IMG/VR virus record: IMGVR_UViG_3300021425_000046
Location: 1-55,533 of that record
Origin: a virus
Length of the DNA stretch: 55,533 nt
Reading direction: 5' to 3' (one strand)
A program made the position numbers and the translations under genes. Numbering within the stretch: the stretch's first letter is position 1; each line of letters starts with the position of its first letter. The notes under the pieces were generated by a model. The model was not told where the DNA came from. It ran no database searches and worked only from the letters and a program-made list of their open reading frames with translations. Of the stretch, positions 1-55,533 are shown piece by piece.

Positions 1-1
1 G

Positions 2-3000
2 GACTTTAAGAAGCAACTTAATAGAAAGGTAGATCATCCAGAATTATACGAAGAACTACAACACATTCAACCACGTTATATGTGGGGTCAGAATGGATTG
101 TATGATCTTGAATTTAAATCTGATATTGATAGAGCAATATACTTTGCTGGTAAACTTAGCACCAAAGATACACCAGATAAAGTTGCTGTTAGAGCATGGT
201 TAAAAGATGTTACCAAATTAGATGTTCGTGAAGATTATAGAGAAGTCAAAGAATATCGTGATAAAATTTTAGCATTAATTCTACAACTGGTTAAATTATT
301 AGACCCACAAAAGCGTGAAGTAACTGTTCCTCCTGTGTATGATGGGTATTATCAAGATCCTCTAGAGGAAGATGAAGAGGAAGAAGATGAAGACGAAATT
401 GATGATGAGGAGTATGATGATCTTTATGGATCAAGCCTCGATGATTTATTGGCACAAACAAGGGAATCCACAGAAGATAATGAAGATGTAGAAGATCAGA
501 TAGAACAAAAGAAAGAAGAACTTGAAGACGCCGCTGAAGAAGAGCAAATAGAAGACGATGATGAAGGTGATATTGGATCAGAAGATGATATACCAGATGA
601 ATTGTTTGATGACACAATAGATCCTTCCGTATTAGAAGAGATCATCAACAAACGAAAAGGTAAGACAGGAACAAAAGAAAAAAAATCTTACTACGTTTCT
701 AATACAAAATTACTGCAAGGTATTACTCAAAGTTTAGCAGCAGTTACTGGACAACTTGAGCAGGTCAATCAATCTCTGCTTGAACAGAACCAGTTAATTC
801 AAACTAACATTGATCTTAACTTAGCATCACTTGAAGCATTGCAGGCACAGGACGATATTCTCACCACAAAGTTTGATGCTATACTCAATGCATTCCAACA
901 GCAGTATGAAGCATCACAGAAAGCAGAAGAGGATGCTAAGAGATTAAAAGCAGAGCAAAAATTAGAAGGTCAAATATCTACCGCAGGAACAGAAGATCCA
1001 GAAGATCTAACTAAAGGTGGTAAAGGTGGAGGAAGAAGAAATAGAATACAGCAATATTTTAGAAAGAGATTAGTAAGACAACTCTACAGAAAACTACCTA
1101 GACAGGTAAGATCTTTGCGAACTAGAGCAAGGAAGTTGCAGAGAATGCCTGGCAGAGCAGTAGGCAGGATTAAAAATGCTACTGCTAGTAGAATGTCTAG
1201 GATGCTCCCGCCTAGAGTATCTAACTTTGGGAAGAACATTGCGACTGCTAGAGCTGCCACAAAAGGTATGGGTGGATTCTCTAAGATCAAAGGAGTTGGT
1301 AAAAATATTCCTGGTCTGAAACAAGCACTTGCTGTTTGGGAATATGGAGATAGAAAATCAGCAGGACAATCTGATATGCAAGCAGCAGCAGGTGTTGGTG
1401 GTGGACTTGCTGGTGCTGCCGCTGGTGCTGCGATTGGAACGATGCTGTTTCCTGGCGTGGGAACAGTTGCTGGTCTTTTAATTGGTGCTGCGTTCAGCGC
1501 TGCTGGAGCATACGCTGGAGGCAAAATTGCAGATACAATTACTGGCGTAGAAGATAAACAGTATGAGCAAGGAACAGATTACGCAAAACCAGGAACTGCA
1601 ATGCTTCATGGCACTGAGTTGCTGATTGATAAAGATAAGCAAGGTGATTTGTATGGTGTTGATACTGTTGGTGCTACATTAATTGCAGCAACTTCTAAAT
1701 TTATTACTGGTTTGGGACCAGCAGGTGCTGCAGTTGCTCCATTGTTTGAGCAGAAAGCAGCGCCACTCATTCAGTTGTTTGGTGCTCCTGCTACCACAGC
1801 ACAGACAAATGTTGGTGGTGGGTTCCCATCAATAGGATCTATATTTAAGAAGGTAGAAAAAAAGAAAGAAGATAAAACTGATAAAGAAGAAGATTTTGGT
1901 AAAGATTTTGATGATTTGATGAAGGGAGATTCTGAATCGTTTGCTGAAAAATTATTGAAGATGATTGACCCAAGAAATATCTTTGGAAATATTTTATCAT
2001 TGATTAATAATAGAACAGATGCTCCAGAGTTTAATGGTGATAGTTTGATGGCGGAAGGTGGGGAAGCAGTTGCTTCTGGAGATATAACAAGTCAGTATGG
2101 ATGGAGATGGGGTAAAATGCACGCTGGTATTGACATTGCCAGTGCGAAGTTTAAACAAGGAACACCTATTTCGGTTATAAAACCAGGCGTTGTTAAGTTT
2201 GCTGGTTGGCAAGATCCAAACAATCATAAAAGAGGATGGGGACAGTTTGTTGCTATTCAACATGATGATGGAACTGCATCATTGTATGGTCACTTAGATC
2301 AAATTAATGTAACTCAAGGACAAAGAATTGAACCAGATGCAACTGGTAAGTTTCCTGTTATAGGAAAACTTGGTAACACAGGTAGTTCTACAGGAGCACA
2401 CTTACACTTTGAAGTTGGAACTGGTTGGACTGGAGGAACATTAACGGGTCACATTGATCCAGCACCAGTTGTTGGGCAATACTTACGTGGTGGTGGCAAC
2501 GTCAAGAAAAAAGAAACAACCAGTGATGCTCCAACTGCAAAACTTGAAACACCAACAAGTGGGCAAGACATTACTCAAAACTTTGGCATGAAAACTGGAC
2601 AAGAAAAATTCTTTACTTCTAGAAATAAACAATATAAAGCACATAAGACAGCAAAAGGATTTGAATTTTTTGATGGTGCATTGAGAATGGATACTACGGG
2701 GGGTAGAAATAATCAACTTGTTAGAGATTTTATGGAGTCGCAAGGTGTTCAATTTGAAAGAACAGAAGCGGCAAGTGTAGCAGACGACTTCATGCGTCAG
2801 AATAATATTCAACCACCACCTCCACCTAAGTATGATTTTATAAACACTAAGGGAACAGATGAATCTGCTGTGTATATGGTAGTGAATCAACAGCAGGCAC
2901 CAGCAAAAGCAGCAGATCTTGGTGTTAGATTTGTTCAAGATGGTAGTAGATGGATAACTGATAAAGAATATGATGTCAAAACATTAGAAAAACTTCGTTT

Positions 3001-3013
3001 ATCCTTACAATAA
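2..3013 (+). CDS. Virion protein with M23 peptidase domain (5' end outside window)
   Basis: The reading frame is open from base 2 without a stop, so the gene starts before the window. The ATG at 80 is only the first internal Met (977 aa from there, 1003 visible). Numbered from that Met: an extremely Asp/Glu-rich stretch at about 95-190, a coiled-coil-like Gln-rich stretch at 205-285, a basic Arg-rich stretch at 320-380, a Gly/Ala hydrophobic hairpin at 440-485, then an M23/LytM peptidase domain at about 670-800. The zinc-site residues are visible: H681-x3-D685, H738 (GHL) and H774-L-H776. M23 enzymes cut peptidoglycan cross-bridges, so a tail-associated role in penetrating the wall is inferred. 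A short motif (LHGTEL-LI) recurs in the next gene as LHGTEALL. Tape-measure or hub-associated roles are alternatives. The peptidase domain is a confident call; the exact place in the virion is not. Confidence 0.8.
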   Translation, partial: DFKKQLNRKVDHPELYEELQHIQPRYMWGQNGLYDLEFKSDIDRAIYFAGKLSTKDTPDKVAVRAWLKDVTKLDVREDYREVKEYRDKILALILQLVKLLDPQKREVTVPPVYDGYYQDPLEEDEEEEDEDEIDDEEYDDLYGSSLDDLLAQTRESTEDNEDVEDQIEQKKEELEDAAEEEQIEDDDEGDIGSEDDIPDELFDDTIDPSVLEEIINKRKGKTGTKEKKSYYVSNTKLLQGITQSLAAVTGQLEQVNQSLLEQNQLIQTNIDLNLASLEALQAQDDILTTKFDAILNAFQQQYEASQKAEEDAKRLKAEQKLEGQISTAGTEDPEDLTKGGKGGGRRNRIQQYFRKRLVRQLYRKLPRQVRSLRTRARKLQRMPGRAVGRIKNATASRMSRMLPPRVSNFGKNIATARAATKGMGGFSKIKGVGKNIPGLKQALAVWEYGDRKSAGQSDMQAAAGVGGGLAGAAAGAAIGTMLFPGVGTVAGLLIGAAFSAAGAYAGGKIADTITGVEDKQYEQGTDYAKPGTAMLHGTELLIDKDKQGDLYGVDTVGATLIAATSKFITGLGPAGAAVAPLFEQKAAPLIQLFGAPATTAQTNVGGGFPSIGSIFKKVEKKKEDKTDKEEDFGKDFDDLMKGDSESFAEKLLKMIDPRNIFGNILSLINNRTDAPEFNGDSLMAEGGEAVASGDITSQYGWRWGKMHAGIDIASAKFKQGTPISVIKPGVVKFAGWQDPNNHKRGWGQFVAIQHDDGTASLYGHLDQINVTQGQRIEPDATGKFPVIGKLGNTGSSTGAHLHFEVGTGWTGGTLTGHIDPAPVVGQYLRGGGNVKKKETTSDAPTAKLETPTSGQDITQNFGMKTGQEKFFTSRNKQYKAHKTAKGFEFFDGALRMDTTGGRNNQLVRDFMESQGVQFERTEAASVADDFMRQNNIQPPPPPKYDFINTKGTDESAVYMVVNQQQAPAKAADLGVRFVQDGSRWITDKEYDVKTLEKLRLSLQ

Positions 3014-3016
3014 ATA
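3009..3016 (+). promoter_or_regulatory. T4-type late promoter AATAAATA
   Basis: AATAAATA matches the T4 late consensus TATAAATA in all but one base. The TAA stop of the upstream gene (3011-3013) lies inside it. The next gene starts at 3037 after a Shine-Dalgarno AGGAAGG. Confidence 0.6.
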
Positions 3017-3036
3017 TCACTAGGAAGGTATAACAA

Positions 3037-5688
3037 ATGTCAGCAGGAACCGAAGGTTACGTAGATACTAGGGGAAGTTCTACTTTCCTAGAAGATTCTA
3101 TTGGAACTATGATTTCCAAGGTTCTTGCTGCAAAAGTTCTTGCAGATAAGGAAAGAAAGTTTGCTCAAAAGAAAGCATTAGAACAAGGAATTGATGAAGC
3201 ACAATTCAATTCAATGTTTCCTCGTGGTGATTTCTTTAAGAAAGCATTGGTTGGTGAGTTTGGAGGATTCAAACTAAAGAAAAAGAAACAAGAACTTGCT
3301 GCACTCTATAGAAAAGCATTACTAGTTGGTAAAGTAACTAAGAATAAAAAGTTACGTGGTAGAGTTGCCAATCAACTCAAACAATCATTAATATATTCTA
3401 AGGCAAATTTAAAGAATGCTAAGAAGTTCCGTAGTCAGTTTGACTATACTGATTATGAAGATTACCTAGCACCACAGAGTGAAAAGATTCCCAGCACTAG
3501 GAAAAGAGTAAAGAATGCTATCGATGGTGGAGGTGGTAAGAGAGTTTCTAGGGAACAGATCATTGAATCGATTGATGCTATCGCAAAGTCAATTGAAAAA
3601 ACAGCACAATCAATTACACAATCATCCTCTTCTGTTTATGGCACACTGATTGTATCGAACCAACTACAGGCAGACGTAGCACAAGATCTTAAAGTAAGAA
3701 ACACTACGCTCGAAGATAAACTACAGAAGTTAGTTGATGTAATCTCAAATCAAACTCAAGTTCAAAAAGATATTGTTGACAAACGTGAAGATATACAACA
3801 AGAAGCACAGTTAGAAAGAAAAACTGTTGCTGCTGGTTCAGAAACACCAGATGATTTGAAAACAAAAGAAAATGAACGCAAGATGTATTCATCTTTTGCA
3901 GATGAATCAGATATGATGGCTGCTTATGGTTATGGTTACGAACCACCTGTGGTTAGACCAGTATCTGGAATGATGAATGATCTTCCTAGTATGGAAGCAT
4001 ATGGTTATCCAAAGGCAGAGAAAGGTGGTATGTTCTCTGGCAAAGGTGGTCTTGAATTGCATGGAACGGAAGCACTACTATCACCAGATGGAGCTGCCAA
4101 GATAGTTTCTGGTCCCGATAGTGGTTACTTACATAACATTGATGAACCGACAACTGTAGTTCCACTGGATAATAATTACACACAAGGAGAAAGAAGTGCG
4201 GTTACTGGTAAGATAGAACCAAATCCAAGAACACCAGTAATTCCTAAACCAAAACTTCAGCAGTTTGAAATGGGAACGCAAAATACTTTGAACAATACTA
4301 ATAATGTTAATGCTCTAACCATGAACAATGACCTGACACAATCATTGATTGATGCTGCGAGTTTACTACCAATGGCAGCAGGTGGAGGAACACTTGCAAT
4401 GACAAATGAATACCTAAGTACTATGGGTAGTTCTGGTGATGATGTTAGACCATTGATTCAGCAAAACTCTAGAGCACTTTCCAATGTATTTGGTTTGCCT
4501 TCAACTATTGTAAGCAAAGCATCTGGAACTAGAACAGTAGGCAAAACAAAAGAGGAAGAACAAAAGAAAGAAGAAGATACAGGAAAGAAGAAAAGTCTAT
4601 TTGAAAAGATGAAGGAAGGTTTCGGTAAGTTTATGGAACTTCTCGGCAAGAAAATAGAAGAAGGTAACGGCGGCGGTGGCGGCGGTGGAGGTGGCGGTGG
4701 AGGTGGATCTGGTATGGGTGCTGGAAGCACTGCCGAAAGAAATGCTGCTGCATTCTTGTCAACATTAGAAGGTGGTGGGGGACAAACAGCAGCAGATACT
4801 ATGCAAGTAATGTTGAATAGAGCTGCTAATGCCCAAGCAGGTGGTTCCATGAAGGCATACGGAACTTCTTTATTCGATCAAATAACTGCAAGAGAACAAT
4901 TTTCTCCTTTTTCTGCTGCAATTTATGGAGGTAGTGCTGATTCTGCTGCCGCTAAAAAATATGGTCATATCACGAAAGCATTGGGAAGCACCCCAGAAGA
5001 AAGAAAGAAAAAATTATTAGAAATTGCTGATGGTCCAGATGGATTAGTTAATTTGCAAAAATTATTTAATGCGGGTAGTGCAGGTCATGCTGCTGAAGTA
5101 TTAAAAGATTTTGAAAGTGATGGTGCTATGGCGAAGGCAGCAAGAGAATTTGTTGGACAATCAATGTCATTTAGAGGATATGAAACGGAAGGATCGAGAA
5201 GAAGAGCACAAGGTGGTAATTATATATTTGGTGGTGGTGCTCACACTGGAATGCTTGGTAAAGTATCTGCTGCTCCAGTAAAACCAGTTACTCCAGTTGC
5301 AAGCAACAGAAGAAATCAACGTGGAGGAAAAACAGCTTTAGAAAGAGCAGACCCATCCAAATCATTATCACCAGAGCAATATAAAGCACAGCAACAAGCA
5401 ATAAGAGAAGCAGATTCTCAAGGATTAACTGGAACTGCAAGAGCAGAATATATTGCACAAAAAGTTGAAGCAGTTATGAGTCCTATATTCCAACGACCAG
5501 CACAACCTTCTGGAATGGATCAGTTGTCTAGTGCTCCTGCTTCATCCAACCCAATGATTGTGGCATTAAATACACCAGCACCATCACAAACTTCGACCGC
5601 AGGAACTGCACCACAATCAAATGCAGAGACCGCAACAGTTGGTAGAGGTTCTAACCCACTTAAAGGATCAGGATTGTATATAGGATAA
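3037..5688 (+). CDS. Virion protein with probable SleB-like cell-wall hydrolase domain
   Basis: 883 aa, start supported by AGGAAGG eight bases upstream. N-terminal 150 residues are basic and Lys-rich; residues about 180-270 look helical or coiled coil. A segment near 330-345 (GLELHGTEALLSPDG) resembles one in the preceding protein. A pure Gly run of over ten residues near 544-557 is a flexible linker. The segment at about 565-690 has the pattern of SleB-type hydrolases: AADTMQVMLNRA, then REQFSPF, then a helical tail. SleB enzymes cleave peptidoglycan glycan strands, so this could complement the M23 peptidase upstream. The C-terminus is Pro/Ala/Gln-rich and low complexity. The hydrolase call rests on motif resemblance only; a structural protein with a degenerate fold is possible. 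Confidence 0.6.
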   Translation: MSAGTEGYVDTRGSSTFLEDSIGTMISKVLAAKVLADKERKFAQKKALEQGIDEAQFNSMFPRGDFFKKALVGEFGGFKLKKKKQELAALYRKALLVGKVTKNKKLRGRVANQLKQSLIYSKANLKNAKKFRSQFDYTDYEDYLAPQSEKIPSTRKRVKNAIDGGGGKRVSREQIIESIDAIAKSIEKTAQSITQSSSSVYGTLIVSNQLQADVAQDLKVRNTTLEDKLQKLVDVISNQTQVQKDIVDKREDIQQEAQLERKTVAAGSETPDDLKTKENERKMYSSFADESDMMAAYGYGYEPPVVRPVSGMMNDLPSMEAYGYPKAEKGGMFSGKGGLELHGTEALLSPDGAAKIVSGPDSGYLHNIDEPTTVVPLDNNYTQGERSAVTGKIEPNPRTPVIPKPKLQQFEMGTQNTLNNTNNVNALTMNNDLTQSLIDAASLLPMAAGGGTLAMTNEYLSTMGSSGDDVRPLIQQNSRALSNVFGLPSTIVSKASGTRTVGKTKEEEQKKEEDTGKKKSLFEKMKEGFGKFMELLGKKIEEGNGGGGGGGGGGGGGSGMGAGSTAERNAAAFLSTLEGGGGQTAADTMQVMLNRAANAQAGGSMKAYGTSLFDQITAREQFSPFSAAIYGGSADSAAAKKYGHITKALGSTPEERKKKLLEIADGPDGLVNLQKLFNAGSAGHAAEVLKDFESDGAMAKAAREFVGQSMSFRGYETEGSRRRAQGGNYIFGGGAHTGMLGKVSAAPVKPVTPVASNRRNQRGGKTALERADPSKSLSPEQYKAQQQAIREADSQGLTGTARAEYIAQKVEAVMSPIFQRPAQPSGMDQLSSAPASSNPMIVALNTPAPSQTSTAGTAPQSNAETATVGRGSNPLKGSGLYIG

Positions 5689-7112
5689 TGTCAAACAAAT
5701 TTCCCTACGCTTCTAGTTTTAAACTAAAGCAAGTAAAAATATATCAGGTTGAATCTGACAAAGCATATGACATCACACAAATGGTGTCTAAGTTTGATTA
5801 CTTTGAAAACATCCATTACCCAACTACATCTGCTAGGTTGTTGCTGGTTGATAGTGCGGAGAACTTGATTGCTTCTTTGCCCATTCAAGGATTTGAAAAG
5901 GTTGAGATAACTTTAGAAGCATCTAATAATCAAACGTATGAATATTCTTTTAGGGTATATAAAGTAGATAATAGATTTGGTGCTGATAGGTTCCAAGCAT
6001 ACTCACTTGGATTGATTTCAACAGAAGCACTACTCAATGAAGGAGTTAGAGTTGCTAAGACACTAAGAGGTAAACCTGATGCTATTGTGAAGGAAATACT
6101 GCAGTCATATTTGAAGACCGAGAAAGAAATTTATACTGATAAATCTGTATATAATATTGTATTCCAACCAGGAAAGAAGACACCTTTCTCCATTATTAAT
6201 TCGATTAAAACCAAAGCAGTTCCAGAAGGAACGTCAGTAAAATCAAAAGGCAAATCATCTACAGCAAAATCTGGTAGTGGTGGAGGAGGAGCATCTGATG
6301 TTCCAGCAACAGATAAAGCGGACTACTCATCCGCTGGTGGAACTGCTGGTTATTTTTTCTATGAAAATAGAGAAGGATACTTTTTCAGATCTGTTGATGG
6401 ATTATGTTCATCAGATAAATTCAATGGACAAAAACCAGTAGCAACTTATGTCCAGGAGAATAAAGATGTAGGTGGTCCACCAGATAGAAAGATCTTGGAC
6501 ATTGATTTCAATAATGAGATTGATGTCATGGGCAAACTTAGAATGGGTGCTTTCTCATCTCTAATTTGTTTCTATAACTACAGCACTGGAGCGTATGAAG
6601 AGTATGTTTATTCACTAGCAAAAGAATATGAGAACATGGGACATATGGGATCGCAAAAAGGATTGCCATATGGACAGAAAGAATTATCAAAGTATCCAAC
6701 TAGAATCATGAGTGTTCTTCTCGATCACGAGACATGGTTCGATGGAGAAGAAACCGCATCACCAGAGGAGAGAGATGGAGCGAATGGAAAAACATCTGGC
6801 TTTCCAGATTTTCAAAAGTATTATATATCTCAGTCAATTTCTAGATATCATTCACTAGAAAATCAAAAGGTAAATCTAACTGTTACTGGCAACCCTGCGT
6901 TAAAGATTGGGGATAAGATAGAGATTCTAATCCCCAATCAAATCCCAACTGCCAACAGAGCGCAGGCATTGTATGACAGTGAGCATAGCGGAACGTATTT
7001 GATCTCGGAAGTGAACCATGCCTTCAGTCCAAAGGATCAGAAATGCACCACCTATCTTACACTAATTAGAGATTCATATGGAAGACAAGATAGTGCTTCC
7101 AAGGTTAAATAA
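5688..7112 (+). CDS. Baseplate central hub protein, gp27-like
   Basis: 474 aa. Its ATG shares one base with the upstream stop (TAATG), so translation is coupled. The N-terminus (SSFKLKQVKIYQVE, then a segment about local deformation of the frame and 'YSFRVYKVDNR') and the position directly before a gp5-like OB-fold protein fit the T4 gp27 family, whose trimer forms the tube-to-spike adaptor of the baseplate. T4 gp27 is 391 aa; the extra length here includes a Ser/Gly-rich insert near residues 192-215. The C-terminal part (GDKIEILIPNQ, then SGTYLISEVNHAFS) looks like the second tube-like barrel typical of hub proteins. Family assignment is from pattern and synteny. Confidence 0.65.
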   Translation: MSNKFPYASSFKLKQVKIYQVESDKAYDITQMVSKFDYFENIHYPTTSARLLLVDSAENLIASLPIQGFEKVEITLEASNNQTYEYSFRVYKVDNRFGADRFQAYSLGLISTEALLNEGVRVAKTLRGKPDAIVKEILQSYLKTEKEIYTDKSVYNIVFQPGKKTPFSIINSIKTKAVPEGTSVKSKGKSSTAKSGSGGGGASDVPATDKADYSSAGGTAGYFFYENREGYFFRSVDGLCSSDKFNGQKPVATYVQENKDVGGPPDRKILDIDFNNEIDVMGKLRMGAFSSLICFYNYSTGAYEEYVYSLAKEYENMGHMGSQKGLPYGQKELSKYPTRIMSVLLDHETWFDGEETASPEERDGANGKTSGFPDFQKYYISQSISRYHSLENQKVNLTVTGNPALKIGDKIEILIPNQIPTANRAQALYDSEHSGTYLISEVNHAFSPKDQKCTTYLTLIRDSYGRQDSASKVK

Positions 7113-7115
7113 ATA
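7108..7115 (+). promoter_or_regulatory. T4-type late promoter AATAAATA
   Basis: AATAAATA contains the stop codon TAA (7110-7112) of the hub gene and lies 20 bases before the gp5-like start. Confidence 0.6.
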
Positions 7116-7135
7116 GGTAATAAAACTCCTTCAGT

Positions 7136-10100
7136 ATGGATCCAGTATTAACATCACTATTTCCTGTTCATCAGATTGGTGCTGACGGATTCAATTGGTG
7201 GATCGGTCAGATCGAATCAAATAAGAATGACGATCCTAAGAATTCTGGTAGGTATCGAGTAAGAATTGTTGGTCAGCATCTAAAGACGTGTGATGCTACA
7301 CCAACTGAAGAATTGCCATGGGCAAATGTAGTAATGCCAGTCACTACCCCATGGTCTGATGGTGGTGTTACTGGAGCATCTGTTAATCTTAATCAAGGTA
7401 ACTGGGTAGTAGGATTCTATCTTGATAATGACAAACAGAAGCCAATCATCATGGGTTCTGTTGGACACACTGCAGGCTCTACATTACTCAAGAACGTAGA
7501 GGAAGATCCAAATCCAGGCGAAACTTGTAAGTCATTTACCACATTTCTTTCTCCCGATAGAAACCCATACAAGCACGAACCTTTACCAGATAAAGATAAA
7601 ACTAATGCTCCAGCAGCAACTACATCTACTGCAACTGCTGGAGATAAACCAACCACAATAGGACAAGCTGGACTGCCTGCTAATGCAGTTCCAGAAAAAC
7701 ATGCAGCTAATTTCTATGCTTTGTTTGCAGAGAATAGTGCAACCAATCCAACTGGCGCTAAGATTTGTGTAGAGATTGCTGACCCTAAATGTGGATCCGA
7801 AAGTGATCTTAGAGGTGGACTAACTAATATCTTAGGTGATATGTTAGCAGCTAACCAGCAATCTGGTGGTCAACTTGGTGATTTTTATGTGAGTAAAGTT
7901 AGTGGAGAGATGACACGATACCTGGACGTAGGTAGGTATCATGTTAACCGAGCTATTAGATTGGTTAAGAGTTTTATTGCTAGAGTTAAGGGTGAACTAA
8001 TCAAACTCATTCGTCAAGGTGTTGACTTTTTAATTGAGAATGCACTAACCGTAGAAGTAGCAGCTGGAGAACTGGGTAATGTAAACACTGGTCCCGTTGC
8101 ACCTGATCTTGGTATTGAACCATTCCAACCTGTAGTGAAAAGAGAATCAAGATTAAAAGATATTCAAGAATTTCTTGATAATACTTTAGCAGAACTTGGA
8201 TGTAGCATTGAAGATATTACAGATAGAATTGCTCAGTGGTTGACTGATCTTCTTCTTGGTCTGTTGATGGATGCTTTCAATGCTGCTACATGTCTTGTAG
8301 ATACTGTAGTAAATGGAGTTATCAATCAAATTATTTCTTTCCTTGAAGGATTAATTTCTACGGTGATGGGTCCGATCCAAGCGATTCTTTCTATAGCATC
8401 AGCGCCACTTAACTTAATTGGATCTGCTATCAATACTATTCTTGGACTTCTTGGTATATCATGTGACGGTCCAGCACAAAGCTGTCAAAAAGTTAAAAAA
8501 GAATGCACCGAATGTGATAGTGATGAGAAAGGTGATTGGTTAGATGATTTGATTAGTCAGATTGAAAACGGGGAACTTGCTGGAAATTCTGTTTGTTCTG
8601 ATGCTAAACAGTTTCCAAAAATTAGAGATACAAAAGTCGTTGCTGTTGGTGGTGTCTTTACTCCAGCTCCTGGCTCTATCATTCCAGGCACAACGTCACC
8701 AACTGGAGGAACATCTAGTATATCCCTAAGCACTATTAATACTATTACTTACAGTTGTTCTGATATTGAAGTCACTGAAGGAAATTATGCCACCTTTATT
8801 GTTACAAGATCTGGCAACACCCTATTCTCCTCTAGTTTATCTTATATTATTTCCGATTTAACAGCAACTTACAACGAAGACTATACAGGGACAGTTATTG
8901 GTACAATTGGATTTGCTAGAGGAGAAAGAGAAAAGAAAATAAAGTTGAGAACATTTAGAGACAATAAGCGTGAAGGAATAGAACAATTTGAAATTGTTTT
9001 AAGACCAGAGACAACACCAAATGGAGTAACTCCTAGATTTCCTGATGGAAATACTTTTAGGTGTTCTATTAGTGATTTTAGATATCCAAACTACGGACCA
9101 ATAGGATCTACTCCAACAGTTCCTCCTGTGTCTACTACATCTTTAGTATCTATCTCACCAAGGGAATTAGTTTCGGTATCAAATCCACAGAGGAAGAGAT
9201 ATAATATTACATCTGACAAATCATACTATTATAATGGAGAAACAATTACGTTTACCATTACTACAGCAAATGTAGAAGATGACACAGTATTAAATTATCA
9301 GATAAGTGGTAGTATAAATGCTTCAGATATAGATGGTGATTTATCTGGAGAGATTATTATTGTTAATAATAGTGCCACATTAAAATTAAAAACAATTGCA
9401 GATGAAGAAACAACCACTGAGACATTGACACTAGATCTATTGAATACACCAGCTTTCAAAACTGTTTCTATTGTTGGTGATGATCTTCCAACTTATAATG
9501 TAGAAGCAGATAGAACAGTTGCCGAAGAAGGAGATACAATTACATATACTATAACAACAGCTAATGTTGATAATGGAACTACATTATCCTATACTTTATC
9601 TGGAGATATCAGCACTACTGATATCATTGGATTTGACTTGACTGGAACATTTGAAGTTCAAAATAATTCTGCCGAGGTTCAAATTCAGTTAGCTGAAGAT
9701 GGTATATTAGAAGATTCCGAATTGATTACTTTTACTATCGATAACACCACTGCTTCTGCTGATGTTATTATTCTCCCTGAAGATATTATTGTAGAAGTAG
9801 AAGATCTTACGACAGTCACTGTAAAATCTGATAAGTTATCTTATGACGAAGGAGAAACAATATCATATACAATTACAACGACAAATGTACCTGATGGTAC
9901 TGTGTTCCAATACTCATTGTTTGGCACATCGATTACACCTAGCGATATTTCTGGTGGATCATTGTATGGAACATTTATTGTCTTAGATAATAAAGCTAAA
10001 GTTTACGTAGGCATTGAAGAAGATTTAACTATCGAACGTGATGAAACATTAACATTTACTATTAATGGAACTGGTGCGTCAACACAAGTTATTATTAATG

Positions 10101-10684
10101 GTGATCTTGATTATAAGATTGAAGATGATTCTGACATCGCAGTTCCTTGTGTAACACCACCAACATTTGCTTCGCCAATCACTGATGAAAGAGGATCTAT
10201 TATCAGTATTCCAATTTTAGAAAGAGGTTGTCCATATCAAACACCACCAACTATTATTATTTCTGGTAATGGATATGGTTCTCGTGCAATACCTTTATTA
10301 GATAGTAACGGATACGTCACAGAAGTCCGTGTAACAAAGACAGGAACTAATTACCAGAAGAATTTACCAGATCCCAATCTACGTTGTGTTATTGATTCGT
10401 TCACTCTACTCAATCCTGGTAGAGATTATACTTCATCACCTACAGTTATTATCAACGGTGAAAAAGGATTGGCAGAAGCATTGGTAAATAGTGATGGTTA
10501 CGTTTATAGTGTAAGAATATTAGATAGATCCAAGGAATATTACGAAATCCCATCCGTCATTATTCAAGGTGGTGGTGGCGGTGGAGCTAGAGTTCTACCA
10601 AACATTGTATGTAAGGATCCACTTGAGCTAGAAAATATTGGCTACGCTAAGATCGGAACAGGTAAGTATATTGATTGCCCATAA
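7136..10684 (+). CDS. gp5-like baseplate hub/OB-fold protein with Calx-beta and Ig-like repeats
   Basis: 1182 aa. Residues about 20-115 look like the gp5/VgrG OB-fold: WWIGQIESN, GRYRVRIVGQH, LPWANVVMPVTTP, GNWVVGFYLDND, PIIMGSVGHT. Between 270 and 450 are amphipathic or hydrophobic helices with Gly, then Cys-rich spots (near 445-470). Residues about 540-625 match a Calx-beta motif (VTEGNYATFIVTRSGN ... YNEDYTGT). Three tandem Ig-like modules follow at about 688-775, 786-880 and 896-985, each starting 'SDK/ADR...-Y-x2-GETI-x-YTITT'. A Cys-containing beta-rich tail (1000-1182) ends the protein. No T4-type lysozyme domain (E-x8-D/C-x5-T) was seen, unlike T4 gp5. It probably sits between hub and spike tip; the extra modules are inferred to bind surface sugars or brace the spike. 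Confidence 0.65.
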   Translation: MDPVLTSLFPVHQIGADGFNWWIGQIESNKNDDPKNSGRYRVRIVGQHLKTCDATPTEELPWANVVMPVTTPWSDGGVTGASVNLNQGNWVVGFYLDNDKQKPIIMGSVGHTAGSTLLKNVEEDPNPGETCKSFTTFLSPDRNPYKHEPLPDKDKTNAPAATTSTATAGDKPTTIGQAGLPANAVPEKHAANFYALFAENSATNPTGAKICVEIADPKCGSESDLRGGLTNILGDMLAANQQSGGQLGDFYVSKVSGEMTRYLDVGRYHVNRAIRLVKSFIARVKGELIKLIRQGVDFLIENALTVEVAAGELGNVNTGPVAPDLGIEPFQPVVKRESRLKDIQEFLDNTLAELGCSIEDITDRIAQWLTDLLLGLLMDAFNAATCLVDTVVNGVINQIISFLEGLISTVMGPIQAILSIASAPLNLIGSAINTILGLLGISCDGPAQSCQKVKKECTECDSDEKGDWLDDLISQIENGELAGNSVCSDAKQFPKIRDTKVVAVGGVFTPAPGSIIPGTTSPTGGTSSISLSTINTITYSCSDIEVTEGNYATFIVTRSGNTLFSSSLSYIISDLTATYNEDYTGTVIGTIGFARGEREKKIKLRTFRDNKREGIEQFEIVLRPETTPNGVTPRFPDGNTFRCSISDFRYPNYGPIGSTPTVPPVSTTSLVSISPRELVSVSNPQRKRYNITSDKSYYYNGETITFTITTANVEDDTVLNYQISGSINASDIDGDLSGEIIIVNNSATLKLKTIADEETTTETLTLDLLNTPAFKTVSIVGDDLPTYNVEADRTVAEEGDTITYTITTANVDNGTTLSYTLSGDISTTDIIGFDLTGTFEVQNNSAEVQIQLAEDGILEDSELITFTIDNTTASADVIILPEDIIVEVEDLTTVTVKSDKLSYDEGETISYTITTTNVPDGTVFQYSLFGTSITPSDISGGSLYGTFIVLDNKAKVYVGIEEDLTIERDETLTFTINGTGASTQVIINGDLDYKIEDDSDIAVPCVTPPTFASPITDERGSIISIPILERGCPYQTPPTIIISGNGYGSRAIPLLDSNGYVTEVRVTKTGTNYQKNLPDPNLRCVIDSFTLLNPGRDYTSSPTVIINGEKGLAEALVNSDGYVYSVRILDRSKEYYEIPSVIIQGGGGGGARVLPNIVCKDPLELENIGYAKIGTGKYIDCP

Positions 10685-11922
10685 TGTCATTAACTAACAA
10701 ACCAGTATCGGAAGATACAGCAGTAAAATTATCAGGTAATGTACCTAAAGGTGAAGGAGAATATTCTGGACAGTATGGTGGTCCAGTTATAGATGCCTTC
10801 ACAGAAATGGGATCTGCATCCATCGCTAGTTATAAGTATAGTGATGGATCAAATGGATTCGCTATATTTTCTGCGGCATGGGCATTTCATGTAGATAACA
10901 ATAACAATTTTATCTTTACTGCTGGTCCCCCATCTCAAGGTGGATGTGGTGGTAAACTAATTCAAAAGAGTGAAGCTATTGTTCAGCGAACTGGTTCTGT
11001 TTCTACTCATGTTACTGGAAGAAAAGATGATGGTGTTACGAAACAAGAAGTAAAAGATGGTGGCATAGAAGAATCAAAACTTCCTGCTTACTCGCTTAAA
11101 GTTGAAGGTGATATTCTTTTAGAATCAGTTGGCGGTGAGGTTGTGCTGAAGGGAGACAATATTACTCTTAATGCTCTCAATACACTTAACTTGAAATCAG
11201 GTAAAGATATTAATCTCCAAGCGGGAGATGAGAGCGGTAAAATTTCTATTAACTGCAGTAAATTTGATTTAAATACAGCATTTTTTAACAAGAATATTTC
11301 TGGTGGAGAATATTCTAAAGGCTCTGGAGAAACTTCAACTGAACAATATAATCCAAATGCAACTACAGAAATATTAACTCCAGGTAGTATTAAATACATG
11401 GTAAACGGTAACTATGAAGTGGGTGTTACTGGAGATTACAAGCAAATTGTTAACGGTCATTATAGTTTATCAGTTGATAAAGATTATGCTCACACTGTAA
11501 AAGGTGACTACTCTATGAAGGTAGAGGGTAAAGCGAAATCAGTATTCAATGGCATCAATAAAACTTCTGCTCAACAAGAAACATATATCCTAGAAATTGG
11601 CGTAGCAAAAAAAGAAACACCTTCTTACTTAATTAGTTCTGGATCTGGTGTGAAGATTGAAACATTAACTGATGGTTTCTTGGTGGAAACTGCAAAGCAA
11701 GCAAGCAAGTTAGAACTTACCGAAAAAGAATTGACTGCATCTATTGGTAAAAAACTTGGACAACTCTCGGTATCAGAAAAAGAATCTAAAATTAGTTTTG
11801 GTGAAACATCTTCTGTTGTTGCAGAAACTTCAAAGGCGGAGTTGAAATTTGGAGAGACATCCACAGTAACTGCAGATGGATCTGGAGTATCGGTCAAGGG
11901 GACAGCCATCTATCTGAACTAG
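10684..11922 (+). CDS. Baseplate spike protein, beta-helix type (gp5 C-terminal-like)
   Basis: 412 aa from the ATG at 10684, which overlaps the previous stop as TAATG; the upstream TTG at 10675 in the same frame is less likely. The middle and C-terminal parts are arrays of short beta repeats, e.g. GDILLESVGGEVVLKGDN then TLNLKSGKDINLQAGD, and near the end repeated 'SKAELKFGETS' units. These fit the triple-stranded beta-helix of T4 gp5C/VgrG spikes that pierce the outer membrane. It directly follows the OB-fold gene, so the gp5 function appears split over two genes. A carbohydrate-binding or tip protein is the alternative. Confidence 0.65.
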   Translation: MSLTNKPVSEDTAVKLSGNVPKGEGEYSGQYGGPVIDAFTEMGSASIASYKYSDGSNGFAIFSAAWAFHVDNNNNFIFTAGPPSQGGCGGKLIQKSEAIVQRTGSVSTHVTGRKDDGVTKQEVKDGGIEESKLPAYSLKVEGDILLESVGGEVVLKGDNITLNALNTLNLKSGKDINLQAGDESGKISINCSKFDLNTAFFNKNISGGEYSKGSGETSTEQYNPNATTEILTPGSIKYMVNGNYEVGVTGDYKQIVNGHYSLSVDKDYAHTVKGDYSMKVEGKAKSVFNGINKTSAQQETYILEIGVAKKETPSYLISSGSGVKIETLTDGFLVETAKQASKLELTEKELTASIGKKLGQLSVSEKESKISFGETSSVVAETSKAELKFGETSTVTADGSGVSVKGTAIYLN

Positions 11923-11926
11923 GGGG

Positions 11927-11955
11927 TTGACATCCCAAGACCCTCGTGGTATACT
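11927..11955 (+). promoter_or_regulatory. Sigma-70-type promoter TTGACA-17-TATACT
   Basis: TTGACA at 11927-11932 and TATACT at 11950-11955, exact 17-base spacing. Preceded by a G run (GGGGG) shared with the promoters at 39477 and 54752. The final T of the -10 also begins a TAAATA (11955-11960), so a late-type start could overlap. Predicted start near 11962, before the small ORF at 11984. Confidence 0.8.
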
Positions 11956-11983
11956 AAATAAGTACAAGGGTCGAGGCAGTCGC

Positions 11984-12115
11984 ATGACTATTCCAAATTG
12001 GCAACACCACAGCAAAAAAGAACAGAAGCGGCACCTCAAGCCTCAAGCTTTACGTGCCGCTAAGAAGCGCAGACAAGCCATCAAAAACCGCTTGACAGCA
12101 ACGGGACGAATATGA
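11984..12115 (+). CDS. Small basic protein, unknown function
   Basis: 43 aa, rich in Lys/Arg (over a third of residues), starting MTIPNWQHHSKK. The ATG at 11984 is chosen because GAGG lies seven bases upstream and because the in-frame TTG at 11927 falls on the -35 box. The promoter for the first tRNA begins inside its 3' end. The charge suggests nucleic-acid or ribosome binding, but no family was recognised. Confidence 0.55.
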   Translation: MTIPNWQHHSKKEQKRHLKPQALRAAKKRRQAIKNRLTATGRI

Positions 12116-12121
12116 TACGAT
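12092..12121 (+). promoter_or_regulatory. Sigma-70-type promoter TTGACA-18-TACGAT
   Basis: TTGACA at 12092-12097, TACGAT at 12116-12121, 18-base spacing (TATGAT at 12111 is too close). Lies in the end of the small basic ORF and points at tRNA-Ile 20 bases on. Confidence 0.6.
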
Positions 12122-12140
12122 AGGTTCGTATCAATTCATG

Positions 12141-12210
12141 GGACTGTTGCTTATTGGTTAAAGCCGTCGCCTTATAAGCGGCAGAACCGAGTTCAATTCT
12201 CGGCAGTCCT
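12141..12210 (+). tRNA. tRNA-Ile(UAU)
   Basis: Cloverleaf: acceptor GGACTGT/GCAGTCC, D stem GCTT/AAGC, anticodon stem GTCGC/GCGGC with loop CTTATAA (anticodon TAT), T stem CCGAG/CTCGG, T loop TTCAATT. No CCA encoded. Would read AUA, a frequent codon type in AT-rich phage genes and rare in many hosts. Confidence 0.85.
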
Positions 12211-12217
12211 ACCTGCT

Positions 12218-12290
12218 GCTGGTTTAGCAATCTGGTGAATGCACCCGACTCATAATCGGATATAGGCGAGTTCAATCCTCGCAACCAGCA
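12218..12290 (+). tRNA. tRNA-Met(CAU)
   Basis: Acceptor GCTGGTT/AACCAGC, D stem GCA/TGC, anticodon loop CTCATAA (anticodon CAT), T stem GCGAG/CTCGC. The outermost anticodon-stem pair is a C/A mismatch. CAT could be elongator Met or a lysidine-modified Ile tRNA; the sequence does not decide. Confidence 0.8.
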
Positions 12291-12291
12291 C

Positions 12292-12320
12292 TTGACAATC
12301 TCAGCAATCTATGCTATGAT
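12292..12320 (+). promoter_or_regulatory. Sigma-70-type promoter TTGACA-17-TATGAT
   Basis: TTGACA at 12292-12297 begins directly after tRNA-Met; TATGAT at 12315-12320 with an extended TGC just before it. Points at tRNA-Leu(UAA), start about 14 bases on. Confidence 0.85.
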
Positions 12321-12333
12321 TGTCTCATACCAC

Positions 12334-12418
12334 GGGGATGTGGTGGAAGTGGTAGACACACCAGACTTAAAATCTGTTGAGCATTGCGCTCGTGGGGGTT
12401 CAAGTCCCCCCGTCCCTA
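12334..12418 (+). tRNA. tRNA-Leu(UAA)
   Basis: Class II tRNA with long variable arm (GAGC/GCTC). Acceptor GGGGATG/CGTCCCT, anticodon loop CTTAAAA (anticodon TAA), T stem GGGGG/CCCCC. No CCA encoded. Confidence 0.85.
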
Positions 12419-12425
12419 TTCTCAC

Positions 12426-12433
12426 ACTAAATA
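12426..12433 (+). promoter_or_regulatory. Possible late promoter ACTAAATA
   Basis: TAAATA core 21 bases before the ATG at 12454, inside an imperfect inverted repeat CACAC...GTGTG that could also end the tRNA transcript. Confidence 0.35.
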
Positions 12434-12453
12434 TATTGTGTGGGATTTAACAC

Positions 12454-12726
12454 ATGAAATACAAGTACACTCTATCACAGCAATATTGCTTCTATATGGG
12501 AGAAGTTGTGCGTATGTATTTCATACAAGGTATGCCATATACCTTTGACGAACTACCACAAATAGTTCAAGATCATCCTTCTGTGCAAGCAGAAGCATTA
12601 CAACACAGAGATTATGATGATGAGTATCTTTTTATGACATCAAATTATTTGGTGTGTGAAGCTGCTCATCCACTTATGTTTGACCTTGAAGTTGACAATC
12701 CAGATTTATTACCCAAAGATGATTGA
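12454..12726 (+). CDS. Hypothetical protein upstream of cpeT
   Basis: 90 aa, acidic C-terminal half, aromatic-rich N-terminal half (YKYTLSQQYCFYMGE). No family recognised. Its last codons overlap the start of cpeT by eight bases (12719-12726), so the two are probably translated as a pair. Confidence 0.65.
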   Translation: MKYKYTLSQQYCFYMGEVVRMYFIQGMPYTFDELPQIVQDHPSVQAEALQHRDYDDEYLFMTSNYLVCEAAHPLMFDLEVDNPDLLPKDD

Positions 12727-13246
12727 AAAATTTAAATCCTATCTAGTAGGTAAATTTGAAAACAAGAAACAAGCATTTAAAAATCCTAGTAAGTTTGCCT
12801 ACATTAGAATTACTCATGTTGATATTGGCGATGGTTTATTTTATGGAGAACAAGCATATAATTACAATTTAAAATCTCCTTACCGACAGTTTGTATTAGA
12901 GCCAGTTGAGGAGGACGATCAGATTCGTATTTTAAATTATGAAATTTTAGACAAACATCAGTTTAAAAATTGTCAAAACCTTGACAAATTAGATAGATCT
13001 ATGCTAAAATTGAAAGATGGTTGTGATGTAGTTGTAAAACTTGTAAACAATGTTGCTTTTCAAGGTGGTATAGAAGGTTGTGATTGTTATGTTAAATGGA
13101 TGGATCGTGACACTTATCTAAAAAATCAGATAGAGTTAGGATTAGATTATTATTTTGTTATTGACCAAGGATTTTGTGCAGAACACCATCATCAAATTTG
13201 GGGTTCTAAATATGGTAGATTTGAATTTGCTAGAATGCCTGTGTAG
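12719..13246 (+). CDS. cpeT: CpeT/CpcT-type phycobiliprotein lyase
   Basis: 175 aa from ATG 12719, which overlaps the previous gene. The CpeT family signature is clear along the whole length: FAYIRITHV, GEQAY, SPYRQFV, KDGCDVVVK, AFQGGIEGC, then DQGF and HHQIWGSKYGRFEF at the C-terminus. CpeT/CpcT proteins attach bilin chromophores to cysteines of phycoerythrin or phycocyanin beta subunits; cyanophage copies are known auxiliary metabolic genes thought to tune host light harvesting. Length is close to other members. It lies in the tRNA island, not beside other photosynthesis genes. Its last ten bases, including the TAG stop, belong to tRNA-Thr. An internal promoter-like site lies at 12981. Lyase activity versus a chaperone or bilin-binding role cannot be judged from sequence. 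Confidence 0.9.
   Translation: MIEKFKSYLVGKFENKKQAFKNPSKFAYIRITHVDIGDGLFYGEQAYNYNLKSPYRQFVLEPVEEDDQIRILNYEILDKHQFKNCQNLDKLDRSMLKLKDGCDVVVKLVNNVAFQGGIEGCDCYVKWMDRDTYLKNQIELGLDYYFVIDQGFCAEHHHQIWGSKYGRFEFARMPV
12981..13010 (+). promoter_or_regulatory. Candidate internal promoter TTGACA-18-TAAAAT in cpeT
   Basis: TTGACA 12981-12986, TAAAAT 13005-13010 with TGC before it. The -35 lies in a perfect inverted repeat, TTGTCAA-AACC-TTGACAA (12970-12987). It could drive tRNA-Thr, about 230 bases downstream. Confidence 0.45.
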
Positions 13247-13310
13247 CTCAGCTGGATAGAGCAACGGTTTTGTAAACCGTAGGTCGTCGGTTCAAGTCCG
13301 ACCGTGGGCT
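13237..13310 (+). tRNA. tRNA-Thr(UGU)
   Basis: Acceptor GCCTGTG/CGTGGGC with three G-U pairs, D stem GCTC/GAGC, anticodon stem ACGGT/ACCGT with loop TTTGTAA (anticodon TGT), T stem GTCGG/CCGAC. The first ten bases are also the end of cpeT; the conserved tRNA bases T8-A9-G10 provide the TAG stop. Confidence 0.9.
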
Positions 13311-13434
13311 TTGAAAGGACAGGAAATGTCCAGTTCTTTCAAACGTAGGTGCCAAAACCGCTCCTCATCCCTAGTATTCTGTGGGTGAGTGAAAGTAAAG
13401 AGGGGTAACATAGGTAAAGTTATCTCCACCTACC
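13311..13434 (+). ncRNA. Candidate structured RNA between tRNAs
   Basis: No plausible gene here. Two structural units are seen. Unit 1 (13311-13342): TTGAAAG with CTTTCAA enclosing GGACA/TGTCC. Unit 2 (13345-13433): GTAGGTG pairs with CACCTAC 75 bases later and encloses a hairpin CTCATCC/GGGTGAG (13364-13389). T4 has non-tRNA stable RNAs in its tRNA cluster, so an analogous RNA is possible; a decayed tRNA or processing element is the alternative. Confidence 0.4.
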
Positions 13435-13439
13435 ACAAA

Positions 13440-13517
13440 TCTTCTGCGTAGTCTATTGGTAAGGACACCCCGATAAGGGAGTTGGAAACTGGGTTCGATT
13501 CCCAGCCAGAGGAGCCA
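13440..13517 (+). tRNA. Degenerate or unusual tRNA, Ile(GAU)-like
   Basis: T arm CTGGG/CCCAG with loop TTCGATT, acceptor TCTTCTG/CAGAGGA, discriminator G and an encoded CCA (13515-13517) are tRNA-like. The D arm is GTCT/GGAC but is separated from the acceptor by four bases. The anticodon arm is abnormal: CACCC-CGATAA-GGGAG has a six-base loop and an A/A mismatch. It resembles an Ile(GAU) arm (CTGATAA) that lost U33. It is the only tRNA here with CCA encoded. Probably a pseudo-tRNA; a functional variant cannot be excluded. Confidence 0.5.
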
Positions 13518-13560
13518 TCATTTGCGCTGGAAAGATAAACCAGAATGCCGTGATGGTTAT

Positions 13561-13642
13561 GTCGATGTGGCGGAATTGGTAGACGCACTGGGTTTAGGTT
13601 CCAGTGTCTTCGGACGTGGAGGTTCAAGTCCTCTCATCGACA
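13561..13642 (+). tRNA. tRNA-Leu(UAG)
   Basis: Class II tRNA. Acceptor GTCGATG/CATCGAC, anticodon stem CTGGG/TCCAG with loop TTTAGGT (anticodon TAG), variable arm around GTCTTCGGAC, T stem GGAGG/CCTCT. No CCA encoded. Confidence 0.9.
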
Positions 13643-13643
13643 T

Positions 13644-13671
13644 CGAATTTGGGTTTTCCAAATTCGTTTTT
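13644..13671 (+). terminator. Intrinsic terminator after tRNA-Leu(UAG)
   Basis: Perfect nine-base stem CGAATTTGG/CCAAATTCG, loop GTTTT, then TTTTT. A second hairpin GGGGAA/TTCCCC follows near 13685-13700 without a T run on this strand. Confidence 0.85.
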
Positions 13672-13735
13672 CAAATCCACAAAATGGGGAAAAAATTCCC
13701 CGCAAAAAAATCGCCAAAAAAGTCGAGGTAAAAAA

Positions 13736-13876
13736 ATGACGTTACTTTCAAAGAAAGATCACGAAATGGTTATCGAAGCACTTGAGGTATTAATTGAACA
13801 AAAAGATGAAAATACTCGTTTTGAATATTTAAATCTTTTGCAGTGGGTTAAAATCAAATCTAAAGATACGTTTTAA
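13736..13876 (+). CDS. Small hypothetical protein
   Basis: 46 aa, helical and charged (MTLLSKKDHEMVIEALEVL). ATG 13736 chosen because GAGG lies just upstream; a longer in-frame start would run through tRNA-Leu. The stop is two bases before the endonuclease VII-like start, so the pair is likely co-translated. No family recognised. Confidence 0.55.
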   Translation: MTLLSKKDHEMVIEALEVLIEQKDENTRFEYLNLLQWVKIKSKDTF

Positions 13877-13878
13877 TT

Positions 13879-14289
13879 ATGTCTTTTCATAAATTTGTAT
13901 TTGGCGAAGAGAGGCCTGTTAAGGGAATAACTAGGGTTTGTAAAATTTGTAATATCGAAAAACCAATAGAATGTTATCACGTAAATCGTGGTTCGACACA
14001 TGATCGTCGTAGTGAGTGTAGAGATTGTAGAAAATCTGGGGGTGCAGCTAACTCAAAAGCAGCTATTAAATTGATGAAAAAACACAATATCACTAGACCA
14101 AAATTAGGCACTCCGTGTGCTTGTTGCGGTAGAACTGATAAACCGTTAGTTTGTGACCATATTCATGGGACAGACATAATACGTGGATTTACATGTGATA
14201 ATTGTAACGTGGGTATTGGAAGACTTGGTGATAACCTTTCTTCGCTAGAAAATGCTGTTAAATATCTTAGTGGAAAATATTTAACTTAA
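13879..14289 (+). CDS. Recombination endonuclease VII-like protein
   Basis: 136 aa. Two zinc-ribbon halves with CxxC pairs (CKICN, CRDC; later CACCGR and CDNC) and the core VCDHIHG-TDIIRGFTCDNCNVGIGRLGDN, which fits the endonuclease VII family (T4 gp49; His-Me finger/HNH fold). T4 gp49 is 157 aa and resolves branched DNA before packaging. Shorter versions lying among tRNAs in phages are often free-standing homing endonucleases, and the position between tRNA-Leu and tRNA-Asn fits that too. Nuclease fold is confident; Holliday resolvase versus homing role is open. Confidence 0.8.
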   Translation: MSFHKFVFGEERPVKGITRVCKICNIEKPIECYHVNRGSTHDRRSECRDCRKSGGAANSKAAIKLMKKHNITRPKLGTPCACCGRTDKPLVCDHIHGTDIIRGFTCDNCNVGIGRLGDNLSSLENAVKYLSGKYLT

Positions 14290-14292
14290 TAT

Positions 14293-14364
<72 letters not shown>

Positions 14365-14406
14365 TTGGCGATACTGCCAAGAACCAACCCCTTCCGTGTG
14401 CGATAG

Positions 14407-14436
14407 AACCTCTCCTACATAAGGGGAGGTTTTATT
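14407..14436 (+). terminator. Intrinsic terminator closing the tRNA island
   Basis: Nine-base stem AACCTCTCC/GGGGAGGTT (one G-U pair), loop TACATAA, then TTATT. Lies between tRNA-Asn and the oxygenase gene. Confidence 0.75.
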
Positions 14437-14448
14437 GTATCTATTAAA

Positions 14449-15084
14449 ATGTATAAAGTATATGATAATATATTATCTAAATCTACCATAATTGATATTT
14501 GTAAAATTTTTTTATATCCATCTTTTCCGTGGTATATTAATCACACTTGCGAAAAGACATTAAGTGATAGATACGCTAATCAATATCCACAATTTCAAAA
14601 TTCTGTTCAGTTATATCATCCATTTTTATCTTATACACAAGTATGGAAAGAATTAGCTATAGATTATTATTATGTTGATAATCTAGAACAGGCGAATAAA
14701 GAAAAAAATATTATCAATAATTTAGTGAAAGAATTTTGTGATAATATTCAAGAAAATTTTAATGATATAGTAATATACAGAGCAAAATCAAATTTACTAT
14801 TACAAAATAATCAAATTACTCCAAATCCTCCACACATAGATTTGGTGGACATAAAGCATAAAGTTCTTTTGTATTATGTGAATGATTCTGATGGTGACAC
14901 TATAATTTACGAAGATAAATCGGCAGAAACAGTTGTGGATAGGATATCACCAAAACAGGGTAGAATTTTATTTTTTGACGGAAATTGCTATCATTCATCA
15001 TCTTCTCCTACTGTTAACAATAAGAGAATTGTCATTAATATTGATCTAGTAAACAAAAAGGATTTGCCTGGGGTTTCTGTATAA
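14449..15084 (+). CDS. 2OG-Fe(II) oxygenase family protein
   Basis: 211 aa, AT-rich. The iron ligands of the double-stranded beta-helix oxygenases are seen: H129-I-D131 (in PPHIDLV) and H182 (in CYHSSSSP), with R193 as the likely 2-oxoglutarate-binding residue. Between them are typical strands (KVLLYYVNDSDGDTIIYED; QGRILFFDG). Such enzymes hydroxylate proteins or nucleic acids using iron and 2-oxoglutarate, and are common in T4-like cyanophages, with substrates mostly unknown. It follows the island terminator, so it needs its own promoter, which was not identified. Confidence 0.8.
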   Translation: MYKVYDNILSKSTIIDICKIFLYPSFPWYINHTCEKTLSDRYANQYPQFQNSVQLYHPFLSYTQVWKELAIDYYYVDNLEQANKEKNIINNLVKEFCDNIQENFNDIVIYRAKSNLLLQNNQITPNPPHIDLVDIKHKVLLYYVNDSDGDTIIYEDKSAETVVDRISPKQGRILFFDGNCYHSSSSPTVNNKRIVINIDLVNKKDLPGVSV

Positions 15085-15087
15085 ATA
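15080..15087 (+). promoter_or_regulatory. T4-type late promoter TATAAATA (exact consensus)
   Basis: Exact T4 late consensus. The oxygenase stop TAA (15082-15084) is within it. The giant structural gene begins 41 bases downstream. Confidence 0.8.
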
Positions 15088-15127
15088 CATTGAAGAAAAG
15101 AACACGCAGCCCAGGGTTTCGGTAATT

Positions 15128-18100
15128 ATGGCTCTTACAAGACTTGATAATCTTTACTCAAGTAAGACGGGAAAATATTTATATGTTTCGCCTGATGACT
15201 TCAATGCAACAGACGAATTAGACAATAGAGGTAATTCGCCTTTAAGACCATTTAAAACAATTCAAAGAGCTTTTCTTGAAGTAGCAAGATTCTCTTATTT
15301 ACCTGGAAAAGATAACGATAGATTTGACCAGTTTAGCATCATGTTGATGCCTGGTGATCACTATATTGATAATCGTCCTGGTCTTATTGATCTTGATGAT
15401 GCTGATAGACAGCGTTATTTTGATGCTAGAAATCTCATCAATGCCAACCGAGACGAGGTTGTAGATAGAGCATTTGCTCAAATAATGATTGATTATCGTG
15501 AAGATCTCTGGGGAACTGACTGGGTAGTTCCTGGTGATGTAACGTCTGATGAGTTTTCACGTTACAAGGATGCATATCGTCTAATTCAAAAGAATAGACA
15601 AGATATTATTGATGGAGCTTATGCTGAAATTGCTATTCAGCATCCAACTTTTGTAAATCCAAATACAGAAAAGTGTCAGCGTGATATTGGGTACTTTATT
15701 GATGCAGTTTCTCTTGATATTTCTCTTGGTGGTGCTAATAAGTATACCAGAAAGTTCCTCCAAAATTATTTCATTGGAAATACCTGGAAGCCAAATACTC
15801 TTGAGGGAGAAGAGGTAGAATCCAACACTGCATTTAATAAAGCAGCCGCTTTAATGAAGCAGGCCATTGCTAATCAATTGACATACAAAGATCTCAGTAT
15901 CACTGCAGATTCTGCAACTGAATCAAATGTAAGTCCAGCATCCTGTGGTAATGTTCAAAATGCTATTGGTACACTCGCTATTCTTGTAACTTCATATATT
16001 ACTCAAGGTAATATTGATGATTTAGACACTACTGCTCCAGAAACAGTTCCAGAAGCTGGCGCTGGAATGTCTAAGTGTAAGCGTGATATTGGATATATTG
16101 TAGATGCTGTGGCATCTGATATTGGAAATGGTGGAAATGCCAGCATCATTGCAGCAACAAAGGCATATTTTAATTCTAACGGAACTCCAATTTCTAATGG
16201 ATTAGTTGGAGAAGAAACGCAATCGGTTATTGCGTTTAATGCTGCCAGAGATATGATGCAGAAGGCAGTAACTAACCAGTTATATGCCAAAGATTTGACT
16301 CTATCCGAGGGTCCAGCTGTTTATGCTAATGGCGGTGCAGCGATTCCAAACCTTCCATCAGGAAATGCTAATACCTGTGTGGATGTTCAAACAACAATTG
16401 CTACACTAATTGCTGTAATTACGTCTGCTATCGAAGATGGTAATCTGGATGGTCTTGCAGATCTTGAAATCAGTGGCGATATTCCTGTATTCTATTTTGA
16501 TCAAGCAAAGCAAGAATGGAATGATCAGTCAGTATTAGATCTTTCTAACCCAGATAACGTTCTTTACAAGTTTAACGCTTCTACTGGTGGTGCTATTGTA
16601 CCCAGAGGTTGTTCACTTGTTGGTTATGACCTTCGTAGAACAATTATTCGTCCTCTTTATGTTCCAGATCCTGCGGACGGAACACAAGGAAGAACTTCTA
16701 TCTTCAACCTAACAGGTGGTTGCTATATTTGGCAGTTTACTATTAAAGATGGAGATCTAACAGAAAATTCACCTCTTTATGATGCAAATGATAGAGTTGG
16801 TAAGGTATATTTCCAAAAAGGTAATAATACTCAATTAGCTATTCCTGAGTATTCGCACCATAAGATCACAATTATGGAATATGCGGAGGACTTTGAGCTT
16901 GAAAAGTATTACCAGAAAGTTGGTAAGTCCTTCTCACTATTCCAGCCTACAATTGATGATGGCGATTTTGAGGCACTACCACAAGAAAACAGAATTGTTG
17001 GACCACTTTCTGACACCAGAAGCATCGTAAATCTACGTCTTGTTTCTCAATCTGTGGTTGGTGGTAGAGATAAAACTCTTATCGAAGCAACCACTAAAAT
17101 TCCACATGGTTACTTTATTGGCCAATATATTGCTATTATTGATAGTGGACTAAATGATCTTCTTAACGGTACATTTAAGGTAGTTGCAATTGATGATGAA
17201 GATCCAAAGAAATTTAGATATGAAGTAGAAACCACTCCAACCATTTTAGGTCTTGAAATTAATGCAGAAGGATACGACGCTGGTTCTACTCCTGCTTTAA
17301 GTGTAAACTGTAGAGCACAAGCAGAAATTGATTCAGTTGAATCTGCATCTCCATATGTATTCAATTGCTCAATCCGTTCTACGTGGGGCATCTGTGGTAT
17401 GTGGGCGGATGGTGCCAAATCAACTGGCTTCCGCTCAATGGTTGTTGCTCAGTATACTGGCGTTTCTCTCCAAAAGGATGATAGAGCATTTATTCGCTAT
17501 GACGAGTTTAGTAATACTTGGAATCAAGCATCTTTAACTGATGCATTTGCTACTATTCCTTATCACACCAAAGGCGATGCATATTGGAAGGATGATTGGA
17601 GAAACTTCCACATTCGTGCTTCCAATGACGCATTCATTCAGTGTGTTTCGGTCTTTGCTGTTGGATTCTTTGATCACTTCCTGATGGAGTCGGGTGGTGA
17701 TATGTCTATCACCAACTCTAACTCCAACTTCGGTAACACTTCACTTCATGCAACTGGATTTAAAGGATTTGCATTTAATCAAGATAAAGGTGGATACATT
17801 ACTGATATCATTCCTGTAGAAGAAGTTGATGACAGTGAATTTAATCAAGAGGATCAAAAATATTATTCAATTGCTATTCAGTCTACAAAAGATCCATCAA
17901 ATAAAACTAAGCTATATTATGGTACTGATGAAGCATATAATCCATTTCAAAAGCCCGCTACTTCTATTAATGGTTATAGAATAGGTGCAAAAACTGGAGA
18001 AAAATTATTTGTAAAAATTAAATCTAGTGTAGGAACAACTATTCCATTTGAATCTACTGTATCTCCTAATGGATTTAAGCGTTATACAGTATCTCTAGAT

Positions 18101-21100
18101 ACTCTAAATCCAGACGGTATTACTATCAATAATTTAGCACAAGATGCCGCTAATTTGATTGAAGTAAATAAACAATTTATCCAAAAAGAAGCATATGGAT
18201 ATATTACTGCTAAGTATCCAGCACTGCTAACCAATACTAATATCACTATTTCTAAGTGCGAAAGAGACATTGGCTATTTTGTTGATGCTGTTGTTTCTGA
18301 CCTAAGATTAGGTGGAAACATTAATACTATCCAAGCAGCAGAAGGCTACTATGTTGGTGGTCAGCTTGCATATATTCCAAATGAACTTAACGAATCGCTA
18401 GAAGCATACGATTACGTTAAGAATCTGTGTATTGCTGCGATGAGAAACTTCGATTATCTCATCAGACAGTGTAATACAGTAAATGGATCTGCTATTGTTG
18501 ATATTGGTGATACAACTGGTATTATCATTGGTATGAAAGCTACTCAGTATGAGTATAATATCATAAACTTTACTAATGGTAGATTAAATGAAGGAGCAAC
18601 ACCAATTACCTCCGCTATTCCTTCAGGCGCTTATGTAAAGAGAATCATAGATGGTTCTAGAATTGAACTTGGAACTTCTGGTAGTTACTTAGGATCTGGT
18701 AATACTTTACCAGCAATCTTAACTTCTGGATCAGTATACATTTATTTTGAATTGCCACAAACGAATAGTATTACAGATAATGAAAATAACTTATCTGGTG
18801 TTTGGTCTTCTGTCCCAGCCAAAAAAGATCCTACTGTTATTCAAGATGCTACATCTTGGGAATTAATTGGTCCTGATGGGTATCCTGAGTGTAGTGGTAT
18901 TGCTAACACTATCATTGGATATTTTACCAATATTGCTCTCATTCTAGGTCAAGGATTGACACCAGTTGGTGGTAGGTGGGTTGATGCTTCAAATTTAATT
19001 CTCGCAAACAAAGAATTGATTGCTAATGAAGCAGTAGAAAGAATGCTTACCGCAAATCCAGGATTTGCTGTTCCTGGTGGTAATCAAAATTGTATTGATG
19101 ATGTACTTCAAATCATTGATGCATTAGCATTTAACGTCAAATATGGCAGCAATAATAGGATTTATGATGCTGCAAAGATTTATGTTCAACAGCCAGAATT
19201 GTTAAATGGGGAAAGAGATGAATCGGTTGCGGTTTATCTTCAAGTAAGAGATATGGCAATTCAAGCCATGAGAAATGAACCTATTTTTATCCAGGGTTCT
19301 CATGGTTTAACACAAACAATTGATAATACTGTACTTTTAGAGTATGATTCAAATGGCAATTTAGTTGTTCCTGCATGTGCTGATGTAGCAAGTGCTATCA
19401 CTACATTAATGGCTATTATTACTGGTGCTATTGGCACGGAAGTAGAGCCTGGTGACCTTGTTGGTATCGTAAGAACTGCACCAATATTTACCAACATCAC
19501 TAGGGTAGAGCCAGTTTTAGATACAGCAAATCTTGCAGCAAGAGCAACAATTTTTACTGTTAATACTGGCGGCGGTTTATCAAATCCACATAATTTTGAA
19601 ACGGGAACACCAGTTCGTCTTATACCAAAAGCAAGAGAAGGTACAAATCCAGATAAGAGAGTTATTAGATTACCAAGAGGATTTGAAACAAATACTGTTT
19701 ACTACGTAATTGCTCCTGGCAGAAAGACTACACCAGAAGATTATTCTGATTCTTTAAAGTATCAAGATATTTTCACGGCAGACTCATCAACCCGTTTAAT
19801 GCTTGCATCTACTAAAGAAAATGCTGCTGCTGGCATCTATATCTATTCTTCCGAAACATCTGCAATTGATCCTGAAGTAGAAATTGAACTCCAGCAATAT
19901 GTATTAGATAACTCCTATGATCTACACCAATACTTATGTAATTTTGCAGCAGGACAAACTGATGTAATTCAGACAGATGTTCCACATATTTTTGATGTAC
20001 CAAGTTCTACAAATACAGTGCATAAAGTATTTTTTAGAACTTTCGGAGATCCATCAGAATCTGAGCTACCACAAATTTCTGTAAATGGCGTAAGTGAGGA
20101 GGTAAATCCATCTAAGTATTATTATGCTAGATATGTAACTAATAAAACATTTGCTATTTTTGATACTGCGGCACAAGCTATTGCTGGCACTCCAAGAATT
20201 ACATTTACTCCAGGATTTGGTAAGAATTTTTACGTCTTCGCAGATAAGAGAGAAAGCCCAGTAAAATATGATGCTACACTTCAGAACGATGATACTTCAA
20301 CTGGTCAATGGTATATTAATGTATTAGATGAAACTTCAAATCCAAATAATATTATCGCAAGATTCCAAGAACTTGGAGACACGTTAAAAGATTCTAGAAG
20401 TAAGAATACTTATTTCACTCGTCTGCTTGACAACAGAGAAAAAGAAGATAGAATTTATCGTTTACGTTATGTAATTCCACAATATGCTGATGGTGTTCGT
20501 GATCCATTAAATGGTTTCGTTCTCAAAGCAAGAACTGATACCACAAGAAAACTTCTCGCACAAAAAATTATTTTAAAACCAGTTGCTGCTGGTACTCCAG
20601 ATGTTGCATACTTTGAAATTCAAATACCATCAGAAACTGGAGGAACAATTATTCAGCAACTAGGATTAACCAAAAATGAATTAGATCCAACATTTAATTA
20701 TGATCCTTATGATCCAGCTCAAGTAAAAATTGTTGATAGCGACAGAACCTTCAGTAAAGTTTCTTTCAGTATTCAATCAGCAAGAAAAGTAGAAGTAAGT
20801 GGTACTAATTTACTTGAACTAACAGTATTCGATCATACGATTACAAATGATGCTCTTAAAAATGAGACATTTGTAACTGTTAAGATTGAAGCTCCGCAGG
20901 AAGGAACATTTAGATCGACCGATGGATTTAATGAAATTACTTGGAATGGAAATTCTTCTGGATCTGCTATTGTTCAATCTTATTTTAACATTCCAGAAAC
21001 AAATGAACATTACCTAATCTTACGTGCAGTTACTGGTTCAATTAATTATAATGCTCTCATTGACACAACTTTCTACCAGCCACTGCTTGATGTAAATAAT

Positions 21101-24100
21101 GATCCTGTACTTGATAATCAAAATCAACCAGTACAAATTTACGCTAAACTAATTAAAAAACCAAATAGTGCTGGCAGCCCAAATGAATCATTAAGCAAGT
21201 CTGAAAAGAAAGATTACTTATACAGCAATAAGGATGCTAACGTACTGACGGTAACTCCAGGTGATATTATTCAAGATGATGATGCTGTACAGTATAGAGT
21301 CATCTCTGTTGAAGATGCTGGAGAAATTGAAGATACCTTCTACATCTTCGACATTAATGAAATTCAAAGAAGAATTCCTAATCAGCAAGAAGGTATTTAC
21401 TATCTAACTTGTGTTAAGGGTAATGTTTCTCCATATCCAACTGGAGCTGGGGTAGACACAAACTTTAGAAACTTTAGATTCTCGCAGCCAATTTCACAGC
21501 TATATCCATTAAATTATAAGAATGATCCACTATGGTTCCAAGTAAGACCAGATGGTTCTAGAGATACTCTCATCACAGACGTACCACATACTATTTGTGC
21601 TGCAGATAACTATGTACATGGTCTGGTAAGAACCAATGATTATAAAAATAGTGAAACAAAAGAAGTTGTCCTAGATTTAATTAGTAATCCAGCACTTAAT
21701 CGCTATGATTACACTGGATTAATTACTGCTCAAACTGGTAATGCAACTTCTGGTTCTGAAGATCGTAAGATTTCAATTTCTGGTAATTCAGAATATCCAA
21801 CTGAAAATAGATTATATGTTGAACTTCGCAGACCTTCTATTGCTAGATCTGGTAACCACACATTTGAATATCTTGGTTTCGGTCCTGGTAACTACTCAAC
21901 TGGCTTCCCACTTCGTCAAGAAGTTGTTCTTTCTGATGTTCAAGATTTCTATGCACAAGCAAAGCGTGAAGATGGCGGCATTGTATTCTACACTGGTCTA
22001 AACTCCAACGGCGACCTCTATATCGGTAACCGTAAGATCAACGCTATTACTGGCGAAGAAACCTTCTTAGAAAAAGCAGAACTTGTTTCTTCCGATGATG
22101 ATGGCGGAGATCTTGGAAATCTTGTTACTACTTTTGAACTTCCTGTTGTATTTGAAAGAGACATTACTGTTGATGGTAATGCAAACTTCAATAATCCTGT
22201 AATAGTCAACGTTGAACCAAATGAGCCAAATGCGGTAACTATTGTATCTAATATTGATGCAAATTCTGGTGAAGATGTATCTTTAGATAGTGCTAGATAT
22301 GTATTAAGTAGCATTGAATCTGAAGGCAATATTACACTACATAAGAACAAAATTTATGCTGGTGTATATGCATTCAATCCGAGAGGAAGTATAACAATTC
22401 AGGGTCAAAATTATAGCATTAGAACTCATGCTGACCAAACAAATGGTTACTTACCTTCAAATATCACCCCCCATCAAACAAATTCAAGTCTTGGCAAGCA
22501 AGTACAATATGGTCAAGAATCTCCAACAGCTGGTGATATTCTGTTTAAGGGTGTTGAGGTAGGCAAGACGGGATCTCTTGGATGGATTTTTGCTAACTTC
22601 TATACTAACAAGACAAGTGATGTATTCTCGGTAACGGCTGATGGTAATCTATCAGTGACATTTACAATGCAAGTTGGTGTTAATCCTTCTGATGTTGGAA
22701 TTGAACAAGGTACTGAAGTTAAATTTACTGAATTTACTGGGAGATTTGAACCATTAAATGGCGTTAGAAAAGTTATTTCTACGACTGCAAATACATTTAC
22801 GATTAGCACTCAAGTCGTTATTTCCCAAAGTCCCGACGACCCAACTCGTTTGAATCAAGAACAAGTAAATGCTAAGATTGAAGTTTCTTCTGTACGATGG
22901 AAAGAAGTGGGTGTTCTTGGTGCAGAAGCATTGAGAACGGAGACAGAAAATTACGGTGACTTTAGATTAGGAATTAATACTTTTGCAAGAGCGGATCATG
23001 CAGATCGTGAAGAAGGATTTGTTTCTGAAGCAACTAAGCCAAGAGCAAACCTAGATGTAGTTGGTACTGCATTTATTAGCGGAACTACATTAACAACTGG
23101 TCTTATAAATGAATTTATTTCCAACCCAGTTGCTGGCGATAGAGAGTTTAACCTAGCTGAGAATGCATTTATTGTAGGTGGAGATAGTGCAAACCCAGAT
23201 AATATAGCAACATTTAGAATTTCCACCAAGAATGGCGGTAGAATTGGTATTAATGTAACAAATGCTAATTTAACAAAAGAACTATTTGTTAATGGTCAAT
23301 CTGAATTTACTGGTGATGTGAGCTTAAGAACAGACCTTTCTGTTGCTGGGGGCAATATTACAAGCACTTCCCAGACATTTAATTTAATTACTGATTCTAC
23401 CTTAAGAATTGTAAGTGCTTTCGACAAAGCTACTACAATTGACATCGCAAAAACTGCTTCTGGAAATCAAATATTCAACTTTGGAACTGGATCTTTAATC
23501 AGTAATCAAACATTTAATGTTGGAACTTCATCTGCAACAACTAAATTAAATATTCACACAAATTCTACTAATAATAAAACAAGAATCGGCATTTCTAGAG
23601 ATGATTTAGATAGTGTTGTCAATGTCATTGAATTTGGGGGAGGATTCTTAAAAAACAGTAACTCTCCAATTGATGGTAGCTTGTTTAAAGTTAACAACAG
23701 ATACACAGAAATCGCTGGAGATCTTAGAATTGGTGCTAACGATGGCTATAGCGACGCTAAACTGCAAGCATCTACAAATGAAGTTTCTTTATTTACAACT
23801 CAGGTATCTAGATTAAATTTTGGTACTAGTGCTGCTAGATTACAAATAGGTGCAAAGAGTGGCGAAACATCAATTAATAACACATTAGTTGTTAAAGCTG
23901 ATACTTACCTGGATGGTGATGTAATTCAGCGTGGTGGTTTAAACAAAGGTTTATTTGCTATCAGAAGAGGTTCTTTCTCTACTGACACATATGCACACAC
24001 AAACGGAAGTATTGATAATTTAAATCTAGATTTCTATGAAAAGGTAGAAATTACTACAAGATTAGATACAGCTGGTGCGTTAACTTGGGGAAGTACAAGT

Positions 24101-25672
24101 GCTCAAGTAGATCCCAATAATGATGAAGATTATTACTTATATCTAAGTGATAGAAGTTCTGCTATTGAGTTTGAAATTGGTTCTTATGTACTAATTGATC
24201 GTTCTGTTTTAGTTCCAGGACAAGATACTTCTAGATCGCCAGTTGGTGAACAATATAGTGAATTGCTTGAAGTTGTTGAAATAACTAACTTAAGCACAAT
24301 TGGCGATGATGCAGGAGAAGAACTCAAAGTAAAAGTTAAGCGTGCAAGAAACGTATTAAATGTAAATGATACAATGATAACTGGAAATTCTCCAGTTGCC
24401 GTTGGTCAAATTGATTATCAACAATCTGGATATAAGTATCTTAGAACTGATCACCCAGATAATGCTATTCTTGTAAGATATGACTTATCAGAAGCAGCTA
24501 GCTTTATCAATAATACTGGTGGTGGTCTTTCCATTGAAACTGCAGGAATAGAAAGTAACCTAGCAACAGGTGTTTTCAGTGGAGATGTTAGTGAAGGTGA
24601 TATCTTTAGATTAATTACAACAACAGGTAATTCTGAATTAACACAAGTTGTACGCATTGAAGAAACAACAAATCAAAGTTTTATAATTAATGATGGTGGT
24701 AATCCTGCAATTAATGTCTTTAGTGTTGATTCAACTAATGGAAACACGTTTATCTTTGGCAATACAGATGCTTATAAAAATGTAACTATTCATGGTTCGT
24801 CAACAGAAAATCAAGAACTGTTAAAAATTGTCGATGGAGATGAAATTGAAAGATTTGTAGTTGATACATATGATGGTGAAACGTATATTAGTGGTGATTT
24901 AAGAATTGGCTATGGAAATTATGATAATACAATTTTTGATAGGGTATTAGTTAATTCTAAAACTGGAGACATCAATGTAAGAGGTGGCGATTTAGTAGTT
25001 ACTGGTGATACTACAACAGAACAGGATCCAAATGAGAAATTATTCTTACAAAATAACACAGGAAACTTAACAATTTCTGGAGTACATAACTCAACTGCTA
25101 TTGAAGGAACTAATTTATTTGAAGCTAATTTGCAAATTAATGGTGGTCAACTTACTGTTAACAAAAAAGTTTCTGGTGAGGACTTAAAATTATTTGAAGT
25201 TGAATATATATCTGGAACTGTTAATGTTCCTAAATTTGGAGGAGCAGTTAATTTTGCTGGTCAAGAAGGATTCTTTACACATACTGGTGCTAGAAAATGG
25301 AAATATATTGATGCTTCATTAGATACAGAAGCTTTAGAAGTTAATGTGAATTATTTTATTGCTCCTACCGCTACGTTAGTATTAAAACTACCAGAAAATC
25401 CAGTTACTGGAGATATGATTAGAATTATTGATGTCGGTGGAAATTTAACATATAATACTTCACTTATTGTTCTTGCTTATGGTACTACTTCAATTCAAGG
25501 AGATAATACACAATCTGGTCAAGCAATAGTTGATGGTTATAATGGAGGAGAATTGGTAGTTCAAACTCCTAATGCTGCATTTGGTTTGGTTTACTTAGGA
25601 CAATTTAATTATGATGGCACTGGAACTGGTGCTGGAGATAGTTTTCAAGGTTGGTGGTTAGTAGAAATCTAA
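15128..25672 (+). CDS. Giant tail/baseplate-associated structural protein (3514 aa)
   Basis: 3514 aa, the largest gene in the window. The N-terminus (YLYVSPDDFNATDELDNRG, SPLRPFKTIQRAFLEVARFS) is the type found in very large cyanophage virion proteins and suggests a right-handed beta-helix start. A helical module beginning C-x-R-D-I-G-Y-x-V/I-DAV is repeated at about residues 183, 317, 1044 and 1322 (last copy CIDDVLQIIDAL). Residues about 480-920 have pectin-lyase-like strands. From about 2300 on are many short beta repeats (e.g. GDLRIG, DLRI, FNFGTGS, FNVGTSS) as in fibres, and a C-terminal cap (LPENPVTGDMIRIIDVGGN ... GWWLVEI). Probably an adhesin or baseplate-attached fibre. Which T4 protein it replaces is unclear. 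Confidence 0.75.
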   Translation: MALTRLDNLYSSKTGKYLYVSPDDFNATDELDNRGNSPLRPFKTIQRAFLEVARFSYLPGKDNDRFDQFSIMLMPGDHYIDNRPGLIDLDDADRQRYFDARNLINANRDEVVDRAFAQIMIDYREDLWGTDWVVPGDVTSDEFSRYKDAYRLIQKNRQDIIDGAYAEIAIQHPTFVNPNTEKCQRDIGYFIDAVSLDISLGGANKYTRKFLQNYFIGNTWKPNTLEGEEVESNTAFNKAAALMKQAIANQLTYKDLSITADSATESNVSPASCGNVQNAIGTLAILVTSYITQGNIDDLDTTAPETVPEAGAGMSKCKRDIGYIVDAVASDIGNGGNASIIAATKAYFNSNGTPISNGLVGEETQSVIAFNAARDMMQKAVTNQLYAKDLTLSEGPAVYANGGAAIPNLPSGNANTCVDVQTTIATLIAVITSAIEDGNLDGLADLEISGDIPVFYFDQAKQEWNDQSVLDLSNPDNVLYKFNASTGGAIVPRGCSLVGYDLRRTIIRPLYVPDPADGTQGRTSIFNLTGGCYIWQFTIKDGDLTENSPLYDANDRVGKVYFQKGNNTQLAIPEYSHHKITIMEYAEDFELEKYYQKVGKSFSLFQPTIDDGDFEALPQENRIVGPLSDTRSIVNLRLVSQSVVGGRDKTLIEATTKIPHGYFIGQYIAIIDSGLNDLLNGTFKVVAIDDEDPKKFRYEVETTPTILGLEINAEGYDAGSTPALSVNCRAQAEIDSVESASPYVFNCSIRSTWGICGMWADGAKSTGFRSMVVAQYTGVSLQKDDRAFIRYDEFSNTWNQASLTDAFATIPYHTKGDAYWKDDWRNFHIRASNDAFIQCVSVFAVGFFDHFLMESGGDMSITNSNSNFGNTSLHATGFKGFAFNQDKGGYITDIIPVEEVDDSEFNQEDQKYYSIAIQSTKDPSNKTKLYYGTDEAYNPFQKPATSINGYRIGAKTGEKLFVKIKSSVGTTIPFESTVSPNGFKRYTVSLDTLNPDGITINNLAQDAANLIEVNKQFIQKEAYGYITAKYPALLTNTNITISKCERDIGYFVDAVVSDLRLGGNINTIQAAEGYYVGGQLAYIPNELNESLEAYDYVKNLCIAAMRNFDYLIRQCNTVNGSAIVDIGDTTGIIIGMKATQYEYNIINFTNGRLNEGATPITSAIPSGAYVKRIIDGSRIELGTSGSYLGSGNTLPAILTSGSVYIYFELPQTNSITDNENNLSGVWSSVPAKKDPTVIQDATSWELIGPDGYPECSGIANTIIGYFTNIALILGQGLTPVGGRWVDASNLILANKELIANEAVERMLTANPGFAVPGGNQNCIDDVLQIIDALAFNVKYGSNNRIYDAAKIYVQQPELLNGERDESVAVYLQVRDMAIQAMRNEPIFIQGSHGLTQTIDNTVLLEYDSNGNLVVPACADVASAITTLMAIITGAIGTEVEPGDLVGIVRTAPIFTNITRVEPVLDTANLAARATIFTVNTGGGLSNPHNFETGTPVRLIPKAREGTNPDKRVIRLPRGFETNTVYYVIAPGRKTTPEDYSDSLKYQDIFTADSSTRLMLASTKENAAAGIYIYSSETSAIDPEVEIELQQYVLDNSYDLHQYLCNFAAGQTDVIQTDVPHIFDVPSSTNTVHKVFFRTFGDPSESELPQISVNGVSEEVNPSKYYYARYVTNKTFAIFDTAAQAIAGTPRITFTPGFGKNFYVFADKRESPVKYDATLQNDDTSTGQWYINVLDETSNPNNIIARFQELGDTLKDSRSKNTYFTRLLDNREKEDRIYRLRYVIPQYADGVRDPLNGFVLKARTDTTRKLLAQKIILKPVAAGTPDVAYFEIQIPSETGGTIIQQLGLTKNELDPTFNYDPYDPAQVKIVDSDRTFSKVSFSIQSARKVEVSGTNLLELTVFDHTITNDALKNETFVTVKIEAPQEGTFRSTDGFNEITWNGNSSGSAIVQSYFNIPETNEHYLILRAVTGSINYNALIDTTFYQPLLDVNNDPVLDNQNQPVQIYAKLIKKPNSAGSPNESLSKSEKKDYLYSNKDANVLTVTPGDIIQDDDAVQYRVISVEDAGEIEDTFYIFDINEIQRRIPNQQEGIYYLTCVKGNVSPYPTGAGVDTNFRNFRFSQPISQLYPLNYKNDPLWFQVRPDGSRDTLITDVPHTICAADNYVHGLVRTNDYKNSETKEVVLDLISNPALNRYDYTGLITAQTGNATSGSEDRKISISGNSEYPTENRLYVELRRPSIARSGNHTFEYLGFGPGNYSTGFPLRQEVVLSDVQDFYAQAKREDGGIVFYTGLNSNGDLYIGNRKINAITGEETFLEKAELVSSDDDGGDLGNLVTTFELPVVFERDITVDGNANFNNPVIVNVEPNEPNAVTIVSNIDANSGEDVSLDSARYVLSSIESEGNITLHKNKIYAGVYAFNPRGSITIQGQNYSIRTHADQTNGYLPSNITPHQTNSSLGKQVQYGQESPTAGDILFKGVEVGKTGSLGWIFANFYTNKTSDVFSVTADGNLSVTFTMQVGVNPSDVGIEQGTEVKFTEFTGRFEPLNGVRKVISTTANTFTISTQVVISQSPDDPTRLNQEQVNAKIEVSSVRWKEVGVLGAEALRTETENYGDFRLGINTFARADHADREEGFVSEATKPRANLDVVGTAFISGTTLTTGLINEFISNPVAGDREFNLAENAFIVGGDSANPDNIATFRISTKNGGRIGINVTNANLTKELFVNGQSEFTGDVSLRTDLSVAGGNITSTSQTFNLITDSTLRIVSAFDKATTIDIAKTASGNQIFNFGTGSLISNQTFNVGTSSATTKLNIHTNSTNNKTRIGISRDDLDSVVNVIEFGGGFLKNSNSPIDGSLFKVNNRYTEIAGDLRIGANDGYSDAKLQASTNEVSLFTTQVSRLNFGTSAARLQIGAKSGETSINNTLVVKADTYLDGDVIQRGGLNKGLFAIRRGSFSTDTYAHTNGSIDNLNLDFYEKVEITTRLDTAGALTWGSTSAQVDPNNDEDYYLYLSDRSSAIEFEIGSYVLIDRSVLVPGQDTSRSPVGEQYSELLEVVEITNLSTIGDDAGEELKVKVKRARNVLNVNDTMITGNSPVAVGQIDYQQSGYKYLRTDHPDNAILVRYDLSEAASFINNTGGGLSIETAGIESNLATGVFSGDVSEGDIFRLITTTGNSELTQVVRIEETTNQSFIINDGGNPAINVFSVDSTNGNTFIFGNTDAYKNVTIHGSSTENQELLKIVDGDEIERFVVDTYDGETYISGDLRIGYGNYDNTIFDRVLVNSKTGDINVRGGDLVVTGDTTTEQDPNEKLFLQNNTGNLTISGVHNSTAIEGTNLFEANLQINGGQLTVNKKVSGEDLKLFEVEYISGTVNVPKFGGAVNFAGQEGFFTHTGARKWKYIDASLDTEALEVNVNYFIAPTATLVLKLPENPVTGDMIRIIDVGGNLTYNTSLIVLAYGTTSIQGDNTQSGQAIVDGYNGGELVVQTPNAAFGLVYLGQFNYDGTGTGAGDSFQGWWLVEI

Positions 25673-25673
25673 A

Positions 25674-27413
25674 ATGGCAAAATATTCCGAACTTAGAACT
25701 ATGAAAGCCCTACCCATTGGCTCAGTGCAGCCATGGGCAGGACCATTGACAAGAATTCCCAAAGGATGGTTACTATGCAATGGCGCAGAATTAAATTCAG
25801 AAGATTATCCTTTATTAGCTAGAATTTTAAAAGATTCTTATGGTGGTACTAATTTTGGGGGATCATTTCCGAATTATACAGGAACATTTAGATTACCTCC
25901 AACTAATCAGCGAGGATTAGCCGATATTGATGTTCAATATTTTAGTGATGATACTACAACTGAAGTGAATGGAGAAACCGTAAAAAGGCCAGCTCCTATC
26001 GATAATTTAGAAGCATTAACTGTTTTAACTGTAGAGAACGATTTTATTGCTGTAGATGGTGATGGTAGTTTATCTGCACCTACAGTAGTTTTTGCTACCA
26101 CAGATTTATTATTCAGCTATACTCCAGATCCTGATGGATTTATTGCTGGGGTACTACTAGATTTTATTAATTCTGGTCCTCCTCCATACACAGCAGAAAC
26201 TGTCGTATTTTCAAATGTGGAGGCAGTTGGAGGATCTGCTGGCGTAAATGATACAAAAGCAACATTTAAAGTAGTTATTGGAGCGGGAGATGTAGACGGT
26301 GTAACTCCAGGACCAGTTGAAATTAGAAGAGAAAATGGTGGCGAAGGGTATGCTGCTGGAGATTCATTGACTATTCGAGGTGAAGCTTTTTCTTCAATCG
26401 GTGGTGTTACTGGAGTAAATGATTTAATAATTACTGTCACTTCAGTTGGAGATGGATTTTTTAGCGGTTCTATTTCTGGACAATCTATTATTAATGGTTT
26501 TGATATTAGACCAGTTTACGTTATTGGGAGAAAATTATCAAGACAGCATTTTCCACAACACTATCATGGTGGGCAATATAGAACAATTAATAAAGGCGAT
26601 GCTACAACCACACCAGGAAGAGGTGCTGGGGTATATCAAAATGCTGAAATAGATGTAGTCGAATATTGGACTTGGGAAAGAGGATTTAATGGTATTCTTG
26701 GTCAAGATGATACAAGAACAACTCCAGAATTAAATAGTATTGGAAATGTTTGGGCTGGCGCTTGGAATGTACTGCAAGGAGATGGAAGCCCAGGTGAGGT
26801 AAGAACAGTTAACTTAACTTCACCATTCCAACCTGGGGCTGGAAGATATGCACTTGCAGTTGTGGATGGCACTGATGATATTCCAAAAAGGAATAGATTA
26901 ATCTCAACTGCAGCAAATAGTCACGGTGTTGGTAAAGATTGGTTTCAAAAACCGTGGATTGGAGCAAATTTAAGAGATGCACAAGGTAGTTCTACTCCAG
27001 ATAATCTAAAATTACAGCATTTACTTGATACGGGAGAATTTCAAATCGATGTTAGAATTCCTTTTTCTGATGATATTCAATTAGTAAAAACTCCAAACTA
27101 TGATAATGGAGGAAATAATCCTGGAGATAGTGAAGGTATTTTTGGATTTACTGAAGCTCTATATAATACAGCTGGCAATAATTATAATGTAGAAACTGTA
27201 GTAGATCCTACAATAAATAATGTAATTTTACCACACGATCATAATGGATCTTTTAATATAATATATGATGATAGTGGTTTAAGTATAAACCCATCTATTA
27301 GTGTTAAAGTCAGACCAGACATAGTACCAGATAATATCGAAAATGCATTTCAAATAACATACAATGTTCCATCACCTTCGTTAGCAATCATACATTTAAT
27401 CAGAGCATACTAA
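25674..27413 (+). CDS. Tail-collar domain fibre protein
   Basis: 579 aa; ATG one base after the previous stop. The N-terminus is a tail-collar domain: LPIGSVQPWAGP, PKGWLLCNGAELNSEDYPLLA, then FRLPP. An inserted beta domain spans about 90-280 (LTVLTVENDFIAVDG; GYAAGDSLTIRG). His-rich sites, HFPQHYHGGQ (about residue 295) and LPHDHNGSF (about 525), resemble the metal-binding His positions of T4 gp12-like fibres. A short tail fibre or fibre-tip role is inferred. Confidence 0.75.
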   Translation: MAKYSELRTMKALPIGSVQPWAGPLTRIPKGWLLCNGAELNSEDYPLLARILKDSYGGTNFGGSFPNYTGTFRLPPTNQRGLADIDVQYFSDDTTTEVNGETVKRPAPIDNLEALTVLTVENDFIAVDGDGSLSAPTVVFATTDLLFSYTPDPDGFIAGVLLDFINSGPPPYTAETVVFSNVEAVGGSAGVNDTKATFKVVIGAGDVDGVTPGPVEIRRENGGEGYAAGDSLTIRGEAFSSIGGVTGVNDLIITVTSVGDGFFSGSISGQSIINGFDIRPVYVIGRKLSRQHFPQHYHGGQYRTINKGDATTTPGRGAGVYQNAEIDVVEYWTWERGFNGILGQDDTRTTPELNSIGNVWAGAWNVLQGDGSPGEVRTVNLTSPFQPGAGRYALAVVDGTDDIPKRNRLISTAANSHGVGKDWFQKPWIGANLRDAQGSSTPDNLKLQHLLDTGEFQIDVRIPFSDDIQLVKTPNYDNGGNNPGDSEGIFGFTEALYNTAGNNYNVETVVDPTINNVILPHDHNGSFNIIYDDSGLSINPSISVKVRPDIVPDNIENAFQITYNVPSPSLAIIHLIRAY

Positions 27414-27415
27414 AA

Positions 27416-28309
27416 ATGGCATATTACACTAAAGAAAAAGCAAAATTTGGTGGAGTTACTGGAACTATTTTACCATTCACTGTGGAATTGCCATTTGTAA
27501 ATAATCCAAATGAAGATATTTGGAAAAATTTATTACCAGCAGGATTTTTGAGATGTAATGGTGATATTTTAAACGCCAGTGTTTATCCTTCGTTGGCTGC
27601 TGTATTAGGAACAGGTTCTAATTGTGCATTTGCAAAAGTTCCTGAGGATTTGGCGGCAGATGAATTTCAACTTCCTGATATTGGATCAAAATATATAAGA
27701 TCTTCACTAGCATCTGGACAATATTTAAATTTGTTTTTAGAAAGTGATAATACTATAAGAAAAGTTGGTTCTGAAATAGAAGTACAATCTTTAATTGGTA
27801 GTGAAGAAACAATTTCTTATTCTGGAAATTTTACTGTAATTGGTCAATCTGGAATAAGATTTAATGGGTTTCCAATTTACAGATCAAACACAGGATTTAC
27901 TGATACCGATGCTTTAACGGAGGATAATTTCCAAGGTCATGGACATAAAGCAGATGTTGGTGTATTTTCATATTTGGGAAATTGGTCTGAAAGTAGATTT
28001 AATGACAATAGAGGAGATTCTGCTGGTAATGGAGACAATACTGGTCAAACAGAAGGATCTAATAACGGAGTAATTTTAGATTTTCCAGATGGTTCTTCTG
28101 GAACAGTATTTCATAATCACCCAATTAATTTACCTGGATCTATTACACTTAAAGATCCATCTAACAATACTTTAGCTTATTCATTCGGTTCTCAAAATAT
28201 TTCTCCCGATGGTCTAACAAGTACAGTTACAGTAACAACAGAAAATCTTAAGAAATTAGATGATGCAATTTCTCCATATATTTTAGTAGAGTACATTATA
28301 AAGATATAA
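27416..28309 (+). CDS. Second tail-collar domain protein
   Basis: 297 aa; ATG two bases after the upstream stop. Collar signature: GTILPF, LPAGFLRCNGDILNASVYPSLAAVLG, FQLPDIGSKYIRS. His pairs at GHGHK and FHNHPIN parallel those of the neighbouring collar protein, so a trimeric, metal-bound tip is plausible. About half the length of its neighbour because the inserted beta domain is absent. Confidence 0.75.
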   Translation: MAYYTKEKAKFGGVTGTILPFTVELPFVNNPNEDIWKNLLPAGFLRCNGDILNASVYPSLAAVLGTGSNCAFAKVPEDLAADEFQLPDIGSKYIRSSLASGQYLNLFLESDNTIRKVGSEIEVQSLIGSEETISYSGNFTVIGQSGIRFNGFPIYRSNTGFTDTDALTEDNFQGHGHKADVGVFSYLGNWSESRFNDNRGDSAGNGDNTGQTEGSNNGVILDFPDGSSGTVFHNHPINLPGSITLKDPSNNTLAYSFGSQNISPDGLTSTVTVTTENLKKLDDAISPYILVEYIIKI

Positions 28310-28311
28310 AA

Positions 28312-29766
28312 ATGGGAGTAGTATCAGCAACAAATTGGAGTACTAGATCAGAAAAATATAACGAAGCAACTCCATATCCTTTTGTAGTTTCTATTGAAGA
28401 TAATTGGTCTACGTTTCTTGTAAGCAAGGGAATTGTTGGGGATGGGACTTATGTATTTGATGTAATTTTTGAAGATTCGGGTAAACAACAGTTTCGAACT
28501 AGCGCCGATGGGGATGCATATTTTTACATAGATGGAGTTTACGAATTTAAATTATCTAGCGAATCAACATCACCTATAACAACAACCAACAATTTATACG
28601 AAAAAAATAAAATATATCGAATTACTATTGTAGGAAATAATACAGATAGAGGTTTAACTTCAGTAGCTGCTGAATGGGTTGGATATGAATATGCCTATGT
28701 TTCTATAAATTCTTTTACATCGACTCAATTTATAGAATCTGGTGGAACTTTAATTCCTACAAGTAAGGTAAATTTATTCTGGGATATAAACAATGCGAAA
28801 GAAATTTTAATTGATAATAATGTTGGTGACGTAACAGGTTTTACAAGCAAAATAGTTGATACATATTTACAGTCAAAATATCCAGAAAATTCTCCAGCAA
28901 CAAAAACATATACTATAACTGCAGTTGGTTATGTACCAACAGATATTCAATCAAAAACTCTTACTGTATCAATAAATAACGATAATGAATTTGAGTATTT
29001 TGAACAGGGAGTTACTAAATTTTACGAAATTCCAAGTTTTCTAGATATTGATTCCGATGAAGAACAAGTGCGTCTTTTGGGTAATATTTATGGAATTGAT
29101 ATGAAAACTAATCTTAGTTCACCAAACGGACAGTTTACAATAGCAATTGAAAATAGTACATCTTCTTTTTCTACATCAACAACAGTAGATCCAGGAGATC
29201 AAGTTTATATAAAATTTAGTCCTCCTCCTTTTAGTACAGATGAGTTTGGAGAACCAAATATAACTCAATACGTAATGGATATTGGTCCAATACGTAAAAA
29301 ATTTAATGTTGGTAGAAGAGCACCTAACATTAGAGCAGTAGATTTTGATGCTTCTGATGTATCAGAAGGTATTCCATATCCAGATATTGACACCATTGAA
29401 GGTAATCCAACTGAATATTTAATAACGTCTATTCCTTCTATTGATACTCAAAGTATTGAATTAGTTACTCCAAATGGTCCTCAAATAACAACTAATATAA
29501 AAAATTATTCTGAAGGACATATTACATCTCCAGTTGAATTGCGAGTTATTCCTTCTGGAACAACAGATGCACAAAAAGAACAAATACAATTCGTAGAACC
29601 AAATAATTTTTATGTAGATGATCCAACTCAGCGAAGAATTTTAAACAATATAGATCTTTCTTCTATAACGTTACGAGCAGGAACAACACATTCCCCAACA
29701 AATCCAAATCAAATAAGAATAAGACAAGGAAATGCAGTACTAACTGCATATAATGTATTGCAATAA
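28312..29766 (+). CDS. Virion structural protein with Ig-like domains
   Basis: 484 aa, coupled to the previous gene (two-base gap). Beta-strand-rich throughout; the N-terminal segment (YVFDVIFEDSGKQQFRTSADG, YFYIDGVYEFKL) looks like a carbohydrate- or lipid-binding sandwich, followed by Ig-like modules. About 200 C-terminal residues (PPFSTDEFG ... GIPYPDIDT ... PTEYLI ... SIELVTPNG) align by eye with the C-terminus of the next protein. No known family named; likely tail fibre or adhesin component. Confidence 0.6.
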   Translation: MGVVSATNWSTRSEKYNEATPYPFVVSIEDNWSTFLVSKGIVGDGTYVFDVIFEDSGKQQFRTSADGDAYFYIDGVYEFKLSSESTSPITTTNNLYEKNKIYRITIVGNNTDRGLTSVAAEWVGYEYAYVSINSFTSTQFIESGGTLIPTSKVNLFWDINNAKEILIDNNVGDVTGFTSKIVDTYLQSKYPENSPATKTYTITAVGYVPTDIQSKTLTVSINNDNEFEYFEQGVTKFYEIPSFLDIDSDEEQVRLLGNIYGIDMKTNLSSPNGQFTIAIENSTSSFSTSTTVDPGDQVYIKFSPPPFSTDEFGEPNITQYVMDIGPIRKKFNVGRRAPNIRAVDFDASDVSEGIPYPDIDTIEGNPTEYLITSIPSIDTQSIELVTPNGPQITTNIKNYSEGHITSPVELRVIPSGTTDAQKEQIQFVEPNNFYVDDPTQRRILNNIDLSSITLRAGTTHSPTNPNQIRIRQGNAVLTAYNVLQ

Positions 29767-29769
29767 ATA
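29762..29769 (+). promoter_or_regulatory. T4-type late promoter AATAAATA
   Basis: Includes the TAA stop (29764-29766) of the upstream gene; next ATG at 29783. Confidence 0.55.
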
Positions 29770-29782
29770 ATTATAAAAGAAA

Positions 29783-31828
29783 ATGGCTGCATCCTGGAAT
29801 AAAAATCCTATTTACGACACATCTAAAGATATAGAATTTTTTTCTGATGTAGAAGATACAACAGATACTATCATTATACCTTTTGCTGTCATTCGAGTTT
29901 ATACTGAAGCATGTGGTGGTGGCGGTGGTGGTGGTAAATCAAATGCTGATTCACAAGATGCATTTCCTGATGATGCAGCAAGTGGAGGAGGCGGAGGAGC
30001 ATGGTGTTATAAAAGTTGGAATGTAATAAAAGGCGATGAATTTACCTTCAAAGTAGGTAAAGGTGGTAACGGAAAAACGGGTCAATCTGGAGTAGGTGAA
30101 GATGGAGGAGACAGTGAAGTAAGTTACACTACTGGGTTAGCTAATATTCCAATGATTGCTGGTGGTGGTGATGGTGGTGCTCGATCTGCAGCAGCACCTG
30201 GAGGTGTCTTTTCTGGAGCTGATGGTGGAGTAAATGGAAGATCTACCGATGTAATTATTTCTAACAATAGAGATGCTCGTGGTGGAAGAGGTGGCGGTGC
30301 AGCTGGTCAAGGATCTGGTTCAAGAACTAATGGTTTGTTTACCGTAAATTGGTCGTGTTGTACTAGCTGGCAAGGGGATGGAGACAGTGGTGGACAAGCT
30401 GTTTGGACCTGTTTACAATATACAAATTATAGTGTAGATGTAGAAGCTAGAATATGCGGCGGTCCTGGTGGAGCTGGTGTTGGTGTTGGCGGTCTTTTAT
30501 TAAACTCAGGAATAAATGCTGATACAGCTCCAGGAGGTTATTACCGAGTAAATGGTAAGCCAGGATCATTATATGGAGGAGGTGGTGGTGGATCTTCAGG
30601 TGGTCACGGAAAAAATGTATTTACATTATTTGATTCGGGATATGGTGATTTACAAAGTGCTACTGGTTCTAATCAAATCATTGGCGGACCATTTTTCTTT
30701 GCTTGTTATGGCACTGTATTTACTTTAAGTAATATAAGATTGGGAACTGCAAATAGCGGTGCTGGTGATGGTGGTGATGGTGCTAGAGGATTTGTTTACT
30801 TATCAGCAAATTATAAAGAACCAGAAATTCTTGGTGTGGAAATACCTACGGTATATAATCTCGAAGGGACTCCAACTAAAAATATGACTTGTAATTATGT
30901 AACAAAATATGCTAGTGAAGTATGGTTAAATGATTCTCAAGGAAATGAAATGTTTAGAATTACGGTAACAGATGCCCAAGGAGAACCAGATAAAGTACCT
31001 GATGGAGGAACAAATTTTGTTTCAACTCTACAATCAAGAGTAGAAAATGGTATCTCTCCAGCATGTGATACGTTTACTTTTTACGCCAAAGGTCCAGGAG
31101 GACAAGTAAGTCAACAAGTACAAGGTTGTATCTATAATGACGATTGTATTAAAGATGTAGTTATACCAAATCAAGGACCATTTGATCCAAATGAACCTGT
31201 TAGTATAAATGTAAAAATTGAAGATATTGATATGCCAACTAGAATTCAGGTTTCTAGTGGTCTAACATTTGATATAGATTTTCAAGGATTAAATATTGGT
31301 AGTTCTTCGTTAATAACCAATAACCAAACGGTGACATTAAAAACAAGAACGTTACCATTTTGTACAGACGAAAGAGGACTGCAACACTATAGAAATTTGT
31401 ATGTAGAATTTGGCAGTGGTGAGGGTTATTGCAACGTTAAGAGGTATGATTTTACAGTTATTACTAGAGAACCAGTTATAGCTGAACAACAAATTGATTT
31501 TACTGATAATAGTATTTCTTTCCCATATCCCAAAATTGATACTACAGATGTTGTTCCTACTGAATATTTAAGCAATAATAATGGTCCTGTTCCTATACAA
31601 GATATTGAATTAGCTGATCCTTATGGGGTTCAAGTAAGAGTTTTAGATACAGAATTTTCAACTTCATATACAAAAGATTTCCAAGACACCAGAGCACAGC
31701 AATCATCTGATGCTCAAGTACAAGTTAATCGTAGTGAAGCTGGATTGCAAGCATGGAGAAATCCAAATATTATTGGTGTTAATGAATTGCCACCAGCAAC
31801 TGGTCCTTGTATAACAAATGAATCATAA
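29783..31828 (+). CDS. Glycine-rich tail fibre/adhesin-like protein
   Basis: 681 aa. Residues about 45-350 are a glycine-rich domain (runs of 5-7 Gly, GGDGGAR, GGRGGGAAGQG) as in receptor-binding phage fibres, where packed polyglycine helices form the tip. It also has scattered Cys (SCCTSW, VWTCLQ). Residues 355-681 are Ig-like; the final part (FPYPKIDTTDVVPTEYL ... IQDIELADPYG) is related to the C-terminus of the preceding protein. Host-surface binding is inferred. Confidence 0.65.
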   Translation: MAASWNKNPIYDTSKDIEFFSDVEDTTDTIIIPFAVIRVYTEACGGGGGGGKSNADSQDAFPDDAASGGGGGAWCYKSWNVIKGDEFTFKVGKGGNGKTGQSGVGEDGGDSEVSYTTGLANIPMIAGGGDGGARSAAAPGGVFSGADGGVNGRSTDVIISNNRDARGGRGGGAAGQGSGSRTNGLFTVNWSCCTSWQGDGDSGGQAVWTCLQYTNYSVDVEARICGGPGGAGVGVGGLLLNSGINADTAPGGYYRVNGKPGSLYGGGGGGSSGGHGKNVFTLFDSGYGDLQSATGSNQIIGGPFFFACYGTVFTLSNIRLGTANSGAGDGGDGARGFVYLSANYKEPEILGVEIPTVYNLEGTPTKNMTCNYVTKYASEVWLNDSQGNEMFRITVTDAQGEPDKVPDGGTNFVSTLQSRVENGISPACDTFTFYAKGPGGQVSQQVQGCIYNDDCIKDVVIPNQGPFDPNEPVSINVKIEDIDMPTRIQVSSGLTFDIDFQGLNIGSSSLITNNQTVTLKTRTLPFCTDERGLQHYRNLYVEFGSGEGYCNVKRYDFTVITREPVIAEQQIDFTDNSISFPYPKIDTTDVVPTEYLSNNNGPVPIQDIELADPYGVQVRVLDTEFSTSYTKDFQDTRAQQSSDAQVQVNRSEAGLQAWRNPNIIGVNELPPATGPCITNES

Positions 31829-31831
31829 ATA
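31824..31831 (+). promoter_or_regulatory. T4-type late promoter CATAAATA
   Basis: Includes the TAA stop 31826-31828 of the Gly-rich protein; 25 bases before the small gene at 31856. Confidence 0.55.
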
Positions 31832-31855
31832 AATTTAAACTATTATAAAGTTACC

Positions 31856-32032
31856 ATGGGCAAGAAATTAAGTGATCATCAACCTAATAATTTAAAGCCA
31901 GATTCGATGTTTACTTCTGAAATTATCAAATTTGAAAATATTCCAGAAGGAGAAAAAGTAGAAATTAAGGCAAGTAAACCAATTGAAGTTAGAGTCAATA
32001 ATGGTAAGTGGATTCAAATTATTCCTGATTAA
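31856..32032 (+). CDS. Small late protein, unknown function
   Basis: 58 aa (MGKKLSDHQPNNLKPDSMFT...), with a beta-rich end (KVEIKASKPIEVRVNNGKWI). It lies alone between two late promoters in the adhesin module, so it may be a small virion or assembly protein. ATG has no strong Shine-Dalgarno. No family recognised. Confidence 0.6.
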   Translation: MGKKLSDHQPNNLKPDSMFTSEIIKFENIPEGEKVEIKASKPIEVRVNNGKWIQIIPD

Positions 32033-32034
32033 TA

Positions 32035-32042
32035 GATAAATA
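32035..32042 (+). promoter_or_regulatory. T4-type late promoter GATAAATA
   Basis: Three bases after the small gene's stop; drives the 1988-aa gene at 32070. Confidence 0.55.
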
Positions 32043-32069
32043 CTAAAAGACAAAGATTAATCTTTATAA

Positions 32070-35000
32070 ATGGCTGAAAGAGTACTTGTAGGCGCTCAAG
32101 ATACGGTAGAAATTAGATACCCAACTCCTTCAACTTGGAACACTCAAGTTGAAGTAGAAGTTAGAGTTGGTGCATCTGATATTGATACCATATTATTTGG
32201 AACAAGGATTCCACAAGCAAAAACCCCAGAATTCGATAACCTACTACAGTATCAAAGAGGATATGATAGCACAAGTGCTACCAGTTACGTATTTTCTTTT
32301 GAAAGAGATACATTTTATTATACTGACGAATTCTTAATTGATCAAATAGAATTAAGAGTTCCTATTATTATTTCAGCTGAAACTACTGGTCCAAAAAATT
32401 TAAGTGCTAATGTTGAGGAATGTGCATATGAAATTAATGGCAGTGGTACTTGGGTAAATATTGCAAATTCTAAAGTATCATTTACTGGCAATATTACCAA
32501 AGATTCTAAAGTAATCACAAACGTTTCATCTACCAGTGGTTTGTTTGTTGGGATGTCAATTAGTGGCAATCCACATATTAGTGGAATGATTACTGCTATT
32601 AATGCAGCAGCAAATACAGTAACTTTAACTAATTTAGCAAAATCTTCAGCCTTATCTTCTTCGCTAACTGCATATAATACAGTTAAAAAAGGAGACACTG
32701 TAAGATTAAGAATTAAAACTGAAGATTGGTACACTACAAGTACTAAATTAACATGTCAAATATCTGATGAAACCTGGGGAACTGATCTTAACGAGCCAGC
32801 AACAACAACTATTGGCACTTGGTCTATTACAACAAGACCACAAAAATTAGCAATTCCTCAATTTTATTTCTTTGATTATGTTGATATTACCGCAAATGAA
32901 TTTGGTGGTTGGAAATATTTTGATATTCCAGTAACACAACTAACATCCACAACACCAAATGGTGTTGATTTTGATGTCATTCTACAAACTTCAGTAACTT
33001 TTGATGGAGAAGTATCAAAAGATGGAGGAGCAACTTGGGTTAATGCTTCTAATTCACCGATGCTTAGTGTTTATGCAGGTGACATAGTAAAATGTAGGGT
33101 AAAAATTGGCGAAACCTACACAACAAAAACTAAGTCAATAATTACTGTATATTCTATTGCTGGAGAAAAAGAGAATCTTGGATTTCCTACAGATAGAGAA
33201 AATAATATTGTAGGAACTTGGGGATACACAAAGATTTTGCCTGGAATAACTCAGTCGTCTGAAGTAACACAGACGATGGCTACAGTTACTGATGATTGGT
33301 ATATGTGGACGGAAGTTGATCGTTACCCAGATCAATTTTCATTATCTCCAATATATACCATTTCTGATGGAGATGAAGTTGTAGTTTCCAGTACAAACGT
33401 TTTCAATTTTGCGGAACCAAGTTTTAATCAACAGGTTCCTGACTTTGTTTATAAATGTGATTTTACGGTAAGTGGTCTTGGAACAGAATATCCTGCAGGA
33501 GCCTATGCCGAAATAAATTCAGATGAAACTAAAATTATAGTAACTAATAATACATTATTGCCAGGAGTAAATATTGGTGTAGATGGCATTGATACTTCTA
33601 TTGTAAACGGACAAACGGTAGAAATTGAATGTATTGTTGCAAAAGCAGGTGCTAGAATTAGAAGACAAAGATCTAACAGTCAGGGAGGATTTGATTTTAC
33701 TGAATGGTCTGATCGAGTTTATGTAATAAATGGTGACATCATTAATGTACAATATGCATCACCAAATGATTATAATACTAGTATTAATAGCATTATTAGA
33801 TTTTTAGGACCACCATTTGGTGGATCTTTAGGGAATCCCACGCAGGGACCATCTGCTGATTTAAAATCAGAATTAGATAAACAAGATACAATTACAATAA
33901 AAACTAGACTTGCTAGAACAAAACCATATGAATTTAAAATAAAAAATGTTTATGATGCAGATCCAAATGACAGTTTTGTAGATACTGTTTCTCTTAGGGG
34001 ATATGATGTTGACGTAAATGGATTTGTTTCTTCTATTAATGGACTATCTCAAATTAAAACTCCATTAATACAATATTCATCAAATGTCATATCAATTCCA
34101 AGACCATTTACTCCTACAGGATCAGTTTCTCTTTTCGTAAAAGGTTCTTCTGGATCAAATTATGGAGATCTTGTATCTACTAGCGTAAGAGTAGGAACTT
34201 CTACTAATTACTACGAAGATGAATGGTTAGTATTTAATAAAGAAGGACAAGATTGGATTTATACGAGTTGGGGAGGTTCAAATTTTTACAATGAATTTGA
34301 ATTCCCACCATTTGCTTCGGAGTTATATTTTGTTTTAGTTGGAGCAGGTGGCGGAAATGGAGGAGATGATGCACCAAACAGCTTTGGTGGTAGAGGAGGT
34401 AAAGGTAATGTATTAAGAGGTGTTATAACTTTACCCGATGAACTGCTATTCGCTAGCTACAGAAGAATTCGTGTTTATTCTCCACAAGCTGGTGTTGATG
34501 GTGTTTCGTCATTAAGTGGTGCTTCTGGAGGAACTGGTGGATGGGGTTATGCAATTGGTGGTAATGGTGGAAATGCTGGTACAGCAAATTCAGACCGTTC
34601 TGGTGGCGGTGGTGGAGGCGGTGGAGCTGCTGCAATCACTTTTGTTACTAGAGATGAAAATAACGTAGAAACAGAAACACTTCTTGCTTTAGCTGGTGGT
34701 GGTGCTGGTGGCGGTGGTGCAGGTAATGATACAAGCACACAAGAATCATTCCAAAATGCTCATTGGGATGTTGTAAATGAAAATAACGCCGCAATTGGTA
34801 CTATAAAAGGAAATTTATCTGGTTTATCTTTATCAGGAAACAATGGAGAAACTAATCCAGGACAAGGTGGTGGTGCTGGTGGTGGAGGCGGTGGCTTTGG
34901 TGTGGGTGGATATATCATAACAGAGAAACGTGATAATATTAGCGGTGGAGGTGGTTTTTATGGAGATACTGGAGTCGTTCTTCAATCTAATGACTTGGAT

Positions 35001-38000
35001 GCAACTGGAGGAACAGGTGGCGGAGCTTACTATAATTCATCATATGTATCATTACTTGATGATTATGAATATGGTAATTTTGGTTCTGCTGCAAATGAAG
35101 ATGGAGAAGTTTATGTATATTACGCACCACAAGATAGGACACCAATTTTCGTAGGAACATTTGAAAATACACTTGATGCAGAGCCAGGAATAACAATCCA
35201 ATCAAATAAAATTCAAGTTACTGATATTACTGGTTTAGTTGATGTTACGATATTTAATAGAGGAACTACTGGAGCCTCATTTTATAAATGTGATGAAAAT
35301 CAACAAAATTGTCAAGAACAAGGAGCAACAGGTTTTGTTACAAATAATCAATGGATTTACTTAGAAGCAGCTCCTGGTAATGCTTATGAAAGTCCATATA
35401 CAGTAGAAGTAATAGTAGGCACAAGAACAATATACTGGGATATTCAAACTAAAGAAAAACCAGATGAATTTCCAGATAATATTTACGAAATCCCAGATAA
35501 AATTGGAGTAGAACCAAGTACACCAATTGATGCATTAAAAACTGATGTTAATTATGTTCCAAATGTTGTAGAAAGTGATGCAGTAGTAATTACTGGTATT
35601 AATACAAAAACTAGAATTACTGCAACCGCAGTTGTTGAAAATAATGTTCAAATTTCAATATGTGATGTTAACGGAGTATGTGGTCCATGGAAAGATCCTT
35701 CTAATGATAATGATCCTGTATTAATTGGTAATGGTGAATATTTTAAAGTTAGAATGGATGCTTCTACTAGTTATAGTACGACAGTAAGCACTAGAATTAG
35801 AGTAGGAACAGATCCAAGTGGGTATATTTATAGTGTATCAACTAGAAATCCCCCTGATATTAATCCAGAAGAATTTTTATTTTTATCTGCTACTAGTGTA
35901 GAACCAGGAACAAGAACAAGATCACCAAATACAATTAGAATTAATGGTTTATCAGAACCAGTATTATTTACTGTAGATGATCCTCAAAGTAATGATGAAC
36001 AATACATCAGTATTGTTTTAAATGACGTTTTAGTACAATCTAATACAGTAACTGTAGAAAATAGAGATACTGTTAGATTAATTTACGATTCTCCAGATAT
36101 AATTGGGGCTTCATGGACATTTAACGTAACTGCTGGTGGTTATACTACTACATGGTTTGTTCAAAATGCAGGCAATGCTGCCACAACTCCAGATCCATTT
36201 ACATTTACTACAAAGAGTGGAGATGCTGGCATTTATGTAGAAACTGATGAAATTATTCAAATTACTGGTCTTGGTGCTGGTGTTGATGTTGGAGTTTATT
36301 TAACAAATGGAGGGCAAGTAAGATCTTCCAATACAATAGCTGGTATTGATTCTGCTAGTTGGTATACAGCAACAATAAATGATCAAATTTCGGTCCAAAA
36401 TAATACATATATTCAAGTTAGATTATTTTCTAGTTTAATTCCTGGGTTACCAAAATCGACTAAAATTTATGTTGGAAGTTACTCAACTGTTTTTACAGTT
36501 TATAGTGCAGCAGATGCTGGTGATATTATCAAAGGTCAATGGTATAGTAGCATTCAACCAATTATTAGAGATGAAGCGGGAGCACAACTTGGTAGATTCT
36601 CTTCAAAATTTGATGGACTTCCAATTGGTTCTTTGATGCCAGTATTTAAAGATACTACACAAGAATATAATTGGGGAGATCTTGATGGAAATCTTAACTC
36701 AAGATTCCATGGTTGGATCTATTGTGATGGAAGAGCAGTAAGTAAAGATGACTACCCATTATTATATGATCTATTTACTAATGGTGGTAGAACTGTAGCT
36801 TACTATAATGAAGATGCAATCACTGGAGAATTTTTCCTACCTGATTTTAGAAATAGAAAAGTTCTTGGTACTGGAGTAGTTGATTCTACCTCATTGGCAT
36901 CTCCAATTGTAAATCCAACATATTCACCATTAGGATCAACTTCTGGTAATATAAGTGGACAGAGGCCAGGATGCGTTGGTGGAATGTGGTTTATTGACAC
37001 TATTGGTGATCCTGGGTATGATGGCCAACAAAATACAGAGCTAGAGCAAGTATATACTCCTGCTGAGGGTCAAAAAGCACAAGAAAGTCCATACTTTACT
37101 GTAGCAAATATCAGAACCCAAGGATATAATAATGTTACTAATAGTATACAATTTTCCACATCAGGTAGCATTACAGCTCCAATTTCTATTGGTTCTGTTA
37201 GAATTTTTGATGTTCCTTTACATACTCACTTGTTAATTACTGGCCAACCAGATCCTGGCAGAAACAAAGGTATTGTTTTCTGGGGCAGAAGAGGTGGAAT
37301 AAATCAAGGAAAATTAAATCAAGTTTGGATCGAATCTTATCCTAATCCCCCAACAGATTCGTCTCCAACTAGACCCAAAACTGCGATTATTAATTTATGG
37401 GGTTATGCAGTAGCTCCAGTAACTACTACCGACAATGATGTTATTGGTACACCAAATACACCAACGAGGGGTCCAAATTGGTATTATAGATTTTCTCAGT
37501 ATTCTGGTGAGATTATAGATCCAGATCCTTTTGGGGGAGGAGTATATTATCAAGGTCAATATGTTTCAGACAATGGATTTCTTAGTGGAGTTGTGATTAA
37601 TTTTAATGCTTTTAATGGATCAACGAATGAACTTGAAATTAAAAAATATATTGATTGGGATGGATTAGCTATATCTGAAACAAGATGGATTGCTTCTGTT
37701 GATATTCCAGAAAAAGATATTTCAATTAGAGGATTTACTCCAGCTGAAAAATCAACACATAGTCATTTCTTATCAATAATTCAACCTGGACCATTAAATA
37801 ATACATACAGTTATGGTCATGCGTCTGCAGAAGGAACTGCAAAATCTGGAACACCAAGTACAGATGTAGTTAATGTAACATTTAGTGCATTAGATACTGG
37901 TTTAGAAGTATTACCTGGAACATTTGTTCTTTCAGGTAATAAACAATTAATTCCAACTCCAGAATTAAGTCCACAAAATAAAATACCACTAATTACTCCA

Positions 38001-38036
38001 TACACATGGGTCAAGTGGCTGATTAAAGCATTCTAA
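32070..38036 (+). CDS. Large modular tail fibre/adhesin (Ig repeats, Gly-rich, tail collar)
   Basis: 1988 aa. Residues 1-740 and about 1020-1500 are arrays of Ig-like modules of roughly 85-110 residues, each with a 'Y-x-T-x-S/T-x-R/K-I-x-VG' strand (e.g. YNTSINSIIRF, YSTTVSTRIRVG, PKSTKIYVG). A Gly-rich domain lies at about 750-1000 (VLVGAGGGNGGDD; runs of 5-6 Gly). From about 1515 comes a tail-collar domain (LPIGSLMPVF, FHGWIYCDGRAVSKDDYPLLYDLF, FFLPDFRNRKVLG), with His pairs HTH (about 1719) and HSH (about 1898) as in gp12-like tips. It ends PYTWVKWLIKAF. Likely a long, multi-domain host-binding fibre; exact T4 counterpart not assigned. Confidence 0.7.
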   Translation: MAERVLVGAQDTVEIRYPTPSTWNTQVEVEVRVGASDIDTILFGTRIPQAKTPEFDNLLQYQRGYDSTSATSYVFSFERDTFYYTDEFLIDQIELRVPIIISAETTGPKNLSANVEECAYEINGSGTWVNIANSKVSFTGNITKDSKVITNVSSTSGLFVGMSISGNPHISGMITAINAAANTVTLTNLAKSSALSSSLTAYNTVKKGDTVRLRIKTEDWYTTSTKLTCQISDETWGTDLNEPATTTIGTWSITTRPQKLAIPQFYFFDYVDITANEFGGWKYFDIPVTQLTSTTPNGVDFDVILQTSVTFDGEVSKDGGATWVNASNSPMLSVYAGDIVKCRVKIGETYTTKTKSIITVYSIAGEKENLGFPTDRENNIVGTWGYTKILPGITQSSEVTQTMATVTDDWYMWTEVDRYPDQFSLSPIYTISDGDEVVVSSTNVFNFAEPSFNQQVPDFVYKCDFTVSGLGTEYPAGAYAEINSDETKIIVTNNTLLPGVNIGVDGIDTSIVNGQTVEIECIVAKAGARIRRQRSNSQGGFDFTEWSDRVYVINGDIINVQYASPNDYNTSINSIIRFLGPPFGGSLGNPTQGPSADLKSELDKQDTITIKTRLARTKPYEFKIKNVYDADPNDSFVDTVSLRGYDVDVNGFVSSINGLSQIKTPLIQYSSNVISIPRPFTPTGSVSLFVKGSSGSNYGDLVSTSVRVGTSTNYYEDEWLVFNKEGQDWIYTSWGGSNFYNEFEFPPFASELYFVLVGAGGGNGGDDAPNSFGGRGGKGNVLRGVITLPDELLFASYRRIRVYSPQAGVDGVSSLSGASGGTGGWGYAIGGNGGNAGTANSDRSGGGGGGGGAAAITFVTRDENNVETETLLALAGGGAGGGGAGNDTSTQESFQNAHWDVVNENNAAIGTIKGNLSGLSLSGNNGETNPGQGGGAGGGGGGFGVGGYIITEKRDNISGGGGFYGDTGVVLQSNDLDATGGTGGGAYYNSSYVSLLDDYEYGNFGSAANEDGEVYVYYAPQDRTPIFVGTFENTLDAEPGITIQSNKIQVTDITGLVDVTIFNRGTTGASFYKCDENQQNCQEQGATGFVTNNQWIYLEAAPGNAYESPYTVEVIVGTRTIYWDIQTKEKPDEFPDNIYEIPDKIGVEPSTPIDALKTDVNYVPNVVESDAVVITGINTKTRITATAVVENNVQISICDVNGVCGPWKDPSNDNDPVLIGNGEYFKVRMDASTSYSTTVSTRIRVGTDPSGYIYSVSTRNPPDINPEEFLFLSATSVEPGTRTRSPNTIRINGLSEPVLFTVDDPQSNDEQYISIVLNDVLVQSNTVTVENRDTVRLIYDSPDIIGASWTFNVTAGGYTTTWFVQNAGNAATTPDPFTFTTKSGDAGIYVETDEIIQITGLGAGVDVGVYLTNGGQVRSSNTIAGIDSASWYTATINDQISVQNNTYIQVRLFSSLIPGLPKSTKIYVGSYSTVFTVYSAADAGDIIKGQWYSSIQPIIRDEAGAQLGRFSSKFDGLPIGSLMPVFKDTTQEYNWGDLDGNLNSRFHGWIYCDGRAVSKDDYPLLYDLFTNGGRTVAYYNEDAITGEFFLPDFRNRKVLGTGVVDSTSLASPIVNPTYSPLGSTSGNISGQRPGCVGGMWFIDTIGDPGYDGQQNTELEQVYTPAEGQKAQESPYFTVANIRTQGYNNVTNSIQFSTSGSITAPISIGSVRIFDVPLHTHLLITGQPDPGRNKGIVFWGRRGGINQGKLNQVWIESYPNPPTDSSPTRPKTAIINLWGYAVAPVTTTDNDVIGTPNTPTRGPNWYYRFSQYSGEIIDPDPFGGGVYYQGQYVSDNGFLSGVVINFNAFNGSTNELEIKKYIDWDGLAISETRWIASVDIPEKDISIRGFTPAEKSTHSHFLSIIQPGPLNNTYSYGHASAEGTAKSGTPSTDVVNVTFSALDTGLEVLPGTFVLSGNKQLIPTPELSPQNKIPLITPYTWVKWLIKAF

Positions 38037-38039
38037 ATA
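38032..38039 (+). promoter_or_regulatory. Late promoter-like TCTAAATA
   Basis: TAAATA core starting at the stop codon (38034-38036) of the adhesin gene; next ATG at 38062. Confidence 0.5.
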
Positions 38040-38061
38040 TTAACATAGAAGTATAAAAACG

Positions 38062-39012
38062 ATGGCACTACAAGCATTTAATCCAAATGATTTTATTTTG
38101 CAAGAAATTGTCTCACCAGATAATAAAAAAACTTTGGTGGAGTATGATGCTGCACATAGAATGATTTTAGTGCGTGTCAAAGAAATTATTAATGGAAAAT
38201 CTGAAGATAAGTATAGAGCTGTTTATTTTAAACAAAATATTAATGATAATTTTTTGAATGCTTTACCAGATGAATTTTGTAATGATAAAGATAAATTAAT
38301 TTTGTTTGCTATTTATGATGATGGATCTTATGATTTAGTAAAGCAAAAAATGAAATATGATTTTGCGACCAAACAAGCAAAATGGGTTAAATATGAAAGT
38401 AATGAATTGTCATTAGAACAGGCAAAAGAAATATTTGATGTGTTAAAATCAATGTTGTTTTTACAACAAATTATTGAAAAAAAAGAAAAACATGATGCTA
38501 TTTTAGAAATTGTAAATAAGCAAGAATATCTAGATTTACGTTACGAAGAGTATTGTCAACAAAGAGATATTTTATTGAGAGAAAGTGATTATAGAGTTTT
38601 GGAAGATTATCCAGAGTCTTTTGAAGGAGAAAAAAATTTATGGATTACTTGGAGAGAAATTTTAAGAAATTTTGTGAAAAAACCATCTGACTTTACTGAT
38701 CCTTTAGAATACATTACACATTGCGAAAATTTTGCTTGGCCACATGATCCCTTAGTATATTATTCTACGTATCCAAATTTAGATGTTGAATACCTTTCAA
38801 CCGAAGATCAATTTAAAAAACAATATGAATTAATTTCAACAGAAGCACAACAAAGAATTAGTAATAATATTTTATCTGCATCACTAGAAGCAAAAACAAG
38901 AAATGAAAAAGGTATTCCTATTAATAAACAAATATTAGATATTGTAGAAAAATATAGATTATTGGAAGGAGTTCTTGAATTAAATATTAACGATTTAGTA
39001 GTGGAGGGTTAA
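38062..39012 (+). CDS. Probable phage tail fibre assembly chaperone
   Basis: 316 aa, Lys/Glu-rich, soluble. The segment near residues 165-200 (RDILLRESDYRVLEDYPES ... LWITWREILRNF) has the 'R-x3-L-x2-[ST]-D ... W-x2-[YW]-R-x2-LR' pattern of phage tail assembly chaperones. Position right after the adhesin gene is where fibre chaperones usually lie. Inferred to fold or attach the 1988-aa protein. Confidence 0.6.
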   Translation: MALQAFNPNDFILQEIVSPDNKKTLVEYDAAHRMILVRVKEIINGKSEDKYRAVYFKQNINDNFLNALPDEFCNDKDKLILFAIYDDGSYDLVKQKMKYDFATKQAKWVKYESNELSLEQAKEIFDVLKSMLFLQQIIEKKEKHDAILEIVNKQEYLDLRYEEYCQQRDILLRESDYRVLEDYPESFEGEKNLWITWREILRNFVKKPSDFTDPLEYITHCENFAWPHDPLVYYSTYPNLDVEYLSTEDQFKKQYELISTEAQQRISNNILSASLEAKTRNEKGIPINKQILDIVEKYRLLEGVLELNINDLVVEG

Positions 39013-39013
39013 A

Positions 39014-39400
39014 ATGATAATTCCAAGAGATTTTTTAGAATATTTAAAACATGATACTGCAAAAGATGCTTCTACTGTTATGATTCTTCGTCCAATCGGA
39101 CCTGATGGAGTTAGCGATGCAGAGAGAGCAAGTCAAATCTATTCTGCATATCATCTTAATTTAGAGCCAGAGTGTCCTGGATTATTTGATAAACTTTTAT
39201 ATAATGAATTTGTTTTTGTAGAGTTTGAATCAGAAGAAGCTGCATATCAATTTGCATTACAAAATCTTCCAATGAATAAAGATTCTGTGGAAAGTGAGTA
39301 TTGGATTCAATTTTTTATTATTAGTAATGGTGAATATACATACTCAAATGATAGTTTAAAAGCATTATCAGCAGCTATTAATGAAGTAGATACATTTTGA
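39014..39400 (+). CDS. Hypothetical late protein
   Basis: 128 aa, acidic; ATG one base after the chaperone stop, so co-translated. N-terminus MIIPRDFLEYLKHD; a mixed alpha/beta pattern (FVFVEFESEEAAYQFALQNL) looks like a small ferredoxin- or RRM-like fold, without clear family. Probably accessory to fibre assembly. Confidence 0.6.
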   Translation: MIIPRDFLEYLKHDTAKDASTVMILRPIGPDGVSDAERASQIYSAYHLNLEPECPGLFDKLLYNEFVFVEFESEEAAYQFALQNLPMNKDSVESEYWIQFFIISNGEYTYSNDSLKALSAAINEVDTF

Positions 39401-39471
39401 TCTGAACCCTGACAGAGTTATTCTACTGGGTTTCTTGGGTGGTGTCAAGCCCAGTTATCAAACCGACACAT

Positions 39472-39494
39472 GGGGGTTGACACCCCCCTTTTTT
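39472..39494 (+). terminator. Intrinsic terminator overlapping the helicase promoter
   Basis: GGGGGT-TGAC-ACCCCC stem-loop followed by a T run. It would end the late fibre transcript. The -35 box TTGACA of the helicase promoter forms the loop region. Confidence 0.75.
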
Positions 39495-39505
39495 TGTGCC
39501 ATACT
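39477..39505 (+). promoter_or_regulatory. Sigma-70-type promoter TTGACA-17-CATACT
   Basis: TTGACA 39477-39482, CATACT 39500-39505. The T run of the terminator fills the spacer. Predicted start near 39512. Confidence 0.65.
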
Positions 39506-39527
39506 AATGGTATCCAAACGCAATCCC

Positions 39528-40754
39528 ATGAAACTTCGCCCCCAGCAAGAGCAATCCCTCGCCGCCATGCAACGCCATCAGTTCGGGCAGATCATCGCTC
39601 CTACTGGTGCTGGCAAGACCTTGATCATGATCTTCGATGCCATGCGTCGTATGCGTGAGGCTACCACACCACAGACCATTGTTGTCTGTGCTCCCCGTAT
39701 CCTTCTGGCAGAACAGCTATCCAGTGAGTTTCTTGAGTTTATTGATGATGCTAACGTTCTTCACGTTCACAGTGGAGAGACGCACCACAAGAGCACAACC
39801 AACCCGCAGGTAATTGCTGCATGGGATGAGGTTGTTGACAACCACAAACTTATCTTCACCACATACAATTCTCTTCGTCGCCTCAACGAATCTGAGATTC
39901 ATATTGATGTCGCTTACTATGATGAAGCACATAATGCAGTTCGCACTGACTTTTTCGATTCTGTGGCATCTTGTAATGCTACTAACTACTATTACTTTAC
40001 TGCTACTCCCAAGCATCGCCGTTCTTCGCTCGGCACTGGCATGAACAACAAGATTGTTTTTGGTCAGATTATTTCTAATATTTCTGCACCAGAACTTGTT
40101 GAGCAAGGTTGCATTCTGCGTCCTACAATCGACATCCATGAAGTTGATTACGAACGTCAGAAGGGTCTCAGTGCTGCTGACAACGACCACAGCACCCTAC
40201 TCGATATGATTGACGGATTGGACTCTAGGAACGCCCAGAAGGTGCTTGTAGCGGCTCCCAGTAGCAAAGTGCTCTGGCAGATGCTTTCTCGTACTACGGT
40301 CCTTGCAGACCTCGCTGAGCGTGGCTACGATGTTCTTCACATCACCAGCAAGTTTGGTGCTTATGTCAACCAAACTAAAGTTGACCGTGAGACATTCTTC
40401 GATACCTTTAACACATGGGGTCAAGATTCTGAGCGTAAGTTCATTATCTTCCACTACAGCATTCTGTCTGAGGGTATCAACGTTCATGGTCTGACTCACA
40501 CTATCTTGCTTCGCAATCTTCCTATCGTTGAGATGGCACAAACCATTGGTCGTGTCATTCGTCTCAACGAAGAGGATTCTAAGGATATTGCTGCTGGCAA
40601 GATTGAAGCTGGTAACTTTGCCATGTATCGTAAGAGCACTGGTTTCGTAACTGTGCCTGTGTTCAAGAACTATGGTAAGAAAACTCAGCGTCGCCTTGAA
40701 GAAGTTGTCGATACTATCTTCGTTAAAGGTCAACCTGCTATCGACGTTCGATAA
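39528..40754 (+). CDS. SF2 DEAH-box helicase
   Basis: 408 aa from ATG 39528. Earlier in-frame starts (39435, 39507) lie before or on the promoter, leaving a leader of only about 16 bases. Motifs in order: QQEQSL (Q-like), Walker A APTGAGKT (residues 24-31), Ia VVCAPRILLAEQL, II YYDEAHNA, III FTATP, then the second RecA-like domain with KVLVAAPSS, motif V (SEGINVHGLTHTI) and VI (QTIGRVIRL). Similar to type III restriction/UvsW-like helicases. T4 UvsW remodels recombination intermediates, but this protein lacks an obvious UvsW N-terminal domain, so the symbol is withheld. Base and codon use is more GC-rich than in the flanking late genes. Confidence 0.85.
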   Translation: MKLRPQQEQSLAAMQRHQFGQIIAPTGAGKTLIMIFDAMRRMREATTPQTIVVCAPRILLAEQLSSEFLEFIDDANVLHVHSGETHHKSTTNPQVIAAWDEVVDNHKLIFTTYNSLRRLNESEIHIDVAYYDEAHNAVRTDFFDSVASCNATNYYYFTATPKHRRSSLGTGMNNKIVFGQIISNISAPELVEQGCILRPTIDIHEVDYERQKGLSAADNDHSTLLDMIDGLDSRNAQKVLVAAPSSKVLWQMLSRTTVLADLAERGYDVLHITSKFGAYVNQTKVDRETFFDTFNTWGQDSERKFIIFHYSILSEGINVHGLTHTILLRNLPIVEMAQTIGRVIRLNEEDSKDIAAGKIEAGNFAMYRKSTGFVTVPVFKNYGKKTQRRLEEVVDTIFVKGQPAIDVR

Positions 40755-40757
40755 ATA
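40750..40757 (+). promoter_or_regulatory. Late promoter-like GATAAATA
   Basis: Contains the helicase stop TAA (40752-40754); next ATG at 40777. An unexpected late signal inside an early-type region. Confidence 0.4.
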
Positions 40758-40776
40758 TTTTAGACGCAAGGTAATT

Positions 40777-41094
40777 ATGCTTTCATCCCAAACTCGTCTT
40801 CGTCTGGAAGACATCGCTGCACGTATTCAAGGTGGACTAAATGTTTCTTTTGAAGAAATGCAATGGGCACAAAAATGGGCAGATCACAATAAAAGTGCAG
40901 AAGCAATTCTAAGGAAGGCGAGGAGAATTGCTATTCAGGGTGAAGCGCCTGAGGGTAGTTTAGACGAACTAATGCAAGCAATGGACATTGGCGATCCCGA
41001 TCCTTCTAATCATTTGATTGGTCCTCAAGATCCTACTACGCTTGCTGAGTGGTTTAAACAGGACAAATCTGATGATTGGAGGCAAAGAGATTGA
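40777..41094 (+). CDS. Hypothetical protein
   Basis: 105 aa; the ATG at 40777 follows AAGG and lies after the helicase stop. N-terminal half helical (RLRLEDIAARIQ ... AQKWADHNKS), C-terminal half acidic (DELMQAMDIGDPDPS). Stop shares TGA/ATG with the next gene. No family recognised. Confidence 0.65.
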   Translation: MLSSQTRLRLEDIAARIQGGLNVSFEEMQWAQKWADHNKSAEAILRKARRIAIQGEAPEGSLDELMQAMDIGDPDPSNHLIGPQDPTTLAEWFKQDKSDDWRQRD

Positions 41095-41345
41095 TGATTT
41101 ATTACTACACACTATTTACATTTTTTGCGATTGTATGCTACCTTATTATTGTAGATAAAAACGTAGCAGATTACATTGTTCTTCAGTGTATGAACGCTGT
41201 AGTGCAAATCAAACGACTCATTTGGATGATTCGCTTTCATCCAAACAATCCCATCGCCAAATGGATGTGGGAACGTAGAGTACAAAAAATGATCAAAGAA
41301 TTTGAAAAGGAGTATCAGGATGACCCATTACGACAGATTGATTGA
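41094..41345 (+). CDS. Small membrane protein, unknown
   Basis: 83 aa. ATG 41094 overlaps the previous stop (TGATG), with GGAGG upstream. One N-terminal membrane helix (YYYTLFTFFAIVCYLIIV), then a basic and finally acidic cytoplasmic tail. Predicted inner-membrane anchor; no function recognised. Confidence 0.65.
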   Translation: MIYYYTLFTFFAIVCYLIIVDKNVADYIVLQCMNAVVQIKRLIWMIRFHPNNPIAKWMWERRVQKMIKEFEKEYQDDPLRQID

Positions 41346-41496
41346 CACAATTAAGCAAGAGCTATGGGAATTTTATGGTGACGTTGCTGTGTGGGATGAA
41401 AAAAGAGCAGAAGTAGCAGCACGAAACATTCTTGAGCATGTAGAAGAATTTCAATCTATTCGTACTTTAGCAAAACAGTGGAGGGCAAGTGATTAA
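41320..41496 (+). CDS. Small hypothetical protein
   Basis: 58 aa starting MTHYDRLIDTIKQE; AGGAG lies eight bases before ATG 41320. Overlaps the preceding gene by 26 bases. Helical, charged; ends on TAATG with the next gene. Confidence 0.65.
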   Translation: MTHYDRLIDTIKQELWEFYGDVAVWDEKRAEVAARNILEHVEEFQSIRTLAKQWRASD

Positions 41497-41708
41497 TGGA
41501 CTTATATGCAGGCTCAATAGTTAGATATATTGGTTGTTCTCAAGAACAAATTAATTGGGGTAATAATGATGATCCAAGAAGTTTCCTAATTATTGGTCAT
41601 CGTTATTATGTTGAACATGTAGAACATCACTCCCAGCATACTAAAATAGAGTTGCGTGGAGTAACTGGTAAATTTAACTCAGTTTGTTTTCAAGTAGTAG
41701 GAAAGTAA
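41496..41708 (+). CDS. Small beta-rich hypothetical protein
   Basis: 70 aa; coupled by TAATG. Strand pattern (GSIVRYIG, FLIIGHRYYVEHV, TKIELRGV, SVCFQVVG) looks like a small SH3-like barrel. Function unknown. Confidence 0.65.
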   Translation: MDLYAGSIVRYIGCSQEQINWGNNDDPRSFLIIGHRYYVEHVEHHSQHTKIELRGVTGKFNSVCFQVVGK

Positions 41709-41709
41709 A

Positions 41710-42027
41710 ATGCAACTATACTTATTTGTGCAAGAAGGCTGCAGACCATGCATGTATGTTGAAACTCAACTAAAAAAAGCAGAAGGTTGGGAAGAGGTGG
41801 TAGAAATTGTTAACGCTAAGGATGCAAATGGCGAGTGGTGTGATTTAGCAAAAAGATTTTTAGTTGATGTAACACCTACTCTTGTCTTTTTTGATACTAA
41901 CTTGCATGTTGGTTATCATAACCCAGTAATGAATAAATTTACTGAATCAAACAATATGAACTCGGAATTTTGGAAAGGTTTAGTTTCTTATGAACGGGAG
42001 TGGAGGAAAAAGCATGGGAATGTTTGA
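41710..42027 (+). CDS. Thioredoxin-like protein
   Basis: 105 aa. Redox motif C11-R-P-C14 after a short strand (MQLYLFVQEGCRPC), and the cis-Pro region VTPTLVFFDT typical of thioredoxin folds. Phage thioredoxins or glutaredoxins often reduce ribonucleotide reductase or modify host enzymes. The active site is intact; the C-terminus is longer and basic (WRKKHGNV), overlapping the next start. Confidence 0.75.
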   Translation: MQLYLFVQEGCRPCMYVETQLKKAEGWEEVVEIVNAKDANGEWCDLAKRFLVDVTPTLVFFDTNLHVGYHNPVMNKFTESNNMNSEFWKGLVSYEREWRKKHGNV

Positions 42028-42409
42028 TTATTTCAGATCTTCATATGATCTGGGAGAACAGTTTACTGATGTAGTGTGTCAAACCAAAGACATCGAAGAT
42101 GGTATTGGTGGCACTATGACTGATTACTGGTTAGATCCTGCTGGTCAGTTGTGGTATCCAGATTATCGTCACACACATACACTCGAAATCTATGAAGAGG
42201 GTCATCCAAAATATGATCCGAAAAAAAGTTTTTTTAATCATGAGTGGATTCCAACTGGACAACATGGTAGATATCAACCTCACCACATTACTAAGTATGT
42301 TGAGGTGTATCCTGCCAATTGGAAAGGAGCGTGGGAAGATTGGCCACGCTTGAAAATTCACTTTAAACGTGGTATACTACAAGATTATGAGGACATTACA
42401 GGACGATGA
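42014..42409 (+). CDS. Conserved-type phage hypothetical protein (MFDYF-like)
   Basis: 131 aa. ATG 42014 has GGAGG seven bases upstream. N-terminus MGMFDYFRSSYDLGEQFTD, followed by CQTKD and YWLDPAGQLW, a pattern seen in many small phage proteins of unknown role. Rich in Trp, Tyr and His. Overlaps both neighbours. Confidence 0.7.
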   Translation: MGMFDYFRSSYDLGEQFTDVVCQTKDIEDGIGGTMTDYWLDPAGQLWYPDYRHTHTLEIYEEGHPKYDPKKSFFNHEWIPTGQHGRYQPHHITKYVEVYPANWKGAWEDWPRLKIHFKRGILQDYEDITGR

Positions 42410-42687
42410 AACTGATTACACTCAAGCATCGTTATGATTATGGTCATGACTGGTATGTTCAAATCCTACACACAAAGCGTTTTGCATTTCTTCAAGCATC
42501 TGTTAGTTGGAATGATTATGCCAGTTGGCCATATCTCCAGATAAAATCTGGTAGTGGTAGTGTATTCAATTTGATATTCTGGGTCTATAGATTCGGAATT
42601 GATTTTGGTTTCCTTGAGCATACATGGAACTGGGATTACATGGAATTCGTTGATTTGGAGGAAGAAGATGTACAGCACACCAGTTAG
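42406..42687 (+). CDS. Hypothetical aromatic-rich protein
   Basis: 93 aa; ATGA overlap. Many Trp, Tyr and Phe (HDWYVQILHTKRFAF; YASWPYLQIKSG), acidic end. No family recognised. Confidence 0.65.
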   Translation: MKLITLKHRYDYGHDWYVQILHTKRFAFLQASVSWNDYASWPYLQIKSGSGSVFNLIFWVYRFGIDFGFLEHTWNWDYMEFVDLEEEDVQHTS

Positions 42688-43048
42688 ATCAACAGCACCA
42701 AAAAAGAACAATAGAACCACCTTGAACTGGTGGGAATATTGGATTGGACACTGCTGGATGACTGGATGGCAAACCATTCGCATCAACTTTAGAGTATGGG
42801 CAGATCTTATGGGTTCAACCTATGAGAATTATGCTCTGCTCAAAGATGATGATCCAGAACAAGAATGTATTGAATGGTTCTGGGTTGGTCTGAATGATGA
42901 TGATGTTTATCCCAAAGAGTTTCTTGAAGGACTCATGGAAATGATGGATCGTATTGATCGTGGCGAAGAAAAACTCATTCCAATTGACGAGGTTTTCTTT
43001 GAACGAATGAAAAAACTTACTGATGGAGTTGAACTCGATGACTTATGA
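42668..43048 (+). CDS. Trp-rich hypothetical protein
   Basis: 126 aa from ATG 42668, with GGAGG about seven bases upstream; overlaps the previous gene by 20 bases. Basic start, then LNWWEYWIGHCWMTGW and an acidic, helical C-terminus. Its Trp-rich part resembles proteins at 47434 and 47664. Confidence 0.65.
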   Translation: MYSTPVRSTAPKKNNRTTLNWWEYWIGHCWMTGWQTIRINFRVWADLMGSTYENYALLKDDDPEQECIEWFWVGLNDDDVYPKEFLEGLMEMMDRIDRGEEKLIPIDEVFFERMKKLTDGVELDDL

Positions 43049-43226
43049 TGAATTGTATGAGCACATTACCTTTTATGTTGATCAAGAACTTGACACCAAA
43101 CGTAAAGCATGTTTGATTCTTGGTGCTGTCATGGAGTTTCAACTTGATTGCCTCGATGAAGGTGTAGACCCTCGCACTATTGACATGACTGGTTTTGTGA
43201 ATGAAAAACTTGATGAATTAGAATGA
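43038..43226 (+). CDS. Small acidic hypothetical protein
   Basis: 62 aa starting MTYDELYEHITFYVDQEL; GGAG lies nine bases before ATG 43038 (an alternative ATG is at 43023). Helical. Overlaps the previous gene by 11 bases. Confidence 0.6.
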   Translation: MTYDELYEHITFYVDQELDTKRKACLILGAVMEFQLDCLDEGVDPRTIDMTGFVNEKLDELE

Positions 43227-43257
43227 AACCAACATCTAATCCACAATACTTCTAACG

Positions 43258-43545
43258 ATGACTGAAACCAAAACCTATCCCTACATCAAATACATTCCAC
43301 ATCTGTTTATACTTCGTATAATTGTTCTTGGTCCGTTTGTGGTTACACAAGCAACAGCAGAGTTTATCTCTAACTTCTTAGATAAGTCTGCTCGTAAAAT
43401 TGCTACATTTCTTCCAGAACCTTATATTGAAAAACGAGTAGAATGGGATCAGTTGCCCAAACGAAAACAAAAAGAAATTGAACAACTTGACCAGAAGATG
43501 AACACCATCAAAGAACGAATCCTCATTCAAACGGTGAAATCATGA
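43258..43545 (+). CDS. Small membrane protein, unknown
   Basis: 95 aa; one membrane helix (HLFILRIIVLGPFVV) then an amphipathic, charged tail likely to be a coiled coil (KQKEIEQLDQKMNTIKER). Ends in ATGA with the next gene. Confidence 0.65.
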   Translation: MTETKTYPYIKYIPHLFILRIIVLGPFVVTQATAEFISNFLDKSARKIATFLPEPYIEKRVEWDQLPKRKQKEIEQLDQKMNTIKERILIQTVKS

Positions 43546-43784
43546 CTAAATCATTACCACAAAAAACACACGCAGAGACACTAATCAAAGTCACAGAAGA
43601 ATACACTCTACGACCCAAAACAGGTGATCGTGCTCGTGTATGTATTGCTACTCTTCAGTATCTGCTGGACAACTTTGCTTCTGATCATGAATATTGTGAT
43701 GAGGACGACTGCGGTTATTCTGGAACTTATGTAGATGCTGACGACATCAACGATCTCATTTACCAACTACAAAAACTGAAATGA
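43542..43784 (+). CDS. Small hypothetical protein
   Basis: 80 aa; coupled by ATGA at both ends. Acidic patch DEDDCGYSGTYVDADDIND could be a metal-binding loop. No family recognised. Confidence 0.65.
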   Translation: MTKSLPQKTHAETLIKVTEEYTLRPKTGDRARVCIATLQYLLDNFASDHEYCDEDDCGYSGTYVDADDINDLIYQLQKLK

Positions 43785-43939
43785 ACTACCTCATCACCTA
43801 CTACTACAAAAATGATTTGGAACAACGACATCAAAGACACAAAACGATGGCAGTAGCAATAGCAACTGCTAATCTTCTAATTGCTCATGGACATTATGTG
43901 ATTGATAGTATTACTACTGAATATGGAGTAGAAGAGTGA
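43781..43939 (+). CDS. Small hypothetical protein
   Basis: 52 aa, MNYLITYYYKNDLEQRHQRH..., ATGA-coupled to the gene before and GTGA-coupled to the next. Helical Ala-rich middle. Confidence 0.6.
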   Translation: MNYLITYYYKNDLEQRHQRHKTMAVAIATANLLIAHGHYVIDSITTEYGVEE

Positions 43940-44205
43940 GGTTCCGTAACATAGAGTTCCGTTGGAGCAAATGCAACAACAAGTATGAACTCGTCAAGTG
44001 GAATACCCCAACAGAAGATAGTTTCTTCAAAGACCCAACATGTTATGTGATTGCCTTCTTTGATAAAGGTTCCGAGGGATATGATATGAGAACCATTGGT
44101 AATCGGTTCTTTGAGGATAAAGATGCTTGGGTCGTAGGTAAGTATGGTTTGGAGTTTCTAAATGAAATCTTTCAGATTGAACAAGATGAAGAGGAATTGA
44201 AATGA
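43936..44205 (+). CDS. Small hypothetical protein (GTG start)
   Basis: 89 aa. The GTG start overlaps the previous stop as GTGA, the only coupled GTG in the array. Starts MRFRNIEFRWSKCNN; C-terminus acidic. Confidence 0.6.
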   Translation: MRFRNIEFRWSKCNNKYELVKWNTPTEDSFFKDPTCYVIAFFDKGSEGYDMRTIGNRFFEDKDAWVVGKYGLEFLNEIFQIEQDEEELK

Positions 44206-44384
44206 ACTATCTCTGTCTGATTGATGGTGTTGTTGAGTTTGGCAGCACCAGTTTACATGAATTTGCTCGCTACTTTGTGATGTATGATGAAGAAGTCGCA
44301 GAGGCAGAAGAGAGAGGAACATTAGAAATCCTCAATCTAACTGATGAAGAGTATGATGCTATGTTCCCTGTGGAGGCACAATGA
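44202..44384 (+). CDS. Small acidic hypothetical protein
   Basis: 60 aa, ATGA-coupled at both ends. Acidic (DEEVAEAEERGTLEIL). No family recognised. Confidence 0.6.
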   Translation: MNYLCLIDGVVEFGSTSLHEFARYFVMYDEEVAEAEERGTLEILNLTDEEYDAMFPVEAQ

Positions 44385-44503
44385 GTGTTTATAAAATCTG
44401 GTATCGTCACATCACAGGATACTGGGAAACTAACTATCCCCACATCCTTGGTTTCAATAGTAAAATGTTCTGGAATGTAATCAACGGAGACTGGCAAAGA
44501 TGA
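44381..44503 (+). CDS. Very small Trp-rich hypothetical protein
   Basis: 40 aa (MSVYKIWYRHITGYWETNY...). Contains FW-x4-NGDW, like the 'FW-x-ALSWGW' and 'FW-x-SLNSGW' motifs of the proteins at 47434 and 47664. ATGA-coupled. Confidence 0.55.
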   Translation: MSVYKIWYRHITGYWETNYPHILGFNSKMFWNVINGDWQR

Positions 44504-44745
44504 AAAAACTTGAATTTCGTCCAGTCACAATCACTTATGTGAGGACTATGATGCTCACACCAACATCAGAAACATTTGAGGATTGGGATGTAGAGCCAAC
44601 ACAAGAGAGTGTTTATGAGTGGGCAGTGGAAGAGTTTCTCACTACAATAGAAGAAGAAGCAAAAGATGGTGAATGGAGAAACTTTACCATCATTACAGAA
44701 GACCAACCACCAGTAGAAGTTGAATGGGGTGATGAAGACACCTGA
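44500..44745 (+). CDS. Small hypothetical protein
   Basis: 81 aa, strongly acidic, ATGA-coupled to the gene before. Starts MKKLEFRPVTITYVRTMML. Last gene before the terminator at 44757, so it closes a transcription unit. Confidence 0.65.
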   Translation: MKKLEFRPVTITYVRTMMLTPTSETFEDWDVEPTQESVYEWAVEEFLTTIEEEAKDGEWRNFTIITEDQPPVEVEWGDEDT

Positions 44746-44756
44746 AGAACTGGCAC

Positions 44757-44782
44757 AGGAGCATCCCACAGGTGCTCCTTTT
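44757..44782 (+). terminator. Intrinsic terminator just before a promoter
   Basis: AGGAGCA (44757-44763) pairs with TGCTCCT (44773-44779), loop TCCCACAGG, then TTTT. A TATAAT begins five bases later. Confidence 0.7.
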
Positions 44783-44786
44783 GGTC

Positions 44787-44792
44787 TATAAT
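44787..44792 (+). promoter_or_regulatory. Promoter -10 TATAAT
   Basis: Perfect TATAAT. The -35 would fall in the terminator loop (about 44764-44769) and is weak. A start near 44799 leaves AAGGAGG (44806-44812) and ATG 44821 in the leader; the ATG at 44791 lies in the -10 itself. Confidence 0.55.
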
Positions 44793-44820
44793 GACTTCAT
44801 ACACAAAGGAGGAACTCCAA

Positions 44821-45024
44821 ATGGCAATTGACACCAGCACCTGTATCAACATCCTTCCTGATGAGGAATGGTATTACACAGTTGAAGATTCAAATATTGT
44901 CACCAGTGGTGATGGTTGTACTATTTCCTATTGGCAAGATGGAAAACGACATACTCACATTACTATGGAAAAAGAAGAAGCACTCGCAGTAGCAGACGCA
45001 ATCTACAAACTCTTTAAGAACTGA
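44821..45024 (+). CDS. Small hypothetical protein
   Basis: 67 aa from ATG 44821 behind AAGGAGG, the strongest Shine-Dalgarno of the array. Contains a WYYTVEDSNIV strand and a helical end with EEALAVADAIYKL. First gene of a new early unit; unknown function. Confidence 0.65.
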   Translation: MAIDTSTCINILPDEEWYYTVEDSNIVTSGDGCTISYWQDGKRHTHITMEKEEALAVADAIYKLFKN

Positions 45025-45025
45025 A

Positions 45026-45376
45026 ATGACTATCAAACGCATCAAAGTCAAAGAAACCGCAGAGATTGACGCATCTAACTTCACAGGTAAGTTAGAGCAT
45101 CTTATCGCACAACTTCAAGATTGGATGAATGAAGGTGAGTGGGAAGGGATTGAGGAATACTATGATGGTGGTTATGACCTTTCTTCTCCTATCGTAGAGT
45201 ATTATCGTCTTTACAAGTTCCGTGAAGAAACCGACAAAGAGTATGAGAAACGAGTAAAACAACTGGAGAAAGAAAAAGTAGAAAAAGCAAAAGAAAAGGA
45301 ACGAAAACTTCAACAACTCAAGAAAGAACTTGCTAATCTAACTGAAGACGAACTCAAACAACTTGGAGTAAAATGA
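45026..45376 (+). CDS. Coiled-coil hypothetical protein
   Basis: 116 aa. N-terminal half mixed; C-terminal half highly charged Lys/Glu coiled coil (EKRVKQLEKEKVEKAKEK), ending EDELKQLGVK. ATGA overlap with the next gene. Likely oligomeric. Confidence 0.65.
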   Translation: MTIKRIKVKETAEIDASNFTGKLEHLIAQLQDWMNEGEWEGIEEYYDGGYDLSSPIVEYYRLYKFREETDKEYEKRVKQLEKEKVEKAKEKERKLQQLKKELANLTEDELKQLGVK

Positions 45377-45558
45377 CTGAACGAGTAAAATTCACACACA
45401 TCACACGAGTGATTGACCCAAAGAGTGGTATTCATTATCTTGACGGTGTGGATAGTAATGGGTATCATTGGACGGCACAAATGCAAACAGGTGTAGAACG
45501 ATGGATTATCTACAAAGAAGTTTGGAAAAAAGACCCTCAACAACCTTACGACTTATGA
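45373..45558 (+). CDS. Small hypothetical protein
   Basis: 61 aa, ATGA-coupled. Beta-rich (HITRVIDPKSGIHYLDGVD), ends acidic. No family recognised. Confidence 0.6.
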   Translation: MTERVKFTHITRVIDPKSGIHYLDGVDSNGYHWTAQMQTGVERWIIYKEVWKKDPQQPYDL

Positions 45559-45854
45559 CTGAAACCGACATCTCAAAAGTTCTTATAGAAGGAGAATACG
45601 CAACCATTATGGGTGTGAAGTATAAGAGAGTGGAAGAACCAAAGAAACCAGAAACTCTTTATGATATTATTGTTCGTTGGTGGGGAGATGCCGAAACACA
45701 AGACAAAGACCCTATTATTGCTGACCTTGTAGATGATATTGAGAAGTGGTTGCCGAAAAAACAATCAGCAGCAGGAAGTCAAAATGCTTATGTGGAGTGT
45801 AGTGTAGAAGGTTTTAACGATTGTCTCACCGAAATCAAAGGGAAACTACGATGA
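45555..45854 (+). CDS. Small hypothetical protein
   Basis: 99 aa starting MTETDISKVLIEGEYATIMG; ATGA-coupled to both neighbours. The longer in-frame start at 45468 would lie inside the previous gene and lacks an SD. Contains VKYKRVEEPKKPE and a helical end. Confidence 0.65.
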   Translation: MTETDISKVLIEGEYATIMGVKYKRVEEPKKPETLYDIIVRWWGDAETQDKDPIIADLVDDIEKWLPKKQSAAGSQNAYVECSVEGFNDCLTEIKGKLR

Positions 45855-46042
45855 CTGAAAAAACAATTCAAATGAACCTCACAGAAGAGCAGTTCAATAT
45901 AATTTGGAATGCTCTGGCGTTGAGTGAGAATGAAATTGTAGATGAGAATGATATTAGGGTTTATGTTGAAACTCTAAATGAAATGGAGGACATTATGGAA
46001 GAACTTGGACTTGAAGTATTTGGAGATGCTGATGATGACTAA
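45851..46042 (+). CDS. Small acidic protein of the LTEEQ group
   Basis: 63 aa. NLTEEQFNIIWNAL near the N-terminus is shared in pattern with small proteins at 48002, 51816 and 55141. Very acidic C-terminus (FGDADDD). ATGA-coupled to the previous gene. Confidence 0.6.
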   Translation: MTEKTIQMNLTEEQFNIIWNALALSENEIVDENDIRVYVETLNEMEDIMEELGLEVFGDADDD

Positions 46043-46217
46043 ACGAAATCTTACACAAGAACTTCTCTATACCAATTATATTGATATGGAGAATGGAGAC
46101 GATGTAGAAAGTATTGATTATCGTTCTCTTATTCATATTCTTACAGAACTTATGAATAGAATAGAGCAACTGGAAAAGGATAATGAGTTACTGAAATCTT
46201 ATGCTTGGGAACAATGA
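46032..46217 (+). CDS. Small hypothetical protein
   Basis: 61 aa; ATG 46032 has GGAG six bases upstream, with 46035 an alternative. Ends with a coiled coil (LMNRIEQLEKDNELLKS). Overlaps both neighbours. Confidence 0.6.
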   Translation: MMTKRNLTQELLYTNYIDMENGDDVESIDYRSLIHILTELMNRIEQLEKDNELLKSYAWEQ

Positions 46218-46453
46218 CTGAAGAAGACAAGTATGCTCTCAAAGAGTTTCTCCGTGGTGCTGGTGTAGTTGTTGGTGTTGTTGGCGTTCTTATTACCATT
46301 CTTATGGTGCTTGCTTACTCTACCACAGGTGGTGAACCGTTGAGTTCATCTTTTGAAGTGGTTGACAAATACAAAGAATGTGATATAGTAAGGTATGCAC
46401 CACATCAAGTTGCAGAGTATAAGTATTTTCTTTATTGTGAGAAGAACAAATGA
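46214..46453 (+). CDS. Small membrane protein, unknown
   Basis: 79 aa, ATGA-coupled. One membrane helix (GVVVGVVGVLITILMVLAY) followed by an outer or lumenal segment with two Cys (ECDIV, YCEKN) that could form a disulfide. An internal promoter-like site at 46362 lies in its 3' half. Confidence 0.65.
   Translation: MTEEDKYALKEFLRGAGVVVGVVGVLITILMVLAYSTTGGEPLSSSFEVVDKYKECDIVRYAPHQVAEYKYFLYCEKNK
46362..46389 (+). promoter_or_regulatory. Candidate internal promoter TTGACA-16-TATAGT
   Basis: TTGACA 46362-46367 and TATAGT 46384-46389 within a coding gene, 60 bases before the next ATG. Could boost the downstream genes; may be coincidence. Confidence 0.35.
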
Positions 46454-46632
46454 CTGAAGACATCCAAATGCCCAATGGAGACTTTCTAAAGAACTATCCA
46501 GATGTGACTCGTGTTGAAGTAATCAATGGATCTGAAAGAGAACTTGTTCGTTATGAATGCTCTAATGTTCAGGTAAGTCTTCAGGACGACGGACAAACAC
46601 TTAAAGTATTTCTTTTTACGACTTATGAATGA
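46450..46632 (+). CDS. Small hypothetical protein
   Basis: 60 aa, ATGA-coupled, beta-rich (VEVINGSERELVRYE; VQVSLQDDGQTLKVFLF). Overlaps the next gene by eight bases. Confidence 0.6.
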   Translation: MTEDIQMPNGDFLKNYPDVTRVEVINGSERELVRYECSNVQVSLQDDGQTLKVFLFTTYE

Positions 46633-47101
46633 AGATATGCCTTGGGTTAATCTCACCCAAGAAGAAGTAGAAGAACTCCGTAGTAAGAAACATGAACTCA
46701 CCGAATATGGTAAAGACAAAATCCGAGAACTTATGAAAAACCAAGAACCTTATCCTGATGCTATGTTTGAAGAAGCAGAGCGTCGTGAAGCAGAAAATAA
46801 ACGACCATTCTATCGTTTCTTTGCTATTGAATATTTTGCTACTGGAGAGGGTATGTCTTTCTGGTTGAAAGTATGTCGTAACTATCCACCACACGATGAT
46901 AGAGATTACGATTTAGAAAGATTCGCTAAGTTTATTGGTGAAGGAGCAGCGCATTATCTGCATGGTTTGGAAACTCCAACACAAGAAGAATTTTTGGAAA
47001 AGTATGCTAATCTGATTCCACCATACATTGTGAAAATGATTGAGCGCAGAGACCAACCAGGATTTGACTGGGAAACACATTTGTATTTTAATTACTCATG
47101 A
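46625..47101 (+). CDS. Hypothetical protein
   Basis: 158 aa, one of the longer products of the array. Helical N-terminus (TQEEVEELRSKKHELTEYGKD), then a mixed part with WLKVCRNYPP and an end rich in aromatic residues. No catalytic motif seen. Confidence 0.65.
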   Translation: MNEDMPWVNLTQEEVEELRSKKHELTEYGKDKIRELMKNQEPYPDAMFEEAERREAENKRPFYRFFAIEYFATGEGMSFWLKVCRNYPPHDDRDYDLERFAKFIGEGAAHYLHGLETPTQEEFLEKYANLIPPYIVKMIERRDQPGFDWETHLYFNYS

Positions 47102-47277
47102 ACCTTACATTTAAGCAACATGTTATTCTGTTATCAGGACTTACATTATTGTATGACAGTGCTGAAAAGGTTAATAACTCCGAAATGCAACATGAAATTC
47201 TAGAACTTTCTGATATTATTACTGAATATGCTGAAAGGAGGCAAAGAGCAGATGAACGACGAAATGCAAAATCCTGA
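47098..47277 (+). CDS. Small hypothetical protein
   Basis: 59 aa (MNLTFKQHVILLSGLTLLYD...), helical, basic end. ATGA-coupled to the previous gene. Contains the AGGAGG that serves the next gene at 47252. Confidence 0.6.
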   Translation: MNLTFKQHVILLSGLTLLYDSAEKVNNSEMQHEILELSDIITEYAERRQRADERRNAKS

Positions 47278-47437
47278 CGAAATCGTGCTGAGAGATGTGG
47301 AGATGTTTCACCTTGAAAGTATGAATGAACGCACACTTTGGTGTGGTGTTTATGGTAAGGATGGTAAAATCTATCACTTGAACATTTCTGCCGATGGTGA
47401 TAAACTGAGGTACTATTGGAGTGATGAAACGCCATGA
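47252..47437 (+). CDS. Small hypothetical protein
   Basis: 61 aa from ATG 47252 with GGAGG ten bases upstream (an in-frame ATG at 47228 has none). Beta-rich (TLWCGVYGKDGKIYHLNIS). ATGA-coupled to the next gene. Confidence 0.6.
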   Translation: MNDEMQNPDEIVLRDVEMFHLESMNERTLWCGVYGKDGKIYHLNISADGDKLRYYWSDETP

Positions 47438-47664
47438 CATGGAAAGAATACTGGCAAATGACCAGATGGGAATGGTTCATCGAAGGTTTTCGTCATATTG
47501 AATATATCATTGATTGTCGTATCACAATGGATCATTTTGGATATGATGACTTTTGGGAAGCATTATCGTGGGGTTGGTGTTGCGAATACATCTATCCTTA
47601 TGATGATCCTTATGACTCTCGTATTTCACCTGAACGCAAGTTAAGGTTAGGGAGGTGGACATAA
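47434..47664 (+). CDS. Trp-rich hypothetical protein, paralog A
   Basis: 76 aa, ATGA-coupled. Motifs EGFRHIEY, FWEALSWGWCCEYIY and SPERKLRL are matched in order by the next gene (EGFRFDDY, FWHSLNSGWQHMEYVY, PPERITV), suggesting tandem duplication. Function unknown. Confidence 0.65.
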   Translation: MTWKEYWQMTRWEWFIEGFRHIEYIIDCRITMDHFGYDDFWEALSWGWCCEYIYPYDDPYDSRISPERKLRLGRWT

Positions 47665-48005
47665 TGGACTTTCCAGTGTTCTTAAACAAGTGGATCATCG
47701 GATTTAAACCGATTAAGTATACACCATTCTGGTGGTGGTATAGGTTAATGAGTCATGAAGGATTTCGCTTTGATGATTATGGCATCTGGGGTGAGTTCTG
47801 GCACTCATTAAATAGTGGATGGCAACACATGGAATATGTGTATAACTTTGAAGAGTTCTGGGGAGAAGGTTCTTATCCACCAGAACGTATCACAGTATCT
47901 GAAGAAGATTATGATCATCTGATGGAACGTATTATTGCTCCACCAGATCCAGAAGTACAAGAACAAATTCGTAAACTATTAGAACGTAAAGCACCATGGG
48001 AATGA
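47664..48005 (+). CDS. Trp-rich hypothetical protein, paralog B
   Basis: 113 aa; ATG 47664 overlaps the previous stop (TAATG) with GGGAGG upstream. N-terminal WWWYRLM and the FW-x4-NSGW motif as in its neighbour, plus a C-terminal helical extension (EVQEQIRKLLERKAPWE). Confidence 0.65.
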   Translation: MDFPVFLNKWIIGFKPIKYTPFWWWYRLMSHEGFRFDDYGIWGEFWHSLNSGWQHMEYVYNFEEFWGEGSYPPERITVSEEDYDHLMERIIAPPDPEVQEQIRKLLERKAPWE

Positions 48006-48163
48006 ATTTTACTGACGAACAATACAAACTGATCTACAATGCCGTCAGGCGTTATCAGATTGAAAAAACAATTCTCAATTCAGAAGAATACAATGAATGT
48101 GATGTGATCCTTACAGATCTATTTCCATATGTTTATACACAACAACAGGAGCAACCAACATGA
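48002..48163 (+). CDS. Small protein of the LTEEQ group
   Basis: 53 aa (MNFTDEQYKLIYNAVRRYQI...), ATGA-coupled at both ends. N-terminal pattern as at 45851 and 55141. Confidence 0.6.
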   Translation: MNFTDEQYKLIYNAVRRYQIEKTILNSEEYNECDVILTDLFPYVYTQQQEQPT

Positions 48164-48321
48164 TACAATGCTTTGAAGAAGATGATGGATCTCTCACCAT
48201 AACATGGGATGATACTGATCCTGTTGAATCAGTTCTTAACACATGGACTGAGCAGGACTTTATTGATGCTATAATGCAGAAAGCAAACGAGGTATTAAAC
48301 CAAGATGAACAAGTATCTTGA
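48160..48321 (+). CDS. Small acidic hypothetical protein
   Basis: 53 aa (MIQCFEEDDGSLTITWDDTD...), ATGA-coupled to the gene before; overlaps the next by 17 bases. Resembles a charge-mimic protein only in its acidity. Confidence 0.55.
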   Translation: MIQCFEEDDGSLTITWDDTDPVESVLNTWTEQDFIDAIMQKANEVLNQDEQVS

Positions 48322-48466
48322 AGGATTTAAGAAGCGTGCTGGCATATCTTTGCTTGCATGTCAATTGGCGTTGATTATGTATCAATTATGGACTCTTGGC
48401 GAAGCAAAGGTGACAGTTTGCACACCGTCACCATATCAAAACCAAATCATATGTGTAGAACAATGA
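48305..48466 (+). CDS. Small membrane or exported protein
   Basis: 53 aa: basic start (MNKYLEGFKKRAG), hydrophobic helix (ISLLACQLALIMYQLW), then a Cys pair (VCTPSPYQNQIICVEQ). Looks like an anchor with a small outer domain. Last gene of the unit before the promoter at 48472. Confidence 0.55.
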   Translation: MNKYLEGFKKRAGISLLACQLALIMYQLWTLGEAKVTVCTPSPYQNQIICVEQ

Positions 48467-48471
48467 CGTGC

Positions 48472-48500
48472 TTGCCAAACCGAGCAGGGTGTGCTATGAT
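48472..48500 (+). promoter_or_regulatory. Sigma-70-type promoter TTGCCA-17-TATGAT
   Basis: TTGCCA 48472-48477, TATGAT 48495-48500 with extended TGTGC before it. Next ATG at 48529 behind AGGGAG. Confidence 0.75.
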
Positions 48501-48528
48501 GTCCAAGAATCACACAGGGAGTTAAATT

Positions 48529-49365
48529 ATGGCGACCGAAGGGTATGTGAAATTTGAATACTTTAGTAAGGGTGTGCCTCCATTCTATAATACCAGCGGG
48601 TTCCCCGATCTTGTTGATGATGAGAAGATTACTGTTGAAACTCCATCTATTGATATGAGTTATCATCAGTATATCAGTTTGTTCAAAAAGTTTTTACTTG
48701 CAGTTGGATTCGATCAAAAGAATCTCATTCAGGCAGGTTGTTCTCTTGCATTCAGTGAAATGAATGACGAGAAACTAATGCGTGAAGTAGCAGAAGAGTA
48801 TGAACTGATTATGTCTGAGGATCTGCCAAAGATCCTTGAAGATAATAAGAAGCAAGATTATGAATGGATTGAGAAGCACAACGAATCGTGGGAGCAACGC
48901 TACTGGGCATTGCATAAACGATTCAGTAAACTTGCTCATCTGACTGATGCTGACCTTGAAGAAACTGCTGCCAAATATAGGGAGCGGAATGATGGTATGA
49001 TGCCATGGGGTCATAGTGATCTTGAGTATGGTCTTGCTAATCCAACGCTAACTGAAGATCGCAATAGTAATTTTCCTGGTGAAAATACTATTTGTGACTC
49101 AAATAATCCAAGTGACAAATGCAAACAACACTGGAATGATTTTTGGGAAGAAGACAATTCCAATAAGAATATGTGGGATCAAGGTGTAATGAAGATTACA
49201 ACCAATGATCCTATGAAAGCATGGAATGGTCTTGTGCCTGGTTCACCTGAAGCACGAGCAGCAGGATGTATTTGTCCTGTTCTTGATAATGAAGAGATGC
49301 CTGACGATAAAAAATGGATTGATGTAGCGTGTCCCATTCATGGTAAGAAAAACAAAAACAACTAA
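48529..49365 (+). CDS. Hypothetical protein with C-terminal Cys/His cluster
   Basis: 278 aa, the largest product of the early array. N-terminus MATEGYVKFEYFSKG; middle helical and acidic (YELIMSEDLPKILED, WEQRYWALHKRFSKL). The C-terminus GCICPVLDNEE ... VACPIHGKK has C-x-C ... C-x2-H, a possible zinc knuckle. Acts as leader gene of its unit. No family recognised. Confidence 0.7.
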   Translation: MATEGYVKFEYFSKGVPPFYNTSGFPDLVDDEKITVETPSIDMSYHQYISLFKKFLLAVGFDQKNLIQAGCSLAFSEMNDEKLMREVAEEYELIMSEDLPKILEDNKKQDYEWIEKHNESWEQRYWALHKRFSKLAHLTDADLEETAAKYRERNDGMMPWGHSDLEYGLANPTLTEDRNSNFPGENTICDSNNPSDKCKQHWNDFWEEDNSNKNMWDQGVMKITTNDPMKAWNGLVPGSPEARAAGCICPVLDNEEMPDDKKWIDVACPIHGKKNKNN

Positions 49366-49618
49366 GGTAAATAAGTTTGAAGCATTCAAATTCCCCTATG
49401 AGAAATACCCTTATTGTTTACAACACTTTGAGGGGGATGATCTTAGGATATGCTGGTTTGAATGCGAAGAACATTTCCACAAATATGTTTCCAGATACAA
49501 ACTAAATGAAAATGAAATTAAATTCAAACATAAGGATGGTGTGGAGATGGTGGTGCAAAGCACTGGGGGAAAAAGCAAGCCAGTGCGATCGAGAGTCCGA
49601 CAAAGTAGCAGTGATTAG
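49340..49618 (+). CDS. Small basic hypothetical protein
   Basis: 92 aa, Lys/Arg-rich ends; overlaps the upstream gene by 26 bases without a visible SD. Core FKFPYEKYPYCLQHFEGDDL, CEEHFHKYVSRY. A GGTAAATA (49366-49373) lies inside the start region. Its 3' end is overlapped by the next frame. Confidence 0.5.
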   Translation: MVRKTKTTKVNKFEAFKFPYEKYPYCLQHFEGDDLRICWFECEEHFHKYVSRYKLNENEIKFKHKDGVEMVVQSTGGKSKPVRSRVRQSSSD

Positions 49619-49853
49619 AACATTTATATTTGTCACATATTTAATCACTAATGGTTTCATTGTGGCAAATGCTATTCGTCACTGGAATGACAAAGAAATT
49701 AACGTTGAGGTATTAATCTATGAAAATCCAAACTATTCAGAAGAGTTACACACAAAAGGATGGCACAGTGTGGGAATGGAACGAAACGCCAGAATTGAGG
49801 GCGTTTATCACCCAGGAACAGTCAAAGCAAATCGTACAGGTGAGTTTGAATGA
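49536..49853 (+). CDS. Small membrane protein, unknown
   Basis: 105 aa if ATG 49536 is used; 49506 and 49512 are alternatives. One membrane helix (IRTFIFVTYLITNGFIVANAI) then IRHWND. It ends in ATGA with the next gene. The part after 49720 is also covered by another plausible frame, so its true 3' end is uncertain. Confidence 0.5.
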   Translation: MVWRWWCKALGEKASQCDRESDKVAVIRTFIFVTYLITNGFIVANAIRHWNDKEINVEVLIYENPNYSEELHTKGWHSVGMERNARIEGVYHPGTVKANRTGEFE

Positions 49854-49875
49854 AAAACCAAAACGTGCATCCTGA
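49720..49875 (+). CDS. Overlapping small ORF
   Basis: 51 aa (MKIQTIQKSYTQKDGTVWEW...), a well-formed soluble protein with GAGG nine bases upstream, lying across the end of the membrane gene and the start of the next. Either both frames are used or a frame change occurs here. Confidence 0.4.
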   Translation: MKIQTIQKSYTQKDGTVWEWNETPELRAFITQEQSKQIVQVSLNEKPKRAS

Positions 49876-50086
49876 AATCGCAGAGGTAGATTGGATTGAT
49901 GATACATTCCGTGTTGAACAATCTCGTTGGAAAACTTGGCGAAGTTATGCTAAAGATGGTAAAGAAATCATCACCTCATTACAGCGAGACGCTTGTATTG
50001 ATGCAACCAGATTTTACCTTAAAGGATGCCAAGAAGGCTGGACTACTGCCAAAACATATGAAGGGACAGTAGGTGGTAAATTGTAA
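49850..50086 (+). CDS. Small hypothetical protein
   Basis: 78 aa; ATGA-coupled to 49853 and sharing a base with the next start. Contains WIDDTFRVEQSRWKTWRSY and DACIDATRFYLKG. No family recognised. Confidence 0.6.
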   Translation: MKNQNVHPEIAEVDWIDDTFRVEQSRWKTWRSYAKDGKEIITSLQRDACIDATRFYLKGCQEGWTTAKTYEGTVGGKL

Positions 50087-50274
50087 TGACAGATTATCAA
50101 TTTGATTATATAAGTAATGATGATCGCATAACAGAATTAGAAGCTCGCATAGATTATCTTGAACGAGAGAATGTTAGTTTAACTAATGAATTGTATGAAC
50201 TTCATAATCGAATAGATGCTATTGAAGTTCATCTTGATATGAACACAATTAAAAACTTTATTGAGAACAAGTAA
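50086..50274 (+). CDS. Small coiled-coil protein
   Basis: 62 aa; TAATG coupling on both sides. Almost entirely a heptad coil (ITELEARIDYLERENVSL ... LHNRIDAIEVHL). Probably a dimer; role unknown. Confidence 0.6.
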   Translation: MTDYQFDYISNDDRITELEARIDYLERENVSLTNELYELHNRIDAIEVHLDMNTIKNFIENK

Positions 50275-50495
50275 TGGCATTATCTGAATCAGTTGAAACC
50301 AGTTTGAAAGAAGCAGAAGCATCACTTCGTAATGCTCTTGCATATGCTGCACGTCAAGAACGTCCACTGGTATGTAAAACTATCTCCACTCTCATTGCTG
50401 ATATTGATCAACTGATGAAGTTTGACAATCTTATTGATAAACTGGAAGAAAAAATGGAAGGAGGCAAAGGACAATGGGGACCATTTAGTTCGTAA
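50274..50495 (+). CDS. Small helical hypothetical protein
   Basis: 73 aa, helical (VETSLKEAEASLRNALAYAAR), Gly-rich end. Coupled by TAATG. Followed by about 90 bases without a gene. Confidence 0.6.
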   Translation: MALSESVETSLKEAEASLRNALAYAARQERPLVCKTISTLIADIDQLMKFDNLIDKLEEKMEGGKGQWGPFSS

Positions 50496-50531
50496 CTATT
50501 TGTTACAACATACTTAAGCAAACATTAAGAA

Positions 50532-50559
50532 CTAACACTATCTAGTTAAATAGTGTTAG
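50532..50559 (+). repeat. Perfect inverted repeat, 10 bases
   Basis: CTAACACTAT (50532-50541) and ATAGTGTTAG (50550-50559), spacer CTAGTTAA. The right arm includes GTTAAATA, a late promoter-like core; TAAATAGTGTTA recurs at 52378. No T run, so an operator or RNA hairpin is as likely as a terminator. Confidence 0.6.
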
Positions 50560-50585
50560 GATATCAACATATTCGGGATCACACG

Positions 50586-50747
50586 ATGACTCTTCCACAA
50601 AAAACAGAACAACTTTCTGAACAAGAATGGTCGGAAATGGATGCACTAAAGCGTGCAATTAATTATAGACCACATTCGGTAATTCCTGAAAAGATGGAAA
50701 TGTTTACAGAATATCTTGTTCGTAGTTTACGAGAGAAGGGTGGCTGA
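50586..50747 (+). CDS. Small hypothetical protein
   Basis: 53 aa from ATG 50586 (MTLPQKTEQLSEQEWSEMD...), helical. The longer in-frame start at 50553 would lie in the inverted repeat. Followed by a terminator. Confidence 0.6.
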   Translation: MTLPQKTEQLSEQEWSEMDALKRAINYRPHSVIPEKMEMFTEYLVRSLREKGG

Positions 50748-50767
50748 CACTTGAATAACTGTCACAC

Positions 50768-50792
50768 GAGGGGTTCACACCCCTCTTTTTTT
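50768..50792 (+). terminator. Intrinsic terminator overlapping a promoter
   Basis: GAGGGGT-TCAC-ACCCCTC followed by seven T. TTCACA across its loop is a usable -35 (50774-50779). Confidence 0.8.
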
Positions 50793-50801
50793 GTGTATAT
50801 T
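50774..50801 (+). promoter_or_regulatory. Promoter TTCACA-16-TATATT
   Basis: TTCACA 50774-50779 and TATATT 50796-50801; same terminator/promoter layout as at 39472. Next ATG at 50823 behind AAAGGAG. Confidence 0.5.
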
Positions 50802-50822
50802 AAAGGAGTCGTCAGGAACACT

Positions 50823-50969
50823 ATGAAAGTCACCTACGTTTTCTTTGCAATTATTGCTATTCTCGTGTATAATGGGATGCTCGCCAAACGTGATGCTGAA
50901 TTGTTCAAGGCATATGATAAAGCATGTGCTAATCAAATTCACAACCCTAATTGCATTTACGCAAAATGA
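50823..50969 (+). CDS. Small membrane or exported protein
   Basis: 48 aa: MKVTYVFFAIIAILVYNG is a membrane helix or signal, then a short tail with two Cys (ACANQ, PNCIY). The earlier in-frame start would precede the promoter. ATGA-coupled to the next gene. Confidence 0.6.
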   Translation: MKVTYVFFAIIAILVYNGMLAKRDAELFKAYDKACANQIHNPNCIYAK

Positions 50970-51112
50970 AAACATTCAATGTAATACTTGAGCACTGGCA
51001 GACCAGAAAGCTTAAGTTTATCACAGTTGAAGAATGTAAAGACATGGATGATTGTATCACACATGTCAAGGAAACTGAACCAGATTTCGAGATCATTCAG
51101 ATCACACCGTGA
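50966..51112 (+). CDS. Small hypothetical protein
   Basis: 48 aa (MKTFNVILEHWQTRKLKFIT...), beta-alpha pattern, acidic. ATGA-coupled to the previous gene. Confidence 0.6.
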   Translation: MKTFNVILEHWQTRKLKFITVEECKDMDDCITHVKETEPDFEIIQITP

Positions 51113-51123
51113 CAGTTTTCGAA

Positions 51124-51166
51124 GTGGCACACTGCACTGGCAGGTGCCACCCATCCACCCTATAAT
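51124..51166 (+). promoter_or_regulatory. Promoter with inverted repeat over the -35
   Basis: TATAAT at 51161-51166 with CTGGCA (51137-51142) 18 bases upstream. The -35 lies in the 13-base loop of a perfect inverted repeat GTGGCAC (51124-51130)/GTGCCAC (51144-51150), an operator-like layout. Next ATG at 51191. Confidence 0.55.
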
Positions 51167-51190
51167 AAGCAAGTCAACCACACACGACCC

Positions 51191-51652
51191 ATGAGCACCA
51201 ACTCTCGCATCGGTTATGAACTTCCAGACCACACTGTTGTTTCTGTTTATTGCCATTGGGATGGTTACGTTAGCAATAACGGTTGTATCCTGGCTACTTA
51301 TTACACCAACCGTGATGCGGTGAAAGAACTGATCGACGGTGGTTCTATGTCTTCTCTTCGTACCACCCACCTTTGGGAAACCAAAGCAGTGCGTGATGAA
51401 GATGGTAAGATTGTAGAGAATGCAGATGGTAGCTGGGTGATGACTCCTGTTCGTGACCCTCAGCCACTGTATCACACCGAGCGTGGTGATGAACTGGAGG
51501 TTGATCACACCAGTTTCGATGAGTTTATCTCTGGTAACTGTGGTGAAGAGTATTGCTATCTGTATGACCTGAACGGCAACTGGAAAGCATACAAGATCGG
51601 TTGGTCCACACCAGTTGAGCAAGTTGAAATCCCTAACTACGTTACTGCCTGA
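51191..51652 (+). CDS. Hypothetical protein (STNSRIG type)
   Basis: 153 aa. N-terminus MSTNSRIGYELPDHTVVSVYCHWDGY followed by a spaced GGSMSSL motif is a pattern seen in phage proteins of unknown role. Beta-rich; ends with EYCYLYDLNGNWKAY. First gene of a unit under the promoter at 51137. More GC-rich than its late neighbours. Confidence 0.7.
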   Translation: MSTNSRIGYELPDHTVVSVYCHWDGYVSNNGCILATYYTNRDAVKELIDGGSMSSLRTTHLWETKAVRDEDGKIVENADGSWVMTPVRDPQPLYHTERGDELEVDHTSFDEFISGNCGEEYCYLYDLNGNWKAYKIGWSTPVEQVEIPNYVTA

Positions 51653-51654
51653 TC

Positions 51655-51813
51655 ATGATTGCTGATACAGTACAAGACAAGCAGATCCGTCGCACTATCA
51701 TTAAAAGTGTAGAAGAGATGGATCTACAACTTCTCCAACGAATTGCATACGAGGTTCGTTGTGAAGAGATGGGCATCTATCCAGACAACTGGAAACTTTA
51801 TCCTGAGGACTGA
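51655..51813 (+). CDS. Small hypothetical protein
   Basis: 52 aa (MIADTVQDKQIRRTIIKSVE...), helical, acidic. Two-base gaps on both sides, so co-translated. Confidence 0.6.
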   Translation: MIADTVQDKQIRRTIIKSVEEMDLQLLQRIAYEVRCEEMGIYPDNWKLYPED

Positions 51814-51815
51814 TC

Positions 51816-52034
51816 ATGAACGAAAACGACATCACTGTTACACTCACAGAATCTCAGCATGAACTCATCAATGAGATTCTGTGTCATGCTGTGGATGCAA
51901 TGAATCTAGCAGCACCCTATGGCGATGGACTATGGGATCTGCCACTTGACAATCCTATCATTCAACGCTATGATATGCTTGAGAACATGAAAGACATGTT
52001 CTATACACTTTGGTCCGACCGTTTTGACAAATGA
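51816..52034 (+). CDS. Small protein of the LTEEQ group
   Basis: 72 aa; LTESQHELINEIL matches the small-protein pattern of 45851, 48002 and 55141. Acidic. ATGA-coupled to the next gene. Confidence 0.6.
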   Translation: MNENDITVTLTESQHELINEILCHAVDAMNLAAPYGDGLWDLPLDNPIIQRYDMLENMKDMFYTLWSDRFDK

Positions 52035-52195
52035 TTGAAATTCTACTTGCAGCAGCGGTGTCTACTACACCCATGGACCGCTCGGAACAGATTAATCGGT
52101 TCTGTGCTTATGTGGTGGGTATTCCATATGCCAGTGACAACTTTAATGATGAAGAGTGGGAGAGATTTAAATTCTGTAGGGAACAATTGAGATGA
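52031..52195 (+). CDS. Small hypothetical protein
   Basis: 54 aa (MIEILLAAAVSTTPMDRSEQ...), ATGA-coupled at both ends; helical N-terminus, two Cys. No family recognised. Confidence 0.55.
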   Translation: MIEILLAAAVSTTPMDRSEQINRFCAYVVGIPYASDNFNDEEWERFKFCREQLR

Positions 52196-52380
52196 TAACT
52201 AAAGATGGATATGCTACGGTCCCCTGGGGGGACCGTTTTGTTTTGATATACAATGGGTATCAACTGAGCGATCATAAAACATATGAGGATGCTGTTGATG
52301 CACTAAAGAAACATCGTAAACAAACGAAACAACCAAAGACACGATCAACATCAAAAGCAAAATTGCAAATTGAAAAATAA
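52192..52380 (+). CDS. Small hypothetical protein with internal terminator
   Basis: 62 aa, ATGA-coupled. Core VPWGDRFVLIYNGYQLSDHKT, then a basic tail with many Lys, Gln and Thr. A strong hairpin with a T run lies in its 5' third (52216-52245). Stop TAA is part of the late promoter at 52376. Confidence 0.6.
   Translation: MITKDGYATVPWGDRFVLIYNGYQLSDHKTYEDAVDALKKHRKQTKQPKTRSTSKAKLQIEK
52216..52245 (+). terminator. Intragenic terminator-like hairpin
   Basis: Perfect nine-base stem ACGGTCCCC/GGGGACCGT, three-base loop TGG, then TTTGTTTTG. It lies within the coding sequence starting at 52192. Confidence 0.65.
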
Positions 52381-52383
52381 ATA
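52376..52383 (+). promoter_or_regulatory. T4-type late promoter AATAAATA
   Basis: Contains the upstream TAA stop (52378-52380); followed by GTGTTA as at 50552; next ATG at 52406. Confidence 0.6.
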
Positions 52384-52405
52384 GTGTTACTAGACACACA
52401 AGGAA

Positions 52406-54739
52406 ATGGCGGTATACAAAATTAAGGATATATTAGATCCCACTCTTGTATCCAGCGATTCTTCTATAGCAGATTTTATTAATGATTGTAAAAAGACGCA
52501 AGTTGTTAATATAACAGAGACAATCGGTAAAAATGGAAAACCAAAAAAGCCTAAAAAATCTGCATTGTATAAAAAATTAGAAGAGCACCGAGAAGAAATA
52601 TTATGCTATCAAATAAAATATAAAGGTGCATCATATATTACAATACCAAGGAAAACTTTAGAGCTTATTACAAATAATAACATTAAAACATTATTTAAAA
52701 ATGCATCTGTCAAATCATTACTGAAAAAACTATCTGGTAAAGATGATCAATTAAATTTTTTTGAACTCATTAATTCATCTGATAACAATACCACACAGGA
52801 AAAGCAAGATTTTACTTGTTATGCTGTGTGGTATTTTTTTAATAACTCTAATCACTCTTTATATGATTTTTATGAGCACTTAAAACAAGAATCTAACTTA
52901 CTTCAAAATAACAAGTCAAAGCTATTTATTTCATCTTCATCATCAGAACTAAAAGAGTTTTCTTTGTTGGAAAATTATAGTTATATTTTAGACTCTGTTA
53001 CGGTAGCTAAAACTCTTATTAAGAATAGCAGTAAACTAAACATGAAAGGATCTTTATCATCATATTGTATAGCTGAAGAAGATTCTACTGAGGGTATTAG
53101 ATACAAGTCTTTACCTTTTAAAAAAATTTCCTTAACAGAAAAATCTTATTACAATGCTCCTGATAAATTAACTACTGCAGATATGTTTATTTTCAATCCC
53201 CAGGCAAAAGGAATGAAAAAATTGAGTATTGTACTCAATCAATCAACGTTAACTCATTTGCAGTATCAAACATTTATGGATGAAGCATATAAAAGAGGTG
53301 ACATCATACCAATATCTTTGAAGCAATTAAAAGTACCAACAATTTCTGATAATTTAACTACTAATTTAATTAAAGTAATTGGTTCACTTGAAGCTGTAGA
53401 TAAGGATTTACAAGATCCTTTCTTTAGTACAGTATTACATTTGTTATCAATATCAAATAGAAATAAATTCGTCGAAGAAATGAATAATATTATTGAAATT
53501 GACAACAAATCATTTGATTATAAGTTGGCAAAAGTAGGCAGAACTAAGTTCAATTTTAATATTAAATTTGTTGATTACGATAACTCATCTAAATACGAAG
53601 CATTTCTACAGTCAGGACAAATATATATTAAGCCAGAAGGAACTGGTTCGGCATCTGGTATTGGTGGTATTGCCAGAGATTATGTTAATGACCAGATTGT
53701 TAGAAATTTACCAGAAAAAAATGTATTTTTTAGAAGTTTAAAAAAAATTCGTAAAGATGCTTTTGAAAAACCATTAATTATCAATGGAACTCAAGTTGAT
53801 TTAAAAATTAAAGATATTGGTATTGATTATACTAGTATATTACCTGGATTAAAATTCACTAACCCACAATTAACTATTAAAGATGAAGCCTTAGAATTTT
53901 TTGTAAGATATGCTATGTCTTTAATTGATGGGAAACCATTTTATCTTACTACAAAAGAAAAAAAATTTGTTTCAATCACAAAAAAAATGAAAATGCTTGA
54001 TCCAAATAAGTTGGTGGATGAAGCTGTGAAACTTGGTATATCTGATAAAAGAACAATTCAAAGCAGATTAAATATTAAAAATCAAAATCAATTAATTAAG
54101 TATCAAGAAAATTTGGTTAAACAAATAAAATCAAAAGCAAAACTAAAAAAACAAAAAGAATTGATAAATGCGGCAGTGCAACTAAAATTAGTTGATAAAA
54201 TAGATGCAGTTAAAATGGAAGTTGATGAATTAGCTGATCTTATTAGTAATTCTAAAGCATATAGAGGATTGACAAATTATCCTGCTCTAATGAAATCTGA
54301 TTTGTTAAGTCCAGGAGTATTATCAAAAGTATTTGCGTCTATACCAGAGGGAGTTAGAAAAGTTGTTGCGAAAAGATATATTCAAGGTATTACAAAGCAT
54401 ATGAAAGGAAAATCTAATGAGATCTTAAATGATTTTGAGCGTGAATTTGAATCAAAGAAAAACTTTTTAAAAGATATTAGCAAACCTTCTGATGACAAGA
54501 TAACATTTGATGATGATACAAAAGCATTTTTTGAAAAACTCGCATCATATGAAATGTTATATCTATGTTCATCAAATGAAGATGTAGTCAAAAAATGGAT
54601 TAAGAATTCTTTTATCATGTCTACATATGCTCTAGCTGCTGCATACGGTATTATTATATTTAATGGTAAAAGGTATAATTTAAGTAGTTTTGCTAAGATA
54701 GCAAGAAAGAATCCTATCTATGTAAAGATTGGTGAATGA
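52406..54739 (+). CDS. Large late protein of unknown function (777 aa)
   Basis: 777 aa, AT-rich, Lys/Asn/Ser-rich, isolated behind its own late promoter among early genes. N-terminus MAVYKIKDILDPTLVSSDSS; about 60-170 mixed alpha/beta; near 270-310 ADMFIFNPQ ... IIPISLKQLK, spaced like the 'AD...SLK' core of PD-(D/E)XK nucleases, but this is weak. A Gly loop GTGSASGIGG (about 412-421), a Lys-rich coil (570-590) and a hydrophobic end (FIMSTYALAAAYGIIIFNG). Its regulation suggests a virion, injected or packaging role. No family recognised. Confidence 0.7.
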   Translation: MAVYKIKDILDPTLVSSDSSIADFINDCKKTQVVNITETIGKNGKPKKPKKSALYKKLEEHREEILCYQIKYKGASYITIPRKTLELITNNNIKTLFKNASVKSLLKKLSGKDDQLNFFELINSSDNNTTQEKQDFTCYAVWYFFNNSNHSLYDFYEHLKQESNLLQNNKSKLFISSSSSELKEFSLLENYSYILDSVTVAKTLIKNSSKLNMKGSLSSYCIAEEDSTEGIRYKSLPFKKISLTEKSYYNAPDKLTTADMFIFNPQAKGMKKLSIVLNQSTLTHLQYQTFMDEAYKRGDIIPISLKQLKVPTISDNLTTNLIKVIGSLEAVDKDLQDPFFSTVLHLLSISNRNKFVEEMNNIIEIDNKSFDYKLAKVGRTKFNFNIKFVDYDNSSKYEAFLQSGQIYIKPEGTGSASGIGGIARDYVNDQIVRNLPEKNVFFRSLKKIRKDAFEKPLIINGTQVDLKIKDIGIDYTSILPGLKFTNPQLTIKDEALEFFVRYAMSLIDGKPFYLTTKEKKFVSITKKMKMLDPNKLVDEAVKLGISDKRTIQSRLNIKNQNQLIKYQENLVKQIKSKAKLKKQKELINAAVQLKLVDKIDAVKMEVDELADLISNSKAYRGLTNYPALMKSDLLSPGVLSKVFASIPEGVRKVVAKRYIQGITKHMKGKSNEILNDFEREFESKKNFLKDISKPSDDKITFDDDTKAFFEKLASYEMLYLCSSNEDVVKKWIKNSFIMSTYALAAAYGIIIFNGKRYNLSSFAKIARKNPIYVKIGE

Positions 54740-54751
54740 GGACTAAGGGGG

Positions 54752-54779
54752 TTGACACCACAGTTCAGTGTGCTATGAT
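54752..54779 (+). promoter_or_regulatory. Sigma-70-type promoter TTGACA-16-TATGAT
   Basis: TTGACA 54752-54757 behind GGGGG; TATGAT 54774-54779 with TGTGC before it. Next ATG 54808 behind GGGAGGAA. Confidence 0.75.
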
Positions 54780-54807
54780 ATGGGGGTAGTCAAGGGAGGA
54801 ACCCCTT

Positions 54808-55008
54808 ATGACCCAGCCAATCTTCGTAAAGAAGAAACCATTTCCGCAAGGTTCCGCAATGCCGTACATCGTGCGGAACATTGTAAACTCAAATCGTGTC
54901 GAATTGATTGATCGACGTACCAATTTCCGCATTGGCATCTATCCTAATGAGGATCTTGCCAATGAAGCCCGTCGTTTCCAACTCATGCGTGAAGGTTATG
55001 AAGTTTGA
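54808..55008 (+). CDS. Small basic hypothetical protein
   Basis: 66 aa, strong SD. MTQPIFVKKKPFPQGSAMPY, then VRNIVNSNRVELIDRRTNF and an acidic-basic helical end. Overlaps the next gene by 11 bases. Confidence 0.65.
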   Translation: MTQPIFVKKKPFPQGSAMPYIVRNIVNSNRVELIDRRTNFRIGIYPNEDLANEARRFQLMREGYEV

Positions 55009-55141
55009 AGTTCAACTTTATGTTGCAGGCACTGTATTTTACGAGACAGTAATTGCTCGTAATTATGAAGAAGCAAAACAAACTGCTCTCGCCCGCAATC
55101 CTAAAGCTAAAGTCATCGCTGTTACTGCTAAGTTTAACTGA
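54998..55141 (+). CDS. Small hypothetical protein
   Basis: 47 aa from ATG 54998 (MKFEVQLYVAGTVFYETVIA...), a beta-alpha-beta pattern ending AKVIAVTAKFN. Compact, phage-typical small protein. Shares a base with the next start (TGATG). Confidence 0.6.
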   Translation: MKFEVQLYVAGTVFYETVIARNYEEAKQTALARNPKAKVIAVTAKFN

Positions 55142-55299
55142 TGGATCTTACTGAACAAGAGCTTAACTACATCATGTCTGCTATGCAGCTGATGAGTAAT
55201 CGTCAAGAAGCTTTCTTGCAACAACAATGTAATTGTGATTCAAGAAAGCTTTATGCTAAACTATTCGATCTTATCGAGGCTTCTTCCAATGCAAACTGA
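55141..55299 (+). CDS. Small protein of the LTEEQ group
   Basis: 52 aa (MDLTEQELNYIMSAMQLMSN...), with a CNC motif in the middle. Overlaps the next gene by 11 bases. Confidence 0.6.
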   Translation: MDLTEQELNYIMSAMQLMSNRQEAFLQQQCNCDSRKLYAKLFDLIEASSNAN

Positions 55300-55408
55300 A
55301 CAACACAACGAAGAAATTCACATTGATGATTTGTTCATGATGGCATTAGAAGAAGAAGCAGCAAAGCTTGAAATTACTGTAGATTATTATATGGAAGAAT
55401 TCTTGTAA
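55289..55408 (+). CDS. Very small acidic protein
   Basis: 39 aa (MQTEQHNEEIHIDDLFMMAL...), strongly acidic. Closely linked to the gene before; unknown role. Confidence 0.5.
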   Translation: MQTEQHNEEIHIDDLFMMALEEEAAKLEITVDYYMEEFL

Positions 55409-55416
55409 TCTAAATA
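55409..55416 (+). promoter_or_regulatory. Late promoter-like TCTAAATA
   Basis: TAAATA core starting two bases after the upstream stop; next ATG at 55441. Confidence 0.45.
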
Positions 55417-55440
55417 CTAGTTGTCTATTACCATTTAAAC

Positions 55441-55533
55441 ATGGCAGCAAACATCGATCAAGCAAATGCTCTCATTGATGAACTTAAAGAAACTATCAAG
55501 CATTTGCAACAACAAAATATTAACCTCGAACAA
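55441..55533 (+). CDS. Start of a coiled-coil protein (cut by window end)
   Basis: 31 codons visible (MAANIDQANALIDELKETIK...), helical with heptads and Gln-rich; open to the end of the window. Behind a late promoter, so possibly a structural protein. Confidence 0.5.
   Translation, partial: MAANIDQANALIDELKETIKHLQQQNINLEQ

What the first reader, a model, noticed from the sequence alone, without database searches (positions are those of the whole stretch)
13311..13434. Possible non-tRNA structured RNA in the tRNA island
The stretch has no gene but holds a nested hairpin and a long-range seven-base pairing enclosing another seven-base hairpin. T4 carries stable non-tRNA RNAs in its tRNA cluster whose functions are unclear; this may be a cyanophage counterpart.
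Basis: partly seen in the sequence, partly recalled or inferred. Interest (0 to 1): 0.6.

Follow-up and report, generated by a model that had tools for sequence, protein, structure and literature searches.

The report
New structured RNA in cyanophage tRNA island
Between the transfer-RNA genes of this virus of photosynthetic bacteria sits a genuine, previously uncatalogued small folded RNA, shared by about a hundred related viruses, that is probably cut out together with the tRNAs and works on its own, possibly as a decoy against host defences.

Summary
Window 13311-13434 holds two RNA elements between tRNA-Thr and a tRNA-like gene: a trailer hairpin (13311-13342) and a three-way-junction RNA (13345-13438). 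Pattern scans of IMG/VR gave 96 further viral contigs carrying the junction RNA, plus two found later; 61 sequences are distinct. P2 and P3 show many compensating changes (14 of 26 pairs, 166 cells; shuffled mean 52). No Rfam 15 family matches; no isolate phage (50,697 records) carries it by blastn. It occurs once per record in ten large contigs. In 94 of 95 full copies it ends 4-7 nt before a tRNA or tRNA-like gene, with varied neighbours. The same islands carry solitary abiF RNAs in the same position, without the Abi_2 toxin, plus other recurring uncatalogued RNA modules. Best reading: a trans-acting small RNA released by tRNA processing, perhaps a protein-binding decoy (inferred). It is not a homologue of T4 rnaC/rnaD as tested, only the same kind of thing.

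The parts
13345..13438 (+). Three-way-junction RNA ('RNA A') including its 3' tail CACAA
   Evidence: 97 nhmmer hits including the window, 61 distinct full-length sequences; model R1 score 107.7 bits (the window is part of the model, so this score is by construction)
13345..13351 (+). P1 5' strand GUAGGUG (pairs with 13427-13433 CACCUAC)
   Evidence: 100% paired in 61 sequences; six of seven pairs never vary, one is U-A or U-G
13352..13361 (+). Junction J1/2, CCAAAACCGC in the window; CCAAA(U)ACC conserved
   Evidence: conserved columns
13362..13391 (+). P2 hairpin, variable in sequence and length; its tip is exchangeable
   Evidence: 8 pairs with changes on both sides; P2 tip replaced by the J-type hairpin in L110
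13392..13400 (+). Junction J2/3, strongly conserved (GUNAAGA)
13401..13426 (+). P3 hairpin, 8 positions, loop AUAGGUAAA, abutting P1 3' strand
   Evidence: 6 of 8 pairs with changes on both sides; loop RUAGGUA conserved
13427..13433 (+). P1 3' strand CACCUAC
13434..13438 (+). 3' tail CACAA (consensus CAYAW), followed by the tRNA-like gene
   Evidence: tail and spacing table
13311..13342 (+). Hairpin J, directly after the tRNA-Thr 3' end, apical module GGAAAUGUCC
   Evidence: z -4.1; the same hairpin with a changing outer stem occurs in S-PM2 and about 20 viral loci
13237..13310 (+). tRNA-Thr(UGU) upstream
13440..13514 (+). tRNA-like gene with a 5-nt GAUAA anticodon-arm loop and a bulged A; not expected to decode
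   Evidence: ARAGORN gives a 2-letter anticodon; 12 arm variants show a covarying stem, loop GAYAA 12/12, bulged A 12/12
12981..13010 (+). Candidate promoter of the unit tRNA-Thr to tRNA-Leu(UAG)
   Evidence: TTGACA-18-TAAAAT, 11 of 12; consensus match only
13644..13666 (+). Candidate intrinsic terminator after tRNA-Leu(UAG)
   Evidence: 10-pair stem then T-rich tail; consensus match only

Best explanation
It is a new family of about 90-nt structured small RNA encoded as a cassette in tRNA islands of T4-like cyanophages. It is transcribed with the tRNAs; cleavage at the 5' end of the next tRNA (RNase P) and trimming after the preceding tRNA free an RNA ending in CAYAW (inferred from position). 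The free RNA folds into a three-way junction in which P1 and P3 can stack, displaying an invariant P1, junction core and RUAGGUA loop (fold shown by covariation in P2 and P3; stacking inferred). It then acts in trans by binding a specific partner, most likely a protein. The favoured partner is a host defence or stress RNase/toxin that it titrates as an RNA decoy, as abiF RNA does for AbiF (inferred). Confidence: real RNA about 0.97; trans-acting and released by tRNA processing about 0.7; counter-defence decoy about 0.3.
For: Covariation in P2 and P3 against shuffled and slid controls. G-U pairs on the + strand with no A-C. Ends 4-7 nt before a tRNA or tRNA-like gene in 94 of 95 copies, with neighbours of six kinds (82 tRNA-like, 6 Asn, 3 Thr, 1 each Ala, Leu, Val), so it is not a leader of one gene and almost never precedes an ORF. 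One copy per record in ten records of 65-154 kb. abiF RNA, a documented RNA antitoxin active in trans (PMC12373285), sits 4-7 nt upstream of a tRNA in the same islands, once per record in 8 of 16 records, while the Abi_2 toxin family is found in none of the 16. P1, junctions and P3 loop are held constant while P2 is free, as expected for a binding site plus a peripheral arm.
Against: No transcript, partner or phenotype is known. Processing is inferred from position. The abiF parallel is one of location only; no relation in sequence or fold is seen. No cellular RNA that it could mimic was found, although the genome pattern used matches only about half of the viral members. The window itself has no abiF RNA.
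Confidence: 0.6

Rival explanations
1. A cis-acting processing or stability element: the stable junction shields the tRNA precursor or sets the RNase P/RNase E cleavage site of the following tRNA.
For: Constant 4-7 nt spacing to the following tRNA; S-PM2 has a plain hairpin with the same CAUAU tail at the same place; other spacers hold different hairpins.
Against: A processing element need not hold its junction and loop sequence constant; only one copy per record although the islands have many tRNAs; the following gene differs between viruses; L107 has no tRNA directly behind it.
Confidence: 0.2
2. A self-cleaving ribozyme that cuts the polycistronic tRNA transcript.
For: Small three-way junction with an invariant core and exchangeable outer arm, placed between RNAs that must be separated.
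Against: No match to any Rfam ribozyme family, even at E up to 10; only one copy per record; tRNA enzymes already cut there; no known catalytic core recognised.
Confidence: 0.1
3. A riboswitch-like metabolite sensor, as proposed for manA and wcaG, which also occur in these loci.
For: Complex conserved core; manA RNA lies between tRNAs in L013 and L069, and wcaG and PhotoRC-II occur in related loci (PMC2864571).
Against: Nothing regulable in cis: the next gene is a tRNA or tRNA-like gene in 94 of 95 copies; no expression platform or ORF follows.
Confidence: 0.07
4. Chance folding or a decaying tRNA remnant.
For: tRNA islands often hold decayed tRNAs; short spacers can fold by chance.
Against: Many compensating changes across 61 sequences and an invariant core; the tRNA model does not match it.
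Confidence: 0.02

Closest known systems
Phage T4 rnaC and rnaD (species 1 and 2 RNAs)
   Same: Small RNAs encoded in the tRNA cluster of a T4-like phage, abutting tRNAs, role unknown (PMC3014915; PMC9697503).
   Different: No relation by covariance model; predicted folds differ, and rnaC carries a tRNA-like T arm.
abiF RNA (Rfam RF03085)
   Same: Occurs once per record in the same islands, 4-7 nt upstream of a tRNA, without its toxin gene.
   Different: 37-nt motif, unrelated sequence; known as a type III-like RNA antitoxin (PMC12373285), whereas the partner of RNA A is unknown.
manA and wcaG RNAs (RF01745, RF01761)
   Same: Structured RNAs of cyanophages and marine metagenomes; found in related loci.
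   Different: Different families, proposed cis-regulators (PMC2864571); the window RNA does not match them.
GOLLD and ROOL RNAs
   Same: Phage/prophage structured RNAs near tRNA islands, function unknown (PMC12286853).
   Different: Much larger RNAs that form oligomeric cages; no Rfam match here.

Membership tests
T4 rnaC/rnaD | Sequence/structure homology to the T4 RNAs | tested here: not met
   Model R1 finds nothing in the T4 locus or whole T4 genome
T4 rnaC/rnaD | Non-tRNA gene inside a phage tRNA cluster, same strand, abutting tRNAs | tested here: met
T4 rnaC/rnaD | Stable discrete transcript in infection | not testable with these tools
   no transcript data available
Any Rfam 15 family (manA, wcaG, PhotoRC-II, abiF, glnA, ribozymes, GOLLD, ROOL) | Covariance-model match at gathering score | tested here: not met
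   Only tRNAs match in the window; nothing relevant up to E = 10 at 13200-13560
Conserved structured RNA | Compensating changes above shuffled and slid controls | tested here: met
   166 cells against 52.6 +/- 6.7 shuffled; 0 of 500 as high; slid versions at most 44
   Six of seven pairs invariant, one U-A/U-G; invariance is neutral, not contrary
RNA antitoxin / decoy (abiF-like) | Binds and inhibits a toxin or defence protein | not testable with these tools
   only the shared genomic position is shown
Riboswitch / cis-regulator | Placed in the 5' UTR of an ORF | tested here: not met
   Next gene is a tRNA or tRNA-like gene in 94 of 95 copies
tRNA | Cloverleaf with T arm, tRNA model match | tested here: not met

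The most novel reading that the evidence does not exclude
Cyanophage tRNA islands are expression platforms for an exchangeable arsenal of small decoy RNAs, released by tRNA processing, that neutralise RNA-bound host defence toxins; solitary abiF RNA is one item, and RNA A is another aimed at an unknown cyanobacterial system.
Probability: 0.25. Interest if true: 0.85.

Novelty: new variant of a known kind. Interest (0 to 1): 0.63.

Why it matters
Phage tRNA clusters have carried unexplained stable RNAs since the T4 work, and no role is known. This is a new, well-defined family with about 100 natural variants, a clear invariant core and a model that can be searched in transcriptomes. The same slots hold other structured RNAs, including a known RNA antitoxin without its toxin, so the long-open question of what such RNAs do becomes testable as 'which host protein does each bind?'.

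Tried and rejected
Rfam at gathering score and at E up to 10: nothing but tRNAs and chance. blastn of the RNA against 50,697 isolate phages, two classes: only chance matches. The 74% S-PM2 match over the whole region is due to the tRNAs and hairpin J; S-PM2 has another insert at the RNA's place and no model match. GTDB pattern scan: 5 hits, none confirmed by nhmmer or the model. Thirteen of the 64 first pattern hits were chance matches elsewhere. I considered a switch in which the P3 loop RUAGGUA, a near copy of the P1 5' strand, takes over the CACCUAC strand; in cis it looks sterically impossible (an 8-bp helix with a 1-4 nt linker), so it is left as an idea for dimers or a trans target. A tRNA-like CCA end was considered; CCA is not invariant (CCU in a few). 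An extra pair P2a (14-57) is supported only in the short-P2 class. A scan that allowed other P1 3' strands listed only two new copies, both with the usual P1.

Full report
Observation. The interval holds two elements. Hairpin J (13311-13342) starts at the 3' end of tRNA-Thr. RNA A (13345-13438) is a three-way junction: P1 GUAGGUG/CACCUAC, P2 from UCCUCAUCC to GGGUGAG(U)GA, and P3 GGGGUAAC-AUAGGUAAA-GUUAUCUC, whose 3' strand runs straight into P1. The whole stretch folds better than all 200 shuffles (z -4.55), the other strand does not (z -1.6); RNA A alone has z -2.97 and J z -4.1. There is no conserved reading frame.

Homologues. One exact 16-mer gave 64 viral contigs, of which 51 carry the whole RNA. 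Three more patterns raised this to 97 nhmmer hits including the window, and a fourth added two. Full-length copies number 95 with 61 distinct sequences, of 82 to 99 nt, in two classes: a main class (CCAAAACC, longer P2) and a short class (CCAAAUACC; L107, L110, L111, L113, L116, L118, L119). IMG/VR is redundant, so the count of independent viruses is lower. The RNA is not in isolate phages at blastn sensitivity, nor in six whole phage genomes by model, including S-PM2, S-CREM1 and T4. In ten large viral records it occurs exactly once.

Structure. Of 26 pairs, 14 have changes on both sides that keep the pair; 166 such cells against a shuffled mean of 52.6, and no slid version exceeds 44. P2 and P3 carry all of it; P1 does not vary except U-A/U-G. 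P1 is therefore held by sequence as well as pairing, together with CCAAA(U)ACC, GUNAAGA, and the loop RUAGGUA. In L110 the P2 tip is the J-type hairpin GGUUGGAAAUGUCC, so the tip is exchangeable. The + strand is the RNA: 140 G-U cells, no A-C. Alignment A2 was fitted to the model and leans towards the structure; A1 was made by MAFFT without it and gives nearly the same figures.

Context. In the window the RNA lies in a compact unit: candidate promoter 12981-13010, tRNA-Thr, J, RNA A, tRNA-like gene, a small hairpin (13520-13556), tRNA-Leu(UAG), terminator 13644-13666. The promoter and terminator are consensus matches only. CpeT lies upstream and an endonuclease VII-like protein downstream; S-PM2 has CpeT at the same place. 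In 94 of 95 copies the RNA's P1 ends 4-7 nt before a tRNA or tRNA-like gene (a few of these are damaged or cut by the contig end); the one exception is L107. The neighbours differ: 82 tRNA-like, 6 Asn, 3 Thr, and one each Ala, Leu and Val (my count from the table). In isolate phages the slot between tRNA-Thr and the tRNA-like gene is filled by other RNA modules. The arrangement is that of exchangeable cassettes.

Mechanism. Because the next gene is a tRNA, RNase P should cut within a few bases of the RNA's 3' end, and processing of the tRNA before it frees the 5' side; this is inference from established tRNA maturation. There is nothing to regulate in cis, which favours action in trans. The closest functional parallel is abiF RNA: in the same islands it also lies 4-7 nt upstream of a tRNA (ten loci), once per record in 8 of 16 records over the family cut-off, and no Abi_2 protein was found in the same 16 records. 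abiF RNA neutralises the AbiF toxin by direct binding in C. difficile (PMC12373285). Phage tRNAs themselves have been shown to evade defence systems (PMC11555353, abstract). I therefore favour an RNA that binds a host protein as decoy, but only the existence of the conserved RNA, its fold, strand and position are shown; release, partner and function are inferred.

Known kinds. T4 rnaC and rnaD are the nearest kind, with unknown roles (PMC3014915), expressed late and confirmed by Northern blot (PMC9697503), but they are not homologues by the tests here. manA, wcaG and PhotoRC-II occur in related loci; GOLLD and ROOL are much larger RNAs near phage tRNA islands (PMC12286853). No search of metagenome contigs or transcripts was possible, and only a pattern, not the model, was run over the bacterial genomes.

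Noticed in passing
window 13440-13514; also S-PM2, S-RIM8, S-SZBM1, S-RIM32, S-CREM1, DSL-LC03: A conserved tRNA-like gene, unannotated in these phage records, whose anticodon arm has a covarying stem, an always bulged A and a 5-nt GAYAA loop; it is not expected to decode and may be a second non-tRNA RNA.
   Followed up: partly
window 13520-13556; also L066, L067, L107, L013 and S-RIM50: Small hairpin GCGCUGGAAAGAUAAACCAGAAUGC with an invariant GGAAAGAUAAACC core, recurring next to different tRNAs.
   Followed up: partly
L065-L069, L128, L014, L047, L059, L061, L107: Several more recurring structured spacers in cyanophage tRNA islands with no Rfam match, e.g. UCUGUUAUAUCC..GGUAUAU, GGGGUUCGGCUCUACCCC..GGGCCGCC, UUGGUAGUCGUUAGGC..GACGCCAA, CCUAAG..CUUAGGUCGGGGACUUGAUCACCCCCG.
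   Followed up: partly
L001, L021, L041, L047, L067, L069, L082, L107, L110, L111: Solitary abiF RNAs 4-7 nt upstream of a tRNA, without any Abi_2 protein in the 16 records tested.
   Followed up: partly
L013 6872-7081, L069 2753-2967: manA RNA lies between tRNAs, directly abutting tRNA ends, which does not fit a purely cis-regulatory role.
   Followed up: no
window 13879-14289: Endonuclease VII-like protein inside the tRNA island, a possible agent of cassette exchange.
   Followed up: no
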